In this document: in pieces, positions 1-64,000 of the stretch
Position numbering within the stretch: position 1 is the stretch's first letter
Layout of the letters: each line of letters starts with the position of its first letter
Source: Desulfovibrio sp. JY
Lineage (GTDB): Bacteria; Desulfobacterota; Desulfovibrionia; Desulfovibrionales; Desulfovibrionaceae
DNA: 64,000 bases
Assembly (NCBI GenBank): GCA_021730285.1
Contig: CP082962.1
Location: 620,001 to 684,000, forward strand
Direction: 5' to 3'
The notes under the pieces: model-generated
Databases searched by the model: none
The model's input: only the letters and a program-made list of their open reading frames with translations
Told to the model about the DNA's origin: nothing
Translations under genes and position numbers: made by a program

Positions 1-458
1 AGCACTCGGCCGTGACCCACACCATCGTGCCTTCCACCTACCACACGTTTTACACCCAGCAGATGCGCTGGAAACGCTCCTGGCTGCGCGAGAGCCTCAA
101 GGCGAGCCTGTTCATGTGGCGCAAGGAACCTTTCATGGCCATCTCCTTCTACCTGGGCCTGCTGTTGCCGGTGTTGGCCCCGTTCGTGGTGCTGCGGGCC
201 TTCATCTTCGTGCCCGCCGCCTACGGCGTGTGGCCCATCACCTACATCGCGGGCGTTTTTTTCATGAGCATGCTCATGTGCACCTCGTACCTTTTTCTCA
301 AGCGCTCGAACCTGTGGCTCTACGGCGTGCCGTTCTGCTTTTTCTACCTCACGGTGCTGTTGTGGCAGATCCTGTGGGCCCTGCTCACCTTCTGGCAATC
401 CAACTGGGGCACCCGGCCTTCCTCCCATGACACCCATGACGCGGGGGAGATGTCATGA
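1..458 (+). CDS. Processive family 2 glycosyltransferase, C-terminal part (polysaccharide synthase)
   Basis: The reading frame is open to the left edge, so only the C-terminal ~150 residues are present; the GTG at 12 is internal. The fragment contains QQMRW, matching the Q(Q/R)xRW acceptor-binding signature of processive GT2 enzymes (hyaluronan, chitin, poly-GlcNAc and cellulose synthases). Several membrane-spanning segments follow, and it ends near WGTR, which is also typical of HAS/NodC/PgaC-like enzymes. It would polymerise a sugar nucleotide at the inner membrane and pass the chain out. Its stop overlaps the next start by 4 bp (ATGA at 455), so it is translationally coupled to the degenerate deacetylase. 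The sugar substrate cannot be read from the fragment; poly-N-acetylhexosamine is an inference from the deacetylase neighbours. Confidence 0.85.
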   Translation, partial: HSAVTHTIVPSTYHTFYTQQMRWKRSWLRESLKASLFMWRKEPFMAISFYLGLLLPVLAPFVVLRAFIFVPAAYGVWPITYIAGVFFMSMLMCTSYLFLKRSNLWLYGVPFCFFYLTVLLWQILWALLTFWQSNWGTRPSSHDTHDAGEMS

Positions 459-2425
459 GAAAGTTCCTGCGCTACCTCTTCCAGTACGCCATCCTGGCCG
501 TCGCCGGCTTCCTCATCTACCAGACGGCCTTCAAGCGGGACACGCCGCCGCAGCACCACCGCGACCAATGGACCCAGCGCGAGGGCTTCATGGCCATCTC
601 CTACGGGGGCCTGAGCCTCGACGAGAAGTCCAAAACGCTCACCAGCAAAAAACGGCTGCGCGAGCAGCTTTCCGCCCTGGCCAAGGCCGGCTACCAGACC
701 GTCACCACAAAGGACGTAAAGAACTTCTACGACGCCGACGGGCCGTTGCCCGACAAGGCCCTCTACCTGATGTTCGAGGGCGGCCGCAAAGACAGCGTCC
801 TTTTCAGCCAGCCCATCCTGGTGCAAACGGGCTATAACGCCTCGCTCTATCTTTCCGGCGACGTGGTGACGGGGTGGAACCGCTTTTTCGTGCGCTCCGA
901 CGAACTGCGCAAGGTTGCGGCCAATCCCTTCTGGGACGTGAACTCCATGGGTTTCCATTCGAAGCTCATCAACGAAACGCCCGAGGGCGGGTACGCCTAC
1001 TACCTGACCGCCCGCCTCGACGCCCGGGACGGCAAGCCCGGGGAGACGCCGGAAGCCTTCGCCGCCCGGGTGGCCGCCGATTACAAGCAGGCCTACGCCA
1101 CCATCACCGACGAAACGGGCAAGCCGCCCCTCGGCTATCTCTTCATGCCGGCCAACACGCTCGGCGTGAGCCTGCCGCCGGCCATCGCCGCCCCCAACGA
1201 CGCAGGCCTCGACCGGTATTTTCCGGTCGCCTTCACCCGGGTGGGCGAATCGTACAATTCCCGGCAGGCCGATCCCCGCCGGCTGGCCCGGTTGCAGATC
1301 GACCCGACCTGGAGCCCCGACCGCCTGTTGCTCGAGATCGAATCGCGCCTGCCCAGAAGCAGCTTCCTGGATTTTTCCAACTCGGTCCTGCGCGGCCTGT
1401 GGCAGGTCGGCACCGGTGCCATTACGGCGAACGGCCAGGGGCTGACGCTGGCCAATCCGGCCGGCAAGGACGGCTTCGCCCTGCTTCGCGGCACCGAAGG
1501 GTTCGAGAATTTCCTGTGCCGGGTCAAGGTCGTGCCCGCCCGGGGCGGCGCGGCGCTCATCTATCTGCGCTACCGCAACAGCGGCTCCTACGTCCGCATC
1601 CAGGTCACCGAGGACCAGGTCATCGTGCGCGAGAAAAACGAGCATGCCCTAAACACCCTCGTCAACTACGTCCTGCCCGTGGACCAGACCGGCCCGGTGG
1701 ACCTCGACTGCTGCGTGAAAAATAACCGCCTGCTCATGCGCGTCGGCGGCAAGGACATAAGCCCCTACCCCATCCCCCTGACCGCCGGCACCGAGCGGGG
1801 CAGCTTCGCCCTGGGCGCGCTCGGCGAGAAGGGCGAGCACAAGGCGGCCTTCAGCGACCTGCGCCTGACCACCTTCCCGCCACGTTGGCTTGCGGCCCCG
1901 TCCCTGGCCGACGCGTCCCTGGACAACGTGCGCACCCTGACCGCCATGGTGCTGCCGGCGACGACCCTGACCGCCGATCCGGTGACCAATGCCGCCGCCC
2001 TGGTGACCGTGGCCGCCAATGGCGTGATTCCGTTTCTGGATCTGCACGAAGCCGACCCGGCCAAGGTCGAAGCCGTCGCCACCTCCGTGGCCTCGGCCCC
2101 GGCCTCTTTGATCATCGCCAAGCTGCTGGGCGGGTTCGTGTTGTCCCTGGAGGATTTTCCGGATGACGCCGTGCTGACGCGCCTGGAAAAGCGGCTGCGC
2201 GAAAAGGGCTTTGCCGTGGCCCTGCGCGTGACGCCTCCGGCCAGGGAGCGCCTGTTTGCCGCCGAGAATCTGCCGCGGCCGGACTGGCTGCTCTTCGATA
2301 TGCCGCCGCTTGCCGACGCCGAAGACATGACCAGGCTCGCCAACCGCTTCGACAAATCGCGGATGCTTTTTCGAACCCCCGGTCCGGATCCGAAAGGGGC
2401 CGTCTATTACGATGTGAAGGAATAA
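455..2425 (+). CDS. Membrane-anchored protein with degenerate NodB-like polysaccharide deacetylase domain
   Basis: 656 residues. An N-terminal membrane anchor (residues ~8-22) precedes a region resembling the start of PgaB/NodB-type deacetylases (from ~46, MAISYGG, then a helical stretch and LYLMFEGGRKDS at 104-115). In active enzymes the last segment reads like TFDDG; here the metal-binding aspartates are replaced by EGG, and the usual HxxxH motif is reduced to SMGFH at 164-168. The domain is therefore probably inactive and may bind polymer. Residues ~300-475 look like a beta-sandwich (concanavalin-type) domain, and ~480-650 an alpha/beta region, possibly a degenerate barrel. It sits between the synthase and the outer-membrane protein, with overlapping or 4-bp spacing, so a periplasmic role in handling the nascent chain is likely. 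Catalysis is not supported. Confidence 0.7.
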   Translation: MRKFLRYLFQYAILAVAGFLIYQTAFKRDTPPQHHRDQWTQREGFMAISYGGLSLDEKSKTLTSKKRLREQLSALAKAGYQTVTTKDVKNFYDADGPLPDKALYLMFEGGRKDSVLFSQPILVQTGYNASLYLSGDVVTGWNRFFVRSDELRKVAANPFWDVNSMGFHSKLINETPEGGYAYYLTARLDARDGKPGETPEAFAARVAADYKQAYATITDETGKPPLGYLFMPANTLGVSLPPAIAAPNDAGLDRYFPVAFTRVGESYNSRQADPRRLARLQIDPTWSPDRLLLEIESRLPRSSFLDFSNSVLRGLWQVGTGAITANGQGLTLANPAGKDGFALLRGTEGFENFLCRVKVVPARGGAALIYLRYRNSGSYVRIQVTEDQVIVREKNEHALNTLVNYVLPVDQTGPVDLDCCVKNNRLLMRVGGKDISPYPIPLTAGTERGSFALGALGEKGEHKAAFSDLRLTTFPPRWLAAPSLADASLDNVRTLTAMVLPATTLTADPVTNAAALVTVAANGVIPFLDLHEADPAKVEAVATSVASAPASLIIAKLLGGFVLSLEDFPDDAVLTRLEKRLREKGFAVALRVTPPARERLFAAENLPRPDWLLFDMPPLADAEDMTRLANRFDKSRMLFRTPGPDPKGAVYYDVKE

Positions 2426-2429
2426 GGCC

Positions 2430-5400
2430 ATGCATATCCGGTTTCTCCTCCTCCTGGCGTTGCTTCTTTCCGCCCCGACCCTGACCCTGGCCGCCGACGC
2501 TTCGGTGGTGACCCTGCTGCAGCAATCCCAGCAGGCCCAGGCCCGTGGACAGTACGACCAGGCCTTGCAGCTCGTGGAAAAGGCCTTATCCCAGGACCCG
2601 GCCTATCCGCCCCTGTGGACCCAGAAAGCCTCGTTGCAGATCACCAGGAAGGACTATGCCGGGGCCGTCGACACCCTGGCCGTGGCGCGCAAGGTGGAGC
2701 CGGACAACGTCATGGCCAACACCCTGACGCTGACGGCGCTTCTGCGCCTGGACGAGCAGTCCGGGGGCAAGGACCCGGACCTGGCCCGCTACCTGGCCGG
2801 CGTCAGTGAAAAGACCAGCGGCGTGCTCATCCTCGACCTGCTCTCCAGGCCCAATGCCAAGGCCGACCTGACGCGCTTTCTCGCCGCCTGGAAACCGACC
2901 ACGAACCGGGACAGGCAGGTGGCGCGCCTCGCCGCCGGCTACGCCGCCGGGGACGCGACGGCCATGGGCGAACTGGCTGCTGCCGACGATGCGGGGCCGC
3001 GCAAGGACGTTCTGGCCGCGCTCCAGTTTTACGCCGGCAAGCGGATGCTCGGGGAAAACAACCTCGCCCTGGCCCAGACCCTGCTCGAAAAGGCCCTGGC
3101 CGGCGGCTACGACGAGGTGGCCGTTACCGGCGAACTGGGCTGGGTGTTTCTCGACCGGGGCGAACCGGCCAAGGCCGCCGACCTGTGGGAGAAGGACTGG
3201 CGCAACGCCCCGGACGTGGGCCGGTGGGCCAGCTGGATCGCCGACGCCCGGCTGACGGCCAAGGAGTATAAGAAAGCCAGCGAGTTTCTGGCCACGAGCC
3301 TCCAGTTCGACCCCAAAAATCCCGTGCTCCAGGGCCGCTACATCATGGCCCTGCGCGCCTCGGACCAGGCGGATGCCGCCGCCGCCTTCGAGGACAAGCT
3401 GCGGGGCGAGCCCGACCAGGACGGACTCCATTTCGGCCTGGCCCTGACCGCCTGGAACAAGGGCGACCTCGCCGTGGCCTCCGGGGAGATGCGCCGCATC
3501 AAGAATCGCCGGCCCTTCCGCGGCCAGTTCATCGACCTGGCCGACGCCATGACCGCCACCATCGGCAAGACCGGCGACGCGGAAAAGACCGTCAAGGAAG
3601 TCGAGGCCTTAACCGAGGGACTCGACACCCGGGCCTCCATCCTGCGCGACGTGGGCTGGCGGCTGTGGGCCGCCAACCGCCCCGACGCGGCCCTCGGCAT
3701 CTGGAAAGTCTCCCTGAAGGAAGGCCTGCCCGCCGGCGATCCGCTCCTGGCCCGGGTGGTGCCGCTGCTGCTCGAAAGCGGCAAGCAGGGCGCCACCATG
3801 GCGCTGCTTAAGACCTATGCGCCCGAGGTTTCGCCCCTGGGCCTGGCCTGGACGCTCGGCGCGGTCAACCGCTGGGATCTGGTCGGCAACGTGCTTCAGG
3901 GTCAAAACTACGGTCCGTACGGCGAATTGCTCACGGCGCTTGCCGCCCTGCGCAACGGCCAGGAGAACCTGGCCCTCGAAAAACTCCACGCCCTGGCCGT
4001 GCTGCCGGCGGACGGACTCGGCCAGTCCGCCGTGACCGGGTTCAATGCCGACGGCAAGCTCGTGCGCGTGGCGTTCTCCCCCCAGCTTGCCGGCAAGCTC
4101 TATCTGCGCATCGGCCGCGCCCTGGTCGACGCCCAACTCGGGGACGGCTTTTTCTTCCTGACGCCCCCGGCCTGGGCCAAAAACCTGCCGCCCAAAGCCA
4201 TGGGCGCCATTCTGGCCGACGCCGGCAAGGTGATGTGGGACGTGGGCCGCATCGCGGAGGCCGCCAACTTCCTGGAAGCCGCCCTGGCCGACGATCCGGA
4301 GCAGAACGAGGCCCGGCTCTACCTGGCCCTGGCCCGCAAGCGCCAGGGGCGCTCCGACGACGCCGACCGTCTCCTGGCCGAGGCCATCGCCAAGGCCTCG
4401 CCCTTCGACCGGGAATACGCCCTGGGCGAATTCGCCTTCCTCGACGGCAAGGAACAGGAGGCCCTGGGCCATTTCCGCAAGGCCCTGACCCTGGCCCCGA
4501 ACGACGACCGCATGCGCCTGCGCGTCATCTCCCTGCTCGCCGCCGGGAACAATTTCACCGCCGCCCGGGAGTATGCCGCCTGGTACGAGGCCAGACTGGC
4601 CAAGGGCGACCGCGCCGTCTTCGGCACGGCGGCCGTGGTGCGCCTGGAGATGGGCGATCCGGCCGGGTCCGAATCGCTGTATCGCGATCTGCTCGCCCGC
4701 GAGCCCAAGTCCTCGGACTATCTGGCCGGCCTCGGCCGGGCGCTCAACCGACAGACCCGCTACCAGGAAACCGTGGACGCCCTGGGCAAGGCCTACGCCG
4801 CCAGCAAGTCCCCGGTGCTCGGGGCCATCGTGTGCGAAGCGCTCATGGGCCTTGGCCGCTACGAGGATGTGGTGACCGAAGCGGCCCTCGGTCTTGCCGC
4901 CCATCCCAAGGACCGGGAGCTTTTACGCTATGCCGCCGAGGCCACGGAATTCACCCGGGACCTGCCGGCCTGCGAGGACTATGCCCGCCGCGGCCTGGCC
5001 CTCGACCCGGATTCCCTGAACCTGCAAAACCTGCTCGGCCGGGTGCTCCTCGACCAGGAAAAATTCCCCGAGGCCAAGGAACAGTTCGAGGCCATGCTGG
5101 CCAAGAATCCCGACCACCTCTCGTCGCTTCGCGGTCTTCTCAGCGTCTACCAGCTGACCGGCAAGGAAGCCGAGGCCTACAAGGTGGCCAAGCGGCTCCA
5201 CGCCGCCGCGCCGGACGACGCCGCCGCCAACATGAAGTTCGCCATCGCCGCCGCCGCCGACCACCGCTTTCGCCCGGCCTATCCCACGCTGGAAAAGCTG
5301 CGCGAGTTCGGCCCGGGCAGCGGCGTGTTGTGTCTCTATTACAGCGACGTGCGCGACGCCGACGCGCCGGGCAAGGTGCGCCTGTCCCAGATGGCCGCGC

Positions 5401-7301
5401 ATCTGCGCGCCCTGGCTGAACAAAAAGGGCAGTTCCTGAGCCTGGCGGAGCTGGCCGAGCGCCCGACGGGACAGGCCGCCCGCGACCACAAGGACACGGA
5501 CACCGCGCCCCAGGTGCTCCTTCTCGTCGACCGCACCGACACGGCCGTGCTGGACAAGATCGACATCCTGCTGGCCGAGGTCGGCGGCAAGGCCGTACTC
5601 GTGGTCGGCGGCGAATCCCTGGTGCCCGCAACGCCCTATCTGCCGGACGCGGGCGAAGTGGCCCGGCTCGTCGGCACCGGCCGCTGGTCCCTGGCCCTGA
5701 CCGACCACAATCCGCCCTATGTGACCGGTCCCGGCGGCTACGCCGTTCCGCTTTGGAGCGTGGCCGGCGCGGCCAAGGGCGTGACGGACAAGGCGGCCAT
5801 GGAAACGCGGCTCACCGAACGCTTGAAGGCCCTGGACCCCAGCGGCGAACTTTTGGGGCAAAAGCAGCCCGTTTTCTTCTACCCCGGCGGCAACGCCCCG
5901 GACGAACTGCTCGTGGCCGACGCCGCCGCCCGGGGCGCCTACACCAGCGTGGTCGACCAGCACTTTCCCCGGGCCTTCAACCTCGCGCCCGAGGGTTTCT
6001 GGACGCCCATGGCCAATCCCCGGCTGACCGCCGCCAAGGCCGTCTCGCCGCGCCTCGACGTGGCCGGCCTCGAAAACTACCTCAACCAGGCCGACCCCAT
6101 GCACCAGGTTTCCCTGGAGCTGGCCAAGGTCTATTCCTGGCAGGAACAGCTCGGCCAGGCCGACAACTATTTCCAGGAAGCCAAGGAACTCAAGGCCAGG
6201 CCCGAAGAGCTGGCCTACAATCATGCCGTCAACGCCTACTACGAGCACGACGACCCCGTGGCCGTGCAGCTGGCCGAAAAGGCCGTGGACCTAAGCCCCG
6301 ATTCCGAGCGCGCCGCGACCCAGCTCTTTCGGGCCAAACTGCGCACCCGGCCGAGGGCCGAAGCGTCCGTGGATACCTGGTGGGACAGCGACAACCGACG
6401 CTACTGGTGGTATGGCTTAAGCGGCGAGGTGCATCCGCGCGACGACTTCATGGTGTACGTGCGCGCCGGCCGCATCGAATGGTCCATCGACAGCTACCAG
6501 CGCCGCGGGCAGCTGATCAAAGCCGTCAACAACGCCTATGCCAACGGCTATCTCGATCCCCAGGACGCCTACAACGTCTTCAATTCGAGGCATACCCAGT
6601 ACCTAAACGGCGAGGACCTCACCCTGGGCGCGCGCTGGTTCTTCCGACCCGAATACTGGATCGAAGCCCAGGGCCAGCTCACGAACACCGAGGACGGCCC
6701 CGGCACGTTCCCGGGCGGCCAGGTCACCCTCCACGGCCCCATCGCGCCCAAGGGCGTCAAGGTCGACGGCATCTGGGAACTGCAAGGCGCCCATGAGCGC
6801 ATCGACACCGTGGAGGCCATCTACGCCCAGATCATGGCCAACCGCCTAAGCCTCTTCACCCACACCCGCCTCCTCGACTTCTGGGACCTCTTCGTCAGCG
6901 GCCACGCCATCTCCCGCACCGACGGCAACAACACCGGGTCCGTGGACGGCCGCCTGTTGCGCCGCCTGTTCGAATATCCGATGTTCTCGGTGGGCTACGC
7001 CTTCCAGTTCGCCAACAGCGACCGCAACCCCATCGAGTACTGGGCGCCCCTGGACCTGGCCACCCACCTGGCCTACGCCAGCTTCGGCTACTCCCCCACC
7101 CGCTGGTACAACCTCAACGGCAGCGTGGGCTACGGCCCCTCGCGCGACCGCGACAACGACTGGCGCAACATCTGGCGCGTCAACGCCGGCATGGACATCA
7201 CCATGAAAGAGCGGTTAAAGCTCTCTATCAAGTACTCCTACTTCAGTACCCCCACCTATAACCTCAATGAAGCATGGGCCAGCATAAGTTATATATTCTA
7301 A
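2430..7301 (+). CDS. Large TPR / deacetylase-like / outer-membrane beta-barrel exopolysaccharide export protein
   Basis: 1623 residues. A signal peptide (residues 1-20, ending LTLAADA) is followed by a very long series of TPR-like helical repeats to about 1000. About 1010-1180 is an alpha/beta region (VLLLVDRTD ... VFFYPGGNAPDELL) that resembles a polysaccharide-deacetylase fold without its metal ligands. After a few more TPR-like helices, the last ~310 residues have alternating aromatic-rich strands and end in SISYIF. A C-terminal Phe is the usual outer-membrane-protein signature. TPR plus barrel matches the design of PgaA, BcsC and PelB, so this is probably the export channel and scaffold for the polymer made by the upstream synthase. 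The embedded deacetylase-like segment is unusual. The gene starts 5 bp after the preceding stop, and its end overlaps the next start. Confidence 0.78.
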   Translation: MHIRFLLLLALLLSAPTLTLAADASVVTLLQQSQQAQARGQYDQALQLVEKALSQDPAYPPLWTQKASLQITRKDYAGAVDTLAVARKVEPDNVMANTLTLTALLRLDEQSGGKDPDLARYLAGVSEKTSGVLILDLLSRPNAKADLTRFLAAWKPTTNRDRQVARLAAGYAAGDATAMGELAAADDAGPRKDVLAALQFYAGKRMLGENNLALAQTLLEKALAGGYDEVAVTGELGWVFLDRGEPAKAADLWEKDWRNAPDVGRWASWIADARLTAKEYKKASEFLATSLQFDPKNPVLQGRYIMALRASDQADAAAAFEDKLRGEPDQDGLHFGLALTAWNKGDLAVASGEMRRIKNRRPFRGQFIDLADAMTATIGKTGDAEKTVKEVEALTEGLDTRASILRDVGWRLWAANRPDAALGIWKVSLKEGLPAGDPLLARVVPLLLESGKQGATMALLKTYAPEVSPLGLAWTLGAVNRWDLVGNVLQGQNYGPYGELLTALAALRNGQENLALEKLHALAVLPADGLGQSAVTGFNADGKLVRVAFSPQLAGKLYLRIGRALVDAQLGDGFFFLTPPAWAKNLPPKAMGAILADAGKVMWDVGRIAEAANFLEAALADDPEQNEARLYLALARKRQGRSDDADRLLAEAIAKASPFDREYALGEFAFLDGKEQEALGHFRKALTLAPNDDRMRLRVISLLAAGNNFTAAREYAAWYEARLAKGDRAVFGTAAVVRLEMGDPAGSESLYRDLLAREPKSSDYLAGLGRALNRQTRYQETVDALGKAYAASKSPVLGAIVCEALMGLGRYEDVVTEAALGLAAHPKDRELLRYAAEATEFTRDLPACEDYARRGLALDPDSLNLQNLLGRVLLDQEKFPEAKEQFEAMLAKNPDHLSSLRGLLSVYQLTGKEAEAYKVAKRLHAAAPDDAAANMKFAIAAAADHRFRPAYPTLEKLREFGPGSGVLCLYYSDVRDADAPGKVRLSQMAAHLRALAEQKGQFLSLAELAERPTGQAARDHKDTDTAPQVLLLVDRTDTAVLDKIDILLAEVGGKAVLVVGGESLVPATPYLPDAGEVARLVGTGRWSLALTDHNPPYVTGPGGYAVPLWSVAGAAKGVTDKAAMETRLTERLKALDPSGELLGQKQPVFFYPGGNAPDELLVADAAARGAYTSVVDQHFPRAFNLAPEGFWTPMANPRLTAAKAVSPRLDVAGLENYLNQADPMHQVSLELAKVYSWQEQLGQADNYFQEAKELKARPEELAYNHAVNAYYEHDDPVAVQLAEKAVDLSPDSERAATQLFRAKLRTRPRAEASVDTWWDSDNRRYWWYGLSGEVHPRDDFMVYVRAGRIEWSIDSYQRRGQLIKAVNNAYANGYLDPQDAYNVFNSRHTQYLNGEDLTLGARWFFRPEYWIEAQGQLTNTEDGPGTFPGGQVTLHGPIAPKGVKVDGIWELQGAHERIDTVEAIYAQIMANRLSLFTHTRLLDFWDLFVSGHAISRTDGNNTGSVDGRLLRRLFEYPMFSVGYAFQFANSDRNPIEYWAPLDLATHLAYASFGYSPTRWYNLNGSVGYGPSRDRDNDWRNIWRVNAGMDITMKERLKLSIKYSYFSTPTYNLNEAWASISYIF

Positions 7302-8368
7302 GGGGAACTCCCGGCGAAAGCCGGAAAATCCCCCTCGCGTCGACCCTTCTTGCCGCGCTGGCCCTGGCCCTTGTCCTTCTGGCCGGGCCGGCCCGGCCGG
7401 CCATGGGCCAGACCGGACGGCCCACTGACAGGCTCACGGCCTGGATTGCCTACTGGGACCTGCCCCGGGGCATGGCCGAATGGCGGGCGCATCCCGGGCT
7501 TTTCGACACGGTGCGGGTCTTTGCCGCGTCGTTTAACGACAAGGATCAGCCGTACCTGGCCCCGGAATGGGAAGCGCTCTTCCACGGCGACGTGGAGCAC
7601 GCCTTCGGCCGCACCCCGGCCTTTTTGACCGTGGTCAACGACCTGACTCCGCCCTCGGGCAAAAACGCCAAACTCAAGGACCCGGCGCTGGTCAAGCGGC
7701 TGGTCTCCACCCCGGCCGCCCGGGCGGCCCATGGCGACGCCCTGATCGCCCTGGCCAAACGCTCCCGTTTCGCGGGCCTCGAAATCGATTACGAAAATAT
7801 CGCAGCCGATGACTGGCCGGCCTTCCTGGACTTCATCCGGGAGCTCTACCAGCGCACCAGCCAGCAAGGACTCGCCCTGTCCGTGCTGCTCCAGCCCCAG
7901 GCCCGCTACCTCGGCAAGCCGCTGCCCGTCGGCCCCCAATACCTGCTCATGGGCTACAACCTCTTCGGCTCCCACTCCGGCCCCGGCCCCAAGGCCACCC
8001 CGGCCTTCCTGGCCGATCAGGCGAACGCGCTGCGCGCCATCGGGGCGCTTTCCGCCACGGGGCTGGCGCTGTCCACCGGCGGCTTCGACTGGACCGAAGG
8101 CAAATCCGCCGTCCAACTCGACGAAACCGCCGCCGCGACCTTGCTGGCCCGCAAGAAAGTCCCCTCCACACGCTCCGCCCCCGACGGCTACCTCGTCAGC
8201 CAATACCGCGACGCCGAGGGCAAATCCCACGAGATCTGGCACGCCGACGCCCAAACCCTGTCCACCCTGTGGCAGGCCGCCCGCGCCGCCGGTTTTTCCC
8301 GCCTGGCCATCTGGCGCCTCGGCGGCAACGCCCCGGGCCTGTTCGACTGGCTGCAAAGTTTGAAGTGA
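7274..8368 (+). CDS. Secreted glycoside hydrolase family 18-like protein
   Basis: 364 residues from an ATG that overlaps the end of the TPR/barrel gene by 28 bp. No later ATG, GTG or TTG precedes the signal sequence, which is why this start is chosen; ATT or another rare start near 7295 is possible. A hydrophobic signal segment (residues ~20-45) ends at AMGQ. The mature protein has the GH18 signature GLEIDYE at 168-174, where the final Glu is the catalytic acid of chitinase-like and spore-cortex hydrolases of that fold. Other fold features are present (LLMGYNLFG after it; a late Trp-containing strand AIWRLGG). In the Pga system the hydrolase domain is fused to the deacetylase; here it is a separate protein, probably trimming the exported polymer in the periplasm. 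The substrate is unknown. Confidence 0.72.
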   Translation: MGQHKLYILRGTPGESRKIPLASTLLAALALALVLLAGPARPAMGQTGRPTDRLTAWIAYWDLPRGMAEWRAHPGLFDTVRVFAASFNDKDQPYLAPEWEALFHGDVEHAFGRTPAFLTVVNDLTPPSGKNAKLKDPALVKRLVSTPAARAAHGDALIALAKRSRFAGLEIDYENIAADDWPAFLDFIRELYQRTSQQGLALSVLLQPQARYLGKPLPVGPQYLLMGYNLFGSHSGPGPKATPAFLADQANALRAIGALSATGLALSTGGFDWTEGKSAVQLDETAAATLLARKKVPSTRSAPDGYLVSQYRDAEGKSHEIWHADAQTLSTLWQAARAAGFSRLAIWRLGGNAPGLFDWLQSLK

Positions 8369-8385
8369 AAAGAGGGGAAGAGAAT

Positions 8386-8428
8386 GCGAGAGGGGAAACC
8401 CTTTGAAAAGGGGGGTAGCCCCTCTCGC
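8386..8428. repeat. Intergenic hairpin repeat, family 1, copy a
   Basis: A 10-bp perfect stem (8386-8395 with 8419-8428, GCGAGAGGGG / CCCCTCTCGC) encloses a weaker A/T-flanked inner stem. The flank at 8440-8450 (aaactttcc) is the reverse complement of the AAAGTTTT flank seen with other copies. It lies just after the GH18-like gene and may end or stabilise that transcript; it has no downstream T-run, so it is not a textbook intrinsic terminator. Confidence 0.75.
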
Positions 8429-8562
8429 GCTCTCCCCTTCCTAAACTTTCCAACAGGTTGTGGGAGACAACGCCTTTTTAAAAGGCTTTCTTCCGGCTTG
8501 TTTTTTGAAAAACAGCCCCTATGAATGAGTTTCATGGATACACAGAACCGGAGGATATACCC

Positions 8563-9705
8563 ATGCGCCCGCGCATTACCGCCGCCCTTGGCGGCTTTTT
8601 CCTTATAGCGTCCATCCTGTTGGCCGCCTGCCCGCCCCAGGTCGCCGCCCAGGGCCTCACCAGCGCCACCAAGGGAGTGCCCCTGCCCGGCAAGGGCCCC
8701 CGGGCCTACCTCGCCATCGTCATCGACGACCTGCCCAACCTGGCCCTCTGGTCGAAACTCGCCAGCGACAGCGACGCCTACGGCATCAAAACCACCCTGG
8801 CCGTCAATACCGCCAAGGCCACCGCCGACGACTACGCCGTCATGGCCAAACACGTGGCCAACGGCCACGAGATCGCCAACCACACCCGCGACCACGTGCC
8901 GGTGGCCCCCGGCGACGTCATCCGGCTGCGCTACTACAACCCCGCCGCCAAATCCGCCTATGCCGCCGTCGACCCGGCCGCCGCCAAGCTGCGCATCTTC
9001 GTCAACAACAAGCCCGAGCCCGTGGCCGAATACGACCTGTCCGAAAACGGCCCCACCCCCAACCTCAAAAAGCTCGTCGAGGCCCTCAACAATACCCGCG
9101 GCGTCACCGCCGAACTCGGCGACACCTACTACGCCAATATCCACGCCGCCTTCCTGTCCAAAAACGACAAGATGGACATCTTCTTCAAAAACGGCCTGGT
9201 GCCGCTCTACGTCGATATTCCCCAAAATGCCCGCTACGAGATGGAAAACGGGAAAAAAGACATCGAGGCCGGACTCCCCGGCTACAGCTGCACCTCCATG
9301 GTCTACCCCTTCCTGGTCACCGACGCCGTCTCCCGCAAGATCACCGGCGAACTGGGCTTGAACATCGGCCGCGTCGGCCCGGCCGGCAACGTCGCCCTCG
9401 GCTCCCCCGACGGCTACAACCTCTACCGCGTCTTCGCCGAAAAACCCCGCGACCTCTTCGGCACGAACCCCGCCAGCCCCGAATTCAAAGCCAAGCTCGA
9501 AGCCTTCCTCAAGAAACTCGACGAGGTGGGCGGCGTCGGCTGCCTCTACTCCCACGGCCCCGGCGAATTCACCAATGAACAATGGGAAGCCCTGCTGCCC
9601 ATGCTGGCCAAACACAAGGAAATCGCCTTCGTCACCCTGCGCGACTTGGCCAAATACGTCACCACCACCGCAACGCTCAAAGACGGCAGGTACTATTTGA
9701 AATAG
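8563..9705 (+). CDS. Polysaccharide deacetylase (NodB family), exported
   Basis: 380 residues from ATG 8563, chosen because an AACCGGAGGA ribosome site lies about 8 bp upstream; an in-frame ATG at 8521 has none. The N-terminus is a signal sequence with LAAC at 20-23, a possible lipobox, and an alternative signal-peptidase I site at VAAQ. The NodB signature is intact: IVIDD at 52-56 (metal/base aspartates) and HTRDH at 107-111 (HxxxH). A later SHGPGEF is consistent with the C-terminal catalytic His region. It should remove N-acetyl or O-acetyl groups from an exported polymer. As the only deacetylase in this locus with its metal ligands kept, it is the likely active partner of the degenerate domains upstream. 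It is followed directly by a strong terminator. Confidence 0.82.
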   Translation: MRPRITAALGGFFLIASILLAACPPQVAAQGLTSATKGVPLPGKGPRAYLAIVIDDLPNLALWSKLASDSDAYGIKTTLAVNTAKATADDYAVMAKHVANGHEIANHTRDHVPVAPGDVIRLRYYNPAAKSAYAAVDPAAAKLRIFVNNKPEPVAEYDLSENGPTPNLKKLVEALNNTRGVTAELGDTYYANIHAAFLSKNDKMDIFFKNGLVPLYVDIPQNARYEMENGKKDIEAGLPGYSCTSMVYPFLVTDAVSRKITGELGLNIGRVGPAGNVALGSPDGYNLYRVFAEKPRDLFGTNPASPEFKAKLEAFLKKLDEVGGVGCLYSHGPGEFTNEQWEALLPMLAKHKEIAFVTLRDLAKYVTTTATLKDGRYYLK

Positions 9706-9712
9706 GGCGTCA

Positions 9713-9749
9713 GGCGAAAAAGCGGGGGCTCCGCCCCCGCTTTTTCGCC
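9713..9749 (+). terminator. Intrinsic terminator after the polysaccharide locus, probably bidirectional
   Basis: A perfect 17-bp stem (9713-9729 with 9733-9749) with a 3-base loop contains an A-run on the left and a T-run on the right, so it can act for both the deacetylase transcript and the opposing cyclase gene at 9862. Confidence 0.9.
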
Positions 9750-9750
9750 C

Positions 9751-9822
9751 ACCATCCCAACCCGGAAAAGGGAGGTCCGGAGGGCATAAGCCCTCCGGCG
9801 GGGTCAGGGGCAGAGCCCCTGT
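9751..9822. repeat. GC-rich intergenic repeat, family 2, copy a
   Basis: This contains two hairpins, CCGGAGGGC / GCCCTCCGG around ATAA (9777-9798) and AGGGGC / GCCCCT (9806-9820). About 55 bp (9751-9805) reappears nearly identically in inverted orientation at 58443-58499, downstream of cbiC. It lies between convergent genes. Confidence 0.8.
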
Positions 9823-9861
9823 CCTGTCCTGCCCTGTCCTGCTGGCTCGCTCGCCCGCCCG

Positions 9862-10908
9862 CTACGGCCTGACGTAGACGCGAACCTGGTTGCGGCCGGA
9901 GGATTTGGCCAGATAGAGGGCTTTGTCGGCTGCGTCGACAAGGTGGGCCACGCCGCATCCGGGGCAATCCACGAGCAGCTCGGCCACGCCGATACTGACG
10001 TTGATTTTGATGCCCGAGGCCAGGATCTGGCCGTCGGGGTCCCGGATGACGAAGTTGTAGCGTTCGATTTTGCGTCGGATGATTTCGGCCAGTTCCTCGG
10101 CTTCTTCCTTGCCGATATCGGAGAGGGCCACGGCGAATTCCTCGCCGCCGTAACGGGCGGGGAAAATATCGCGGTCCTCGAGCTGTTTCATTTCCTCGGC
10201 AAAGCCTTTGAGGATGGCCCCGACCACGACCAGGGCCTGGTCGCCGATGCGGTGGCCATGCTGGTCGTTGAAATTTTTGAAGTGGTCGATGTCGCACATG
10301 AAAAGGGACAGGGGGCGTTGTTCGGCCTCGGCCCTGGCCACGACCTTTTCGATGTGGTTGTCGAAGGACCGGCGGTTGTGGATGCCGGTGAGGGAATCGG
10401 TCAGGCTCATGGCCACCATTTTTTCGGCGTCCTCTTCGATGAGGGTGGCCATTTCCTTGAATCCGCGACGGATGGTGCCGAGCATGCGTTCCACGTCGCC
10501 GCCGGATTCCACGGCTTCGACAGTGACTTTTTCGAGCTTCTGCACACCGCCCTTGTGCTTGAAGAGCGTGTCCTGGAATTCCTGGACCAGGGCGGCGGTT
10601 TCCTGGAGCGTGCGGGTGATGGCCAGATTCCAGGGCGCGCTCAGGATGCGCTCGTTGGCCTTGATGACTTCCTGGAATTTCGCCTCGGAGAAATCCCGGG
10701 CTTTGAGCACTTCCATGCCCAGGGCCTGCAACTGCTCTTTTTGTTCGTTGTCCAGGAAATCGTAATTCTTGATGCTGCGCATGTAGAGGATGAGCCCCCG
10801 CCATTTGGAATCGCGGGGCACGCCGACCCGGTCGAGCATGGCGCAGACCGAGTCGGAACAAGCCTCTGGGGGAGACACGCCGTTGCGTTGACCGGGGTCC
10901 TTGTTCAT
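9862..10908 (-). CDS. GGDEF-domain diguanylate cyclase
   Basis: 348 residues, taking the ATG at 10908 because GGAGGT lies upstream and the longer frame adds only low-complexity residues. The N-terminal ~170 residues are helical and soluble, with no recognised sensor domain or membrane segment. The GGDEF domain follows (SLTDSLTGIHNRRSF, then CDIDHFKNFND for metal and substrate binding). Its signature is GGEEF, which is catalytically competent. The position where an RxxD inhibitory site usually lies reads EDRDIF, so product feedback through a canonical I-site is doubtful. It should make cyclic di-GMP from two GTP. It is divergent from the STAS gene and convergent with the polysaccharide locus, a plausible c-di-GMP target, though that link is only positional. 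Confidence 0.9.
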   Translation of the reverse strand: MNKDPGQRNGVSPPEACSDSVCAMLDRVGVPRDSKWRGLILYMRSIKNYDFLDNEQKEQLQALGMEVLKARDFSEAKFQEVIKANERILSAPWNLAITRTLQETAALVQEFQDTLFKHKGGVQKLEKVTVEAVESGGDVERMLGTIRRGFKEMATLIEEDAEKMVAMSLTDSLTGIHNRRSFDNHIEKVVARAEAEQRPLSLFMCDIDHFKNFNDQHGHRIGDQALVVVGAILKGFAEEMKQLEDRDIFPARYGGEEFAVALSDIGKEEAEELAEIIRRKIERYNFVIRDPDGQILASGIKINVSIGVAELLVDCPGCGVAHLVDAADKALYLAKSSGRNQVRVYVRP

Positions 10909-11101
10909 GGTGTGTGTTGCACCTCCGGCCGCCCTTTCTGGGCTTCCAGGCGGCCCGATCCGTTCTCTTGCGCGGCTCTTCCCTGATACACACAAGCGCC
11001 GCTATTCGGAAGAGAAATATTTGCAACTATATGTCGGGTTGCCCCATCCCTGGCCCCATGGTAAACGCCAAACGTCGCCTTTCTGGCGCATCGGAGGCTC
11101 C

Positions 11102-11443
11102 ATGGATTTGATCGCTACCCAGCACGGCCCGGTCACGCTGGTGGCCGGACTGCCCAAAACCTTTGACTACACCGTGTGTCCCGATTTCCAGCGGTGTCTG
11201 GCCCCGCATATCGAGACCGTGCCCAAGGTTCTGGTCATCGACCTTTCCGGCGTGGAGTTTCTGGACTCCAGCGCCATCGGCTCCCTGATCACAGTGCGCA
11301 ACCGGCTGCTGCCCGAAGGCGGCAGCGTGGCGCTATGCTCCATAGCCGACGGCGTGGCCAAGGTGCTGCGCATTACCGACCTTGGGAAGGTATTCGCCAT
11401 TTTCGACGATGCCGATGCCGCGTTGGCCGCGCTGACCGTCTGA
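11102..11443 (+). CDS. STAS-domain protein, anti-sigma factor antagonist-like
   Basis: 113 residues, essentially one STAS domain. ATG 11102 is preceded by GGAGG at 11093. The core VLVIDLSGVEFLDSSAIGSL carries the Ser (56 or 57) that is phosphorylated in SpoIIAA/RsbV-type antagonists. No anti-sigma kinase or sigma factor is in the neighbourhood, so the partner is unknown; chemotaxis- or cyclase-linked STAS proteins are an alternative. It is transcribed away from the diguanylate cyclase; the shared intergenic region has an AT-rich patch near 11008-11035 that could hold promoters. Confidence 0.85.
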   Translation: MDLIATQHGPVTLVAGLPKTFDYTVCPDFQRCLAPHIETVPKVLVIDLSGVEFLDSSAIGSLITVRNRLLPEGGSVALCSIADGVAKVLRITDLGKVFAIFDDADAALAALTV

Positions 11444-11659
11444 TCGCCGATCCCCCCGAGGCCGATCTTCTGCCGGGGATGCCTGCCGCGACGCCGACGC
11501 GCCTGGCGCATCCGCCCACTGCCCGGGAGGACTGTCGTGCGCTTATGCCCCCTCCGCTTCCGGCGCATGGCTGGGCGCGGATCGCGGCCGGTGATCATTA
11601 TCCGTCGTCCGGCCCCGCCGCATGATGACAGAACGCGGGGAGCGGCGTATGATTCCGCA

Positions 11660-12832
11660 ATGACCGTTCCTGCCGACCAACTCACCATGCGCTTTGTCCG
11701 CTCCATGAGCGAGACCGCGCAGCCGGAATGGGACGCCCTGGCCGCATCCCTGGAAACGCCGTTTTTCGAGTGGGCCTGGCTCAAGCTTCTGGAGGATTCC
11801 GGCAGCGCTTCGCCGGCCAAGGGATGGTACCCCAACCATCTGCTCGCCCATTCCTCGGGCAAGCTCGTGGGGGCCATTCCGCTCTACCTCAAATGGCATT
11901 CCGACGGGGAATTCGTTTTCGACCAGCTGTGGGGCGAGGCGGCCAGCCGGCTCGGCCTGCCCTATTATCCGCGCCTGGTCGGCGCCAGCCCCTTCACCCC
12001 GGCCACGGGACTGCGGTTTCTGATGGACCCGCATTGCAACCAGGTGCGGTTGTCGCGGCGGCTTTTCGAGTCCATCGAGCAATACTGCCTGGGCAACGGC
12101 GTCCAGGGCGCGGCGTTGCTTTTCACCGAACCGGAGTTCGCCGCCTCGTCCGAGGACTTCGGCTTCACGGCCTGGCGGCATCAGGGCTATTTGTGGCGCA
12201 ACCGGCAGTACGGCGACTTCGATGACTTCCTGGCCACGCTCAACACCAACCGGCGCAAGGCCATACGGCATGAACGCCGGGCTCTGGCCGAAGCGGGCAT
12301 CGAGGTGCGGGTCGTTTCCGGCGCGGAGATCCCGGACACGTTTTTCCCCATCATGCGCGAGCTCTACGACAAGACCAACGCCAAGTTCGGTCCCTGGGGC
12401 TGCCGTTACCTGACCCCGGAATTTTTCGAGGGCCTGCCCGCCGCCTTCCGCCATCGCCTGGCTTTTGCCGCCGCCTTCAAGGCCGGACGGCGCGATCCGG
12501 TGGCCCTGGCCCTGCTGGCGCATAAGGACGACATCCTGTTCGGCCGCTATTGGGGCGCCTTCGAGGACATCCCGTTTCTCCATTTCGAGCTGTGCTACTA
12601 CGCTCCCATCGCCTGGAGCATCGCCAACGGCATCACGCGCTACGACCCGGGCATGGGCGGCGCGCACAAGGCCCGGCGCGGCTTTGTCTCGATTTCGAGC
12701 TACAGCAGCCACCGCTTCTTCGACCCGCGCATGGACATGATTTTCCGCACCCATATCGACCGGGTCAACCAGCTGGAAAAGCACTACATCGACGAGCTCA
12801 ACGAACTGTTGCCCACCAAGCGCCAGGGGTAA
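11660..12832 (+). CDS. FemAB/GNAT-like acyltransferase family protein (DUF482, PF04339)
   Basis: 390 residues from ATG 11660. The start is not certain: the frame is open further upstream and the only purine-rich site (GGGGAG at 11637) is distant. The sequence fits the family once called DUF482: FEWAWLKLLEDSG near the start, LNTNRRKAIRHERR in the middle, and the late FGRYWGAFEDIPFLHFELCYY followed by GMGGAHKARRGF. The family has a double GNAT fold related to FemX/FemAB peptidyltransferases, but its substrate is not established. No membrane segment is visible. It stands alone between the STAS gene and a double-hairpin terminator. Confidence 0.8.
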   Translation: MTVPADQLTMRFVRSMSETAQPEWDALAASLETPFFEWAWLKLLEDSGSASPAKGWYPNHLLAHSSGKLVGAIPLYLKWHSDGEFVFDQLWGEAASRLGLPYYPRLVGASPFTPATGLRFLMDPHCNQVRLSRRLFESIEQYCLGNGVQGAALLFTEPEFAASSEDFGFTAWRHQGYLWRNRQYGDFDDFLATLNTNRRKAIRHERRALAEAGIEVRVVSGAEIPDTFFPIMRELYDKTNAKFGPWGCRYLTPEFFEGLPAAFRHRLAFAAAFKAGRRDPVALALLAHKDDILFGRYWGAFEDIPFLHFELCYYAPIAWSIANGITRYDPGMGGAHKARRGFVSISSYSSHRFFDPRMDMIFRTHIDRVNQLEKHYIDELNELLPTKRQG

Positions 12833-12860
12833 TAATCGCAGGGGGAATGCCTCCGGCGGC

Positions 12861-12901
12861 CAAAGGGCTCCCACCCTTTGGAATCCCTTAAGGATTCTTT
12901 T
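12861..12901 (+). terminator. Tandem hairpins ending the FemAB-like gene
   Basis: CAAAGGG / CCCTTTG (12861-12880) is followed at once by GAATCC / GGATTC (12881-12897) and TTTT. The second hairpin with its short T-run fits an intrinsic terminator on the plus strand. Confidence 0.6.
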
Positions 12902-12987
12902 CTGTTGCTTCTCGTTGCTGCCGATTCCAGGAAATACGCCCCCCTTCCCAACCATCTCCCCTTATAGAAGTTTTTGAGGGTGGGGGT

Positions 12988-13028
12988 CCGGGGGAGGGAG
13001 TTTTTTTTCAAAAAAACCCCTCCCCCGG
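12988..13028. repeat. Intergenic hairpin repeat, family 1, copy b
   Basis: An 11-bp stem (CCGGGGGAGGG with CCCTCCCCCGG) continues, after a single bulged A at 12999, into an inner G plus T-run / A-run stem. It is preceded by AGAAGTTTTTGAGGG, the flank shared by the family. It lies between convergent genes (FemAB-like and cNMP-binding). Confidence 0.85.
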
Positions 13029-13073
13029 AATCTCCTTCCCCCTCCTCTCCTCCACTCCTTCTCCCCACTTCCC

Positions 13074-13688
13074 TCAAAACCGCCTATCGAGCAATTGGCG
13101 CAGGACGGCCTCGTCGTCGGTGGTATCCAGGCTTTCGAGTTCGTGCCGCAGGGTGGCGATGGCTTGCCGCTCGGCCGCGATATGGGATTTAAGCTTCTCG
13201 CGCCGCTCCCGGATGGCGGTGAAAAGTTCGGCCTTGCGGGCATTGGCCGATCCCAGGCGCTTGGCCACCACCCCGGCCAGACGGCGGAAGATGCGGATGA
13301 GAAAATCCTCGCGCTCCGGGCTTTCCAGAAAATCCACATAGCCCATATCCACGACCAGGCAGTCGGTCGGGGCATCGGCCATGACCGTGGCCGTGCGCCC
13401 CTTGCCGAGCACAAAGCTCATTTCCCCGAAGACCGCGCCGGGCTCGGCAAGAACCGCGATTTCCCGGCCGTCCCGCAGCACCCGCACCCGGCCGGATAGG
13501 AGCAGGAAAAAGGTCTTTTCATAGTTGCCCTGCTCCAGCACGACCTCGCCCTGGCCGAACAGGCGTTGCCGCACCGCGCCGCTCGTCACGAGCCGGGCGA
13601 GGTCCGCCTGCGAAAAATCGTCCCACAGCGGCAACGCCCGCATAAGGAAAATCAGCCGCGCCGCATCGGCGTCCTCAAGCTCGATCAC
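13074..13688 (-). CDS. Cyclic nucleotide-binding domain protein
   Basis: 204 residues. About 20-140 is a CAP-type cNMP-binding beta-barrel (FGQGEVVLEQGNYEKTFFLLLSGRVRVLRDG, then PGAVFGEMSFVLGKGRTATVMA, the region of the phosphate-binding cassette). The cassette FGEMSFVLGKGRTAT keeps the Glu and Arg that contact a cyclic nucleotide in CRP. There is no helix-turn-helix; the last ~60 residues are charged and helical, probably a coiled coil, so this is not a classical CRP/FNR regulator. It may be a signalling adaptor. It is a single gene, divergent from nothing close and convergent with the FemAB-like gene. Confidence 0.8.
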   Translation of the reverse strand: MIELEDADAARLIFLMRALPLWDDFSQADLARLVTSGAVRQRLFGQGEVVLEQGNYEKTFFLLLSGRVRVLRDGREIAVLAEPGAVFGEMSFVLGKGRTATVMADAPTDCLVVDMGYVDFLESPEREDFLIRIFRRLAGVVAKRLGSANARKAELFTAIRERREKLKSHIAAERQAIATLRHELESLDTTDDEAVLRQLLDRRF

Positions 13689-13865
13689 GTTCCTCTCCGA
13701 TTGGCTGCCGTGGGCACTGGCCTATTCCCGCCATTGATCCCGCCAGGCGTCCCGACGCCGCACCCGGGTTGCCGGGTGAAGCATCATCACATATCCCCGC
13801 AGTCCCTGGAAGGCCTGCCTGGGCACGAACCCTTGTGGCTACGCGTCTTGCGGGCGTCGGGACGC

Positions 13866-13898
13866 AAAAAAAAAGGCGGCCCAAACGGACCGCCTTTT
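13866..13898 (-). terminator. Intrinsic terminator of the gamma-glutamyltransferase gene
   Basis: AAAAGGCGG (13871-13879) pairs with CCGCCTTTT (13890-13898). Read on the minus strand the stem is followed by a T-run (the A-run at 13866-13874 on the plus strand), directly after the stop at 13913. Confidence 0.88.
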
Positions 13899-13912
13899 CG
13901 TTGCGGGAGCGC

Positions 13913-15640
13913 CTAATATCCGGCAGCCGATCCGTCGCCGCGGGGGTCGGTCGCACCGTAGCGAACGCCGGTCTTGGGATCGATCAGGATCGCGCCGGCA
14001 TGGCCCATGGTATCCGTGTAGGCGTCCACGACCTTGACCGGATGGCCGCGCTGGCGCAGCTCTTCCGCCACCTTCTCGCCCATGCGGCTTTCCAGCTTCA
14101 GATCGTTGGACGACGCGCCCCAGGTGCGGCCATGCAGCCAGCGGGGAGCGTTGATGGCGTCCTGGGGCATCATGCCGAAATCCACGACCCGGGTCACGAT
14201 GGCGGCCTGGGTTTGCGGCTGGCCTTCGCCGCCCATGGTGCCGTAGACGAGATAGGGCTTGCCGTCCTTGAGAAGCATTGCCGGGTTCAGCGTATGGAAG
14301 GTGCGCTTTCGCGGCTCGAGATGGTTGACGTGCTTGGGGTCGAGGGAGAAGAAGCTGCCCCGGTTTTGCAGCAGCACGCCCGTGTCGCCGGCCACGATGC
14401 CCGAACCGAAGTCGTGGTAAATGCTCTGGATCAGCGAAACGGCGTTGCCGTCCTTGTCCACCACGCCGATCCAGACGGTGTCGCCCTTGGGATCGAGCGG
14501 CGTCACGTCCTTGGCCGCCTTCTTCAGGTCGATGCGGGCGGCCTGTTCCTTGCCGTGCGCGGCGGAGAGCAGATAGTCCAGGGGAATGGGCGAGAAGTTC
14601 GGATCGGTCAGGTAGCGGTCGCGGTCGGCAAAAGCCTGCTTGGTCGCCTCCACGAGCAGATGGTAGTAGTCGGCCGAGCCCTCCCCGAGCTTTTTCACAT
14701 CGAAGTTGTTCATGATGTTGAGGATCTCGAGGGAAGCCATGCCCTGGGTGTTCGGCGGGAAATTGTAGGCGACGAGGTCCCTGTACGGCACATGGATCGG
14801 CTTGACCCAATCCGCCGTATGTTTGGCGAAATCCTCACGCGTCAACAGTCCGCCGTTGGCTTGCAGATAGGCCACGATCCTGTCCGCGATGGGCCCCTTG
14901 TAAAAGGCGTCCGCCCCATCCTTGGCAATGGTTTCCAGAGTCGCCGCCAGGGGGGCGAGTTTCATGATCTCGCCGGTGGCGTAGGCCTTGCCCCCGGGTT
15001 TCAGGTACAGGCCGGCGAACACGTCGAAGCGCTGCAGGTCGCGAAATTCCTTGTCCTTGGGATCGACGTTGATCGCCTCCCAGCGGGCCAGGCTCGGGCT
15101 GACGGGAAAGCCGTCACGGGCATAGCCGATGGCGGATTGGAGAAGCCGCGACCAGAGCAGGTTCCCGCCCATGGAGTCCTTGGCGTACTTGTAGGCGGCA
15201 TCCCAGCCGGAGACCACGCCCGGCACGGTATTGGCCGCCAGGAAGCCACGGGCGGGGATTTTGGCCAAGCCCTTGGATTTGTAAAACTCGATGGTGGCCT
15301 TTTCCCCCGAGCGGCCGCTGGCGTTGAGCGCCCGCAGCTCGCCCGTCTTGGCATTGTAGATCAGCCAGAAATTATCACCGCCAAGGGTGCACATCTGGGG
15401 ATAGACCACCGCCAGGGTGGAGGCCACGGCAACGGCCGCGTCGACGGCGTTGCCCCCGGCCCGCAGGATATCCAACCCGGCCTGGGTCGCCAGATAATTG
15501 GGCGAAGTGACCATGCCCCGCAAGGTCATGGGGTCGACCGTGCGCGACGGAGTTTCGCTGTATTTGCCGGTCTGGGCCCAGAGCGCCCCCGGCGCCAGCA
15601 TCAGCGCCATAACAAACAACCAGATGATGCATTTTTGCAT
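13913..15640 (-). CDS. Gamma-glutamyltransferase family protein, exported
   Basis: 575 residues from ATG 15640. This start is chosen because a signal peptide (QKCIIWLFVMALMLAPGALWAQ) begins there and AGAGGG lies upstream; the frame runs 30 residues further without either. The protein is an Ntn hydrolase proenzyme: GGNAVDAAVAVASTLAVVYP near the start, then the self-cleavage/catalytic Thr at about 388 (PKGDTVWIGVVD), and GGEGQPQTQ and the DPRGDGSAAGY tail of the small subunit. It should cleave or transfer gamma-glutamyl groups in the periplasm, for example from glutathione or other gamma-glutamyl compounds. The exact substrate is open because many family members are acylases. It is a single gene with its own terminator. 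Confidence 0.9.
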   Translation of the reverse strand: MQKCIIWLFVMALMLAPGALWAQTGKYSETPSRTVDPMTLRGMVTSPNYLATQAGLDILRAGGNAVDAAVAVASTLAVVYPQMCTLGGDNFWLIYNAKTGELRALNASGRSGEKATIEFYKSKGLAKIPARGFLAANTVPGVVSGWDAAYKYAKDSMGGNLLWSRLLQSAIGYARDGFPVSPSLARWEAINVDPKDKEFRDLQRFDVFAGLYLKPGGKAYATGEIMKLAPLAATLETIAKDGADAFYKGPIADRIVAYLQANGGLLTREDFAKHTADWVKPIHVPYRDLVAYNFPPNTQGMASLEILNIMNNFDVKKLGEGSADYYHLLVEATKQAFADRDRYLTDPNFSPIPLDYLLSAAHGKEQAARIDLKKAAKDVTPLDPKGDTVWIGVVDKDGNAVSLIQSIYHDFGSGIVAGDTGVLLQNRGSFFSLDPKHVNHLEPRKRTFHTLNPAMLLKDGKPYLVYGTMGGEGQPQTQAAIVTRVVDFGMMPQDAINAPRWLHGRTWGASSNDLKLESRMGEKVAEELRQRGHPVKVVDAYTDTMGHAGAILIDPKTGVRYGATDPRGDGSAAGY

Positions 15641-15665
15641 TGAAACAGCCCTCTCTTTTTTGTCC

Positions 15666-15689
15666 ACAAAGTGGCTTGTCCCACTTTGT
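15666..15689. promoter_or_regulatory. 9-bp inverted repeat in the gamma-glutamyltransferase leader
   Basis: ACAAAGTGG (15666-15674) and CCACTTTGT (15681-15689) are perfect inverted copies with a 6-base spacer, about 26 bp upstream of the start codon, in unusually AT-rich DNA (15690-15780). It could be an operator or a leader hairpin. Confidence 0.45.
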
Positions 15690-15857
15690 TTAAAAAAAAG
15701 TAATTTTCTCGGTGTGTTTTTGCAACACAATTGTTACTGAAATTATTTATTTTAGCAATTTTAGCAAAAGCATCCATCCAGAGTTCCCGCGCGCATTCCA
15801 TTGATCGCCTCCCGGGCGCTACGCCAAAACTGGTCACAAGGCACCAGAGCGAACCAT

Positions 15858-15885
15858 AAAAAAAGGGAGGCCCAAGGACCTCCCT
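15858..15885 (-). terminator. Intrinsic terminator of the qmo cluster
   Basis: GGGAGG / CCTCCC (15865-15884) followed, on the minus strand, by a run of seven T. It lies 25 bp after the qmoD-like stop and ends the apr-qmo transcription unit. Confidence 0.85.
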
Positions 15886-15910
15886 TCCCAAACCGGCTTT
15901 CAGCCGGATA

Positions 15911-16597
15911 CTACCACTTGTCGGTGGCGAAGGCGTCGGAACCGAAGCCGAAATCGGAGGACGGCTCACCGCCGACCTCGGGTTCGCCGGAACCGGAAGA
16001 AGCCTCGCCGCCGGCGGCAGCGCCGCCGCCGGACACGGTGACCACACCGTGCTTTTTGACATCCTCGATCATTTTCAGCAGCTCGTCGACCTTGCCGATG
16101 TACTCGGTGACCTTGGCCTCGGAAGCCACGATGACCTTCTCGCCCTCGTCCTTCATGGAGGCTTCGAGCTTGCCGGCCTTGTCTTCGGCGGCCTTGCAGC
16201 GGACCTCGACGTCCTTCAGGATGGCGGTCTTTTCGGCCAGTTCGGCCTCGACCTTCTCGAGCTTGGCGGCCAGCTCGTCATTGGCCTTCTTCGTCTCGGT
16301 CAGCTTGGCGAAAATGGCGTTGACCTCGGCCACGACATCCGGGGGCATGACGGACACGGACACGTTCTGGGCGCTGGAGGACAGCTCGCCGCTGCTCATG
16401 CGCACCAGTTCGGGGTGTTGTTCGTATATCCAGGCCTTGGCCAGGGCGGCGGCGAAGGGAGCGAGCTCCGCATCGATTTCCATGCCGGCCATGTAACCGA
16501 CCATCTCGGCCACGGCTTTCTTGTTGCCTTCCTTGTCGACGCCTTTGAGGTACGACACGAACGCGTTCATCGGGAAGACCTTGCGCGCTTCAGCCAT
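15911..16597 (-). CDS. qmoD: QmoD-like conserved protein of the qmo cluster
   Basis: 228 residues from ATG 16597, which has AGGAGG upstream; the frame could start 5 codons earlier, overlapping qmoC. The N-terminal ~70 residues are globular, ~100-185 is a strongly charged, probably coiled-coil helix, and the tail is rich in Gly, Ser and Glu (GGGAAAGGEASSGSG). No cofactor motif or membrane segment is visible. The gene directly after qmoC in Desulfovibrio species (DVU0851 in D. vulgaris) is a conserved protein of this kind, called QmoD in some work; its biochemical role is unknown. Position in the operon is the main evidence for the name. Confidence 0.75.
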   Translation of the reverse strand: MAEARKVFPMNAFVSYLKGVDKEGNKKAVAEMVGYMAGMEIDAELAPFAAALAKAWIYEQHPELVRMSSGELSSSAQNVSVSVMPPDVVAEVNAIFAKLTETKKANDELAAKLEKVEAELAEKTAILKDVEVRCKAAEDKAGKLEASMKDEGEKVIVASEAKVTEYIGKVDELLKMIEDVKKHGVVTVSGGGAAAGGEASSGSGEPEVGGEPSSDFGFGSDAFATDKW

Positions 16598-16611
16598 GGT
16601 ATCCTCCTTCA

Positions 16612-17811
16612 TTAGACCATGAAAATCTTTTCTTCTTCACGTTTGAGGGGAAGCCGCCCAGCCTGATGGGCGTAAACCAATGCCGTCGTTCTGTAGACCA
16701 GGTGCCCGAGCTTGGACCAGGGCAGGTAGGCAAACAGCATGAAGACCGCGATGAGATGCAGGTAATAGGTCGGGTAGGCCAGGGCGGCCACGCCGGCCAG
16801 ACGGAACAGTTCCGAGCCGATGCCGGTCAGCGCCACGGCCCAGATCACGCCGAGCAGGTACCAGTCGTAGTACGACGAGGTGGCCTTGCCGGGATCGGTC
16901 GCCAGCCGGCGACGGGTCAGCATGGTCAGGCCGTAGAGCAGCGCCAGGGCGCCGACGTTGGCCAGCAGCTTGACCGGGCTCCAAAGCGGCATGGGCGTAT
17001 GCCCGATAGGCGCGATGAATTCCACGATCTTGCCGCCCCAGTGGGCCACGGCCACGATGCCCGTGACAATGGCCAGGGCCACGAAGCCGTAAAACAACGA
17101 CAGGTGTCCCTTGTACCGCTCGGTGTTATCGTTACCGCACTCGTTCCACTTCACGTGGGTGGCGATCTCGTCCAAAACGACGGCCTTGATCGATTCGATG
17201 ATGGTCGGCTTTTTGGTCGGCGCCCCGATATGCAGGGTGGTGGGGATAGTTTTATCGAAACTCTTCCACAACTTCGTCACGCCCTTGTAGAAGGTGAAGG
17301 CCACGAACAAGGCGACCAGACCGAAGATGGGGTCGATGGTGAAATCACCGGGGAAGAGCTTGCCGTAAACGATTTCACCTTTGGGCAGGCTCCAACCGGT
17401 GCTCAAGAGCCAGATGAACAGGTAGAGCACGGCCGGGATGGCGATGAGCTTGGGCAGATGCTTGGCCGAACTCATCCAGGTGCCGATCCGTTTGGGCTCG
17501 ACCAGATCCCGGTAGGTGAGGTTGCGGATGGCGGCGATCAGATCGCCCGGCCGGGCCCCGCGGGGGCACAGCTCGGAGCAGGTCTGGCAGTTGTGACACA
17601 GCCAGATGTCGATATCGCCCTCGAAACGATCCTTGAGGCCCCACTGGGCCCAGACCATCTCCTTGCGGGGGAAGGGATTCTCGGGCGGGGCCAAAGGACA
17701 GGCCACGCTGCAGGTGGCGCATTGGTAGCACTTCTTGCAAGCATCGCCACCAGCCGCCTGCAGGTCCTTGACGAACTGCAGATCGGGTTTAATACGCTCG
17801 GCGTATGACAT
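16612..17811 (-). CDS. qmoC: QmoC, quinone-interacting membrane-bound oxidoreductase subunit C
   Basis: 399 residues. The N-terminus has two iron-sulfur motifs, CKKCYQCATCSVACP (25-39) and CHNCQTCSELCP (about 72-83), as in HdrC. The C-terminal ~280 residues hold about six membrane helices related to heme b-binding HdrE/NarI-type subunits, with several candidate His ligands (for example in YYLHLIAVF). QmoC is the membrane anchor that takes electrons from menaquinol and passes them to QmoA and QmoB, and from there probably to APS reductase. It begins 12 bp after qmoB and ends 14 bp before the qmoD start. Confidence 0.95.
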   Translation of the reverse strand: MSYAERIKPDLQFVKDLQAAGGDACKKCYQCATCSVACPLAPPENPFPRKEMVWAQWGLKDRFEGDIDIWLCHNCQTCSELCPRGARPGDLIAAIRNLTYRDLVEPKRIGTWMSSAKHLPKLIAIPAVLYLFIWLLSTGWSLPKGEIVYGKLFPGDFTIDPIFGLVALFVAFTFYKGVTKLWKSFDKTIPTTLHIGAPTKKPTIIESIKAVVLDEIATHVKWNECGNDNTERYKGHLSLFYGFVALAIVTGIVAVAHWGGKIVEFIAPIGHTPMPLWSPVKLLANVGALALLYGLTMLTRRRLATDPGKATSSYYDWYLLGVIWAVALTGIGSELFRLAGVAALAYPTYYLHLIAVFMLFAYLPWSKLGHLVYRTTALVYAHQAGRLPLKREEEKIFMV

Positions 17812-17823
17812 GGACCCTTCCTC

Positions 17824-20127
17824 CTAATAGCCTTTGAACGGGTTCGGACCGATCTTGAGGACCATATGCATGAACTGGTCGATCATGTCGGGGATCTTGT
17901 CGTATTCGTCAATGGCCACCTGATACTGCTCGACGCGCTCGGGCTCGACGCCAAGGCGCTTGAGCGACTCGGCGATGTTCTCCTTGCGGCGGTTGCAGAT
18001 CTCGGAACCCTTGACGAAGTGGCACTGGTAGTCGTCGCCGTATTTGCAGCCGAGCATCATGACGCCGTCGACGCCCTTGCTCATGGCATCGGCCACCCAG
18101 ATGGCATTGACCGAACCCAGGCAGCGCACCGGAATGATGCGCACATAGGGGCTCCATTTCTTGCCGCGCATGGCCGCCATATCGAGCGCCGGGTAGGCGT
18201 CGTTCTCGCAGGCCAGGATCAGCACGCGCGGGCCGCCCTCTTCGATCTTGGGCGGAATCTCGCACTCGCGAATCATGGAGCCGATCATATCGATGTTGTA
18301 GTTATCAAAGGAGATGACGCGCTCGGGGCAGGCGCCCATGCAGGTGCCGCAGCGGCGGCAGCGCGTGGGATTGGGCTTCGGCGTGCCTTTCTCGTCGTCG
18401 TCCAGGGCGCCGAACGGGCATTCCTCGGTGCAGCGCTTGCACTGGGTGCAACGCACGAAGTTGAACACCGGGTAGGACAGGTCGCCCGACCGGGGATGCA
18501 CGGCCACGCCGTGTCCGGCGGACTCGATGCACTGGAGGGCCTTGAGCGCCGCGCCGGCCGCATCTTCCTTGGCCTGGGCCATGGTCATGGGCTGGCGCAC
18601 GCAGCCGGCGGCATAGATGCCGGTGCGCCGCGTCTCGTACGGGAAGCAGATGTAGTTGGAATCCGCGAACCCGTCGAAGAGGTCCAGGTCCGGGAAGGCC
18701 GGGCCCTGCCGGTAGACCAGGTTGATGGTCGGATCGAGGGCCGTGGCCGGCACCATGCCCGTGGGCAGGACGACCAGATCGGCGCCCAGGGTGATCTCGC
18801 CGCCAAGGAGGGTATCCTTGGCCGCGATCACGAGGCTCGAGCCTTCCGCGGTCACGCCGGTCACCGTGCCCTTGGTGAGCATGATGCCGGGGTTGTCCTG
18901 GGCGGCGCGGTAGTAGCGTTCGTTGATGCCCGGGACCATCATGGAGTCGTAGACGATCATGGCCACGGCGTCGGGGAGCTTTTCCCGGACGTAGTTGGCC
19001 TGCTTGAGCGCCACGAGGCTCGTCAGCTCGGAAGCGTAGATGAGGTGCTTGGGCGTCTTGATCGGCTCGAAGAGCGAGACGGCTTCCTCGGCCTCGCCCT
19101 CTTTCTTGGCAGCGGGCTTGGCTTCCTCGGCCGGGGCGTCCGCGACCGGGGCGGCGGGGGCCATGGCGTCGTCGAGCAGCTTTTTCACGTCAACGATGAA
19201 AGCCACTGAGGACGGGGCCTTGCCGTCGGAAGGCCGCTTGATCTCGCCGGCCTTGACCATGGCCTCGAATTCGGCCGAGGTCACGACGTTTGGCAGCTTG
19301 CCGTAGCCGAAGGGGGCCAGGGCGTCGCCGTCCATGGGCGACCAGCCGGCGGCCAGGACCACGGCGCCGATGGGAAGGGTTTCTTCCTTCCCGCCGGAAG
19401 TAAGGGTGGCCGTGTACATGGCCGGCGCGCCGGCGAGTTCCTTGAGCGTGGTGGAAAGGCGCACCGAAATCTTCGGGCTGCCGTTCACCTTGGCGATAAG
19501 CGTCTCGATGCCGGTATCCGAGGCCTCGAGATACGGGTAGTTCATGGGGAAGGTCTTGTAGAGCCCGGCCGCCTTGCCGCCGAGCTTGCCTTCCTTTTCG
19601 ATCAACACCACTTCCGCGCCGGCGGCGGCGGCGGACAGGGCGGCGTTGAGGCCCGCGAAACCGCCGCCGAGCACCAGGATGGTCTTGGTGGTCTCGGGCA
19701 GTTCCGGATGGGGCCGGTTCATCTTCTGGAGCTTCACCACGCCCATGCGCAGGTAGTCATGGACGATGGAGGTGAGCTCTTCCGGGATGGGCTGTCCGGG
19801 AACCGGAGCGGAACCGTCGGGGTTCTTGTAGGACAGCACCACGAATTCGCGCAGGTTGACGCGTTCGACGAGGACCTTGTCCCCGAAGTTGAACACGTCC
19901 CAGTCCACGCGGGGCGAGGTGCCGCACAGAAGCACCGCGTCGATCTCGCCGGCGTCGACGTCGGCCTTGATCATGGCCACGCCGCTTTCGCTCGACAACC
20001 GCTTGTGGGATTTGACGATGGGGCAGGCCCCGCCGCACTTTTCCTTGACAAACGCGACCAACTCCTCGGCTGTAAGAAGCGGGGCGACGCTAGCTTCGTC
20101 GATATAAACACCGATTTTTTCGGCCAT
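17824..20127 (-). CDS. qmoB: QmoB, HdrA-like FAD/iron-sulfur subunit with MvhD-like tail
   Basis: 767 residues. After ~140 residues of an extra N-terminal region comes an HdrA-like FAD domain (ILVLGGGFAGLNAALSAAAAGAEVVLIEKEGKLGGKA from ~150). Then there are two 4Fe-4S motifs (CTQCKRCTEECP and CRRCGTCMGACP, around 560-610). A C-terminal MvhD-like domain has conserved Cys (VRCLGSVNA ... MLGCKYGDDYQCHF). This order is characteristic of QmoB. A low-complexity Ala/Pro/Glu linker (about 325-350) interrupts the flavoprotein part. It forms the soluble electron-transfer part of the Qmo complex with QmoA. Spacing to qmoA is 5 bp, so they are co-translated. Confidence 0.95.
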   Translation of the reverse strand: MAEKIGVYIDEASVAPLLTAEELVAFVKEKCGGACPIVKSHKRLSSESGVAMIKADVDAGEIDAVLLCGTSPRVDWDVFNFGDKVLVERVNLREFVVLSYKNPDGSAPVPGQPIPEELTSIVHDYLRMGVVKLQKMNRPHPELPETTKTILVLGGGFAGLNAALSAAAAGAEVVLIEKEGKLGGKAAGLYKTFPMNYPYLEASDTGIETLIAKVNGSPKISVRLSTTLKELAGAPAMYTATLTSGGKEETLPIGAVVLAAGWSPMDGDALAPFGYGKLPNVVTSAEFEAMVKAGEIKRPSDGKAPSSVAFIVDVKKLLDDAMAPAAPVADAPAEEAKPAAKKEGEAEEAVSLFEPIKTPKHLIYASELTSLVALKQANYVREKLPDAVAMIVYDSMMVPGINERYYRAAQDNPGIMLTKGTVTGVTAEGSSLVIAAKDTLLGGEITLGADLVVLPTGMVPATALDPTINLVYRQGPAFPDLDLFDGFADSNYICFPYETRRTGIYAAGCVRQPMTMAQAKEDAAGAALKALQCIESAGHGVAVHPRSGDLSYPVFNFVRCTQCKRCTEECPFGALDDDEKGTPKPNPTRCRRCGTCMGACPERVISFDNYNIDMIGSMIRECEIPPKIEEGGPRVLILACENDAYPALDMAAMRGKKWSPYVRIIPVRCLGSVNAIWVADAMSKGVDGVMMLGCKYGDDYQCHFVKGSEICNRRKENIAESLKRLGVEPERVEQYQVAIDEYDKIPDMIDQFMHMVLKIGPNPFKGY

Positions 20128-20132
20128 CGCCG

Positions 20133-21374
20133 CTACCTCCCTCTCACCAGAGCAATTGCTTTCATGGCCGCGCCGGTCGCGGACTGGGCCGACTTCATGA
20201 CGTCAAGCGGCGTGGCGGCGCATCCGGCGGCGAATATGCCCTTTTCCTCGCCACCCACGATAAAGCCCATCTCGTCGACGGGCACGTCCACCGGCAGGCG
20301 CTCGCCGGCGATGCTCGGCTGCATGCCCGTGGCCAGCACCACCAGTTCGAAGCGGTTGTCGGACTTGATGCCGGAGACAGCGTCTTCCACGGTGAGGATG
20401 ACGTCGCCCGTGCCGGCGTCCTCGGCCACGGCGGCAACCTTGCCCTTGACGGCGTTCACGCGGTCATCGGCCAGGATGCGCTTGGCGAAGTTGTCGTAAC
20501 GCCCCGGGGTGCGCAGATCGATGTAGTAGATGGTGACGCGGGCGTCGGGGAAGGCGTCGCGCACGTAGGCCGCCTGCTTGAGCGACGCCATGCAGCAAAT
20601 GTAGGAGCAGTAGTTGAGGTGGTTTTCGTCGCGCGAACCGGCGCACTGCACGAAGGCCACGGAGCGCGGGGCCTTGCCGTCCGAGGGGCGCACGATCTTG
20701 CCGCGGGTCGGTCCGCTCGGGGCAGCCAGGCGTTCAAGCTGCATGTTGGTGACGCAGTTGGCGATCTCGCCGGCGCCGAGGTTGGTGAGCCGGGTCACAT
20801 CATAGGGCTTCCAACCCGTGGCGTAGACGATGGAGCCTACCTTGAGCACGATTTCCTTGGGGGCGTCGTCGAGATTGACGACATCTTCGCCGGACAGGGT
20901 CTCCAGATCTTCCTTGGTGCAACGATCCTTTTCCAGGACGTAGCGATTGGGGAAGGCGAAGGGGACATCCATGTACAGGGCCTTGCGCTGTCCAAGCCCG
21001 AATTCGAAGTCGCTTTTGACGTCCTTGGAGAGCTTTGCCACCGTCTCGGAAAGATTGACGCTGCCGGGCTCGACGTAGCGAGGCTTGATGGACACGGTGA
21101 CTTCGTAATCGCCGGCGGTTCCGGAGACCTTGGTCACTTCGGCCAGGGTGAAGAATTTGACGTTCTTATTATTCTTAATGCGCTGGAACTGAATCTCCAG
21201 GCCGCAGGACGGGGGGCACAGCTTGGGGAAATACTTGTTGAGCTGCATCACCCGGCCGCCGAGAAAAGGATTTTTCTCGACAATGTAGACTTCGTGGCCG
21301 ACTTCCGCGGCTTCGAGCGCGGCGGTAATGCCGCTGAAGCCGCCGCCGACGACCAGTATCGCGTTGCTTCCCAT
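20133..21374 (-). CDS. qmoA: QmoA, HdrA-like FAD subunit
   Basis: 413 residues, a compact HdrA-like flavoprotein. It starts with the FAD dinucleotide fold VVGGGFSGITAALEAAEVGHEVYIVEK, followed by FLGGRVMQLNKYFPKLCPP and, later, a Cys-containing stretch (VQCAGSRDENHLNYCSYICC) typical of HdrA. The C-terminal VDEMGFIVGGEEKGIFAAGC is the usual second flavin contact. It forms the Qmo complex with QmoB and QmoC. An intrinsic terminator lies 110 bp upstream, after aprA, so qmoA may be transcribed by read-through or from its own promoter. Confidence 0.95.
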   Translation of the reverse strand: MGSNAILVVGGGFSGITAALEAAEVGHEVYIVEKNPFLGGRVMQLNKYFPKLCPPSCGLEIQFQRIKNNKNVKFFTLAEVTKVSGTAGDYEVTVSIKPRYVEPGSVNLSETVAKLSKDVKSDFEFGLGQRKALYMDVPFAFPNRYVLEKDRCTKEDLETLSGEDVVNLDDAPKEIVLKVGSIVYATGWKPYDVTRLTNLGAGEIANCVTNMQLERLAAPSGPTRGKIVRPSDGKAPRSVAFVQCAGSRDENHLNYCSYICCMASLKQAAYVRDAFPDARVTIYYIDLRTPGRYDNFAKRILADDRVNAVKGKVAAVAEDAGTGDVILTVEDAVSGIKSDNRFELVVLATGMQPSIAGERLPVDVPVDEMGFIVGGEEKGIFAAGCAATPLDVMKSAQSATGAAMKAIALVRGR

Positions 21375-21484
21375 CGCAACCTCCCGGCAATGGTTAAGGC
21401 CAGCAAGAAAACGGCCTGATCCACGAGGATAGACCGCCCCGCCGCAGGCGCTTGAGTACGGTCCATCCGCCCGGGTAAGACCGT

Positions 21485-21520
21485 TAAAAAGCGGCCGCGG
21501 GCATGGAACCCGCGGCCGCT
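21485..21520 (-). terminator. Intrinsic terminator between aprA and qmoA
   Basis: A perfect 12-bp GC stem (21490-21501 with 21509-21520, AGCGGCCGCGGG / CCCGCGGCCGCT) with a 7-base loop, followed on the minus strand by TTTTT. It lies 11 bp after the aprA stop and would separate a large aprBA transcript from a smaller amount of qmo transcript. Confidence 0.9.
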
Positions 21521-21530
21521 CTGGTCATTC

Positions 21531-23522
21531 CTACGCGGGAATGATCTGATAGTAGGCCTTCTTGAAGACCTTGGTTTCCTTGGTGGCCGGATCGTACTTG
21601 GAATTGACGAAGCACTTCCATTTGCTGTCGTCCAGGCCCAGGAAGTCGCCGCGGTAGTAGAAGCCCGGGTAACGGGTCTCTTCGCGGAACATGATGTGGG
21701 TCATGTGCAGGCGAACGGTCCACAGGCGGTGGTACTGTTCCCAGCAACGCATCAGCTCGTGCAGGTCGCGGGCGGCCAGCTTCTTGCTGTCCTCTTCGAG
21801 GTACTGCAGCAGCTGGAAGCCGGTGTTGAGCAGGGACTTGGAGGTGGTGTACATGGTCATGCAACCTCCGCCGTACTCGTCCGTGCACTTCACCAGACGC
21901 ATCATGAAGTTATGCGGGCTGATGTAGTTGGGGTTGACGATCGGGTCGGTGGAAGCGCCGACGCCGGCCTTGAAGGTCTCCCAGGGCTGGTAGATCTCTT
22001 TGGCGAGATCGGCACCCTTCTCGTTCAGGCTGGGCTTGAAGCCCTTGTGGTCGACGACCCAACGCACAAGCTGCTTGCCGACGATGCGGCCCTCGGCGTG
22101 GGAGCCCGAGGAGAACTTGTGGCCGGAAGCGCCAACGCCGTCAGCGCAGGTGAACAGACCGTTGACCGAGGTCATGCGGTTGTAGACCTTGCCGTTGTCG
22201 GCTTTGATCTTGTACTCGTCCGGAACCCAGGCTTCGTCCGGGCCGGAGACCCAGATGCCGCAGCAGCCGGAGTGGGAACCGAGCAGGTACGGCTCGGTCG
22301 GCATGATCTCGGAACCCTTCTTCTCGGGCTCGATGTCCTGACAGGCCCACAGGTTGGCCTGGCCGACGCACATGTCGAGGAAGTCTTCCCAGGCTTCGGC
22401 TTCGAGGTGCTTCTGCTGCTCGGCGTTCAGGTTGGCGAAGGTGTTCTGCAGGGCGGTCTTGGTGTCCATGTAGATCGGACCGCGGCCTTCGCGCATTTCA
22501 CGGAGCATCATGTGGTTACGCAGGCAGGTCGGGATGATGTTGCCCTTGGCGTAGCCGCGATCCTCGTAGGGCTTCAGCATGGCCTTGTTGGTCGCGCAGT
22601 AGTCCTCGCCCTTGGCGTTGGTGGCTTTGGCCTTGAAGAGCAGGAACCAGGCGCCGACCGGGCCGTAACCGTCCTTGAAACGGGCGGGGACGAACCGGTT
22701 TTCCATCATGGTCATCTCGGCGCCGACCTGGGCGCACATGGTGTAGGTGGAACCAGCGTTCCAGACCGGGTACCAGGCGCGACCCATGCCTTCACCGGTG
22801 GAGCGGGGACGGTACACGTTGACCGCGCCGCCGCAGGCCACCAGGATGGCGTTGGCCTTGAAGACATAGACTTTGTTTTCGCGGGTGGAGAAGCCGACCG
22901 CACCGGCGATGCGGTTGGGCTCCTTGGCGTCCAGGAGCAGCTTCACGATGAAGACGCGCTCCATGTAGCGATCCTGGCCCAGGGCGTTCTTGGCAGCCTC
23001 GGCCACGATGCACTTGTAGGACTCGCCGTTGATCATGATCTGCCAGCGGCCGGAGCGGACGGGCTTGGCGCCGGTGCGCAGGGACACGCCCTTGGCCTTG
23101 GACTGCGCGCCATCCAGGTTGTGGCCGCTTTCGTCCTTGGTCCAGCAGGGCAGGCCCCACTCTTCGAACAGGTGGACGGAGTCGTCGACGTGACGGCCGA
23201 CGTCGAAGATCAGGTCTTCGCGCACGAGGCCCATGAGGTCGGTGCGGACCATCTTGACGTAGTCGTCGGGGTCGTTCTCACCCATGTAGGTGTTGATGGC
23301 GGACAGGCCCTGGGCAACGGCGCCGGAGCGCTCGAGGGCGGCCTTGTCGAGCAGCATGATGCTGATGCCACCAATCTTGTCGGCCCAGCGGCAGGCTTCG
23401 AAGGCGGCGCCGCAGCAGCCCATGCCGCCGCCGACCATCAGGATGTCAACGTCTTTTTCAATCAGTTCCGGCTCGGCGAGGGCAACGCCTTTGGGCTCGT
23501 CCTTCACGGGAATCGTCGGCAT
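21531..23522 (-). CDS. aprA: AprA, adenylylsulfate (APS) reductase alpha subunit
   Basis: 663 residues, the usual length. It has the FAD dinucleotide fold ILMVGGGMGCCGAAFEACRW near the N-terminus and the fumarate-reductase-like flavoprotein body (CGGAVNVYRPRSTGEGMGRAWYP; GSHSGCCGIWVSGPDEAW; CADGVGASGHKFSSGSHAEGRI). With AprB it reduces APS to sulfite and AMP, the second step of dissimilatory sulfate reduction, in the cytoplasm. It starts 51 bp after aprB and is followed by a terminator and then qmoABC. Confidence 0.97.
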   Translation of the reverse strand: MPTIPVKDEPKGVALAEPELIEKDVDILMVGGGMGCCGAAFEACRWADKIGGISIMLLDKAALERSGAVAQGLSAINTYMGENDPDDYVKMVRTDLMGLVREDLIFDVGRHVDDSVHLFEEWGLPCWTKDESGHNLDGAQSKAKGVSLRTGAKPVRSGRWQIMINGESYKCIVAEAAKNALGQDRYMERVFIVKLLLDAKEPNRIAGAVGFSTRENKVYVFKANAILVACGGAVNVYRPRSTGEGMGRAWYPVWNAGSTYTMCAQVGAEMTMMENRFVPARFKDGYGPVGAWFLLFKAKATNAKGEDYCATNKAMLKPYEDRGYAKGNIIPTCLRNHMMLREMREGRGPIYMDTKTALQNTFANLNAEQQKHLEAEAWEDFLDMCVGQANLWACQDIEPEKKGSEIMPTEPYLLGSHSGCCGIWVSGPDEAWVPDEYKIKADNGKVYNRMTSVNGLFTCADGVGASGHKFSSGSHAEGRIVGKQLVRWVVDHKGFKPSLNEKGADLAKEIYQPWETFKAGVGASTDPIVNPNYISPHNFMMRLVKCTDEYGGGCMTMYTTSKSLLNTGFQLLQYLEEDSKKLAARDLHELMRCWEQYHRLWTVRLHMTHIMFREETRYPGFYYRGDFLGLDDSKWKCFVNSKYDPATKETKVFKKAYYQIIPA

Positions 23523-23573
23523 AATATGGTTCCTCCGTATGGTGGATGGATAACGAACGAGGTTGGTTCCGGA

Positions 23574-24065
23574 CTATTGGCAGAAGCCGTCGAGCCAGCA
23601 CTGGACGGTGTCCATGCCGGTGACGTCGAACTTCTTGCCAAGAGCTTCCTTCGGGGTGGCCAGGGCGGTCTCGGTGAACAGCAGCTCGCTGTCCAGGTCG
23701 GCGCCTTCGGGCTTGCCCTCGTAGGGCTTGATGGAACCTTCAGGGGTGGTGCGGATGGGGAACTTGAACCGCTTGATGTTGCCATTGCGGAACTTCACCG
23801 TCCACATGATGGAGTCGGCCGAACGCATGGGGATCGAGGTGCCGCCCATGGGAGCGAAGTCGGCGTACGGACGAGCGGAGATTGCACCCTGGGGGCAGAT
23901 CTTCACGCAGGAGTAGCATTCCCAGCAAGCGGACGGCTCCTGGTTGAAGGCGCGCATTTCCTGAGGATCCAGGATCATCAGGTCATTGGGGCAAATGTAC
24001 ATGCACGCGGTCTTCTCACCGCCTTTGCATCCGTCACACTTGCTCGGATCCACAAAGGTAGGCAT
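23574..24065 (-). CDS. aprB: AprB, APS reductase beta subunit
   Basis: 163 residues. Two 4Fe-4S clusters are visible: CDGCKGGEKTACMYICP (10-26), with the longer spacing typical of AprB cluster II, and CWECYSCVKICP (about 47-58). The remaining ~100 residues wrap around AprA in known structures. Electrons pass through these clusters to the AprA flavin. TTTGGAGGAC precedes ATG 24065. First gene of the unit; upstream lies a ~270-nt leader and a candidate promoter at 24343-24370. Confidence 0.97.
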   Translation of the reverse strand: MPTFVDPSKCDGCKGGEKTACMYICPNDLMILDPQEMRAFNQEPSACWECYSCVKICPQGAISARPYADFAPMGGTSIPMRSADSIMWTVKFRNGNIKRFKFPIRTTPEGSIKPYEGKPEGADLDSELLFTETALATPKEALGKKFDVTGMDTVQCWLDGFCQ

Positions 24066-24241
24066 AGTTAGTCCTCCAAACGTTTAGTTGTTGTACACCC
24101 AGCGCCCAAATACAGTTAGAGCTACACGCCGTTGCGCGACAGGACATCCGCGGGCCGGACCGGCCGCGCCGCTTTCGCGCCGCCGTATCCAGGCCTGCCC
24201 TCGCGCCGGCGTCGCTTGGTGCCGACACCGAGAACAAGTCG

Positions 24242-24299
24242 CCGGGGCCTTGGGGCGAAAAACGCCCCGTCCGCCTTATCGAGGCGGGCAATTCCCCGG
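24242..24299 (-). promoter_or_regulatory. Possible structured element in the apr mRNA leader
   Basis: On the minus strand, CCGGGG (24299-24294) and CCCCGG (24247-24242) can close a stem around two perfect hairpins: GGCGG / CCGCC with a 7-base loop (24271-24287) and a 6-bp GGGGCG / CGCCCC stem with a 5-base loop (24252-24268). It forms a compact three-way junction about 180 nt before aprB. No known riboswitch class is recognised; in GC-rich DNA such structures can arise by chance. Confidence 0.4.
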
Positions 24300-24342
24300 T
24301 ATCGCTACCGTTTTAGACCTGCCAGCGGATAGCTTGTGCACG

Positions 24343-24370
24343 ATTTAACAAGCGCCGCAAGGCACGTCAA
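24343..24370 (-). promoter_or_regulatory. Candidate sigma-70 promoter for aprBA-qmo
   Basis: On the minus strand TTGACG (24370-24365) and TTAAAT (24348-24343) are spaced by 16 bp: five of six and four of six matches to consensus. Transcription would begin near 24336, giving a leader of about 270 nt. Confidence 0.5.
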
Positions 24371-24642
24371 GGGGAAAGTTCTTTTTTTCACGTCCGCCTT
24401 CCAGACGCCGCACACACAGCCCCTCTCGGTTGCGAGCCGGAAGGAAACAGCGGTAGCGCCAAGACTGGAGGCACCCCACCTTCTATCAGTACCCCTGCCC
24501 CCTCGCAAGCCCTTTTCCCCGTTTCCACCGGCTTCCCATCCAACCCCTTGCCGCTTGTTACTTTTTAGACACGATTCCATTTTCCCCCCGAAAAAGGATA
24601 CTTTCCCCGTTTCCGACCCCTCGCTTCCTTCCTAAAAAATAC

Positions 24643-24672
24643 TTGACAACTTCGAGCGGCCCCGCGTAGCTC
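24643..24672 (+). promoter_or_regulatory. Candidate promoter of the aromatic amino-acid operon
   Basis: An exact TTGACA lies at 24643-24648 just after an A-rich stretch. The -10 is weak (TAGCTC at 24667, 18-bp spacing). If used, transcription would start at or next to the leader-peptide ATG at 24680, making its message nearly leaderless; no Shine-Dalgarno sequence is seen before that ATG. Confidence 0.4.
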
Positions 24673-24679
24673 TCTGGCC

Positions 24680-24769
24680 ATGCAGTCCCTCACCAACCCC
24701 ACCACCGGCTTTTATTTTTGGTTCTGGTTTAGCCACGCCCGTGGTCAGGGAGGGGTGCGGTCGAACTAA
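24680..24769 (+). CDS. Aromatic amino-acid leader peptide (attenuator peptide)
   Basis: A 29-codon open frame, ATG 24680 to TAA 24767. Codons 11-17 read Phe-Tyr-Phe-Trp-Phe-Trp-Phe: seven consecutive aromatic residues covering all three products of the downstream operon. The stop is 23 bp before an intrinsic terminator, and a stretch inside the frame just after the aromatic codons (24737-24746) can pair with the left arm of that terminator. This is the classic layout of a ribosome-mediated attenuator such as trpL or pheL. Scarcity of any charged aromatic tRNA would stall the ribosome on the run and favour the antiterminator. The ribosome site is weak, and expression is inferred. Confidence 0.85.
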   Translation: MQSLTNPTTGFYFWFWFSHARGQGGVRSN

Positions 24770-24803
24770 CGAAACCGCAACGAGCCACTCCAGGGCCGCG
24801 GGC
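24737..24803 (+). promoter_or_regulatory. Antiterminator pairing of the aromatic attenuator
   Basis: GCCCGTGGTC (24737-24746) can pair over 10 positions, two of them G-U, with GGCCGCGGGC (24794-24803), which is the left arm of the terminator. The two structures are mutually exclusive. The upstream partner lies 8 to 17 nt after the last aromatic codon, so it is free when a ribosome stalls there and covered when the ribosome runs to the stop. No strong separate 1:2 protector stem was seen. Confidence 0.7.
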
Positions 24804-24825
24804 ATCACGCCGGCGGCCCTTTTTT
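24793..24825 (+). terminator. Attenuator terminator of the aromatic operon
   Basis: GGGCCGCGGGC (24793-24803) pairs with GCCGGCGGCCC (24809-24819), one mismatch, loop ATCAC, followed by six T (24820-24825). It lies 55 bp before the first structural gene. Confidence 0.9.
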
Positions 24826-24880
24826 GTTTCCTGTCGTCGGCGTTCCCCCCCTCGGGAGGCCAAACCGCAAGGAGACCGTC

Positions 24881-25678
24881 ATGCTGCTTGGTAAAGCCGT
24901 CCGCCTCGAACGTATTTTCAATCGCAACACGCACCGCGCCATCATCGTCCCCATGGACCACGGCGTCACCGTCGGCCCCATCGCCGGGCTCATCGACATG
25001 CGCGACGCCGTCAACCAGGTGGCCGAGGGCGGGGCCAACGCCGTGCTCATGCACAAGGGCCTGCCCCGCTGCTCCCATCGCGGCCGGGGTCGCGACGTCG
25101 GGCTCATCATCCACCTGTCCGCCTCCACCTCGCTGTCCCCCTTCCCCAATGCCAAGGCCCTGGTGGCCACGGTCGAGGACGCCATCAAGCTCGGCGCGGA
25201 CGGCGTGTCGCTGCACATCAACCTTGGCGACGAGACCGAACGCGACATGCTCGGGCACCTCGGCGAAGCCACCTCCCGCGCCGCCGAATGGGGCATGCCG
25301 GTTCTGGCCATGGTCTACGCCCGCGGCCCCAAGGTGAAAAACGAGTACGACCCCGATGTGGTGGCCCACTGCGCCCGGGTCGGCACCGAGCTCGGCGCCG
25401 ACGTGGTCAAGGTCCCCTACACCGGCGACATCAAGTCCTTCTCCCGCGTCACCGACGCCTGCTGCATCCCGGTGGTCATCGCCGGCGGCCCCAAGATGGA
25501 CAACGACCGCGACCTGCTCCAGATGGCCCACGACTCCATCCAGGCCGGCGGCTCCGGACTCTCCATCGGCCGCAACATCTTCCAGCACAAGCAGCCGGCC
25601 CGCATCGTCCAGGCCCTGCACGGCATCGTGCACCTCGATTGGGAAGTCGATCAGGCCCTCGAACTGCTCAAGGACTAG
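24881..25678 (+). CDS. 2-amino-3,7-dideoxy-D-threo-hept-6-ulosonate (ADTH) synthase, class I aldolase family
   Basis: 265 residues, GGAGA before ATG 24881. It belongs to the class I fructose-bisphosphate aldolase-like family that includes MJ0400: [15 protein letters not shown] near the start, the Schiff-base Lys in [12 protein letters not shown], and the phosphate site [18 protein letters not shown] ... [13 protein letters not shown]. In the archaeal route this enzyme condenses a deoxy-ketohexose phosphate with aspartate semialdehyde, replacing DAHP synthase. The adjacent 3-dehydroquinate synthase II and the whole aromatic operon support that role over a glycolytic aldolase. First structural gene after the attenuator. 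Confidence 0.9.
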
Positions 25679-25680
25679 TC

Positions 25681-26655
25681 ATGACCAAGGAAATCTGGCT
25701 CAAAGCCATCCCGTTCGACAAAGAGATCGTCACCCTCGGCATCGAATCCGGCGTGGACGGATTCGTGGCCGAGGCGGCGGACGCCGAAAAGATCCTGGCC
25801 CTCGGGCGCACCAAGGTGATGACGCCCGAGGAGATGGACCTGATCCCCATCGGCTGCAAGGACGACGAAGGCACGGCCATCGATGCGCTCAAAACCTGCC
25901 GGCCGGTCTTTCTGGCCAAGGGCTGGGAGATCATCCCGGTGGAGAACATCCTGGCCTGCACCGAGGGGCTCGGGCTCGAGTGCGAAAGCCTGGACCGGGC
26001 CAGGCTCGCCGCCGGGGTGCTGGAGCGCGGCGCGGACAAGCTCTTGATCGCCCCAGAGGCCGTCTGCGACCTTAAAACCATCGTCAACGAACTGAAACTT
26101 TCCCAGGGAACCATGGAACTCGCGCCGGCAACCATCACCAAGATCGAACACGCCGGCCTCGGGCACCGGGTCTGCGTGGACACGACCAGTATCCTCAAAA
26201 CAGGCGAAGGCATGCTCGTCGGCAATTCCTCGGCCTTCACCTTCCTGGTCAACGCCGAGACCGAGTCCAACCCCTACGTGGCGGCGCGGCCTTTCCGCAT
26301 CAATGCCGGCGCGGTCCACGCCTACTGCCAGATGCCCGGGGACAAGACCCGCTACCTGGAGGAACTGGCCGCCGGCTCGGAAGTGCTGGTCGTCTCCCAC
26401 ACCGGGGCCACCAAAACGGCGGTGGTCGGCCGGGTCAAGACCGAAATCCGGCCCATGCTGCTCATCACGGCCGAAGTGGACGGCAAGGAAGGCAAGGTGT
26501 TCTTGCAAAACGCCGAGACCATCCGGCTGGTGACGCCCGAGGGCAAACCCGTCAGCGTCGTGACCATAAAGGAAGGCGACGCCGTGCTCGTACGCACCGA
26601 CGTGGCCGGCCGCCATTTCGGCATGCGCATCGCCGAAGACATCAAGGAAGGTTAG
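25681..26655 (+). CDS. 3-dehydroquinate synthase II (archaeal type)
   Basis: 324 residues, starting 2 bp after the previous stop. Similar to the MJ1249 family: KEIWLKAIPFDKEIVTLGIESGVDG, then LEEGADKLL-like VLERGADKLLIAPEA, GHRVCVDTTSILKTGEGMLVGNSS, and the C-terminal SHTGATKTAVVGRVKTEIRPMLLI. The enzyme oxidatively deaminates and cyclises ADTH to 3-dehydroquinate with NAD. It replaces the bacterial AroB; Desulfovibrio and some other deltaproteobacteria are known to use this route. Later shikimate enzymes (dehydroquinase, AroE, AroK, AroC) are not in this window. Confidence 0.93.
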   Translation: MTKEIWLKAIPFDKEIVTLGIESGVDGFVAEAADAEKILALGRTKVMTPEEMDLIPIGCKDDEGTAIDALKTCRPVFLAKGWEIIPVENILACTEGLGLECESLDRARLAAGVLERGADKLLIAPEAVCDLKTIVNELKLSQGTMELAPATITKIEHAGLGHRVCVDTTSILKTGEGMLVGNSSAFTFLVNAETESNPYVAARPFRINAGAVHAYCQMPGDKTRYLEELAAGSEVLVVSHTGATKTAVVGRVKTEIRPMLLITAEVDGKEGKVFLQNAETIRLVTPEGKPVSVVTIKEGDAVLVRTDVAGRHFGMRIAEDIKEG

Positions 26656-26656
26656 G

Positions 26657-27817
26657 ATGGCCCCGGAGACGACAAAAAACGCCGCTCAAAACGCCCCGGG
26701 GACCCTGGAAGAGGCGTTGCTCGAACTGCGAAACGGCATCGACGCCGTGGACGGGCAGATACTCACCCTGCTCAACAAGCGCGCGGGCCTGAGCCTCGAG
26801 GTCGGTCGCCGCAAGGCCGGCCGCCAAAGCGCCGTGTTCAAACCCTTCCGCGAGCAGGAGGTGCTGGAACGGCTGGCCGCGAAAAACCCCGGCCCCCTGC
26901 CCGTTCCCCATCTGCTCGCCATCTACCGGGAGATACTGTCCTCCTCGCGCCGGCTCCAGCGCCCCGAACGCGTGGCCTACCTCGGCCCCGAGGGCACCTT
27001 CTCCCACTTCGCGGCCATGGCCGCCCTGGGCCATTCCCCGGACTTCCTGCCCCAGACCACCATCGGCGACGTTTTCGCGGCGGTCGCCAGCCGGCTGGCG
27101 GACCTCGGCATCGTGCCGCTGGAAAACTCGCTGCAAGGCACGGTCGGCCAAAGCCTCGACCACTTCCAGCGCCACGAGGTCTTCATCCAGGCGGAAATCT
27201 CCTGCCGCATAAGCCACGCCCTGCTCTCCACGGCCACCGACCTCGGCGCGATCGAAACCGTCTATTCCCATCCCCAGCCCCTGGCCCAGTGCGCCACCTG
27301 GCTCAAGACGCACCTGCCCGCGGCGCGGATCATCCCCACCGACTCCACGGCGGCCGCCGCCCTGCGCCTGGCCGGCGAACCCACCGCCGCCTCCATCGGG
27401 CACGTGAAACTCGCCGCCATGCATGGGCTCAACATCCTGGCCAGCCCCATCGAGGACCTGCCGGACAACTGGACGCGGTTTTTCATCATCGGCCCCGAGG
27501 ACACCAAGCAGCAGACGCGCGACAAGACCTCGGTCCTTTTCACCGTGCCCAACAAACCCGGATCGCTCTACCAAGTGCTCTCGCATCTGGCCGGCGAGGG
27601 CATCAACCTGACCAAGCTCGAATCACGGCCCATTCGCGGCGAAAAATGGCAGTACGTCTTTTTCGCCGATCTCCAGTGCGACCTCACCCGGGAGGAGTAC
27701 CGGAAGCTCCTGACCACGCTCATGGAACAGACGCTCAGCCTGCGTATCCTCGGCTGCTACCCGGTCGGCAGACAGGTGGATCTTGCCGACGGCGATCTGG
27801 AACCGAACGGAGATTAA
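26657..27817 (+). CDS. pheA: PheA, chorismate mutase / prephenate dehydratase with ACT domain
   Basis: 386 residues, start 1 bp after the previous stop. Three domains are visible: AroQ chorismate mutase (about 14-95: LRNGIDAVDGQILTLLNKRAGLSLEVGRRKA), prephenate dehydratase (about 105-285: VAYLGPEGTFSHFAA, PLENSLQGTVGQ, the TRFFIIG end), and an ACT regulatory domain (about 295-370, with NKPGSLYQVLSHLAGEGINLTKLESRPIRGEKWQYVFF). The ESRP motif and GSLY-type site indicate phenylalanine feedback. It converts chorismate to phenylpyruvate. Confidence 0.95.
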   Translation: MAPETTKNAAQNAPGTLEEALLELRNGIDAVDGQILTLLNKRAGLSLEVGRRKAGRQSAVFKPFREQEVLERLAAKNPGPLPVPHLLAIYREILSSSRRLQRPERVAYLGPEGTFSHFAAMAALGHSPDFLPQTTIGDVFAAVASRLADLGIVPLENSLQGTVGQSLDHFQRHEVFIQAEISCRISHALLSTATDLGAIETVYSHPQPLAQCATWLKTHLPAARIIPTDSTAAAALRLAGEPTAASIGHVKLAAMHGLNILASPIEDLPDNWTRFFIIGPEDTKQQTRDKTSVLFTVPNKPGSLYQVLSHLAGEGINLTKLESRPIRGEKWQYVFFADLQCDLTREEYRKLLTTLMEQTLSLRILGCYPVGRQVDLADGDLEPNGD

Positions 27818-27881
27818 GGTATACGGGGGCGGGAACCGCCGTCCCGCCCCCGCACTTTAACCCCAAGAACAAGGATACGAC

Positions 27882-29201
27882 ATGCCAACCGTCGCCGCCC
27901 CGCCTTCCAAGTCCGTCTCGCACCGGGCCGTCATCGCCGCCAGCCTCGCCGCCGGTACAAGCCGCGTCGCCGGCCTGCTCGACAGCCAGGACATCACCCG
28001 CACCCGGGACTGCATGGCCGCCATGGGCGCGGCCTTCCATCCCCAGTCCGACGGCTCGGTCATCGTCTCGGGCACCGCCGGCCACCCCCAGGGCGGCGAT
28101 CCCGAAGACGGCGAGCCGCAAATCCTCGACGTGGGCGAATCCGGCACCACCTGCCGCCTTTTGACCGCCGTGGCCGCCGCCGGCCAGGGCGTCTTCGAGA
28201 TTCGCGGCGAGGGCCGCATGCACGAGCGCCCCATCGGCGAACTGGTCAACGCCCTGCTGCCCCTCGGCATCGAAGCCCTCTACCTCGGCAAATCCGGCTG
28301 CCCGCCGCTGACCATCGTCACGCACGGCCTCGCCGGCGGAACCACCGCCATCAGCCTCGAGGACAGTTCGCAATACCTTTCCGGCCTGCTTCTGGCCGCG
28401 CCCCTGGCCGCCGCGCCGCTCACCATCGAAGTCACCGGCCAGAAAACCGTGTCCTGGCCCTACGTCGCCATCACCCTGTCCACCCTGGCCGACTTCGACG
28501 TCCCCTTTGCCGTGGAAGTCCTCCACGGCGACGCCTGGGCCCAAACCGACTGGCGCACGCTTGTCGACGTCATCCCCGGACAGGTGCGCTTCGTCATGCG
28601 CCCCGCGCTCTACCAGCCCCGCGACTATGTCGTGGAAGGCGACTGGTCGAGCGCGTCCTACTTCCTGGCCGCCGGCGCCGTGGGCAAGGCCCCGGTCACC
28701 GTCACCGGCCTGCGGCCCGACTCGCTCCAGGGCGACCGGGCGATCCTCGACATCCTCGCCCGCATGGGCGCGCGCATTGACCAGGGCCCCGACGGCATCA
28801 CCGTGCTGCCAAGCAGCCTCACCGGCCAGGACCTGGACATGGGCCGTTGCCCGGACCTCGTGCCGACCGTGGCCTCGGCCGCCTGCTTCGCCAAGGGGGA
28901 AACGACCATCCGGAATGTCGCCCACCTGCGCCTCAAGGAGTCCGACCGCATCGAGGCCGTGGCCGAAAACTGCACCCAGGCCGGCGCGGTGGTCACCACC
29001 ACCCCCGACGGCATGCGCATCAAACCCCGGCCGCTGCCCACAGGGGAACGCGTCGAATTTTCCGCCTTCTGCGACCACAGGCTGGCCATGTCCGCCGCCA
29101 TCTTCGAAATGGCCGGCATCGAGGTGGCCCTGGACAACACCACCTGCGTGGCCAAGTCGTTCCCGGCGTTCTGGGAGAAGTGGCAGGCGGTACGACCGTA
29201 G
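27882..29201 (+). CDS. aroA: AroA, 3-phosphoshikimate 1-carboxyvinyltransferase (EPSP synthase)
   Basis: 439 residues, preceded by AAGGA. PPSKSVSHRAVIAASLAAGTSRV at the N-terminus is the substrate-binding start (SKS), NVGESGTTCRLL-type motif reads DVGESGTTCRLLTAV (PEP site region GTTxR), and RLKESDRIEAV is the conserved C-terminal signature. It joins PEP to shikimate 3-phosphate. The 64-bp gap from pheA is ordinary; the 270 bp to tyrA is filled with repeats. Confidence 0.96.
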   Translation: MPTVAAPPSKSVSHRAVIAASLAAGTSRVAGLLDSQDITRTRDCMAAMGAAFHPQSDGSVIVSGTAGHPQGGDPEDGEPQILDVGESGTTCRLLTAVAAAGQGVFEIRGEGRMHERPIGELVNALLPLGIEALYLGKSGCPPLTIVTHGLAGGTTAISLEDSSQYLSGLLLAAPLAAAPLTIEVTGQKTVSWPYVAITLSTLADFDVPFAVEVLHGDAWAQTDWRTLVDVIPGQVRFVMRPALYQPRDYVVEGDWSSASYFLAAGAVGKAPVTVTGLRPDSLQGDRAILDILARMGARIDQGPDGITVLPSSLTGQDLDMGRCPDLVPTVASAACFAKGETTIRNVAHLRLKESDRIEAVAENCTQAGAVVTTTPDGMRIKPRPLPTGERVEFSAFCDHRLAMSAAIFEMAGIEVALDNTTCVAKSFPAFWEKWQAVRP

Positions 29202-29208
29202 GCTGGGA

Positions 29209-29310
29209 GGCTGGGAGGCTGGGGCTCCGCCCCAGACCCCGGCAGAGGCTCCGCCTCTGCACTCCGCCGGGGGGCGGGCGCGCCCCCCGGTCCCCCCGTT
29301 TCGCTCTGGT
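29209..29310. repeat. GC-rich intergenic repeat, family 2, copy b
   Basis: Several short hairpins, GGGGCTCCGCCCC, GCAGAGGCTCCGCCTCTGC and CGGGGGGC / GCCCCCCG, in the same order as the copy at 58406-58498. It sits directly after aroA inside the operon. Confidence 0.75.
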
Positions 29311-29356
29311 CGGGCGGGAGGCTTGGCTGGCTGGCGGTCAGGCGGAGGGAGAAGAT

Positions 29357-29454
29357 GGTGGCGGAATTTGCCGGGACGGTGCATGCCGCTTCGCGGCAAG
29401 CGCGTCCCAAGCAAATTCCGCCACCACCACGCCTTCGCCCCTTCGGGGCGAAGG
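29357..29454. repeat. Large palindromic element, family 3, copy a
   Basis: Outer arms of 15 bp (29357-29371 with 29411-29425, GGTGGCGGAATTTGC), then GGGACG / CGTCCC, then TGCCGC / GCGGCA closed by TTC. A separate perfect 10-bp hairpin (29432-29454) follows. It is homologous, in opposite orientation, to 58652-58748. It lies 20 bp before the tyrA start. Confidence 0.85.
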
Positions 29455-29473
29455 TGAAGCATAAAAGGTTGTT

Positions 29474-30376
29474 ATGCCACATACGAACAAAGATGCGAAC
29501 AGCCCCACCCCGTCAGAAGTTTTTGGGGAGGGTGGGGGTCCGGGGGAGGGGACCCCTTTTTCCAAAAAGGGGTCCCCTCCCCCGGAATCTTCCCGCCTCA
29601 CCATCAACTCCCTCGCCCTGGTCGGGGCGCGGGGGGGGATGGGGAAGTTGATTGTCGGGCGGTGCCGGGAGGCCGGGCTTGCGGTGCGGGAGCTGGACCG
29701 GCCGCTGACGGAAGCCAAGATCGCGGAGGGCGTTACGGGCGCGGACATGGTGCTGGTGTCCGTGCCGGTCTACGCCACGGGCGAAGTGGCCGAAAAGGTC
29801 GCCGCGCACATGGGAGGCAGGCAGATATTGGCCGACGTGGGTTCGGTCAAGACGCAGCCCATCAACGACATGGTGGCGCATTATCATGGTCCGGTGGTCG
29901 GCACGCATCCGCTTTTCGGGCCGGCTCCGGGGCCTGACGACGCGCTGCGGGTGGCGGTCATGGACGGCCGGCCGGGACAGGACGTCTGGGCCACGCAGAC
30001 GGTTGCCGGCTGGTGCGAGCGCATCGGGTTTGTGCCCTTCGCCTCGGACGCCGAGGAGCACGACCGGGCGGCGGCCTATGTGCAGGGACTCAATTTCGTC
30101 ACCACCCTGGCCTATCTGGCGGCCCAGGGAGCCGGCGGCGCGGTGCGAAAGTACCTGACGCCGTCGTTTACCCGGCGGCTGGTCGCGGCCGAAAAACTCA
30201 TCACCAAGGACGCGGGGCTTTTCACCGCGCTTTACGAAGCCAATCCGTACAGCCATGAGGCCGTGCGCAATTTTCGCAGCTTTCTCAACCTCGCCGCGGG
30301 CGGCGACGTGGACCTGCTCGTTCGCCGCGCCGAGGCGTGGTGGACCGCCGAAACGGCAAAAAAGGACAATCCATGA
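29474..30376 (+). CDS. tyrA: TyrA, prephenate dehydrogenase, with a repeat-encoded N-terminal extension
   Basis: 300 residues. The NAD-binding fold (LALVGARGGMGKLI) only begins at about residue 47, then QILADVGSVKTQPI, GTHPLFGPAPG and the HxxxAYVQGLNF helix of TyrA. It oxidatively decarboxylates prephenate to 4-hydroxyphenylpyruvate. The first ~40 residues are Gly, Pro and Ser rich, and residues ~22-37 are translated from a 22-bp perfect hairpin of repeat family 1. No ATG, GTG or TTG lies between the hairpin and the catalytic domain, so ATG 29474 (AAAGG upstream) is the best start; a CTG or ATC start near 29609 cannot be excluded. No ACT or mutase domain. It overlaps trpE by 4 bp. Confidence 0.88.
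   Translation: MPHTNKDANSPTPSEVFGEGGGPGEGTPFSKKGSPPPESSRLTINSLALVGARGGMGKLIVGRCREAGLAVRELDRPLTEAKIAEGVTGADMVLVSVPVYATGEVAEKVAAHMGGRQILADVGSVKTQPINDMVAHYHGPVVGTHPLFGPAPGPDDALRVAVMDGRPGQDVWATQTVAGWCERIGFVPFASDAEEHDRAAAYVQGLNFVTTLAYLAAQGAGGAVRKYLTPSFTRRLVAAEKLITKDAGLFTALYEANPYSHEAVRNFRSFLNLAAGGDVDLLVRRAEAWWTAETAKKDNP
29540..29585. repeat. Hairpin repeat, family 1, copy c, inside the tyrA reading frame
   Basis: A perfect 22-bp stem (29540-29561 with 29564-29585), preceded by the family flank AGAAGTTTTTGGGGAGGG at 29516. The same type of element is intergenic at six other places; here it lies in frame in tyrA. Confidence 0.9.
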
Positions 30377-31791
30377 GTGCGATTACGCTTAGGCAGGAAG
30401 GGACGTGGCTGCCGGCCGACGTGCAGACGCCCATAAGCCTTTTTCTCGGGCTTGTGGGGGAGAGGCCGGGCATACTGCTTGAAAGCGCCGAGGTGGACGG
30501 CCGGCTGGGCCGTTACAGCCTCATCGCCTGGGATTTCCGCCTGCGCCTGCGCCTGAAGGACGGCAAGCTCGACGTCAATGCCACGGACGACCGGTTAAAG
30601 GCCTTGGAGCAGTACAGCGGCCAGGGCTTCCTGGAGGGCATGCGCGGCCTCATGGCCGACCTGCGCGTGCTGCCGCCCGAGGGCTTCAAGGACGTGCCGC
30701 CCATCACGCGCTCCCTGGCGGGCTATTTCGGCTACGGCATCGCCGGCATTCTCGAGCCCAAGCTGGAAAGCGTGTTGCCGCCCGAGGAGGCGGAGTTCTG
30801 TCTGGTGCTGCCCGGCCGCGTGGTGCTGTTCGACCACGTCAAGCACCGCTGCCTGCATCTTTCCCTGGATGCCGGCAAGAAGGCCCGCATCGATTATTCC
30901 AACATCTTCGCGCCGATGAACCGGCCGGTCATCGGCAAGGTGGTCAACCGCCCCGAAGCCGAAGGCTACATGGAGGCCGTGACCAAGTGCAAGGAGATGA
31001 TCCGGGCCGGCGAGTGCATCCAGACGGTGCTTTCCACGCAGTTTTCCGCGCCTTTTTCCGGCGACCCCTTCGTGGTCTACCGCCGGCTGCGCCAGGTGAA
31101 CCCCTCGCCGTACATGTTCTTCATGCGCCTGCCGCGGGTGACGCTTTTAGGCTCCTCGCCGGAGCTGCTCATCCGCTGCCGCGACGGCGAGCTGACCACC
31201 TGCCCCATCGCCGGGACCCGGCCGCGCGGCAAGACCCCCGAGCAGGACGACAGGCTGGCCGAGGAGCTGATGGCCGACCCCAAGGAGCGCGCCGAGCACG
31301 TCATGCTGGTGGACCTCGGCCGCAACGACCTGGGCCGCATGGCCGGACCCGGCACGGTCAAGGTCGAGAAGTTCATGGCCGTGGAACGCTTTTCCCACGT
31401 CATGCACATCGTGTCCTACGTGACGGCCAAGCTGAAAGACGGCCTCGACGCTTTGGACGTGCTCAAGTGCGCCTTTCCGGCCGGGACCCTTTCCGGCGCG
31501 CCCAAGGTGCGGGCCATGGAGATGATCGCCGAGCTGGAGCACAGCCTGCCGCGCGGGCCGTATGCCGGCTGCATCGGCTGGATCGGCCTGGACGAGGGAC
31601 GCGTGAACCTGGACACGGGCATCACCATCCGCAGCATGTGGATACGCGACGGCATGCTCGCCTGGCAGGCCGGAGCCGGCATCGTCTACGATTCCGATCC
31701 GGCCAAGGAATGGATGGAGTGTCAGAACAAGGCCCGGGTGATCGCCGAGGTGCTGGCGGCCAAGGAGGATGGCGATGTTTTTACTTATTGA
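30373..31791 (+). CDS. trpE: TrpE, anthranilate synthase component I
   Basis: 472 residues from ATG 30373, which overlaps the tyrA stop (ATGA). The N-terminal LLES motif (ILLESAEVDGRLGRYSLI) is the tryptophan feedback site. The chorismate-binding core follows, with IAGTRPRGKTPEQD, ELMADPKERAEHVMLVDLGRNDLGR, FPAGTLSGAPKVRAMEMI and the final QAGAGIVYDSDP. With TrpG it makes anthranilate from chorismate and glutamine. Next gene trpG starts inside its 3' end. Confidence 0.96.
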   Translation: MSAITLRQEGTWLPADVQTPISLFLGLVGERPGILLESAEVDGRLGRYSLIAWDFRLRLRLKDGKLDVNATDDRLKALEQYSGQGFLEGMRGLMADLRVLPPEGFKDVPPITRSLAGYFGYGIAGILEPKLESVLPPEEAEFCLVLPGRVVLFDHVKHRCLHLSLDAGKKARIDYSNIFAPMNRPVIGKVVNRPEAEGYMEAVTKCKEMIRAGECIQTVLSTQFSAPFSGDPFVVYRRLRQVNPSPYMFFMRLPRVTLLGSSPELLIRCRDGELTTCPIAGTRPRGKTPEQDDRLAEELMADPKERAEHVMLVDLGRNDLGRMAGPGTVKVEKFMAVERFSHVMHIVSYVTAKLKDGLDALDVLKCAFPAGTLSGAPKVRAMEMIAELEHSLPRGPYAGCIGWIGLDEGRVNLDTGITIRSMWIRDGMLAWQAGAGIVYDSDPAKEWMECQNKARVIAEVLAAKEDGDVFTY

Positions 31792-32347
31792 TAACTTCGA
31801 TTCGTTCACCTTCAACGTGGTCCAGGCCTTCCAGCAACTGGGCCGCGACCCGGTGGTGAAAAAGAACGACGACCCCGAGATTTTGGAGCTGGCTTCCTCC
31901 GGCAAGCTCGACATGGTCTGCATCTCGCCCGGGCCCAGCAACCCGGCCAATGCCGGGTTGTGCTTGCAGTTTCTCGCACAACTGCCAAAACAGACCCCGG
32001 TTTTCGGCGTCTGCCTGGGGCATCAGATCCTCGGGCACTTCGCCGGCGCGCCGGTTGTCGTGGCCGACCGCATCATGCACGGCAAGACGTCGGACGTGTA
32101 CCACCGCGAAACGGGGCTGTTTACGGGGTTGCCCAACCCCTTCGAGTGCTGCCGTTACCATTCGCTGGTGGTGCTCGCGGGCAAGGCTCCGGACAAGCTG
32201 GAGATCACGGCCTGGACCGACCGAAACGAGGTGATGGGACTGCGGTATCGCGACCGGCCCTGGGTAGGGGTGCAGTTTCATCCGGAATCGGTGTTCACTC
32301 CCGACGGGATGAAGCTGATCGGGAACTTTCCGGACAAGATTTTATAA
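31775..32347 (+). CDS. trpG: TrpG, anthranilate synthase glutamine amidotransferase
   Basis: 190 residues from ATG 31775, about 6 bp after AAGGAGG; the ATG at 31769 touches that site and is less likely. It overlaps the trpE end by 17 bp. The class I amidotransferase nucleophile is Cys80 in GVCLGHQILGHFAG, and the His-Glu pair is in VQFHPES near the C-terminus; SPGPSNPANAG forms the oxyanion region. It supplies ammonia from glutamine to TrpE. Confidence 0.96.
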   Translation: MFLLIDNFDSFTFNVVQAFQQLGRDPVVKKNDDPEILELASSGKLDMVCISPGPSNPANAGLCLQFLAQLPKQTPVFGVCLGHQILGHFAGAPVVVADRIMHGKTSDVYHRETGLFTGLPNPFECCRYHSLVVLAGKAPDKLEITAWTDRNEVMGLRYRDRPWVGVQFHPESVFTPDGMKLIGNFPDKIL

Positions 32348-32359
32348 GGATACCTGCTT

Positions 32360-32749
32360 GTGAACACCGTCCCCGTTCTGCTCGACAAGGCCAAGGACAG
32401 CCTGCACGGCGCGCGTTTGCTCGCCGCCGAGGGTCTCTTCGACTGCGCCATGAGCCGGACGTTCTTCAGCATGCATTACGTGGCCGAGGCGTTTCTGCTG
32501 ACCGTCAGGCTTGACGTGAACGACCCGCGCGACGTCATCGCCGCCTTCGGCCAGCGCTTCGCCTACCCGAGCGAACTGCCGCCCGTCTTCCACCGCTGGC
32601 TGGTCGAGGCCGAGCACCTGCGCAACCGCGCCGATTTCGAAACCAACCTCTGCCTGACCCCCGAAGTCGTGGCCGAACAGCTCGACCGGGCCAGGGCGTT
32701 TCTCAACATGGCCCGCGAGGAATTGGAAGCAGCCACCGCCCCGCGTTAA
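32360..32749 (+). CDS. HEPN-domain protein inserted in the trp operon
   Basis: 129 residues from GTG 32360, behind AAGGATACC. The whole protein looks like a single helical HEPN domain (AKDSLHGARLLAAEGLFDCAMSRTFFSMHYVAEAFLL, then a LRNRADFE segment). A possible RxxxxxxH pair (Arg79, His86) is present, but the usual catalytic Arg-His context is not clear. HEPN proteins are often RNases or nucleotide-transferase partners, in toxin-antitoxin pairs with MNT; no nucleotidyltransferase gene is next to it. It lies between trpG and trpD with 12- and 27-bp spacing, so it is transcribed with the operon. Its role there is unknown. Confidence 0.8.
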   Translation: MNTVPVLLDKAKDSLHGARLLAAEGLFDCAMSRTFFSMHYVAEAFLLTVRLDVNDPRDVIAAFGQRFAYPSELPPVFHRWLVEAEHLRNRADFETNLCLTPEVVAEQLDRARAFLNMAREELEAATAPR

Positions 32750-32776
32750 CCGCCCACGCAGCAAAGGAGCAGCACC

Positions 32777-33787
32777 GTGGAAAAACATGTCGAATGCCTG
32801 GAACTTCTCGCCATCGGCAAGGACCTGCCCCAGGAACTGGCCACCTACGCCTTCCGGGCCATGTACACCGGCGAGATGCCGGCGTCGTGCGTGGGCGCGT
32901 TCCTGATGGGGCTCAAGACCAAGGGCGAATCCGCCGTGGAGATCGCGGCCGGCGTCACCGCCGCCCTGGAAGAGGCCCGCATCGTCGCGGGACTCACCGG
33001 AGCGCGCATCGACACCTGCGGCACCGGCGGCGACAACACCTGCTCGTTTAACTGCTCCACCGCCGTGGCGCTCTACCTCGCCGCCCTGGGCCACAAGGTG
33101 GTCAAGCACGGCAACCGCGCCGTCTCCAGCTCCTGCGGCAGCGCCGACGCCGTGGAATCCCTGGGATTCACCCTGGTGGTCGAACCCGAACTGGTCGCGG
33201 CCGAACTCGACAAGCACAACTTCGTCTTTCTCTTCGCCCCCAACTACCATCCGGCCTTCAAGCGCATCGGCCCCATCCGCAAGGAGCTCGGCGTGCGTTC
33301 GCTTTTCAACCTCATGGGCCCCCTGCTCAACCCCGCCCGCCCCACCCACCAACTCCTCGGCGTGCCCACCTCCCGCCACGTGCGGCTCATGGGCGAGGTG
33401 CTGGCCCTGACCGGCCTGTCCTGCGGCGCGGTGGTCCACGGGGCCGGCGGCTTCGACGAACTGACCCCCTTCGGTCCGGCCGACGTGTGCTGGCTGCGCG
33501 ACGGCTGGATCAAAAGCGACCGCATCGACCCGGCCGCCCTGGGCTTCCCGACCCACAAGCCGGCCGACGTGGTGGTCTCGGGCCGCGACGAGGCCGTGGC
33601 CGTGCTGCGCGAGGTCCTGGCCGGCAAGGGCAACGCGGCCATGCGCGACATGGTGGCGCTCAACCTCGGCTGCTCCCTGCACCTGCTCGAGGACGGCCTC
33701 ACCCTCAGGCAGGGCATGGACAAGGCCCGCGACGCCGTCGCTTCCGGCATCGCCGCCAAGTTCTTCGAGGACGTGCTCCATGCTTGA
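32777..33787 (+). CDS. trpD: TrpD, anthranilate phosphoribosyltransferase
   Basis: 336 residues from GTG 32777 with AAAGGAG upstream. The PRPP site is DTCGTGGDNTCSFNCSTAVALYLAALG, followed by KHGNRAVSSSCGSADAVESLG; the anthranilate region NYHPAFKRIGPIRKELGVRSLFNLMGPLLNPA is intact. It adds phosphoribose to anthranilate. The 3' end overlaps trpC by 8 bp. Confidence 0.96.
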   Translation: MEKHVECLELLAIGKDLPQELATYAFRAMYTGEMPASCVGAFLMGLKTKGESAVEIAAGVTAALEEARIVAGLTGARIDTCGTGGDNTCSFNCSTAVALYLAALGHKVVKHGNRAVSSSCGSADAVESLGFTLVVEPELVAAELDKHNFVFLFAPNYHPAFKRIGPIRKELGVRSLFNLMGPLLNPARPTHQLLGVPTSRHVRLMGEVLALTGLSCGAVVHGAGGFDELTPFGPADVCWLRDGWIKSDRIDPAALGFPTHKPADVVVSGRDEAVAVLREVLAGKGNAAMRDMVALNLGCSLHLLEDGLTLRQGMDKARDAVASGIAAKFFEDVLHA

Positions 33788-34550
33788 GAAGTTCCGGGCC
33801 GCCCAGGCCAAGGCCATAAAACGCCTCAAGGACCTCGAGGCGGCCCAGCGCCTGCCCGCCAGGTATGACGGCGCGCGACCGTCCTTTTCCGACGCCCTGC
33901 TCGCCGCCGGCCCCATCGCCGTCATCGCCGAGTACAAACGGGCCTCGCCGTCGGCGGGCGACATCAACCTGGGGCTCGCCCCGGGCGAGGTCGCGGCCAT
34001 GTACGCCGCCTCCGGGGCCGCCGCCATATCGGTGCTGACCGAGGAGACCTACTTCAAGGGCTCCGTCGACTATCTGGAGCCCATCAGCGCCGCCGGGCTG
34101 CCCATGCTGCGCAAGGACTTCCTGCTCCATCCGCTCCAGGTGGTGGAAACCGCCGCCACCAAGGCCTCGGCCCTGCTTTTGATCGTACGCATGCTGACCG
34201 ACGCGGAACTGGCCGAGATGCTGCGCCTGACCTACGACGCCGGCCTCGAGGCCGTGGTCGAGGTCTTCGACGAGGCCGATCTGGCTCGGGCCGAATCCGC
34301 CGGAGCGCACATCATCCAGGTCAACAGCCGCGACCTGGACACGCTCAAAACCAACCTGGACGTGGCCCGGCGCATGGCCGCCCTGAAACGCCCGGGCCGC
34401 ATCTGGATCGCCGCCAGCGGCATCGCCAGCCGCGCCGACGTGCTCGGCATGGCCGCCATCGGCTACAACGCCGTGCTCGTCGGCACCTCCATCATGAGTG
34501 AACCCGATCCCGGCCAGGCCCTGGCCGCGCTTGCCGGAAAGGCGGACTGA
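33780..34550 (+). CDS. trpC: TrpC, indole-3-glycerol phosphate synthase
   Basis: 256 residues. Conserved motifs of the beta-alpha barrel are visible: IAEYKRASPSAGDI (phosphate and catalytic Lys region), ISVLTEETYFKGS, LRKDFLLHPLQV (second catalytic Lys), VNSRDLDTLK and the WIAASGI / VLVGTSIM phosphate site. Not fused to TrpF. Translationally coupled to trpD. Confidence 0.96.
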   Translation: MLEKFRAAQAKAIKRLKDLEAAQRLPARYDGARPSFSDALLAAGPIAVIAEYKRASPSAGDINLGLAPGEVAAMYAASGAAAISVLTEETYFKGSVDYLEPISAAGLPMLRKDFLLHPLQVVETAATKASALLLIVRMLTDAELAEMLRLTYDAGLEAVVEVFDEADLARAESAGAHIIQVNSRDLDTLKTNLDVARRMAALKRPGRIWIAASGIASRADVLGMAAIGYNAVLVGTSIMSEPDPGQALAALAGKAD

Positions 34551-34551
34551 T

Positions 34552-35178
34552 ATGGCCGGACTACTGGTAAAAATCTGCGGCATGACCCGCCCCGAGGACG
34601 TCCTCGGCTGCGCCGAAGCCGGGGCCGACCTGCTCGGGTTCATCTTCGCCGCCAAGAGCCCGCGTCGCGTCACGCCCGCGCAGGCCGCCGCCCTGCCCCG
34701 CACCACGGCCAGGCGCGTCGGCGTGTTCGTCGAACAGAGCCTCGACGAGGTGCTGCGCATCATGGACGAGGCCGAGCTCGACTTCGCCCAGCTCCACGGC
34801 GACCAGGACGCGGCGTTCTGCCGCGCTGTGGGGCCGGAGCGCGTCATCCGCGCCTTCTGGCCGAAAAAACACCCGGACACGGCCACCCTCGTCGCCGCCA
34901 TGGAATCCTTCACCGGCGCGATCCGCTACGCGCTCCTCGACGCCGGCACCTCCGGCGGCGGCCACGGCGTGTCCCTCGACTTCGCCTCCCTGGCCGAATT
35001 TTCCCCGCCCATGCCCTGGCTCCTGGCCGGAGGCCTGGGACCCGACAACATCACCGAGGCCCTGGCCCAGGCCAAACCCCACGGCCTGGACCTCAACTCC
35101 GGCGTGGAATCCTCCCCGGGGCTCAAGGACCTCGCAAAAGTCCGGAGGTCCCTTTGGTCCGTGAAAGGGAGAGGATAA
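34552..35178 (+). CDS. trpF: TrpF, phosphoribosylanthranilate isomerase
   Basis: 208 residues from ATG 34552, one base after the trpC stop; an in-frame ATG at 34498 lies inside trpC and lacks a ribosome site. VKICGMTRPEDVLGCAEAGADLLGFIFAAKSPRRV holds the catalytic Cys (ICG) and the phosphate-binding start; LLDAGTSGGGHGVSLDF and LLAGGLGPDNI follow. Isomerises phosphoribosylanthranilate. Confidence 0.95.
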   Translation: MAGLLVKICGMTRPEDVLGCAEAGADLLGFIFAAKSPRRVTPAQAAALPRTTARRVGVFVEQSLDEVLRIMDEAELDFAQLHGDQDAAFCRAVGPERVIRAFWPKKHPDTATLVAAMESFTGAIRYALLDAGTSGGGHGVSLDFASLAEFSPPMPWLLAGGLGPDNITEALAQAKPHGLDLNSGVESSPGLKDLAKVRRSLWSVKGRG

Positions 35179-35239
35179 GAACCGGGGCGCTGCCCCGGAC
35201 CCCGCCGGGAGGCCATGGGCCCCCCGGTCCCCCCTTCCC
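35179..35239. repeat. GC-rich intergenic repeat, family 2, copy c
   Basis: CCGGGGCGCTGCCCCGG (35182-35198) and GCCGGGAGGCCATGGGC-type hairpins as in the other family 2 copies, between trpF and trpB. Confidence 0.7.
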
Positions 35240-35290
35240 GCCGGTCGCTGTTTTCCCTGGCGGTTTCCGCCAGGGAAAACAGCGACCGGC
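35240..35290. repeat. Perfect 24-bp hairpin between trpF and trpB
   Basis: Arms 35240-35263 and 35267-35290 are perfect inverted copies (starting GCCGGTCGCTGTTTTCC) with a TTT loop. There is no T-run after it, so it is unlikely to be an intrinsic terminator; it may stabilise or process the message. Confidence 0.9.
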
Positions 35291-35354
35291 AACAAGGAAG
35301 AACGAGAGGAACCACGCGCACCACGCGGAGTCCGTTAAAAGTTTTTGAAGGGGT

Positions 35355-35388
35355 CCAGGGGAAACTTTTTTCAAAAAGTTTCCCCTGG
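35355..35388. repeat. Hairpin repeat, family 1, copy d
   Basis: A perfect 16-bp stem (35355-35370 with 35373-35388, CCAGGGGAAACTTTTT), preceded by the flank AAAAGTTTTTGAAGGGG. It lies 18 bp before trpB, inside the operon. Confidence 0.88.
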
Positions 35389-35405
35389 CCGCCGGAGGCA
35401 TAACA

Positions 35406-36590
35406 ATGCGTAAAGCGTACTTTGGAGACTTCGGGGGACAGTTTGTCCCCGAACTGCTCATGCCGCCGCTTCTGGAGCTGGAAGAGGCCATGAAGACCAT
35501 CGTGCCAAGCGAGAAGTTCCAGAAGGAACTCGGCGCGCTGCTGACCGATTACGTAGGCCGGCCCTCGCCGCTGTACCGCTGCCCCAACCTGTCCAGGGAG
35601 CTGGGGTTCGATCTGTGGCTTAAAAGGGAAGATCTGAACCATACCGGCGCGCACAAGATCAACAACACCATGGGCCAGGGGCTGCTCACGAAATACATGG
35701 GCAAGCAGGTGCTTCTGGCCGAGACCGGGGCCGGCCAGCACGGCGTGGCCACGGCCACGGCCGCCGCCATGTTGGGCCTTGGCTGCATCGTCTACATGGG
35801 GGCCGAGGACGTTTCCCGCCAGTCCCACAACGTCAAGCGCATGAAGCTCCTTGGCGCGGAGGTCGTGCCCATCGAGTCCGGCACCAAGACGCTCAAGGAC
35901 GCCATCAACGCGGCGCTGCGCTACTGGATCGCCGAGCAGCGCACCACGCACTACTGCTTCGGCACGGCGGCCGGGCCCCATCCATTCCCCACGCTGGTGC
36001 GCGACTTCCAGGCCATCATTTCCAAGGAAGCGCGGGCCCAGTGTTTGGAGAAGATGGGCCGGCTGCCGGACTACGTGGTCGCCTGCGTGGGCGGCGGTTC
36101 CAACGCCATCGGCATGTTCCACCACTTCGAACCGGACGCGTCGGTCAAACTCATCGGCGTGGAAGCCGCCGGCACGGGCGAACCGGGCTGCTACAACTCC
36201 GCGCCCATAAACTTGGGCACGCCGGGGGTGCTCCACGGCATGCACTCCATGCTCCTGCAAACCAGGGAAGGCCAGATCCTGCCCTCCCATTCCGTTTCCG
36301 CCGGCCTGGACTATCCCGGCGTCGGCCCCGAGCATGCCCATCTGGCCGCCACCGGCCGGGTGCACTACGGCATGGCCGTGGATACCGAGGCGCTCAATGC
36401 CTTCGAGGTCCTGTGCCATCGGGAAGGCATCATCCCGGCGCTTGAAAGCTCCCATGCCGTAGGCTGGGTGCTGACCCACGCCGCCGAGATTCCGAAAGGG
36501 TCGCAGGTGGTGGTGTGCCTGTCCGGCCGGGGCGACAAGGACCTCGGCATCATCGAAGCCTACGAAAAAAAGGCGGGAGGCCGCGCATGA
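35406..36590 (+). CDS. trpB: TrpB, tryptophan synthase beta subunit
   Basis: 394 residues, GGAGG before ATG 35406. The N-terminus RKAYFGDFGGQFVPELLMPPL is typical; the PLP Lys is in REDLNHTGAHKINNTMGQ; AETGAGQHGVATATAAA and the phosphate loop CVGGGSNAIGMF follow. It condenses indole with serine. Overlaps trpA by 4 bp. Confidence 0.97.
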   Translation: MRKAYFGDFGGQFVPELLMPPLLELEEAMKTIVPSEKFQKELGALLTDYVGRPSPLYRCPNLSRELGFDLWLKREDLNHTGAHKINNTMGQGLLTKYMGKQVLLAETGAGQHGVATATAAAMLGLGCIVYMGAEDVSRQSHNVKRMKLLGAEVVPIESGTKTLKDAINAALRYWIAEQRTTHYCFGTAAGPHPFPTLVRDFQAIISKEARAQCLEKMGRLPDYVVACVGGGSNAIGMFHHFEPDASVKLIGVEAAGTGEPGCYNSAPINLGTPGVLHGMHSMLLQTREGQILPSHSVSAGLDYPGVGPEHAHLAATGRVHYGMAVDTEALNAFEVLCHREGIIPALESSHAVGWVLTHAAEIPKGSQVVVCLSGRGDKDLGIIEAYEKKAGGRA

Positions 36591-37357
36591 GCCAGTCCAT
36601 CCTTACCACTCGCATCATGGAGGCGCTGGCGGCCGGACGCAAGGCGCTGATTCCGTTTCTGCCCGGCGGATTTCCGGACAAGGAACGGTTTTTCGACGAA
36701 CTCGACGCGCTGGATGCCGGCGGCGCGGACATCATCGAGATCGGCGTGCCCTTTTCCGATCCCGTTGCCGACGGACCGGTGGTGGAAAAGGCGTCCCTCG
36801 ATTGCCTGTTAAACGGCACCTGCCTGTCCTGGATCCTCCACGAACTCGAGCGCCGCAAGGGCCGCTACAAGGCGGGACTGGTGCTCATGGGCTACTACAA
36901 TCCCTTTCTCCAGTACGGCCTGGAAAACCTTGCCGAGGATGCGGCGGCGGCCGGGGTTGCGGGATTCGTCGTCCCGGACCTGCCCCTGGAGGAAGCCGGG
37001 CCCATGGCCGAGACCCTGGGGAAACACGACCTGGACCTGATCCCGCTGGTCGGGCTCAACACGTCCGAGGAGCGGCTTGCCGCCTACGCGGCCCATGCCA
37101 GGGGATTCGTCTACTTCGTCTCCGTGCTCGGCACCACGGGCATGCGCGAGACGCTGCCGGCCGAAATCGCCGAGCACCTCGCCTCGGTGCGGCGCATCTT
37201 CGACGTGCCCGTGGCCCTCGGCTTCGGCATCAAATCCCCGGAACAGCTCATCCCCTTCGGCGACAGCATCGACGCCGTGGTCTTCGGCTCGGCGCTGATC
37301 GCCCACATCGAGACCGGCGGCACGGCCGCCGAATTCATGCAGCGCTGGCGCAGCTGA
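36587..37357 (+). CDS. trpA: TrpA, tryptophan synthase alpha subunit
   Basis: 256 residues from ATG 36587, overlapping the trpB stop (ATGA). Barrel motifs: the catalytic Glu in DIIEIGVPFSDPVADGPVV with its following Asp, VLMGYYNPFLQYG, and VALGFGIKSPEQL near the phosphate site. It releases indole to TrpB. Last gene of the aromatic operon; no clear terminator follows, only a GC-rich stretch. Confidence 0.96.
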   Translation: MSQSILTTRIMEALAAGRKALIPFLPGGFPDKERFFDELDALDAGGADIIEIGVPFSDPVADGPVVEKASLDCLLNGTCLSWILHELERRKGRYKAGLVLMGYYNPFLQYGLENLAEDAAAAGVAGFVVPDLPLEEAGPMAETLGKHDLDLIPLVGLNTSEERLAAYAAHARGFVYFVSVLGTTGMRETLPAEIAEHLASVRRIFDVPVALGFGIKSPEQLIPFGDSIDAVVFGSALIAHIETGGTAAEFMQRWRS

Positions 37358-37460
37358 CCGCGAATGATACGGGCGGCCGGCTCCGGACGGGACCGGCCCA
37401 ACGGTCCCCGGCCGGCAATGCGACCCGGCCGGGCGGCCAAACCCGTCGCGGGAAGCCGCC

Positions 37461-38072
37461 ATGCACCTTCAAAACTACGCCGCCTACCTGACCGCCCTGA
37501 CCGCCAGCATGCTGACGCCGGGCCCGGCCATGTTGCAGGCCCTGACCCTCGGCATGCGCCACGGCTGCCGGCCTGTCGTTTTCGTGGCCCTGGGCAACGT
37601 CTGCGCCACCCTCACCCAGATCGTCATCGCCCTGTACGGACTTTCGCTGCTCGGGCGCGAGCCATGGCTGCTTCGCGCGGCAAGCCTTGCCGGCGCGGCC
37701 TACATCGCCTGGCTGGGGTTGGCCTTGTGGCGGGCCGGCGCCCGCGACATCGCCCCGGACGGCGCCTGTGTCCGGCCGCCGCTTGTTTCCCTCGCCCTGC
37801 AAGGCGCGGGCGTGGCTGCGGTCAATCCCAAGGCCTGGGGATTTCTCGGGGCGCTGTTGCCGCCCTTTGCCGCCGCCGGCATGCCGGCCGTGGCCGACAT
37901 CGCGCTTCTGGCCGCGCCCATCTGCCTGCTCGCCTTTGGCGGCATGCTGGCCTACGCCCGGTTCGGGGCCTTCCTGGCCAGGGCGCTGGCCTCGCCGTGC
38001 GCGGCAAGACGCTTTTTCCGTGTCGTGGCCGCAACGCTTTGGGCCTGCGCCGGCTACTTCGTGTTCGGATAG
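37461..38072 (+). CDS. LysE/RhtB-family amino-acid exporter
   Basis: 203 residues with about six membrane helices. The N-terminal ASMLTPGPAMLQALTLGMRHG corresponds to the conserved N-terminal signature of the LysE/RhtB family (usually TPGPN), and AVNPKAWGFLGALLPPF matches the usual NPK-containing stretch. Such proteins export amino acids, for example threonine, homoserine or lysine. It lies 104 bp after trpA on the same strand; an aromatic substrate is possible from position but not shown. Confidence 0.85.
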   Translation: MHLQNYAAYLTALTASMLTPGPAMLQALTLGMRHGCRPVVFVALGNVCATLTQIVIALYGLSLLGREPWLLRAASLAGAAYIAWLGLALWRAGARDIAPDGACVRPPLVSLALQGAGVAAVNPKAWGFLGALLPPFAAAGMPAVADIALLAAPICLLAFGGMLAYARFGAFLARALASPCAARRFFRVVAATLWACAGYFVFG

Positions 38073-38130
38073 GGCTGGTTCCCGCCGGGCGATTGGGCTA
38101 TAGCGGACGAAACCGACAAGGATGCCATCC

Positions 38131-39228
38131 ATGCCCCAATGCGCCAAGGTGCTTTTCGTCGACGACGACCAGGCCGTGCTCGACGGCGTGCGGCGGGGGC
38201 TTTGTCGCGCCTACGACGTGGCCACGGCCCTCGGCCCCATGGAGGGGCTGCGGACCCTTGACGAGGGCGGCCCCTTCGCCGTGGTCGTCTCGGACCTGCG
38301 CATGCCGGGCATGGACGGGGTGACCTTCCTGCGAAAAGTCCATGAGGTCGCCCCGGAGGCCGTCCTCATCATGCTGACCGGCCACGGCGATCTGACCGCG
38401 GCCATGGCCGCGGTCAACGAAGGCCACATCTTCCGCTTTCTGACCAAACCCTGCCCAACCCCCAACCTGTCGCGCGCCCTGAACGCGGCGCTGGACCATT
38501 ACCGGCTGGCGGCCACGGAAAAGGAACTGCTGCGGGTGACCCTGGAAAACGCCCGGCTCAAGGAGGATGTGGAACGTATCATGCGCCATGACCTCAAATC
38601 GCCGCTGTCGGCCATCATCAGCCTGCCCCAGGTCATGCGCATGGCCGACAACCTCGACGACGACCAGCGCGACATGCTCGCCCTCATCGAGGAGTCCGGC
38701 TACCTGATCCTGTCCATGGTCAACCTGTCCACGGCGCTCTACAAGATGGAACGGGACCAGTACGTGCTCGAACCGACGGACGTGAACCTGGTTCCCATCA
38801 TCGAAAAAAACTTCGGCTTCTATGTCGATACGGCCCAACGGCGCGGCCTGACCCTCTCCCTGACCGTCGACGGCGCGCCGGTCCCGCCGGGAAGCGGCTT
38901 CACGGTGCGCGGGGAGGAGCTCTTATGCTTCTCCATGCTGGCCAACCTCATAACCAATGCGGTGGAGGCCTCGCCGAAGGGCGGCACGATCTCCGTGGAC
39001 CTCGGCCGCACAGGGGACATGGCCCACATCGCCATCGCCAACGCCGGCCCGGTGCCCGAATGCGTACGCGGCTGTTTTTTCGACAAGTACGCCACCGCCG
39101 GCAAGGCCAAGGGCACCGGGCTCGGCACCTACTCGGCCAAGCGCATCGCCCTGGCCCACGGCGGCAACATCGCCATGGAAACCGACGACGTGGGCACGCG
39201 CGTCACGGTGCGCCTCCCGGTCGCCTGA
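38131..39228 (+). CDS. Response regulator receiver fused to a histidine kinase
   Basis: 365 residues from ATG 38131, about 8 bp after AAGGA; ATG 38122 touches that site. An N-terminal receiver domain (about 5-120; phospho-acceptor Asp55 in VVVSDLRMPGMDG, Lys in FLTKP) is followed by a helical HisKA region with the H-box IMRHDLKSPLSAI (His153) and a HATPase domain (NLITNAVEASPKGG, the GTGLGTYSAKRIALAHGG loop). The receiver precedes the kinase, and there is no membrane segment or sensor domain, so its activity is probably set by phosphorylation of the receiver by another kinase. The 3' end overlaps the opposing CheY-like gene by 26 bp. Confidence 0.9.
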   Translation: MPQCAKVLFVDDDQAVLDGVRRGLCRAYDVATALGPMEGLRTLDEGGPFAVVVSDLRMPGMDGVTFLRKVHEVAPEAVLIMLTGHGDLTAAMAAVNEGHIFRFLTKPCPTPNLSRALNAALDHYRLAATEKELLRVTLENARLKEDVERIMRHDLKSPLSAIISLPQVMRMADNLDDDQRDMLALIEESGYLILSMVNLSTALYKMERDQYVLEPTDVNLVPIIEKNFGFYVDTAQRRGLTLSLTVDGAPVPPGSGFTVRGEELLCFSMLANLITNAVEASPKGGTISVDLGRTGDMAHIAIANAGPVPECVRGCFFDKYATAGKAKGTGLGTYSAKRIALAHGGNIAMETDDVGTRVTVRLPVA

Positions 39229-39616
39229 CCCTGGGCGAGCTCCAGGCCTCCCGAATCTTTCTGGCCAGCACGTCCGGGGTAAACGGCTTGACCACGTAAT
39301 TGGTCACGCCGGCGCCGATGGCCGTGACGACATGCTCCTCGTTGGCCTCGGCCGTGATCATGACCACGGGCAGTTTGGCAAAGCGTTCGCTCCTGCGGAT
39401 ACGTTCGAGCAGCGCGAGCCCGGACATGCGCGGCATGTTCCAGTCGAGCAGCACGAGGTCCACCGGATTGTTGTTGATGATCTCCCACGCCCCTTCCCCG
39501 TCCTCGGCATAATTGAGGTTCTTGAAGCCGAGTTGGCGCAGGATGTAGGCGATGGTCTTGCGCATGGGCTGCTGATCGTCGACGATCAGGATGGCGATGG
39601 CCAGGGGGATGTCCAC
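39203..39616 (-). CDS. CheY-like response regulator
   Basis: 137 residues from GTG 39616, which has AAGGAG upstream; the open frame extends further without a ribosome site. A single receiver domain: IAILIVDDQQPMRKTIAYILRQLGF, phospho-acceptor Asp58 in LVLLDWNMPRMSG, and the conserved Lys in NYVVKPFTPD. No output domain, so it acts by protein contact, as CheY does. It is convergent with, and overlaps, the receiver-kinase gene. Confidence 0.9.
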   Translation of the reverse strand: MDIPLAIAILIVDDQQPMRKTIAYILRQLGFKNLNYAEDGEGAWEIINNNPVDLVLLDWNMPRMSGLALLERIRRSERFAKLPVVMITAEANEEHVVTAIGAGVTNYVVKPFTPDVLARKIREAWSSPRVRRPGGAP

Positions 39617-39697
39617 GAGGCGGCTCCTTCGGGCGCACACGCGCCACGGCACCTCACTATAGGACAAAGCCGCCGCAAAAACCAAGGGGAAGAAAGG

Positions 39698-40354
39698 CTA
39701 ATCGCAACGATGGCGGCTGCACGCGCCCTCGCGGATAAACACCACCGATTCCGCGATGTTGGTGCACTGGTCGCACACGCGCTTGAGCCCATGGGCAATG
39801 AAGCAGAACTGTACGGCGCGTTCCACCGGCCGGGCCACGTCGCGCATGTACTCCGTCATCTCCTTGAGAATGGCCACGTTGAGGTCCAGGACTTCCTCGG
39901 ATTCCTCGCACAGCCGGCGGGCGATCTCCATGTCGAGCTCGGAGAAGCACACGGCCGTGCGGGCCAGGTAATCCCGCGTGGTCTCGGCCAGTTCCTCCAG
40001 CCGCACGGGCGGCGCGATGGGGTCGCGGCCGGCCAGCAGCAGGCTGCGCTTGGCAATGCCCACCGCCTGGTCGCCGATGCGTTCCGCGTCGCCGACGACG
40101 CGCATGCAGGCGACGATGTAGCGCAGGTCCCGGGCCACGGGCTGGTGCAAGGCGAGCAGGCGCAGGATTTCCGCATCCAGGGCGCATTCCCGGGCATCGA
40201 TGGCCGCGTCGCCTTCGATGACGGCCCCGGCCGCAGCCGCTTCGCGGTCGAACACCGCGTGCAGGGCCTTTTCGACGGCGGCCTGGGCCATATGGAAAAT
40301 CGTCAGCGTATCTGTCTTCAACTTCTCCAGATCAGCCTCGATAATCCGTTCCAC
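39698..40354 (-). CDS. phoU: PhoU-family phosphate signalling protein
   Basis: 218 residues from GTG 40354, 5 bp after GGGAGGG. Two PhoU helical-bundle repeats are present, each with the metal-binding type motif (VVGDAERIGDQAVGIAKRS in the first; HGLKRVCDQCTNIAESVVFI in the second). PhoU proteins restrain the PhoR/PstSCAB phosphate system, and a Desulfovibrio genome normally has pst genes with it; none are in this window, so this may be an orphan or accessory copy. Confidence 0.9.
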   Translation of the reverse strand: MERIIEADLEKLKTDTLTIFHMAQAAVEKALHAVFDREAAAAGAVIEGDAAIDARECALDAEILRLLALHQPVARDLRYIVACMRVVGDAERIGDQAVGIAKRSLLLAGRDPIAPPVRLEELAETTRDYLARTAVCFSELDMEIARRLCEESEEVLDLNVAILKEMTEYMRDVARPVERAVQFCFIAHGLKRVCDQCTNIAESVVFIREGACSRHRCD

Positions 40355-40603
40355 GACATCCCTCCCAAACCTGACTTGGCGGCATTGCGACAAGAAAGCG
40401 TATACTGCCGCAACAAGGCTGGCAAGAGCGCCGCCAAATCGTCACAGAACTCCCTCGATTTTCCCGCCCGCAGTCAAGGATACCCACAGGGTACTTAGCA
40501 TCTTTTTGGTTGCCTCTTGTTTTTTTGTCCGTACCGGCCGAAATTCCCGGCGAGGCCCTTCCCTTCGAAAACTCCGCCCGACCGCGTTGCAAAGGATATT
40601 CGC

Positions 40604-41992
40604 ATGACGTCCCCGAAAGCCGGCTCCCCGGCCATGGTCCTTGTCACTGTCTGCATCGCCCAGTTCATGGCCCCCTTCATGCTCACGGCCGTGGGCGTGG
40701 CCCTGCCGTCCCTCGGCCGCGACCTCGGCGCCACGGCCATGCAGCTCGGACTCATCGAACAGCTCTACGTCGTGTCCCTGGCCATGGGCATGCTCGCCTT
40801 CGGGCGCTGGGGCGACATCATCGGCCAGCGCCGGGTGCTCCTGCCGGGTCTGGCCCTTTTCACCGCCCTGACCTGCTCCCTGGGGTTCACCGAATCCGTG
40901 CACATGATCATGGTCCAGCGCTTTTTCCAGGGACTCGGGGCCTGCATGGTGCTGTCCGGGTCCCTGGCCCTGGTGGCGGCGGCCTATCCGCCGGAGCTTC
41001 GCGGCCGCAAGATCGGCATCGTCTCGGCCTGCACCTACGCCGGGCTGTCGCTCGGCCCGGTGCTCGGCGGCTACGTCACCGGCCACTTCGGCTGGCGCTA
41101 CGTGTTCCTCATGCCCGTGCCCATCGGGCTCGCCGCCACGGGCATGTGCCTTTTCGGCATGAAGGAGGCGCCGCGAAACGCCTTTGGCGAGCGCATGGAC
41201 TGGCGCGGCGGCATCTTCTACGCCGTCAGCGTCGCCTTTCTCATGCTCGGCGCGGCCCATGCCAAGGAACTTCCCCTCGGCCCGGCCATGATCGCGGTCG
41301 GCGTGCTGGGGCTGGCCGTCTTCCTTCGCCTGCAGGCGCGCACCAAAAGCGCGCTCCTCGACATCAACCTCCTGACCAGAAACCGCTTTTTCACGCTGAG
41401 CTGCCTGGCCGCCCTCGGCAACTACGCCGCCACCTTCGGCATCACCTTCATGATGAGCCTGTACCTGCAGTACGCCAAGGGCCTGCCGCCGCGCCTGGCC
41501 GGGCTGGTGCTGTTGTCCCAGCCGGTGCTCCAGGTGGTCGCCTCGCCCATCGCCGGCCGGCTGACCGAGCGCTTCGCCGCGGCGACGCTCGCCACCGTGG
41601 GCATGCTGGTCAGTTCCGCCGGCCTGTTCGCCACGGCCGCGACCATCGGCCCGGACACGCCGCTGTGGCTTCTGGTCACGGAGCTGGCGGTCATCGGCGC
41701 GGGGTTCGGCATCTTCATCACCCCCAATTCCACGGCCATCATGGGCAGCGTGCAAAAGCGCCAATTCGGCTTGGCCTCGGGCATGATCGCCGCCATGCGC
41801 ACGTTCGGCATGGCCGTGTCCATGACCAGCGTGACGCTCATTTTCTCGCTGCTCATGGGCGACGCCATCATCACCGCCGACACGCTGCCGGCCTTTCTGT
41901 CCAGCATGCGGGTGGGGCTGGTCGCCTTTGCCGTGTTCTCGTGCCTGGGGGTGATCCTGTCGTTTTGGCGGGGGAAAAAGAGCCTGCGCTAG
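40604..41992 (+). CDS. Major facilitator superfamily exporter (DHA2-like)
   Basis: 462 residues from ATG 40604 (AAAGGA upstream). About 13-14 hydrophobic segments; the loop between helices 2 and 3 reads GRWGDIIGQRRVLL, a version of the GxLADxxGrkxxl motif, and GLSLGPVLGGYVTGHFGWRYVF is motif C (GPxLGG) of drug-proton antiporters. DHA2-type exporters usually expel drugs or organic cations; the substrate is unknown. It is divergent from phoU, with a 249-bp region between them. Confidence 0.88.
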   Translation: MTSPKAGSPAMVLVTVCIAQFMAPFMLTAVGVALPSLGRDLGATAMQLGLIEQLYVVSLAMGMLAFGRWGDIIGQRRVLLPGLALFTALTCSLGFTESVHMIMVQRFFQGLGACMVLSGSLALVAAAYPPELRGRKIGIVSACTYAGLSLGPVLGGYVTGHFGWRYVFLMPVPIGLAATGMCLFGMKEAPRNAFGERMDWRGGIFYAVSVAFLMLGAAHAKELPLGPAMIAVGVLGLAVFLRLQARTKSALLDINLLTRNRFFTLSCLAALGNYAATFGITFMMSLYLQYAKGLPPRLAGLVLLSQPVLQVVASPIAGRLTERFAAATLATVGMLVSSAGLFATAATIGPDTPLWLLVTELAVIGAGFGIFITPNSTAIMGSVQKRQFGLASGMIAAMRTFGMAVSMTSVTLIFSLLMGDAIITADTLPAFLSSMRVGLVAFAVFSCLGVILSFWRGKKSLR

Positions 41993-42228
41993 CGGTCGCC
42001 CTGCCATATGCCGCGACGCCGGCGCGAGCCGGCCTCGGGAGCGGGTCCCTGACGTATGCGGCCGTTGACAACGCCGCCGTCCCCGGGCATGTGTATGCTT
42101 GCGTTTTCTCCCGATATGCACGCGAATTCCGTAACTATGTTGACGGCCGGGAGCGCTTCGAAAACAACCGTTTTATCCTGTAGAGCCCGAGGGCGTCCTC
42201 GCTGTCTTCAGGGCGATGTCGAGGAACC

Positions 42229-44745
42229 ATGCGGCCAGCAGAGCCGGACGCCCATACGACGAAATCCAGCGCGTCGATCCTATGGCCGGGGGTCTTGCTG
42301 TCCCTCGCCTTGAGCATCGGCTGCGCCGTCGGGCTCTACGCCCTGCGCCTTGGCGAGCTGCGCGAGGCGCACAAGGACTTGGCCCGCCTGTCCCTGGTCC
42401 TGGCCGGCCAGACCGGGTTGGCCTTTCAGGAAATCGACTTCGTCCTGACGGATACGCGAACGCTCCTGACGCCCGAACGGCTTGCCTCGCCGCCAACGGA
42501 CGCGGCCCTGCACCGGTTGCTGCACGACCGCTTCCGCGGCCTGCTGCAGGGGCAGGCGCTGTTGCTGTTCGGTCCGGACGGCACGATGCTCGCCCACTCG
42601 CGCGTTTTCCCCACCCCGCCTGTCCGCGTCGGCGATCGGGACTACTTCCAGGCCCAAAAACACGCCACAACGGATGCCCTGTTCATTTCCGCGCCGCTGC
42701 GAAACCGGGTCAACAACAACTGGATGATCAGCCTCGCCCGGCGTCTGACCACCCCGGACGGCGGTTTCGCCGGCGTCCTCATGGCCGCCGTGGAAATGCG
42801 GTACTTCACGCATCTCTACCGTGCCCTCGAATTGCCCCCCAGCGCCCGCATCGCCCTGCAACGCTCCGACGGCACCCTGCTTGCAACCTATCCCTTCGAC
42901 GACACCCTGCTCGGCCGCGTCGAACCGCCCTGTCGCGACGGTTCCGGACGCATCAGCGCCGGCAGCCCCGTTCCCGGCCTGCCCATGTCGGTATGCCTGT
43001 CGCTGCCCCTGTCCACGGTGCTGCGGCGATGGCACGGGCTGGCCTGGATGATCGGCTTGGGGACCCTGGCGGCGGTGGCCGGCATCGGCGTCCTGACCGG
43101 GGCGCTGGCCATCCGGGTCCGGCGCGACCGGCTGGCGGCGAGGCAACAGCAACGCCGGCTTGAAGAGCTGGTCGCCCTGCGCACGGCCGACCTCCAGCAA
43201 CTGCTGGCATTTAACGAAACCATCCTGGAGACGTCCCCGGTCGGCATCGGGGTCTATCACCAAAACGGGCAATGCATCTCGGTCAACGACAGCTTCAGCC
43301 GGATTACCGGCGGCGACAAGGAAGCCCTCCAGAGCCTCAACTTCCGCCATCTGGACTCCTGGCGGGACGCCGGGATGCTGGAACACGCCGTTGCGACCCT
43401 CGAGACCGGCGCGCCATCGCACCTGGAATGCCGGATGGTCACGTCGTTCGGCAAAGACGTCTGGATCGAATGTCATTTCGTCCGGTTCGTGCGCGACGGG
43501 ATCGACCATCTGCTGTTGCTGCTCGCCGACATCTCGGAGCGCAAGCAGGCCGAGGCCGCGCTGCTCAACGCCAAACGCGTGGCCGAAGCCGCCAATGTCG
43601 CCAAGTCGGAATTCCTGGCCAACATGAGCCACGAAATCCGCACGCCGTTAAACGGCGTCCTGGGCATGCTCCAGCTCATGCGCACGACCTCCCTCGACGC
43701 GGAGCAGGACGAATACCTCTCCGCCGCCATCATCTCCACCCAGCGCCTGACGAGCCTGCTCTCCGACATCCTCGACCTTTCCCGGATCGAGGCGGGCAAG
43801 CTGACGCTCCAGGAAGCGGATTTCAAGGTGGCCGACCTCAAGGCCTCCATCCTGGAAGTGTTTTCGCTGGTGGCCAGAAACAAGGGCCTGCGCCTGGAAT
43901 TTTCCACCGACGCCGCCATGCCGGCGCGACTGGCCGGCGATGAGGCGCGCATCCGGCAGATCCTGTTCAATCTGGTCGGCAACGCCCTGAAGTTCACCAC
44001 GACGGGCGGCGTCGACGTGGCGGCCTTCGCCCTGCCCCCCAGCGCCGACGGGCGGCTGCCCGTGGTCTTTTCCGTGCGGGATACGGGCGTCGGCATCCCC
44101 GACGCGCGCCTGAGGGATATCGTCGAACCCTTTGTCCAGGGACAAAACGCGCCCTATGCCCTGCGGGAGGGCGCCGGGCTCGGGCTTTCCATCGTGCGCC
44201 GGCTGGTGCGGATGATGGACGGCGAACTGGCCATCGACAACCGGGAAGGCGACGGTACGACGATCTATTGCGCCCTGCCGTTGCGCGCGGCGCAAAAGGG
44301 CGCGCCGGACGAAGCGCCGCCGCCCCGCGCGCAAGCGGATTCCACGAATCGCGTGCGGATACTCCTGGCCGAGGACGAGGCCATAAACCGCCTTGCCGCC
44401 CAGAAGATGCTGGAAAAGGCGGGCTATGCGGTGACGCCGGCCGGAAGCGGGGAGGAAATCCTGCGGCTTTTGGCCGAACGGCCCTTCGACTGCATCCTGA
44501 TGGATATCCGCATGCCCGGGAAAAACGGCCTGGAAGTCACCCGGGAAATCCGGCAGTCCCCCGGGCTCGGCCCCATGGCCGCCATCCCCATCATCGCGGT
44601 GACGGCCTACGCCATGAGCGGCGACCGGGAGAAGTTCCTGGAGGCGGGCATGGACGGCTACGTCTCCAAGCCCATCGACATCGCCCATCTCATGGAGGAG
44701 CTTGAGCGGATCATGGCCGACCGGGAGAGGCCGGAAAGAAACTGA
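42229..44745 (+). CDS. Membrane-bound hybrid sensor histidine kinase
   Basis: 838 residues. Membrane helices at about 19-40 and 268-292 enclose a periplasmic sensor domain of ~225 residues (double-Cache-like: DREYFQ-type motif reads [22 protein letters not shown]). A PAS domain (about 320-440), a HisKA with [17 protein letters not shown] (His468), a HATPase ([23 protein letters not shown]) and a C-terminal receiver (Asp759 in [13 protein letters not shown], Lys in YVSKP) follow. The receiver suggests a phosphorelay. No cognate regulator is adjacent. Start ATG 42229 follows GAGGAA. Confidence 0.93.
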
Positions 44746-44759
44746 CGCCGCCCCCCGGC

Positions 44760-44788
44760 GCAGGGTCCGCCGTAAGCGGAAACCCTGC
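44760..44788. terminator. Hairpin between convergent kinase and pyruvate kinase genes
   Basis: GCAGGGT / ACCCTGC with inner CCGC / GCGG, loop CGTAA. No T-run, so termination activity is uncertain; it may serve both convergent genes. Confidence 0.4.
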
Positions 44789-44827
44789 CCGGGCGGACGC
44801 CGGACCGTCCCGCGACGGCCCGGAGCG

Positions 44828-46255
44828 TTACTTGTAGTAGATCTTGATCTCGTTGGTGCCGGGGGTGTCGTTGCCGGGCGTGGGACGTCCGGCGGTGATC
44901 ACCACCGGATCGCCGGGATTGATGTCCGGACAGTTCTGCACGAAGGCCTCCACCCGGGCCATGTGGTCGCCGCTGGTCGCCTCCAGCAGGCGCGGCCGCA
45001 CGCCCCAGGCGAAGTTGAGGAAGTGCATCACCCGGGAATCCGGCGTCACGCCGAAAATCTGCTGGCGCGGCCGCCGGCTCGAGGTCAGCCTGGCGTTGGT
45101 GCCGCTGACCGTGTGGCAGACGATGGCCTTGCCTTCCATGTTGTCCGCGATCAGGCAGGCCGAATAGGCCACGAACTTGCGCGGATTCTTCTCCCGCTTG
45201 GGCGCATAGGGCGAGGGGATGCGTTCCAGGTAGTAATCCAGGGCATTGTCCGAAATCTGCCGCATCACCTTGACCGTCTCCACCACATGGTCGCCCACGG
45301 CCGTCTCTTCCGACAGCATCACGCAATCGGCCCCGTCCAGGATGGCGTTGGCCACGTCCGTGGACTCGGCCCGGGTCGGGATGGGGTTTTTGACCATGGA
45401 CAGCAGCATCTGGGTGGCCACGATGACCGGCCGCTGGGCATGGCGGCAGGCCCGGATGATCTTTTTCTGCAGGATCGGCAGCTCCGGAATGGGGCATTCG
45501 AGGCCCAGGTCGCCGCGCGCCACCATGACCGCGTCGGTGATCTTCAAAATCTCGTCGAGGTTTTCCACCGCGTTCTGGCGTTCGAGCTTGGACACCACCG
45601 GCACCCACACGCCGTGCTTTTTTATCTCCTCCTTGGTCATGACCACATCGGCGGCGTTTTGCACGAACGAGATGGCCAGCGCGTCGACGCCCACGTCGAT
45701 GCCCTCGTGCAGGTCCTTGACGTCCTTGGCGGTCAGCGCCGGCAAGGCGTGGTGCTTGCCCGGAAAGGCGATGCCCTTGTTCGAGGAGAGCAGCCCGGCG
45801 TTCTGGGCCTCCATGGCGTAGAGCCGGTCGGCCTTGACCTCCCGGGTGACGCGGAACTGGAGCAGCCCGTCGCTCAGGTTGACCGGCATGCCGACCCGCA
45901 GGCCGGCCAGCAGCGCCGGCACGTCGAGGGACACGAACACACGATCGTCGCGAGCCGGATCGGGCCGCTCGTCGGGCAGCCCGAGCAGCAGGCTTTCGCC
46001 CTTGTTGACGCTGCGCGGCGAATCCGCCACCTCGCCGATGCGGGTCTTGGGGCCGCACAGGTCGCCGAGGGCCGTCAGCGGAATGCCGAACTCGCTTTCG
46101 AGGGTGCGGATATTCTTGATGATGGGCTCGAAGTAGGCGGCATCGGCATGGGAAAAGTTGAGACGGAAAATGCGGACCCCGTAACGCACCATCTCGCGCA
46201 TGGTATCGAGCGCGATGGACGCGGGACCGAGCGTGGCCACGATCTTGGTATGCAT
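44828..46255 (-). CDS. pyk: Pyruvate kinase
   Basis: 475 residues from ATG 46255, 5 bp after GGAGG. KIVATLGPAS at the start, FRLNFSHAD (nucleotide-binding Arg-Asn-Ser), DLCGPKTRIG (with Cys where Gln is usual), the catalytic Lys region VVSKLERQNAVENLDEIL, MVARGDLGLECP (metal Glu/Asp), and TRAESTDVANAILDGADCVMLSEETAVGDH. It makes pyruvate and ATP from phosphoenolpyruvate. Single gene, with possible shared promoter space to the DUF1844 gene on the other strand. Confidence 0.96.
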   Translation of the reverse strand: MHTKIVATLGPASIALDTMREMVRYGVRIFRLNFSHADAAYFEPIIKNIRTLESEFGIPLTALGDLCGPKTRIGEVADSPRSVNKGESLLLGLPDERPDPARDDRVFVSLDVPALLAGLRVGMPVNLSDGLLQFRVTREVKADRLYAMEAQNAGLLSSNKGIAFPGKHHALPALTAKDVKDLHEGIDVGVDALAISFVQNAADVVMTKEEIKKHGVWVPVVSKLERQNAVENLDEILKITDAVMVARGDLGLECPIPELPILQKKIIRACRHAQRPVIVATQMLLSMVKNPIPTRAESTDVANAILDGADCVMLSEETAVGDHVVETVKVMRQISDNALDYYLERIPSPYAPKREKNPRKFVAYSACLIADNMEGKAIVCHTVSGTNARLTSSRRPRQQIFGVTPDSRVMHFLNFAWGVRPRLLEATSGDHMARVEAFVQNCPDINPGDPVVITAGRPTPGNDTPGTNEIKIYYK

Positions 46256-46436
46256 GCTTGCCTCCAGGCATGTCCGGCCCGCTTTCCCCGCCACAGGGCT
46301 GGAAAAAGCGGATGCATGCCGGACGGGTTTGGGATAAGACTACCCCCGGCTGGTTGCCGTTTCACGACGTATCCTTATCTAATGGGAATGGTTGTCAAGG
46401 ACAAGGCCGAAGCCATGTTGCAAGGAGGAACGCCCC

Positions 46437-46751
46437 ATGGGCAGCGACACGCAAAAAAAGGAAAGCCCCTGCGGCTGCAATAAGGCCCACGCGGACCGGG
46501 AACCCTGTTTTCCGCCCGTGTCTTTCATCACCTTCGTCCTGTCCCTGGCCCAGTCGGCCATGGTGCTCATGGGCGAAGCCCCGGAGCCGGACACCGGCGA
46601 ATACATGCAGAACCTTCCCCAGGCCAAGCACACCATCGACATTCTGGCCATGCTCGACTGCAAGACGCGCGGCAACCTCACCGAAGAGGAACACAAGGTG
46701 CTCGACAATATCCTGTGCGAGCTGCGCCTGGCTTTCGTGAGAAAACAGTAA
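46437..46751 (+). CDS. DUF1844 family protein
   Basis: 104 residues from ATG 46437, 7 bp after AAGGAGGA. N-terminal PCGCNKAH-rich stretch, then the core PPVSFITFVLSLAQSAMVLMGEAP ... NLPQAKHTIDILAMLDCKTRGNLTEEEHKVLDNILCELRLAF, which is the DUF1844 consensus. Function unknown; widely conserved in deltaproteobacteria. It is followed 18 bp later by argC, probably in one transcript. Confidence 0.85.
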   Translation: MGSDTQKKESPCGCNKAHADREPCFPPVSFITFVLSLAQSAMVLMGEAPEPDTGEYMQNLPQAKHTIDILAMLDCKTRGNLTEEEHKVLDNILCELRLAFVRKQ

Positions 46752-46769
46752 AACGCCCCGGGAGACTTC

Positions 46770-47822
46770 ATGGAAACGATTCCCGTCGGCCTGGTCGGCG
46801 TTACCGGCTATACCGGTATGGAGCTGGCCCGCCTTCTGGCCGTGCACCCCGCCCTGCGGCTCACCCGGGCCACCTCCCGGGCCGACGCCGGCAAGCCGCT
46901 TCGCGCCCTGTATCCCTTTCTCCAGGGATTCGAGGCCGGGGATGTGGGTATCACCGAGCCGGACGCCGCCGATCTGGCCGCCTCCTGCAAGCTGGTCTTT
47001 CTGGCCGTTCCCCATGGCGCGGCCATGGACTACGCCGCCGAACTGCTCGACGCCGGGCTCTCGGTGGTGGACCTCTCAGCCGACTTCCGCCTGGCCGACG
47101 CCGACGTCTATGCCTCCTGGTACGGCCTGGCCCACCGCCATCCGACCCTGCTGCCGGACGCCGTCTACGGCCTGCCGGAACTCTACGCGCCGCGCATCAG
47201 GAAGGCCAAACTCGTGGCCAACCCGGGCTGCTACCCCACCTCCGTCATCCTGGGGCTGGCCCCGGCCCTTTCCGACGGCCTCATCGAAACCGACGGCATC
47301 GTGGCCGACAGCAAATCCGGCGCATCCGGAGCCGGGCGCAAGGCCGCCGTGGGCACGCTTTTTTGCGAGGTCCACGACAGCTTCCGGGCCTACAACCTGG
47401 GCAAACACCGCCACACTCCGGAAATCGAGCAGGAACTGGGAAAGCTCGCCGGCACGGACATCACCGTGTCCTTCAATCCGCACCTGCTCCCCATCGACCG
47501 GGGCATCCTCTCCACCATCTACACGCGGCTGGCCAAACCCGCCACGCTGGAAGAGATCCACGCCCGCTACGACAATTTCTACGCCGAGAAACCCTGGGTG
47601 CGCGTGCTGCCCCTGGGGAAGCTGCCGGAAACGCGCTACGTGCGCGGCACCATGTTTTGCGACATCGGCCTCGTGCTCGACCCCCGCACCAACCGCCTGA
47701 TCGTCGTCTCGGCCATCGACAACCTGTGCCGCGGCGCTTCCGGCCAGGCCGTGGCCTGCGCCAACCTGATGTCCGGCCTGCCCGCCGACGCCGGCCTGCG
47801 CCTCGCGCCGATGATGCCGTAG
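46770..47822 (+). CDS. argC: ArgC, N-acetyl-gamma-glutamyl-phosphate reductase
   Basis: 350 residues. NADP-binding start VGLVGVTGYTGMELARLLAVHP, VFLAVPHGAAM, DLSADFRL, the catalytic Cys154 in VANPGCYPTSVILG, and the late FCDIGLVLD ... VVSAIDNLCRGASGQAVACANLM. It reduces N-acetylglutamyl phosphate in arginine synthesis. No other arg gene is near. A family 1 hairpin lies 15 bp after its stop. Confidence 0.97.
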   Translation: METIPVGLVGVTGYTGMELARLLAVHPALRLTRATSRADAGKPLRALYPFLQGFEAGDVGITEPDAADLAASCKLVFLAVPHGAAMDYAAELLDAGLSVVDLSADFRLADADVYASWYGLAHRHPTLLPDAVYGLPELYAPRIRKAKLVANPGCYPTSVILGLAPALSDGLIETDGIVADSKSGASGAGRKAAVGTLFCEVHDSFRAYNLGKHRHTPEIEQELGKLAGTDITVSFNPHLLPIDRGILSTIYTRLAKPATLEEIHARYDNFYAEKPWVRVLPLGKLPETRYVRGTMFCDIGLVLDPRTNRLIVVSAIDNLCRGASGQAVACANLMSGLPADAGLRLAPMMP

Positions 47823-47837
47823 CGAAGAGGAAAGACT

Positions 47838-47880
47838 GCGGGGAGGGGACCCCTTTTTGAAAAAGGGGTCCCCTCCCCGC
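47838..47880. repeat. Hairpin repeat, family 1, copy e
   Basis: A perfect 21-bp stem (47838-47858 with 47860-47880), core GGGGACCCC and T-run / A-run, followed by the reverse-complement flank GAAAAACTTTC at 47894. Sits after argC. Confidence 0.9.
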
Positions 47881-47940
47881 GCCCCTCCCTCCCGAAAAAC
47901 TTTCAAAGGGGAGCAAAAGGGCCAGGGGAATATGACCGCG

Positions 47941-48183
47941 AGGTTGGCGAGCACGTCAGGACCGGCACGCTTCAACTATGCGATAAGTTGTCATGACTGG
48001 CGACCCGAGGTTGGCGAGCACGTCAAAAGCGGCACACTTCAACGATGGGATAAGTCACCAGGGCCGTCGGCGGTTGTGCCGAAGCATCGCTTGGATCACG
48101 CTGACAGCTTCAACGATGGGATAAGTTACCAGGGCCGGCGGCTGGCTGTGACGGGCACGAAGGCGTATTCTTCAAATATGCGC
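47941..48183. repeat. Tandem imperfect 67-bp repeats
   Basis: Units start at 47941 and 48008 with AGGTTGGCGAGCACGTCA. Each contains CTTCAAC(T/G)ATG(C/G)GATAAGT at 47970 and 48037; a third copy of this second half lies at 48108 with the downstream ACCAGGGCCG also shared, and a decayed fourth (CTTCAAATATGCG) at 48170. Upstream of the Nif11-like gene; could be protein-binding sites. Confidence 0.8.
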
Positions 48184-48231
48184 CGCGCGTGGCCGCCACA
48201 GCCAGCCGCCAGCCAGCCAAAAGGAAACCAC

Positions 48232-48477
48232 ATGACGCTCGACAATGTCCGCCGGCTGTTTGCCTGCTACAAGACCGACAAGGAACTTCGGGCCAAGCTC
48301 TACAAGGCCGAGGGTCCCGAGGGCCGCGAGGCCGTGCTGCGCGAAGCGGGCCTTTACTTCACCGACGCCGAATTCGCGGAAATGGATGGCGTGCTCCACG
48401 TCAAATGCCAGACGCATGATGAGGCCGAGGAATTTTTCGAGTTCCGCAACTGGTGGAACATGCTGCAAGGCTCATAG
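48232..48477 (+). CDS. Nif11-like small protein
   Basis: 81 residues from ATG 48232, with AAAGGAAA upstream. TLDNVRRLFACYKTDKELRAKL, then an EAGLYFTDAEFAEM segment, resembles the Nif11 domain (SLENVKxFxxxLxxDxELxxKL ... AGFDFTxEEL), which occurs both as leader of natural-product precursors and in nitrogen-fixation clusters. The tail (EFFEFRNWWNML) has no double-Gly processing site, so a peptide-precursor role is not supported. It precedes the DUF1847 gene by 20 bp, so the two are probably co-expressed. Confidence 0.65.
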   Translation: MTLDNVRRLFACYKTDKELRAKLYKAEGPEGREAVLREAGLYFTDAEFAEMDGVLHVKCQTHDEAEEFFEFRNWWNMLQGS

Positions 48478-48497
48478 CGATAAAGGAGACGCTCCCC

Positions 48498-49190
48498 ATG
48501 GCCGATGCCCCCCTGCCCCAATGCGCGCTGTGCCCCTACGACTGGTCCGAACGATTCTGCCGCACGGGCAAGGGCAAAGCGCCCAAGGATTGTCCCTCGA
48601 TCAAGATGCGCGGGCTGGTCGAACCGGCCGTGACGGAAACCACTTCCGCCGCCTGCGGCGTCTTCGCCAAGCAGGCCTCGCTCCAGGAAGCCACCTGCTA
48701 CGGCGGCCGCGAGGAAGGCTACGGCGCGGTCAAACCGCTCAAGCCCCGCATCGTCGAGATCGTGGAATTCGCCCGCCGCATGGGCTATAAACGCCTGGGA
48801 CTGGTCTTCTGCATCGGCCTGCGCAAGGAAGCCGCCGTGGTCCACGAGATCCTGGCCACAAACGGCTTCGAGGTGGCCTCCGTCTCCTGCAAGGTCGGCG
48901 GCGTGTCCAAGGACGTCCTCGGCATCGCCCCGGCCGAACAGGTCGATCCCGGCGCGGCCCACGAAACCATGTGCAACCCGGTGCTCCAGGCCATGGTGGT
49001 CAACGAGGCCCACACCGACTTCAACGTGCTGCTCGGGCTGTGCGTCGGCCACGACTCGCTTTTCTTCAAGCACGCCGACGCCATGGGCACGGTGCTGGCC
49101 GTCAAGGACCGCCTTCTCGGCCACAATCCCATCGCCGCCATCAACCAGTACGACAGCTACTACCGCTACCTCAAAAAGCCGTTGCCCTGA
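48498..49190 (+). CDS. DUF1847 cysteine-rich protein
   Basis: 230 residues from ATG 48498 (AAAGGAGA upstream). Cys-rich throughout (CALCPYDWSERFCRTGKGKAPKDCPS at the start, SCKVGGVSKDVLG, TMCNPVLQA, GLCVGHDSLFF), in the order of the DUF1847 family, which is thought to bind metal. Function is not known; it is common in anaerobes. Paired with the Nif11-like gene. Confidence 0.85.
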   Translation: MADAPLPQCALCPYDWSERFCRTGKGKAPKDCPSIKMRGLVEPAVTETTSAACGVFAKQASLQEATCYGGREEGYGAVKPLKPRIVEIVEFARRMGYKRLGLVFCIGLRKEAAVVHEILATNGFEVASVSCKVGGVSKDVLGIAPAEQVDPGAAHETMCNPVLQAMVVNEAHTDFNVLLGLCVGHDSLFFKHADAMGTVLAVKDRLLGHNPIAAINQYDSYYRYLKKPLP

Positions 49191-49236
49191 TCCGCACCCC
49201 CTGATTTCTTCCCGGTGATGGTTTCCCCGCAGGGGG

Positions 49237-49290
49237 TTAGGTTACTTTTTGGTGCGTGGTTGACAAAAAGAACCTAATGCCCACTATACG
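49237..49290 (+). promoter_or_regulatory. Promoter and 14-bp palindromic operator of the EmrAB-type efflux pair
   Basis: TTAGGTT-A-CTTTTTG (49237-49251) faces CAAAAAG-AACCTAA (49264-49277): 14 paired positions with one bulge and a 12-base spacer. An exact TTGACA (49260-49265) lies inside it; a weak -10 (TATACG, 49285) is 19 bp further. A repressor bound here would block the -35. No MarR/TetR gene is adjacent. Confidence 0.6.
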
Positions 49291-49379
49291 CCCTGTCTCC
49301 TGTCCTTTGGAGACTGGGAAGGGCCTCCCCTACGTCGTACTTCCCACAGACGCACAACCGGCCCGGAGCCATTACCGTT

Positions 49380-50486
49380 ATGTCCGCATCGCCTTCCGGC
49401 CAGGAGGACGCCGCCGCGCGTCCCGATACGGCCGTTTCTGAACCGTCCGCGGCCGCCGGCCGCCCCCGCAAAGGGCGTTCGCGCCTTGTCGTCATCATCG
49501 CCTTCCTCCTGTGCTGCGGCGTGGTGGGAGCGCTCTACTGGCGTCATGCCCGCCACTTCGAATCCACGGACGACGCCTTTGTCGCCGGCCATGTGACCAG
49601 CGTCGCGCCCCGCGTGCCCGGCCGGGTCAAGGAAGTGCTCGTCACCGACAACCAGCAGGTGAAAAAAGGCGACGTGCTGTTTCGCATCGATCCGGTGAAT
49701 TACCAGACACGACTGGAAGCCGCCCAGGCGGCCCTGGACACGGCCAAGCGCAACCTGGAGGAAGCGGTTTCCCAGGAAGGCGCCGCCTTGGCCACGGCCG
49801 ACGCGACCGAGGCCCAGGTGGCCTCGGCCCAGGCCACGGCCGACAATGCGGTCAAGGAACGCGGCCGCTACGACAAGCTGCTCAACGAGCGCGTGGTGTC
49901 CCAGGAGTCCAAGGACAACGCCGACACCACGGCCCGAACGTCCGTGGCCGCCCTGGACGTCGCCCGCAAAAAGCACGCCGCCGACGTGGCCCAGGTCGCC
50001 CTGGCCGCCGCCGCCATCGAGACGGCCCGCTCCAAGGTGAACGAGGCCCAGGCCGAACGGGATCAGGCCGCCCTGGATCTGACCCACACCGTGATCCACG
50101 CCCGGGTTTCCGGCAAAGTGACCAACAAGGCCGTGGAGCCCGGGGACTACCTGCAAGCCGGCCAAGCCGTCATGAGCATGGTCCAGCCGGACGTCTGGGT
50201 GGTGGCCAATTTCAAGGAAACCCAGCTCACCCACATGCGGCCGGGCCAGCCGGTGTCGATGGTCGTGGACGCCTTTCCCGGGCGGAAACTGACCGGGCAC
50301 GTGGACAGCATCCAGCGCGGCACCGGCGCGGCGTTCAGCCTGCTTCCCCCGGAAAACGCCACCGGCAACTACGTCAAGGTGGTGCAGCGCGTGCCCGTCA
50401 AGATCGTCTTTGACGACATACGCCCCGAAACGCTGTCCCGCCTCGCGCCGGGCATGTCCGTCGAACCCACGGTGCGCGTGCGCTGA
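49380..50486 (+). CDS. EmrA/HlyD-type membrane fusion protein
   Basis: 368 residues. A cytoplasmic tail rich in Ala/Pro, one membrane helix (about 38-57), then the lipoyl/barrel halves (STDDAFVAGHVTSVAPRVPGRVKEVLVTDNQQVKKGDVLFRIDP ... IHARVSGKVTNKAVEPGDYLQAGQAVMSMV) around an Ala-rich coiled coil (about 115-220). It forms a periplasmic bridge with the MFS exporter encoded 14 bp downstream, as EmrA does with EmrB. No outer-membrane factor gene is nearby. Confidence 0.92.
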   Translation: MSASPSGQEDAAARPDTAVSEPSAAAGRPRKGRSRLVVIIAFLLCCGVVGALYWRHARHFESTDDAFVAGHVTSVAPRVPGRVKEVLVTDNQQVKKGDVLFRIDPVNYQTRLEAAQAALDTAKRNLEEAVSQEGAALATADATEAQVASAQATADNAVKERGRYDKLLNERVVSQESKDNADTTARTSVAALDVARKKHAADVAQVALAAAAIETARSKVNEAQAERDQAALDLTHTVIHARVSGKVTNKAVEPGDYLQAGQAVMSMVQPDVWVVANFKETQLTHMRPGQPVSMVVDAFPGRKLTGHVDSIQRGTGAAFSLLPPENATGNYVKVVQRVPVKIVFDDIRPETLSRLAPGMSVEPTVRVR

Positions 50487-50500
50487 GGCGGTCCGATCCC

Positions 50501-52084
50501 ATGGAAACCCCCTCCGCGCCGGCCGCCCCCTGGATGCCCCTGGCCAATCCCTGGCTGATCGCCGCCTCGGTCATGCTGGCCACCTTCATGGAGGTCCTCG
50601 ACACCTCGGTGGCCAACGTGGCCCTGCCCCACATGGCCGGAAGCCTGGCCGCCACCCAGGACGAATCGACCTGGGTGCTGACCAGCTATCTGGTCAGCAA
50701 CGCCATCGTGCTGCCCATGACCGGCTGGCTCAGCACCACCTTCGGCCGCAAACGTTTTTTGCTCGTGTGCGTCACGGGCTTCACCCTGGCCTCGGCGGCC
50801 TGCGGCGCGGCCCCGACCATGGCGCTGCTGGTGCTGGCCCGGGTGCTCCAGGGCGCGGCCGGCGGCGCGCTCCAGCCGCTGTCCCAGGCCATCCTCATGG
50901 AGAGCTTTCCGCCGCACAAACGCGGCATGGCCATGGCCGCCTTCGGCATGGGCGTAGTGGTGGCCCCCATCGTCGGGCCGCTTTTAGGCGGTTGGATCAC
51001 GGACAACATGTCCTGGCGCTGGATCTTTTTCATCAACCTGCCGGTGGGCATCGCCGCCCTGCTCATGTGCCAGACGTTTCTGGAGGACCCGCCGTATCTG
51101 CTGGAGGCCAAGTCCCGCCGGGCCGGCAAGATCGATTACATGGGCTTTCTGTTCATGGTGGCCTGGCTGTCCACGCTCCAGATCGTACTCGACCGGGGCC
51201 AGGAAGTGGACTGGTTCGCCGCCGTCTGGATTCGCTGGTTTTCCGGGGTGAGCCTCGCGTCCATGCTCGCCTTCATCTGGTGGGAGCTGCGCACCGCCCA
51301 TCCGCTGGTCGAGCTGCGCGTGCTGCGCGACCGCGATTTCGCCGCCTGCACCGCCATGATCGCCGTGGTCGGGGTGGTGCTCTACAGCGCCATCACCCTC
51401 CTGCCGCTTTTCATGCAAAACCTCATGGGCTACTCCGCCTTCGACAGCGGCATAGCCCTCAGTCCCCGGGGCATCGGGGCGATCATCGCCATGATCTTCG
51501 TGGGCCGGATCATCGGCAAGGTGGACAACCGGGTGCTCATCGGCGGCGGCTTCGTGCTCATGGCCTATTCGTCGTACCGCTTCGCGGAGATCAACCTCGA
51601 CATCTCGCTTATGGCCATCATCTGGCCGAGCGTGCTGCTCGGGCTGTCCATGGCCATGGTCTTCGTGCCGCTGACCACCCAGGCCATGTCCAACCTGGCC
51701 AACGAACAGATGGGCAATGCGGCCGGCATCTTCAACCTCATGCGCAATATCGGGGGAAGTATCGGCATCGCGGCGCTGATCGCCGTGGTGGACCGGGGAG
51801 CCCAGGCGCACCAGATGCTCCTCGGCGGCCACATCCGGGCCGACAGCCCGCGCTTCCAGGCCTACCTGCAAGCCTTGCAGACCTACCTCTCGCAACACAC
51901 CGACGCGGTGACGGCCAAGCTCAAGGCCCTGGGGCTCACCTACGACCTGCTCGTGCAACAGGCCACCCTGCTCGCCTACATGGACGGCTTCCGGATAATG
52001 GCCTACCTGTGCCTGCTGTGCATTCCGTGCGTGCTGTTCCTGCGCCGGATGCGCAAGGGCGCCAAGCCGGTCATGGGGCACTAA
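50501..52084 (+). CDS. EmrB-type MFS multidrug exporter (DHA2 family)
   Basis: 527 residues with about 14 membrane helices. VMLATFMEVLDTSVANVALPHMAGSL (motif D1 region), GWLSTTFGRKRFLL (motif A), and VVAPIVGPLLGGWITDNMSWRWIFFINLPVG (motif C) identify the DHA2/EmrB family. It would expel hydrophobic toxins using the proton gradient, together with the upstream EmrA-like protein. The cargo is unknown. Confidence 0.93.
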   Translation: METPSAPAAPWMPLANPWLIAASVMLATFMEVLDTSVANVALPHMAGSLAATQDESTWVLTSYLVSNAIVLPMTGWLSTTFGRKRFLLVCVTGFTLASAACGAAPTMALLVLARVLQGAAGGALQPLSQAILMESFPPHKRGMAMAAFGMGVVVAPIVGPLLGGWITDNMSWRWIFFINLPVGIAALLMCQTFLEDPPYLLEAKSRRAGKIDYMGFLFMVAWLSTLQIVLDRGQEVDWFAAVWIRWFSGVSLASMLAFIWWELRTAHPLVELRVLRDRDFAACTAMIAVVGVVLYSAITLLPLFMQNLMGYSAFDSGIALSPRGIGAIIAMIFVGRIIGKVDNRVLIGGGFVLMAYSSYRFAEINLDISLMAIIWPSVLLGLSMAMVFVPLTTQAMSNLANEQMGNAAGIFNLMRNIGGSIGIAALIAVVDRGAQAHQMLLGGHIRADSPRFQAYLQALQTYLSQHTDAVTAKLKALGLTYDLLVQQATLLAYMDGFRIMAYLCLLCIPCVLFLRRMRKGAKPVMGH

Positions 52085-52089
52085 AAGAC

Positions 52090-52123
52090 GGGGGGAAACT
52101 TTTCTGAAGAAAAGTTTCCCCCC
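52090..52123. repeat. Hairpin repeat, family 1, copy f
   Basis: A perfect 16-bp stem (52090-52105 with 52108-52123, GGGGGGAAACTTTTCT) beginning 5 bp after the exporter stop, with the reverse-complement flank CCAAAGACTTTTA at 52134. Confidence 0.88.
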
Positions 52124-52251
52124 AGCCCCCCCTTCCAAAGACTTTTACCGGTTACAGTATATTTTCACTACCAACATGTAATCATTAATTTTTTTGGATT
52201 AGAGAGCGCGTCATCGTCATACCGACAGGCGCTTGAGGGCGGGGATGTTTC

Positions 52252-52280
52252 TTGACGATAGGGTAAATATGCCATATTTT
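52252..52280 (+). promoter_or_regulatory. Promoter of the HigBA-like toxin-antitoxin operon
   Basis: TTGACG (52252-52257), 17-bp spacer, TATTTT (52275-52280), in DNA that is clearly more AT-rich than the surrounding chromosome; 31 bp before the toxin start. Confidence 0.65.
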
Positions 52281-52311
52281 TCCGACGAAGGACAGCAGGG
52301 CAATACCCGTC

Positions 52312-52659
52312 ATGAAAAAACTGTACTGGGTCGGAAACTCGAAAGAACAAATCCGCGCGTTTCCGGACGAAGTGCAGGATGAAGCCGGTACAACGCTTCG
52401 AAAGGTCCAATACGGGCAGACGCCGGATAATACCTGTCCATTGACCGGCCTTGGCGAAGGCATAAACGGCGTGATTGAGATCAAGGTCGACTACGACAAG
52501 GAAACATTTCGTGTGATCTATGTCGCCAAGCTTTCCAAAGGGATCTACGTCCTCCACGCATTCCATAAGAAGTCAAAAAGCGGGATAGGCATCCCGGCAA
52601 AAGAGAAGGATTTGATCGTCAAGCGCTACAAGTCCGCACGTTCCCACGATGCGGCGTAG
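52312..52659 (+). CDS. higB: HigB/RelE-superfamily toxin (phage Gp49-like)
   Basis: 115 residues. The fold signature of the RelE/HigB (PF05973) group is visible: KKLYWVGNSKEQIRAFPDEVQDEAG, GLGEGINGVIEIKVDYDKETFRVIYVAKLSKGIYVLHAFHKKSKS. Such toxins cleave mRNA on the ribosome. The antitoxin gene follows 13 bp later. The gene order toxin-antitoxin matches HigBA. Lower GC than neighbours suggests transfer. Confidence 0.85.
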   Translation: MKKLYWVGNSKEQIRAFPDEVQDEAGTTLRKVQYGQTPDNTCPLTGLGEGINGVIEIKVDYDKETFRVIYVAKLSKGIYVLHAFHKKSKSGIGIPAKEKDLIVKRYKSARSHDAA

Positions 52660-52672
52660 CAGGAGAAGCGTC

Positions 52673-52999
52673 ATGGAAGAAACCATCAGCGAAGGGACCG
52701 GAAACGTCTTCACCGACCTGGGGCGGCCGGACGCCGCCGCGCGCGCCTACAAAGCCGATCTTGTCATGATTCTTGAAGACATCATCAAGCGCCAGGGTCT
52801 CACGCAGGTTGAAGCCGCCCAATGTTGCGGGACCGACCAGAGCACCTTATCGAAAGTGCTTCGTGGGCGCGTTGGTCTTGTGACCACGGACCGCCTGATA
52901 CGCTGGCTCGGTTGTCTTGGCGGTTCCGTGCGGATCACCGTGGAGACAACGCCCGGGAAGGCTGTAGCTCCCGTGTCCGTTCATTTCCGCGCGGCCTGA
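52673..52999 (+). CDS. higA: XRE-family antitoxin (HigA-like)
   Basis: 108 residues from ATG 52673 with AGGAGA upstream. A helix-turn-helix is visible (ILEDIIKRQGLTQVEAAQCCGTDQSTLSKVLRGRVGLVTTDRLIRWLGCLG), fitting the HTH_37 antitoxins that pair with Gp49-like toxins. It should bind the toxin and repress the operon promoter. The C-terminal tail (VETTPGKAVAPVSVHFRAA) is short. Confidence 0.87.
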   Translation: MEETISEGTGNVFTDLGRPDAAARAYKADLVMILEDIIKRQGLTQVEAAQCCGTDQSTLSKVLRGRVGLVTTDRLIRWLGCLGGSVRITVETTPGKAVAPVSVHFRAA

Positions 53000-53052
53000 C
53001 CGCTGCCTGGCCCGCTCCACCACCCCTTCGAAAGTTTTTCGGAGGGGAGAGC

Positions 53053-53094
53053 GCGAGAGGGGGACCTTTTTTTCAAAAAAGGTCCCCCTCTCGC
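53053..53094. repeat. Hairpin repeat, family 1, copy g
   Basis: A perfect 20-bp stem (53053-53072 with 53075-53094), preceded by AAAGTTTTTCGGAGGGG. The GCGAGAGGGG outer arm is the same as copy a. Lies between convergent higA and the CoA ligase gene. Confidence 0.9.
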
Positions 53095-53120
53095 ATCTGC
53101 ATCTCTTCCCCTCTTCTCCT

Positions 53121-54416
53121 CTAATCTATCCCATTCCTGTCGTCGTGGACGCGTTTGGTCTTGCCGCAGCTGCGGGGCAGGCTGCCGGGCGGCAGGATTT
53201 CCACCCAGATGCGCACGAACAGGTGCTTGCGCAACGAGGTGGAGATGGCTTCGGACAGATTCTGGTCCAGGTCGCTGCCGGCGGCGGGTTTGCGCTCCAC
53301 CTTGAGCACCATCTGGTCGCGGCCGTCACGGCGCAGGAGGCGGATCTCGAACTCGCTGTCCACGTCCCTGAACTCTTCCAGGACGCTGGCGATCTGGCCG
53401 GGGTAGATGTTGACCCCGCGAAAAACGAACATGTCGTCGGAGCGGCCGACGATGCGGTCGTGGCGCGGCAGGGACAAGCCGCACGGGCAGGGCTCGGGCA
53501 TAAGCCGCGTGAGGTCCCGGGTGCGGTAGCGGATCAGCGGCGCGGCTTCCTTGCAAAGGCTGGTCACCACCATCTCGCCCACCTCGCCGGGGCCGACCGG
53601 CTGCAAGGTGTTGGGATCGAGCACTTCCAGGATGAACTTGTCGGCCCAGTAGTGGATGCCGTTGTGGGCGGAGCATTCGAGCCCCGCGCCCGGGCCGTAC
53701 AGCTCGGTCATGCCGGTGATGTCGAAGCTCTCCTCGAGGCCGAGCCACTGCTCGAAGCGGCGGCGCATCTTGTCGGTGTGCGTCTCGGCTCCGAAAATGA
53801 CTTTTCGCAGCTTGAGGCGCTTTTTCATGTCGCGCTTTTGCACTTCCTCGGCCAGGAGCAGGGCCATGGAAGCGGTGGAGCACAGACACGTCGTGCCCAT
53901 GTCCTCGATGAGCTGGAGATGGATTTCCATGTTGCCCGGCCCGACCGGCAGGGCCATGGCCCCGAACCGTTCGCAGCCGAGCTGGAACCCCGCGCCGGCC
54001 GTCCACAGGCCGTAGCCCACGGCGATCTGCACCCGGTCGAGGGTGGTCAACCCGGCCAGCTCGTAGCAGCGGGCGAACATGTCCTTCCAGGTGTCGATGT
54101 CGCGCTGGGTATAGGCCAAAATCTTGCGCTTGCCGGTGGTGCCGGAGGAGGCGTGGATGCGCACGACCTGTTCCTCGGGCACGCAGAGGAGCGGCAGGGG
54201 ATAGCCCTGGCGCAGGTCCTCGACCGTGGTCACGGGCAGGCGGGCCAAATCGTCCAGGGTCAGCTCCTGGCCGGGATCGTAGCCGGACTCGGCCAGCCGT
54301 TCCCGGTACACGGGATTGCCGGCGAAGGCGTGGCGGCAGGTCCAGTTGAGACCTTTGGTCTGAATGTCGGTCAGGGCTTTGGGGGAAAGTTCGGGCAAAA
54401 AACGGTAACGGCTCAT
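53121..54416 (-). CDS. paaK: Phenylacetate-CoA ligase family protein (PaaK-like)
   Basis: 431 residues from ATG 54416 (GGGAG upstream). AMP-forming adenylate domain: IHASSGTTGKRKILAYTQRD (P-loop), GMTELYGPGAGLEC, RTRDLTRLMPEPCPCG and GRSDDMFVFRGVNIYPGQI at the hinge; C-terminal AMP-binding lobe with EIRLLRRDGRDQMVLKVE. It activates an aryl acetate with CoA and ATP. Two or more paralogues are common in Desulfovibrio, often next to indolepyruvate ferredoxin oxidoreductase; that gene is not here, so the exact acid is not certain. A four-Cys cluster (CPCG) is usual in the family. Confidence 0.9.
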   Translation of the reverse strand: MSRYRFLPELSPKALTDIQTKGLNWTCRHAFAGNPVYRERLAESGYDPGQELTLDDLARLPVTTVEDLRQGYPLPLLCVPEEQVVRIHASSGTTGKRKILAYTQRDIDTWKDMFARCYELAGLTTLDRVQIAVGYGLWTAGAGFQLGCERFGAMALPVGPGNMEIHLQLIEDMGTTCLCSTASMALLLAEEVQKRDMKKRLKLRKVIFGAETHTDKMRRRFEQWLGLEESFDITGMTELYGPGAGLECSAHNGIHYWADKFILEVLDPNTLQPVGPGEVGEMVVTSLCKEAAPLIRYRTRDLTRLMPEPCPCGLSLPRHDRIVGRSDDMFVFRGVNIYPGQIASVLEEFRDVDSEFEIRLLRRDGRDQMVLKVERKPAAGSDLDQNLSEAISTSLRKHLFVRIWVEILPPGSLPRSCGKTKRVHDDRNGID

Positions 54417-54450
54417 GCGGGGCTCCCAAAAACAAGATCGGTCGGCCCTG

Positions 54451-55317
54451 TTATCCGAAAACCGCAATAAAGAAAACGCCTGCGACCATCAAAAGTGCCC
54501 CGGGCAGACGGTGGCCCAGATCGGGCTCGCGCAGCACGAAGGCGCCTAAAAGCACGCCAAAAACGATGCTGAGGCGCTTGACCGCGATGACGTAGGACAC
54601 CTGGGTCAGCGGCAGGGCCTGCATCTGACAAAAAAGTCCCACCGCCTCGAGAAACCCGGCCGTGACAAGCCCCCACGGCGCGCGGGCGAGCTGGCGGCGG
54701 ATATGCGGCACGCCGGCGGCAACACCCGGGAAAAGGGCCAAGGCCGTGGCCGTGTAGACCGCCGCGCCCCAGACCGCTGGCGACGAGGCGGTAAGCCCCA
54801 GCTTGTCGACATTGGCCCCAACGCTCCAGATGAGCGCCACCAACAGCATCAGCCGGGAGCCCTTGTTGGTGAAAAGCGCCCGCACCGGCCCGAGCAGGCC
54901 GTGGCGGCTCTCGCGCAAATTGAGCACGTACGCGCCGACGACCACCAGCAGGATGCCGCCCACGCCGGCCGGTTCGGGAAATTCGCCCACGGTCACAGGC
55001 GAGGTGAAAAGAAGAAAAAGCGGCGTAAAGGCCAGCATGGGGAGCGTCAGGGACAGATCGCCCGCGGCCAGGGCTCGGCCGTAGAGCCAGTAGGTCACGC
55101 CGCCAAGGGTCCCGCCGACGAGCAGCAGCGGCCAGAAAGCGTCGACGATCACCGGCCCGGGAGACGCGGCCGCGAACGACCACAAAAAGACCGAGGCCGC
55201 CACGCAGTAGGCGAACATGACAAGAGCGGGGTCGATGCCGCCAAGCGCCCGCTTGAGAAAGGTGTCCTTGACCGCCTGGGTCAGGGCCGTCACGCAGGCC
55301 AGAAAAAACCAGGTCAT
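54451..55317 (-). CDS. EamA-like (DMT superfamily) transporter
   Basis: 288 residues from ATG 55317. About ten membrane helices in two EamA repeats (TWFFLACVTALTQAVKDTFLKRAL ... VLNLRESRHGLLGPVRALF; then LMLLVALIWSVGANVDKLGLTAS ... YVIAVKRLSIVFGVLLGAFVLREPD). Such proteins export amino acids or other metabolites. It is 34 bp upstream of the CoA ligase gene on the same strand, so the two may be co-transcribed. Substrate unknown. Confidence 0.85.
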   Translation of the reverse strand: MTWFFLACVTALTQAVKDTFLKRALGGIDPALVMFAYCVAASVFLWSFAAASPGPVIVDAFWPLLLVGGTLGGVTYWLYGRALAAGDLSLTLPMLAFTPLFLLFTSPVTVGEFPEPAGVGGILLVVVGAYVLNLRESRHGLLGPVRALFTNKGSRLMLLVALIWSVGANVDKLGLTASSPAVWGAAVYTATALALFPGVAAGVPHIRRQLARAPWGLVTAGFLEAVGLFCQMQALPLTQVSYVIAVKRLSIVFGVLLGAFVLREPDLGHRLPGALLMVAGVFFIAVFG

Positions 55318-55488
55318 GGGCCGCCGTTTCCGTTTTTTTCCCGGCCACAAGCGGCCGCGGCCGGACCTTACAGAGCCACGTTCGCGGCGGCAAGCGGCCG
55401 TTGCCGGGGACGTGACGCGCGCCGCCGGCCCGTGCTACGTCTCCCCGGCCCGGGCGTCGCTATCGGGACTTCACTGCAAGGAGCGCGC

Positions 55489-55974
55489 ATGGAACTCGGT
55501 CACGTCTTCCCCATGGCCGCAGGCGCCATCAAAACGGGGTGGCTGACGGCCCTTTTCGGGGGCATGCTGGTGTTGTGGATGGGCCTTTTTTTCTTCCTGA
55601 CCTACATGATAAACGGCGCGGCCAGGGCGGAAATCGCCCTTCGCGGCGACAAGCTGGTGGTGCGCGGCGGGGTCTACGGCCGCGACATTCCCCTCGCCGC
55701 CATAAACGCCGGAGAGGCCAAGCGGGTGGACCTTGGCCGGAAGGGTCCCAAAAGCCTCAAATGGCGCCGCAACGGCGTGGGGCTGCCCGGCCTTTCAGCG
55801 GGCTGGTTTCGCCTTCGCGACGGCGAAAAGGCGCTGGTCTTCGTCACGGACAAGGCCCGGGCCGTCTATGTGCCAACGACCCTCGGCTACGGCGTGGTGG
55901 TAAGCCCCGGTGAGCCCGAACGCTTTCTGGAGGCGCTACGCCAGGCGGCCGCCAACGGCGTGTCCAGGCAATAA
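55489..55974 (+). CDS. Membrane-anchored PH-like domain protein
   Basis: 161 residues from ATG 55489, GGAG upstream. One N-terminal membrane helix (about 17-42) is followed by a bacterial PH-like domain (RAEIALRGDKLVVRGGVYGRDIPLAAINAGEAKRVDLGRK ... GWFRLRDGEKALVFVTDKARAVYVPT ... PGEPERFLEALRQ). The SPxxPxxFL-type ending (SPGEPERFLEAL) is common in these proteins. Function unknown. Confidence 0.8.
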   Translation: MELGHVFPMAAGAIKTGWLTALFGGMLVLWMGLFFFLTYMINGAARAEIALRGDKLVVRGGVYGRDIPLAAINAGEAKRVDLGRKGPKSLKWRRNGVGLPGLSAGWFRLRDGEKALVFVTDKARAVYVPTTLGYGVVVSPGEPERFLEALRQAAANGVSRQ

Positions 55975-56320
55975 AATTTTCGCGGCCCGCGCCGCAGGCG
56001 CATCCCGGCCGACGACAAACGGCCGGAACCTTTCGGTCCCGGCCGCCGTCGTGGGGTTTGAGGGTTGTGGAGGTTGTGTGGGATGCGCTCTATGGACAGC
56101 CCCGGGGACAGTCGGGGCTTCCTTGCTTACGGACCGCCTGCCGCCTGCCGAGCCACTGCCTGCGGCGGCCGTCCTCGTCTTTCGGGATGTCCCGGTCGAG
56201 GTGGGTTCATCTCTAACTAAGTTGAGAACAATAATCAAGATCAAAACCAGCAAAACATCCAAAAAAAACCGCGACGCCGGAACAACCCGACGCCGCGGCA
56301 CTCAAGGGGGGCGGGAGAAA
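55975..56320. other. 346-bp intergenic region after the PH-like gene
   Basis: Between convergent genes. It contains AGCCCCG / CGGGGCT hairpin (around 56096-56118), which may end the PH-domain transcript, and the NikL-side terminator at 56261-56298. An open frame on the minus strand starts in the terminator and is not accepted as a gene. Confidence 0.65.
56261..56298 (-). terminator. Intrinsic terminator of the NikKL-like pair
   Basis: Twelve paired positions (56269-56280 with 56287-56298), two of them G-U in the minus-strand RNA, followed there by eight T. It lies 23 bp after the stop at 56322. Confidence 0.88.
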
Positions 56321-56321
56321 A

Positions 56322-56819
56322 TCAGCTTCGAACAGCCCCTTTCCGCGAGGCCCGGCGACGCAGCAGCGCCGCGACAAGCCCCAGGTTGGCCAGCAGGCTT
56401 ATGCCCAGCACGATTTCCCGCCAGCCGGGACCTATCGCCCCGCTTCCAGCCTGGGCAACCGGCGGTACGGGCTTGCCGGTGTTCGCCTGCGCCGCCACAG
56501 TGACGGCATGCACGGCCCGATGGCCCTGACCGTCGGAGGCGGCCACGCTCCACACGCCCGGCCCGGACGGCACAAAGGCGAAGCGGCCCCGGGCATCGGC
56601 ATGGGCGCTTTGATAGAGCGTCCCTTCCTGCCCCGGGGCCGTCACCTTGACCTGGGCGAAGGACATGGGTTCCCCGTCGGCGTAGAGGAACTCCATGGCC
56701 CTGGCCGCACCCGGGTCCATTTCCCGCGAACCGACGCCGTGCGCGAAGACGGTGACGGGGTGCCCGACCATCACCATCCACACGACCATGGCCGCGAAAA
56801 GAGAACCAATCTTACGCAT
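56322..56819 (-). CDS. NikL-like periplasmic protein with C-terminal membrane helix
   Basis: 165 residues from ATG 56819, 2 bp after the DUF4198 stop. A signal sequence (1-27), a carboxypeptidase-regulatory-like beta-sandwich (about 40-110: MEFLYADGEPMSFAQVKVTAPGQ ... GRFAFVPSGPGVWSVAASDGQGH), then a linker and a C-terminal membrane helix (EIVLGISLLANLGLVAALLRRR). This design matches NikL, an accessory part of ECF-type nickel/cobalt transporters in deltaproteobacteria. No nikMQO genes are here, so the assignment rests on architecture and the DUF4198 neighbour. Confidence 0.65.
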   Translation of the reverse strand: MRKIGSLFAAMVVWMVMVGHPVTVFAHGVGSREMDPGAARAMEFLYADGEPMSFAQVKVTAPGQEGTLYQSAHADARGRFAFVPSGPGVWSVAASDGQGHRAVHAVTVAAQANTGKPVPPVAQAGSGAIGPGWREIVLGISLLANLGLVAALLRRRASRKGAVRS

Positions 56820-56821
56820 CG

Positions 56822-57589
56822 CTATTGCACGCAAAAGGTCAGCGTGGAGCGCAAGGCTTCCCGGTCGATGGTCTTGTCCGCCGACGGGCCCTTTGTCTCG
56901 GTGCGCACCATCCACAGCCCCGGATGCGTGATCCGCACCTTGGCCACGCCGTCATCGCCGGTCTCGGTGTAATAGGCGTAACTGTTGGGCGTCTTCGTAA
57001 ACCCGTCATAGGTCGCCAGCACCACGGCCGGCGTGGGCTTGCCGTCCAAAAGCACCTTCACGTCCATGTCCTGGCCGACCTTGACCTTGGCCGGATCGGT
57101 CAGCGGCACAAGCTCCAGCTTCTGCCCGACCACGGCGTCGAACCCGGCATCGCTGCCGCCAACCGACACGATGGCCTTGGCGAACTTTTCGTAGCTGTTG
57201 CTCTTGGTCGCCCCGGGCAAGTCCTTCTTCGTGCCCTTTTTCATGCCGTCGGGCGTCAGGCTCCAGACCTGCGGCAGCCGGTGCACCAGGATCAGCCCCG
57301 CGCCCGGCTTGGCAAACGTCGCCTGCCCGTTGAACACAAACGTCTTGGCATCCGGCGTCAGCTTGACTTCCACAGGCTTGCCGTCGGTCACGACAAACGC
57401 CTTGACGTCCGCCGGCGTCTCCAGCTCCTCGCTGACAATGAACACATGGGCCGAATGCACGCTAAACGGCACGGCTTTGCCCACGGCTGCCGCGCACGTC
57501 CCCGGCTTGATGGCGATTTCATGCGCAACCGCCGGACTCGCCACGCCAATTCCCAGCAACAGTCCCAGCACAACCAGCATCTTTCTCAC
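56822..57589 (-). CDS. DUF4198 (NikK-like) periplasmic protein
   Basis: 255 residues from GTG 57589, 9 bp after AAGGAG; a second start (ATG) lies three codons later. A signal peptide ending VAHEIAIKP leaves a His at the mature N-terminus, typical of DUF4198 nickel-binding proteins. VHSAHVFIVSEELETPADVKAFV and VVLATYDGFTKTPNSYAYYTETGDDGVAKVRITHPGLWMVRTETKG match the family. Probably a periplasmic metal-handling component. The upstream region is very AT-rich (57600-57660), so this operon has its own promoter there. Located beside cbiC on the other strand. Confidence 0.8.
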   Translation of the reverse strand: MRKMLVVLGLLLGIGVASPAVAHEIAIKPGTCAAAVGKAVPFSVHSAHVFIVSEELETPADVKAFVVTDGKPVEVKLTPDAKTFVFNGQATFAKPGAGLILVHRLPQVWSLTPDGMKKGTKKDLPGATKSNSYEKFAKAIVSVGGSDAGFDAVVGQKLELVPLTDPAKVKVGQDMDVKVLLDGKPTPAVVLATYDGFTKTPNSYAYYTETGDDGVAKVRITHPGLWMVRTETKGPSADKTIDREALRSTLTFCVQ

Positions 57590-57738
57590 AATACGGAACT
57601 CCTTTTATGTATTTAATAAAACTTCATTATCTTTATTTGTGACTAATTTATTATTCGTGCTACTGTCAACCCCATAATCGACCGCGCCCCTTGGCCCCCC
57701 CTCGAAACCCAGGTACCTATCCCACCAAGAGGTGCATC

Positions 57739-58398
57739 ATGCCCGAGACTCCCGAAATCCAACCCGTCACCGCCCCGGACGCCATCGAAGCGCGATCCCT
57801 GGCCATCATCGACGCCGAAGTCCCCGAGCCGCGTCCCTTCGCCGGCCACCAGTGGACCATCGTGCGCCGGCTCATCCACACCACCGCCGACTTCGAAATG
57901 CTCGACCTCGCGCGCTTCTCCCCAGGTGCCGTCGAGGCCGGCCTCTCCGCCCTGGCCAAAGGCGCGACCATCGTCACCGATACCGAAATGGCCCGCTGCG
58001 CCATCCCGACCAGACGCCTCACCCCGCTCGGCTGCTCCGTGCGCTGCCTGCTCAACGACCCGGCCGTCGTCGCCGCCGCCAAGGCCGCCAACGGCACCCG
58101 CGCCGCCGCCGCCATGGACGCCGCCCTCGATACCATCCAAGGCTCCATCATCTTCGCCATCGGCAACGCCCCCACCGCCCTGCTGCGCCTCGTCAAACGC
58201 CTGGACGCCGGTGCCCCCGCCCCCGACCTCGTCATCGGCATGCCCGTCGGCTTCGTCAACGCCGCCGAATCCAAGGCGCTGCTCATGACCCGCTCCGACG
58301 TGCCCTGGATCAGCATCTCCGGCCGCAAAGGCGGCTCGGCCCTGGCCGGCGCGACCGTCAATGCGCTGGCGATTCTGGCGGGTGAGAGGAAAGGCTAG
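57739..58398 (+). CDS. cbiC: CbiC, cobalt-precorrin-8 methylmutase
   Basis: 219 residues from ATG 57739 (AAGAGGTG upstream). ITDTEM-type motif TIVTDTEMARCAIP, RAAAAMDAAL, IFAIGNAPTALLRL and LVIGMPVGFVNAAESKALL identify the CbiC/CobH family; the active-site His is in RRLIHTTADFEM. It moves a methyl group from C-11 to C-12 in anaerobic cobalamin synthesis. Divergent from the NikK-like gene: both concern cobalt or nickel, so co-regulation is possible. Confidence 0.94.
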   Translation: MPETPEIQPVTAPDAIEARSLAIIDAEVPEPRPFAGHQWTIVRRLIHTTADFEMLDLARFSPGAVEAGLSALAKGATIVTDTEMARCAIPTRRLTPLGCSVRCLLNDPAVVAAAKAANGTRAAAAMDAALDTIQGSIIFAIGNAPTALLRLVKRLDAGAPAPDLVIGMPVGFVNAAESKALLMTRSDVPWISISGRKGGSALAGATVNALAILAGERKG

Positions 58399-58405
58399 GA
58401 CTGGC

Positions 58406-58499
58406 GGGGCGCTGCCCCGGACCCCGGCAGAGGCTCCGCCTCTGCACTCCGCCGGAGGGCTTATGCCCTCCGGACCTCCCTTTACCGGGTTGGGATGAT
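58406..58499. repeat. GC-rich intergenic repeat, family 2, copy d
   Basis: Hairpins GGGGCGCTGCCCC, GCAGAGGCTCCGCCTCTGC and CCGGAGGGC / GCCCTCCGG. The right part (58443-58499) is the near-exact reverse complement of 9751-9805; the left part matches 29209-29310. Confidence 0.85.
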
Positions 58500-58536
58500 G
58501 GGAGGTGATGGGGATGGACGGCGGGACGACGAATAT

Positions 58537-58606
58537 TTGTTGCCGCAATCGGCCCGGCGACACGAGGCGCTTCGCGCCTCGACGCCGGACGCGATTGCGG
58601 CAACAA
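58537..58606. repeat. Large palindromic element, family 3, copy b
   Basis: Outer 15-bp perfect arms (58537-58551 with 58592-58606, TTGTTGCCGCAATCG), then a CCGGCG / CGCCGG stem, then GAGGCGC / GCGCCTC closed by TTC. Same architecture and GCTTCGC tip as copies a and c but different arm sequence. Confidence 0.85.
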
Positions 58607-58651
58607 CCACGCCAGCGGCGAAGCGCCGCATTCTAAGAAAAAGCTCTTATG

Positions 58652-58748
58652 TTCGCCCCTTTGGGGCGACCGGCGTGGTGGAGGCGGAATTTGCTTGGGA
58701 CGAGCTTGTCGCGAAGCGACATGCACCGTCCCGACAAATTCCGCCTCC
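58652..58748. repeat. Large palindromic element, family 3, copy c
   Basis: A TCGCCCC / GGGGCGA hairpin (58652-58669) precedes a palindrome with 14-bp perfect arms (58680-58693 with 58735-58748, GGAGGCGGAATTTG). It is the inverted homologue of 29357-29454. Confidence 0.88.
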
Positions 58749-58851
58749 ATCTTCTCCACACTCCGCATTCCGGCCAGCCAACCCCTCCCCCGCCAAGCCA
58801 AAGCACACCGGATGGGGGGTCCGGGGCAGAGCCCCGCTCCCTCCTCCGTGC

Positions 58852-59655
58852 CTACCCCGACACCTGGGCGCAATCGCTGGGGTCGCCGCGCAGCTTGTCG
58901 AGACCGTGGGGGATAGCGGGCAGGATGGCGGCCAGGGTCTCACGCACGGCTTTGGGCGAGCCGGGCACGTTGACGATGATGGCCTGGCCGAGGGTCCCGG
59001 CGACGGCGCGGGAGAGCATGGCATGGGGCGTTTTGGCCAGGGAGGCGGTGAGCATGGCCGTTTCGAATCCGGGCAGGCGTTTTTCGATGACGGCGAGGGT
59101 CGATTCGGGGGTGGTGTCGCGGGGGGACAGGCCGGTGCCGCCGGTGGTGACGATGAGGTCGTAGCCCTGGGTGAGGGCGAGGTCGACGAGCAGGGCCTTG
59201 AGCATGGCGGGTTCGTCGGGGATGATGTGTCCTTTGGCCAGGGCGACGGGCAGGGCGGCGGCGCAGGCCGTGGCGATGGCCGGGCCGGCGGTATCGGCGC
59301 GAAGTCCCTGGCTGCCCTTGTCGCTGAGGGTGATCCAGGCCAGGGCCAGGCCGGACTTTTCGGTGGCGAAGGCGATTTCGCCGGCGGGCAGGTCGCCGGG
59401 GGTCAGGACTGTGGCGACATGGACGCGGCTGGCGGGGATATCGCCCTCGCCGGGTCGGGAGAACGCGCCTTCGATCCGCAGGGTCGGACCGGCGGCGGGC
59501 GTCAGGACCGTGCCGGGAGCCAGGCGCGGCAGCCGGCCGGCGGCGACGGTCAGGCGCGGGACGTATTCCGGGGCGGTTGTTTCCACGAGATGCAGACGGT
59601 CGGCGGCGGCCAGGGCAAGCGGTGCATCGGCGAGAAGGCGCAACGGGTCGGGCAT
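58852..59655 (-). CDS. MoaB/MogA-family molybdopterin protein with N-terminal extension
   Basis: 267 residues. The C-terminal ~155 residues are the MoaB/Mog fold: [38 protein letters not shown], and the signature [16 protein letters not shown], ending [25 protein letters not shown]. These proteins adenylylate molybdopterin before metal insertion. About 105 residues precede it ([31 protein letters not shown] ... [13 protein letters not shown]), which look like a beta-rich domain, possibly a short MOSC-like one; it is not identified with confidence. AAAGGA precedes ATG 59655. Divergent from rmlA. Confidence 0.88.
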
Positions 59656-59754
59656 GGCGGCATCCTTTGCGGACCTTGCGGTTTTTTGCGGGTTGGGTCA
59701 AAAGCGTGCCAACGATACGTCCGGGACAGGCGGATAATCAAGCGAGGAGCACGG

Positions 59755-60624
59755 ATGAAAGGCATCATACTGGCTGGCGGTTCGGGGACGCGGCTTTATC
59801 CGATTACGCGGGTGGTGAGCAAGCAGCTTTTGCCCATCTACGACAAGCCCATGATCTACTATCCGCTGTCCGTGTTGATGCTGGCCGGCATCCGGGACAT
59901 CCTCATCATTTCCACACCGTCGGACCTGCCCCGGTTCAAGGAAATGCTCGGCGACGGCACGAGTCTCGGCATGTCGTTTTCCTACAAGGTGCAGCCCAAG
60001 CCCGAGGGGCTGGCCCAGGCGTTTTTGCTCGGCAAGGAATTCATCGGCAACGACACGGTGAGCCTGGTTCTTGGGGACAACATCTTTTACGGCCAGGGGC
60101 TGGCCACGGTGTTGCAGCGCTGCGCCAAGCTGACGGACGGCGGCATCGTCTTCGGCTACAAGGTGCGCGATCCGCACCGCTATGGCGTGGTGGAATTCGA
60201 CGCGCAAAGAAACGTCATCAGCATCGAGGAAAAGCCCAAGGAGCCCAAGTCCAAGTTCGCGGTGACGGGGCTGTATTTCTACGACAACGATGTGGTGTCG
60301 ATCGCCGAGGGACTGAAGCCTTCGCCGCGCGGCGAGCTGGAGATCACGGACCTCAACAACGTGTACCTGCGGTGCGGCAAGCTCAAGGTGGAATTTCTGG
60401 GCCGCGGCTATGCCTGGCTCGACACCGGCACCCATGAGTCGCTGTTGCAGGCGTCGAGTTTCGTGCAGGCCATGCAGGAGCGGCAAGGGGTCCTGGTGGC
60501 CTGTCCCGAGGAGATCGCCTTCCGCATGGGCTACATCACGGCCGGCGAGGTGGAAAAGCTGGCCAGCGACATGCTCAAGAACGCCTATGGCCAATATCTG
60601 ATGGAGATGATCCGGGAGGCGTAG
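59755..60624 (+). CDS. rmlA: RmlA, glucose-1-phosphate thymidylyltransferase
   Basis: 289 residues from ATG 59755 (GAGGAG upstream). [39 protein letters not shown] is the nucleotide-binding start with the signature G-x-G-T-R and catalytic Lys region; [40 protein letters not shown] and the late [15 protein letters not shown] complete it. Makes dTDP-glucose, the first step to dTDP-rhamnose. No rmlBCD gene is near in this window; the GT-C gene at the right edge suggests a surface-glycan region beginning there. Confidence 0.96.
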
Positions 60625-60657
60625 GCCTCTGCCTCTCCGGGCGCTTGCAAAAACAAG

Positions 60658-60715
60658 AACGCCCGCGGCACGAGGTGGAAACCTTGCGCCGGGGGCGTTT
60701 TCTTTTTATTTCGAT
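60658..60715 (+). terminator. Intrinsic terminator of rmlA
   Basis: AACGCCC-CGGC / GCCG-GGGCGTT stem (60658-60699) with a long loop, followed by TTTTCTTTTTATTT; it lies 34 bp after the stop. Confidence 0.8.
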
Positions 60716-60775
60716 CCCGCCGGCTCGGGCGGGTGCCGCCATGCCGCGCGGCGGCCCCTTTTCAGGGAATGCGGG

Positions 60776-60925
60776 CTAGTGATGGTCCTTTTTCAGGGAC
60801 TGGCGAATACGCACGAAGGCCGTGACGACGATGATGGCCATGTAGATGTAGATGGCCGTCACCCCGAAGAAGCCCTGCTCGGTGGAATGGCCCATATTCG
60901 TGACAAGTTCCGATACGATGCTCAT
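60776..60925 (-). CDS. Small single-helix membrane protein (49 residues)
   Basis: 49 residues from ATG 60925, preceded by GAAGGAG about 11 bp upstream. One hydrophobic helix (about 19-38: FFGVTAIYIYMAIIVVTAFV) between a polar N-terminal part and a basic tail (RIRQSLKKDHH). It resembles the small subunits that stabilise membrane complexes, but no match is recognised. A good ribosome site and a clean start favour a real gene. Codes alone between rmlA and the hybrid kinase. Confidence 0.6.
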   Translation of the reverse strand: MSIVSELVTNMGHSTEQGFFGVTAIYIYMAIIVVTAFVRIRQSLKKDHH

Positions 60926-61115
60926 AGCCTTCACTCCTTCGGATCGTTTGGCGCATTGGCGCGGCAAATTTTTTACGTCAGCCCGCCCCCCCGCGTCAAG
61001 GCTCCGGAGCGTTTTCCCCGGCTGACCGGAGGGATCGTAAAAAAAGCGGAGATTGCGGAACCCACTTTCGTTTTTTTTCGACTCGGGGTAACCATGAAAG
61101 CTGGGGAGTAATCAC

Positions 61116-63677
61116 GTGACCCAACGACCCGACCAACACCATGCGCCCTATGCCGGCGTCGTCCTGTCCATGGCGGCGGGCCTTGGCACGACTCTCGTGC
61201 TGGCCGTGGTGCTGACGGTCACCGCTTCCTGGTATCGTGAGCATCTCTGGCTGACGTGGGACCTGTGGGGCTTGCGTTTCTTTTATATCGCGGTCGTGCT
61301 GCTGGCGCTGGTGCCGGGACTTCTGGTCGGGCTTCTGGTCGACAGGCAGGCCAGGTTGCGGAAAGCGCTTACGCGACGCGGCCAGGAGATCGACGCCGCC
61401 CGGGCCGAGCTCGTCCGGACCAACCAGGCCCTGGTGGCTCTCGGCGCGGTCAATCATGAGCTTGTCCGGGCCAGGGACCGGGAATCCTTTCTGGAAAGCG
61501 CGTGCCGGGTGCTGGTGGAAAAATCCGGCTACGGCCTGGTCTGGGTGGGCATGGCCGAGCCGGGGCCGGACAAGCGGGTTCGCATCGCGGCCCGGGCCGG
61601 CGAGAATGCCCTTTGGCTCGACTCCTTGGACATCCGCTACGACGAGGGGCCCCGGGGAAGAGGTCCGGCGGCCTCGGCCATCCGCAGCGGACGCATGACC
61701 GTGGTGTCCGACTTTCGGGAGGCGGTATTTTTCAAGGAATGGCCCGACCGGCCGGCGGCTTTGGATCGTTACGCCTCGGCCGTGGCCTTCCCGCTCGTCG
61801 TGGACGGCCGGGTGGTCGGCGCCCTGTCCATTTACGAGCCGCAGCCGCGCGAATTCAGCCAGGAAGAAATCGAGCTGCTCGACCAGATGACCGCCGACGT
61901 CTCCCACGGACTGCATTTTCTCCATGTTTCGGCGGCGCGTGTTCGCACGGCAACGCTGTTGCGCCAGGCGCTGCGCGCCAGCGCGGCCATGACCGACACG
62001 GCCCGGGGGCTGGTGGCCGGCGATCTCGACCTGTCCGGCATGGCCGCCCTGGTCCTCGGACGGGCGCTCACCCTCACCGACAGCCCGGCCGGGGCCATCG
62101 GTCTTGTGGACCAGCGCACGGGGCGTGTGGACTGGCTGGCGACCACCGGCCCGAATGGACGCGTGGCGCCCCAACGGTGCGCGGATTGCGAATTCTACCC
62201 CGACAACCTCGGCCACTATTCCGGCCCCTTTGCCGCCACCCTCAACGCGGGGACGGTCATCCGGCAAAACGAACCGGTTTCCCTGGACGCGTACGTGCCG
62301 TGCATTTCCCGGCAGGGGCTGGGCAGCCGTTTCCTGGCCATGCCGTTGCGCCACGCCCAATACGGGCCACGGGGGCTTATCCTGCTGACCGGAGCCGACC
62401 GGCCCTACGCCGAACGCGACACCAGGGCGGTGCAGCGGCTGGCCACGCTGTTCGACGTGGGCGCGGCCCGGCTGGAAGTCAAGGAGGAGCTTGTTTCCGC
62501 CAAGCGCCGGGCCGAGGCGGCCAACGAGGCCAAGACCCAGTTTTTGGCCAACATCAGCCACGAGCTGCGCACGCCCATAAACGGCATCATGGGCATGGCC
62601 CAGTTGGCGATCCTCGAGGGGGCCACCGGACGCGAGGCCGAATACTGGCAGACCGTGCGCGATTCCACCGACAAGCTGGTGGAGATCGTCGACAACCTGC
62701 TGGAACTGGCCAATGTCGAATCCGGCTCCCTTTCACCCATGCTGCGCGAATTTTCCCTGCACCGGCTGCTGGCTTCGCTGCGCGACGCGTTTTCGGTGCG
62801 GGCCGGGCTGGCCGGGCTGAACCTTTCCCTGGAGATCGATCCGGTCATTCCGGACAAGCTGCTTGGCGATCCGTTCCGGCTGCGCCAGATCATTGCCAAC
62901 CTGCTCGGCAACGCCATCCGCTTCACCCCGACCGGGGGCGTGTCCGTGGCGGTGCGGCCCTACGACCACCGGCAACCGGGAACGGCCTCGCGGGTCCACG
63001 TGTCCAAGGACTTTTCCGGCGTATGCCTGGCCATTACGGTCACCGACACCGGAGTGGGCATCGCCAAGGAAAAGCAGGCCGCCATTTTCGAGAGCTTCAC
63101 CCTGGGCGAGGACTGCCTGACCAAGCGCTTCGGCGGCACGGGCATGGGGCTGTCCATCGCCAACCGCATCGCGGAGCTGCTTGGCGGCAGCATCGAAGTG
63201 GAAAGCCAGCCGGGTTTTGGCAGCAGTTTCACCGTGACCCTGCCCATGTGGCCCGTTGCCGCGACGCCGGCCGAGGCGGAGGCGCCGCCGGCCGTGCTGC
63301 CGCCGCTCAGGTTTCTGGTGGTGGAGGACGAGGCGGTCAACCGGCTGGCCCTGGCCCGCAGCCTGCGCAAGCTCGGGCATACGGTGTTCGAGGCCGGCAA
63401 CGGCGAGGAGGCGTTGCGCCAGCTGTCCCTGGAACGGGTGGACGTGGTCATCATGGACGTGCAGATGCCGGTGATGGACGGGCTGGCGGCGGTCGCCCAC
63501 ATCCGTAACGGCGAGGTGCCGGGCGCAAGCCGGCGGCTGCCGGTGGTGGCGCTGACGGCCTACGCCCTGGAAGGGGACCGCAAGCGGTTCCTGGCGGCCG
63601 GCATGGACGAGTTCGTGACCAAACCCTGTGAGATGGAGCAGCTTTTGCGGGCCGTGGCCAAGGTGGTGGCAGCATAA
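61116..63677 (+). CDS. Membrane-bound hybrid sensor histidine kinase with two GAF domains
   Basis: 853 residues from GTG 61116 (GGGGAG upstream). Two N-terminal membrane helices (about 14-36 and 53-75), a short coiled coil, then two GAF domains (about 105-275: DRESFLESACRVLVEKSGYGLVWVGMA; and about 290-460, with a CxxC-like CADCEFYPDN and Cys-containing YVPCIS segment). A HisKA follows (NISHELRTPINGIMGM, His482), a HATPase (NLLGNAIRFTPTGG, GGTGMGLSIANRIAEL) and a receiver (Asp781 in VVIMDVQMPVMDG, Lys in FVTKP). The Cys in the second GAF could bind a metal or chromophore; the ligand is unknown. No partner regulator is adjacent. Confidence 0.92.
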   Translation: MTQRPDQHHAPYAGVVLSMAAGLGTTLVLAVVLTVTASWYREHLWLTWDLWGLRFFYIAVVLLALVPGLLVGLLVDRQARLRKALTRRGQEIDAARAELVRTNQALVALGAVNHELVRARDRESFLESACRVLVEKSGYGLVWVGMAEPGPDKRVRIAARAGENALWLDSLDIRYDEGPRGRGPAASAIRSGRMTVVSDFREAVFFKEWPDRPAALDRYASAVAFPLVVDGRVVGALSIYEPQPREFSQEEIELLDQMTADVSHGLHFLHVSAARVRTATLLRQALRASAAMTDTARGLVAGDLDLSGMAALVLGRALTLTDSPAGAIGLVDQRTGRVDWLATTGPNGRVAPQRCADCEFYPDNLGHYSGPFAATLNAGTVIRQNEPVSLDAYVPCISRQGLGSRFLAMPLRHAQYGPRGLILLTGADRPYAERDTRAVQRLATLFDVGAARLEVKEELVSAKRRAEAANEAKTQFLANISHELRTPINGIMGMAQLAILEGATGREAEYWQTVRDSTDKLVEIVDNLLELANVESGSLSPMLREFSLHRLLASLRDAFSVRAGLAGLNLSLEIDPVIPDKLLGDPFRLRQIIANLLGNAIRFTPTGGVSVAVRPYDHRQPGTASRVHVSKDFSGVCLAITVTDTGVGIAKEKQAAIFESFTLGEDCLTKRFGGTGMGLSIANRIAELLGGSIEVESQPGFGSSFTVTLPMWPVAATPAEAEAPPAVLPPLRFLVVEDEAVNRLALARSLRKLGHTVFEAGNGEEALRQLSLERVDVVIMDVQMPVMDGLAAVAHIRNGEVPGASRRLPVVALTAYALEGDRKRFLAAGMDEFVTKPCEMEQLLRAVAKVVAA

Positions 63678-63779
63678 CAACGACAGGCCGGTTCCGGCCA
63701 AAGGATCGCCAATTGCATCTCCACAGGCGGCGTGCTACGCATCGTGGCTGTTTTGCCCCACGAAGAGGAGGACGCGTCC

Positions 63780-64000
63780 GTGACGCCGCAACACCGTCGA
63801 AACAATCTGGTCAATCTCCTGTTATCCATCCTTGCAGTCGGACCTTTCCTCTATTACACGCTGGCGCGCTACATCAATCTGGACTTCTGGTACGATGAAT
63901 TAACGACATTTCTACTCTATGCATGCGTACCACTCAAAAAGACAGTCACGGATTACAGCTTTCCCAACAACCATATTTTTTTAAATATACTCAACAACGT
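63780..64000 (+). CDS. GT-C fold glycosyltransferase (ArnT/PMT-like), N-terminal fragment
   Basis: Runs off the right edge; 73 codons are present from GTG 63780, which has GAGGAGG upstream. A first membrane helix (about 12-28: LVNLLLSILAVGPFLYYTL) is followed by INLDFWYDELTTFLLYACVPLKKTVTDYSFPNNHIFLNIL. WYDE with a following NxHI segment matches the periplasmic catalytic Asp-Glu loop of dolichyl-phosphate-mannose-type (GT39/ArnT) transferases, which use polyprenyl-phosphate sugars. The base composition drops in GC toward the edge, hinting at a transferred surface-glycan cluster. Confidence 0.75.
   Translation, partial: MTPQHRRNNLVNLLLSILAVGPFLYYTLARYINLDFWYDELTTFLLYACVPLKKTVTDYSFPNNHIFLNILNN

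Follow-up and report, generated by a model that had tools for sequence, protein, structure and literature searches.

In the genome of Desulfovibrio sp. JY, a short leader open reading frame (ORF) in which Phe, Tyr and Trp codons form a single run stands in front of a 13-gene row, of which 12 genes are biosynthetic. Analysis of the window (the whole stretch of 64,000 nucleotides studied here) and of related genomes makes it very likely that this leader is a ribosome-mediated transcription attenuator, through which the charging of three tRNAs would control one operon.

The leader and operon of the window

The original prediction had described a 29-codon frame containing Phe-Tyr-Phe-Trp-Phe-Trp-Phe, a stop codon 23 bp before a G+C stem followed by six T residues, and a 10-position pairing that excludes the terminator. 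Each of these elements was recovered (Table 1): the aromatic residues occupy codons 11-17, 23 nt separate the end of the stop codon (24769) from the stem, and the ten positions form ten standard pairs, two of them G-U. When the 300 nt preceding the first gene were shuffled 20,000 times with dinucleotide composition kept, no ORF reached seven aromatics in nine residues (the best value, six, occurred 16 times), and the leader was the sole ORF with seven aromatics among the 502 ORFs of 10-80 amino acids on both strands of the window. A chance ORF was rejected, because the aromatic run lies far beyond what dinucleotide shuffles produce. The leader is probably translated, and its relatives are marked by their codon choice. 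In loci above 60% G+C, TTT encodes Phe in 289/413 (70%) cases in leader ORFs versus 43/392 (11%) in the genes for 2-amino-3,7-dideoxy-D-threo-hept-6-ulosonate (ADTH) synthase, and TAT encodes Tyr in 122/210 (58%) versus 29/302 (10%); this excess of U-ending codons suggests selection either for slow codons or else for an unstructured run.

The 4.69 Mb genome contains the terminator pattern GGCCGCNGGCN{2,14}GCGGCCNTTTT at two places, one ahead of each close ADTH synthase gene at a distance of 58 or 59 nt. Simple scanners reported neither a plus-strand terminator here nor a sigma-70 consensus promoter at the leader, probably owing to a loop beyond the 8-nt limit of the scanner and to a weak -10 element. 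The window had no match at gathering score to any of 4227 Rfam families, Trp_leader and other leader families included, and a T-box, riboswitch or Rfam leader was rejected on this result. When the window was taken alone, 2/100 shuffles of the stretch after the run paired with the terminator arm as well as segment A (the 5' strand of the antiterminator) does, so the weight of this pairing comes from relatives (below).

In the mechanism we propose, a ribosome would translate the leader while following RNA polymerase. With Phe-, Tyr- and Trp-tRNA all charged and plentiful, it would pass the aromatic run and segment A to reach the stop codon, where it would cover the RNA just 3' of A, block the pairing of A with the arm and let the terminator form. 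Shortage of any one of the three would stall the ribosome at the first corresponding codon (F11, Y12 or W14); segment A would then be free to pair with the emerging 3' strand in one long antiterminator hairpin, and polymerase would continue into the biosynthetic genes. Leader translation, stalling and the response to each amino acid are thus parts of a model, with which predicted folding is consistent. Once polymerase had just cleared the arm, a ribosome on F11, Y12, W14 or W16 made the antiterminator the predicted minimum-energy fold (-40.7 to -42.9 kcal/mol), and with a ribosome at the leader stop the terminator alone was available. Against the model, only 7/10 antiterminator pairs were left when the ribosome stalled at F17, the last Phe. 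The complete leader at equilibrium preferred the terminator (-48.7 over -45.3), and did so also with a ribosome on F11, Y12 or W14; the switch must therefore be kinetic, the order of synthesis deciding its outcome. In these foldings the terminator and the inner part of the antiterminator hairpin are compatible and can exist side by side.

All twelve biosynthetic genes would share one transcript. The names given to the tyrA-like gene, trpE and trpB rest on best match and context, because the matches lie below cut-offs (tyrA, trpE) or in a general family (trpB). A gene for a HEPN-domain protein occupies the same place in one locus of the same genus (L141) and was unrecognised in the other supraoperons compared. 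The operon is divergent from a match to the adenylylsulfate reductase beta subunit (23574-24065, minus strand), and a 663-aa ORF (21531-23522, minus strand) is presumably the alpha subunit.

Table 1. Features of the leader region and operon, in window positions
Feature	Position	Strand	Support or detail
-35 box TTGACA of the inferred promoter	24643-24648	+	TTGACA in 14/15 aligned rows, the window's operon included; TTGACG in L023
Weak -10-like TAGCTC, 18-nt spacer	24667-24672	+	At this offset T 67%, A 81% in 108 leaders; unrecognised by consensus scan
Leader peptide ORF, MQSLTNPTTGFYFWFWFSHARGQGGVRSN and stop	24680-24769	+	Open reading frame; aromatic leaders in relatives
Regulatory codons TTT TAT TTT TGG TTC TGG TTT (FYFWFWF)	24710-24730	+	Conserved aromatic cluster
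Segment A, antiterminator 5' strand, within leader ORF directly after aromatic run	24737-24746	+	
Antiterminator inner part, GGAG...CTCC, leader stop in loop	24748-24790	+	Partial support in relatives
Intrinsic terminator	24793-24825	+	Stem GGGCCGC 24793-24799 / GCGGCCC 24813-24819, then T6 24820-24825
Antiterminator 3' strand	24794-24803	+	Overlaps terminator 5' arm
Shine-Dalgarno AAGGAG of first structural gene	24869-24874	+	
ADTH synthase, aroA'	24881-25678	+	NCBIfam TIGR01949 397 bits, cut-off 299
3-Dehydroquinate synthase II, aroB'	25681-26655	+	NF002628 573 bits, cut-off 508; PF01959
pheA, chorismate mutase/prephenate dehydratase with ACT domain	26657-27817	+	Profile matches
aroA, EPSP synthase	27882-29201	+	TIGR01356 above cut-off
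tyrA-like prephenate dehydrogenase, start uncertain	29594-30376	+	All matches below curated cut-offs
trpE	30373-31791	+	Best match TIGR00564 438 bits, below cut-off 517.7
trpG	31769-32347	+	TIGR00566 (trpG_papA) above cut-off
HEPN-domain protein, between trpG and trpD	32360-32749	+	PF05168 26.4 bits, cut-off 22
trpD	32777-33787	+	TIGR01245 above cut-off
trpC	33780-34550	+	PF00218 above cut-off (genome search); NCBIfam matches below cut-offs
trpF	34552-35178	+	PF00697
trpB	35406-36590	+	PF00291, general PLP-enzyme family; name from context
trpA	36587-37357	+	PF00290

Leader codons and the genes that follow

The family of this strain was represented by 149 genomes, of which 140 gave a match to the ADTH synthase at E 0.001 (weak in a few), and the best named records were Solidesulfovibrio. 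From 190 relatives 80 named loci were kept, 69 of which carry an ORF with at least five aromatics in nine residues no more than 600 nt upstream, the matches in L066 and L078 being doubtful. Such an ORF was missing in the other 11 of the 80; L095 has just 116 nt upstream, and L089, an aroB'-pheA-aroA operon, has a best ORF with four in nine and no Trp.

For gene content, 80 stretches were picked to cover genera and 80 ADTH synthase genes were scored. Thirty-two of these head trp-containing operons (the window's own operon stands outside the 32), 20 head operons without trp and 28 stand alone. Where two ADTH synthase genes lie in tandem, the second was not scored, and the counts of complete operons and copies below omit two operons without trp and one stand-alone copy that are truncated, the operons by contig ends. 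Tandem ADTH synthase genes stand at the head of the supraoperon in L158, L162, L163 and L170, where a leader was not found for the second copy.

The original prediction had pointed to homologous operons lacking an aromatic leader or a terminator as the place to look for contrary evidence. We found a leader with Phe, Tyr and Trp in all 32 trp-containing operons (25 genera), with a terminator and antiterminator that covary (below). In complete multi-gene operons without trp, Phe and Tyr were present in 18/18 leaders and Trp in 9/18. Among complete stand-alone copies with a leader under the five-in-nine rule, Trp was present in 2/18 and lacking in 16/18, these 16 leaders being Phe-rich, Tyr-rich or mixed. 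Counted by genus, Trp occurs in the leader in 25/25 for trp operons versus 8/27 (Fisher, 3e-8). Nine further stand-alone copies fell under the five-in-nine rule: two have a weaker leader and a terminator (L157, Tyr; L185, Phe), and no recognisable leader was found in the seven paralogues L161, L166, L168, L172, L173, L177 and L182, which apparently lie outside attenuation control. Possession of trpC tells a similar story in genomes with a trp-less ADTH synthase operon, where both trpC and leader Trp were found in 11, Trp only in 0, trpC only in 4 and neither in 5 (Fisher, 0.008), with G012 left out and G103 counted as having Trp (the copies disagree in each) and G049 (trpC, no Trp codon) unused; under other treatments P ranged from 0.01 to 0.056.

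Because codon content follows what the operon makes, the idea of one switch responding to any of three amino acids is strengthened, and a single ribosome-stall device probably senses all three. It is nevertheless conceivable, if unlikely, that a genuine attenuator physiologically senses just one or two of them, for example Trp, or Phe as the first met, with any slow codon helping. Phe does come first in the window leader and is common in most leaders, at least one Trp is kept in half of the complete operons without trp, and the enrichment of U-ending codons extends to both Phe and Tyr. Against this reading stand the presence of Trp ahead of all 32 trp-containing operons sampled and its absence from 16/18 stand-alone leaders, the association of leader Trp with trpC, and the existence of Tyr-rich and Phe-only paralogue leaders, which together indicate that codon identity is selected.

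Such specialised leaders occur within single genomes: the second close ADTH synthase copy of this strain, near genome position 3,987,300, has a Tyr-rich leader, MFTRTNATRTLFAGSYYYYGRRARGLAGGAAL, with its own terminator. On a quick tree of 80 genes, for which L157 (Tyr) and L185 (Phe) were classed by hand, Phe-class leaders required 3 changes (shuffled mean 10.5) and Tyr-class leaders 2 (shuffled mean 4.9); therefore specialised leaders sit mostly on paralogue clades. Where trp genes form a separate operon they often have their own Trp leader, for example ...KGWWWRIQLRGGDVRA upstream of trpE. The test for such leaders covered 15 separate trp operons out of 18 stretches, since trpE with upstream sequence is missing from L219, L224 and L234; three Trp in five residues were found in 9/15 (0-4 of 400 shuffles as high). 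Two-Trp leaders were found in L220 (13/400 shuffles), L226 (28/400) and L221 (43/400), the leader of L232 has WWW that lies outside the limits of the scripted Trp count, and in L222 and L223 a Trp leader was not above chance. Across the family, the codon mix tracks the products: Phe, Tyr and Trp for the full supraoperon, mostly Phe-rich or Tyr-rich runs for the stand-alone ADTH synthase, and often WWW for separate trp operons.

The predicted RNA switch and its 5' end in relatives

Of 143 distinct leaders, 108 have a TTGAC[A/G/T] box 29-34 nt ahead of an in-frame ATG, whereas 100 shuffled sets gave 1.8 on average and never more than 4. The commonest distance is 31 nt (exactly so in 48/143), and the sixth base of the box is A in 96%. 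A -35-like box is found only at another distance in 28/143 and is absent from 7/143. In leaders with the box at 29-34 nt, TA stands at the -10 position after an 18-nt spacer, and the base just 5' of the ATG is C (81%) or T (19%) in all 108. Because of this placement of the box, the leader mRNA is probably leaderless; in the window, transcription would start at about 24678-24680, that is, at or no more than about 2 nt from the leader ATG. We assign a low probability to a genuine attenuator with a conventional 5' UTR from an upstream start. The weakness of the -10 element, the silence of the consensus scan and the 28 leaders whose only box lies 45-75 nt from an in-frame ATG are in its favour; the tight box-to-ATG spacing, which shuffles reproduce in at most four leaders, the TA at -10 and the C/T-rich bases 5' of the ATG, lacking a purine-rich consensus, argue against it and for the leaderless mRNA.

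A structure alignment of 98 sequences was filtered for length and redundancy, with the antiterminator not used as a criterion; eight loci with poor pairing in A contribute nine of its rows (L128, L132 twice, L143, L145, L169, L188, L199 and L200). Over the ten antiterminator pairs, 92.1% of 978 cells were standard (36-44% when slid; shuffled mean 88.4%, 0/500 as high), and the covariation score was 0.280 versus 0.210 shuffled (0/500 as high). Two other shuffle measures were only just unusual, the level of pairs changed on both sides being reached in 33/500 shuffles and that of further pair types in 7/500. Because much of the 92.1% stems from conserved columns, the varying columns matter most. 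In 65 of the 98 sequences the terminator offers no standard partner to the arm base of column 118, and 64 of these 65 pair that base with column 29, which belongs to segment A (UA 42, CG 18, UG 4). A static terminator was rejected, as the antiterminator covaries at a column unable to pair in the terminator. The terminator itself was paired in 98.2% of 979 cells (slid, 26-65%), with both-side changes in 10/10 pairs. In a hand-chosen subset of 76 sequences, which leaves out 22 of the 98 including the nine rows with poor A pairing, the figures were 96.6% for the antiterminator and 99.1% for the terminator.

Individual loci gave a similar picture. A hairpin with a T run was found by script in 122 of the 143 distinct leaders, one of these (L160, -7 kcal/mol) being spurious. 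A shuffle test of the duplex between A and the arm covered leaders with a hairpin at least as stable as -12 kcal/mol; in the 121 loci with a solid terminator, many of them close relatives, the duplex was matched by at most 1/100 shuffles in 94, by at most 5/100 in 107 and by more than 5/100 in 14. The inner antiterminator helix beat 95% of shuffles in 37/114 loci, which only partly supports the helix as a second antiterminator element common to the loci. No conserved separate pause or protector hairpin was found in the alignments of relatives, where RNAalifold shows a lone 3-pair hairpin within A (76 sequences). The geometry is narrow, with median positions after the run of about +6 to +18 for A and +36 for the end of the stop codon, and the terminator arm about 26 nt after the stop; given a textbook footprint, a ribosome that has reached the stop codon would shield the RNA beside A, and an early stall would free A.

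These data leave little room for two other readings. A TnaC-like arrest peptide, in which the nascent aromatic chain stalls on free amino acid and not on uncharged tRNA, would fit the near-identity of leader peptides within the genus of this strain and the potential of aromatic-rich chains to contact the exit tunnel, but is very improbable given that aromatic order and spacing vary widely among genera and that the residues recurring after the run (ARG/ACG...) are explained by RNA pairing, because segment A encodes them. A trans-acting factor or RNA ligand (TRAP-like, T-box-like or a riboswitch), with the ORF incidental, is equally hard to sustain: the RNA structure is strongly conserved and an undescribed class would be missing from Rfam, but the aromatic ORF recurs with a codon content that follows gene content, the structure keeps its narrow distance from run and stop, and the window lacks a T-box or riboswitch match.

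A stricter terminator pattern matched in 24 of 59 family genomes. Among the 30 places listed, 25 lie before ADTH synthase, two before trpE (L274 and L275) and one at L285; two are the same sites on the other strand. In L274 and L275 the ADTH-synthase-type terminator GGGCCGCAGGC...GCGGCCC stands ahead of trpE and looks like a copy of the cassette transferred to the trp operon. On the reverse strand of L285 (genome G004), a Phe-only attenuator, MNSHHNRFGFFFFFGFRFFRSASGLGVCE, is followed by a small ORF and then by a sodium:solute symporter gene (PF00474), which suggests a Phe-regulated transporter. Across the phylum, ADTH synthase matches at 1e-60 were found in 62/198 genomes, family members included. 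Twenty-three of the best 27 loci among the matches listed are outside the family, one of them without upstream sequence; an ORF with at least six aromatics in nine residues, no more than 400 nt upstream, was present in 20/22 of these best-matching loci among the matches listed, a count made without a shuffle control. Because the peptide tails differ (...GLPTVS, ...CASTFKSP), we do not claim the same RNA structure outside the family. A plasmid similarity search returned 76 records (70 Rhizobium, 3 Streptomyces, 3 Shinella), and coverage of the query stayed below 80% in every one.

TyrR/TrpR-type repressors are known from enteric bacteria. On balance we lean towards a picture in which many Desulfobacterota use, in place of such repressors, a re-programmable cassette of leaderless leader, antiterminator and terminator for aromatic synthesis. 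The cassette would have been copied to paralogous ADTH synthases, and singly to a trp operon and a sodium:solute symporter, its codon run rewritten as F, Y, FY, W or FYW to suit the downstream genes, so that leader codons set the isozyme specificity of the first step. If this is true, one stall switch reading three amino acids for a 12-gene biosynthetic set provides a simple whole-pathway logic, and duplicated first-step enzymes gain their own amino acid specificity by a few codon changes. The many natural leader variants are material for measuring how stalling, codon identity and RNA competition relate to gene output.

Comparison with known systems

The trpL and pheL leaders of Escherichia coli are ribosome-mediated attenuators, and the predicted switch is of that kind: a short leader ORF with regulatory codons, an intrinsic terminator, a competing antiterminator and a biosynthetic operon downstream. 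It differs from trpL and pheL in several respects. The window leader has three amino acids in a single run, the leader ORF itself contains the 5' strand of the antiterminator, directly behind the run and about 17 nt (median) before the end of the stop codon, a separate conserved pause hairpin was not found in this system, the mRNA is probably leaderless, and the genes downstream form a row of 13. The general scheme of ribosome-mediated attenuation is set out in PMC7298713, which also describes trpL (peTrpL) of Sinorhizobium meliloti, a leader attenuated by Trp whose ORF opens with the first nucleotides of the transcript. The leaderless mRNA proposed here would resemble that transcript, although the 5' end is reported there and predicted from promoter spacing here; peTrpL differs in reading a single amino acid and in belonging to the Alphaproteobacteria (PMC7298713).

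Published expression data bear on the attenuator. In D. hydrothermalis, a ten-gene cluster running from the aldolase through the trp genes is down under pressure, its first six genes by log2 -2.9 to -3.6 (PMC4162548), and we count this in favour of attenuation. D. desulfuricans 27774 has its aro and trp genes apart; both sets are up with nitrate and tryptophanyl-tRNA synthetase is down by log2 3.1, an induction described by its authors as unexplained (PMC5701242). Reduced charging of Trp-tRNA, acting via attenuators at putative leaders of that strain, may account for it; if so, our model suggests a testable cause for the nitrate induction of aromatic genes (PMC5701242).

We found no account of a Phe/Tyr/Trp leader peptide in the open-licence PMC literature; a related prediction could be contained in the attenuation survey that Lopatovskaya et al. 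published in 2010 (cited in PMC4833913), which falls outside this scope. A term search of Rodionov et al. (2004), on metal-reducing delta-proteobacteria, returned neither leader peptide, aromatic nor tryptophan, and a survey of cis-regulatory RNAs (PMC3766115), in the portion available, treats Rfam leaders only.

Two further systems are close to the one described here. Table 7 of Song et al. (2005; PMC1173090), drawing on Merino's predictions, places a putative attenuator ahead of the D. vulgaris genes aroA'>aroB'>aroQ-pheA>aroF>tyrA>[trp operon], the same type of operon and the same place. A putative attenuator ahead of an operon with the archaeal-type first two steps was thus already on record, which corrects the original prediction; what that table lists is an attenuator without the leader peptide, codon content or paralogue retuning reported here. 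The ilvBNC leader of Corynebacterium glutamicum contains Ile, Val and Leu codons, and replacing its Val residues abolished valine-dependent expression (PMC11857589). As in the system proposed here, one leader carries codons for several end products of one pathway, though for branched-chain and not aromatic amino acids and in another phylum. Because both the D. vulgaris attenuator and branched-chain leaders with several amino acids were already known, the new elements are this aromatic trio, the retuning of its codons and its spread.
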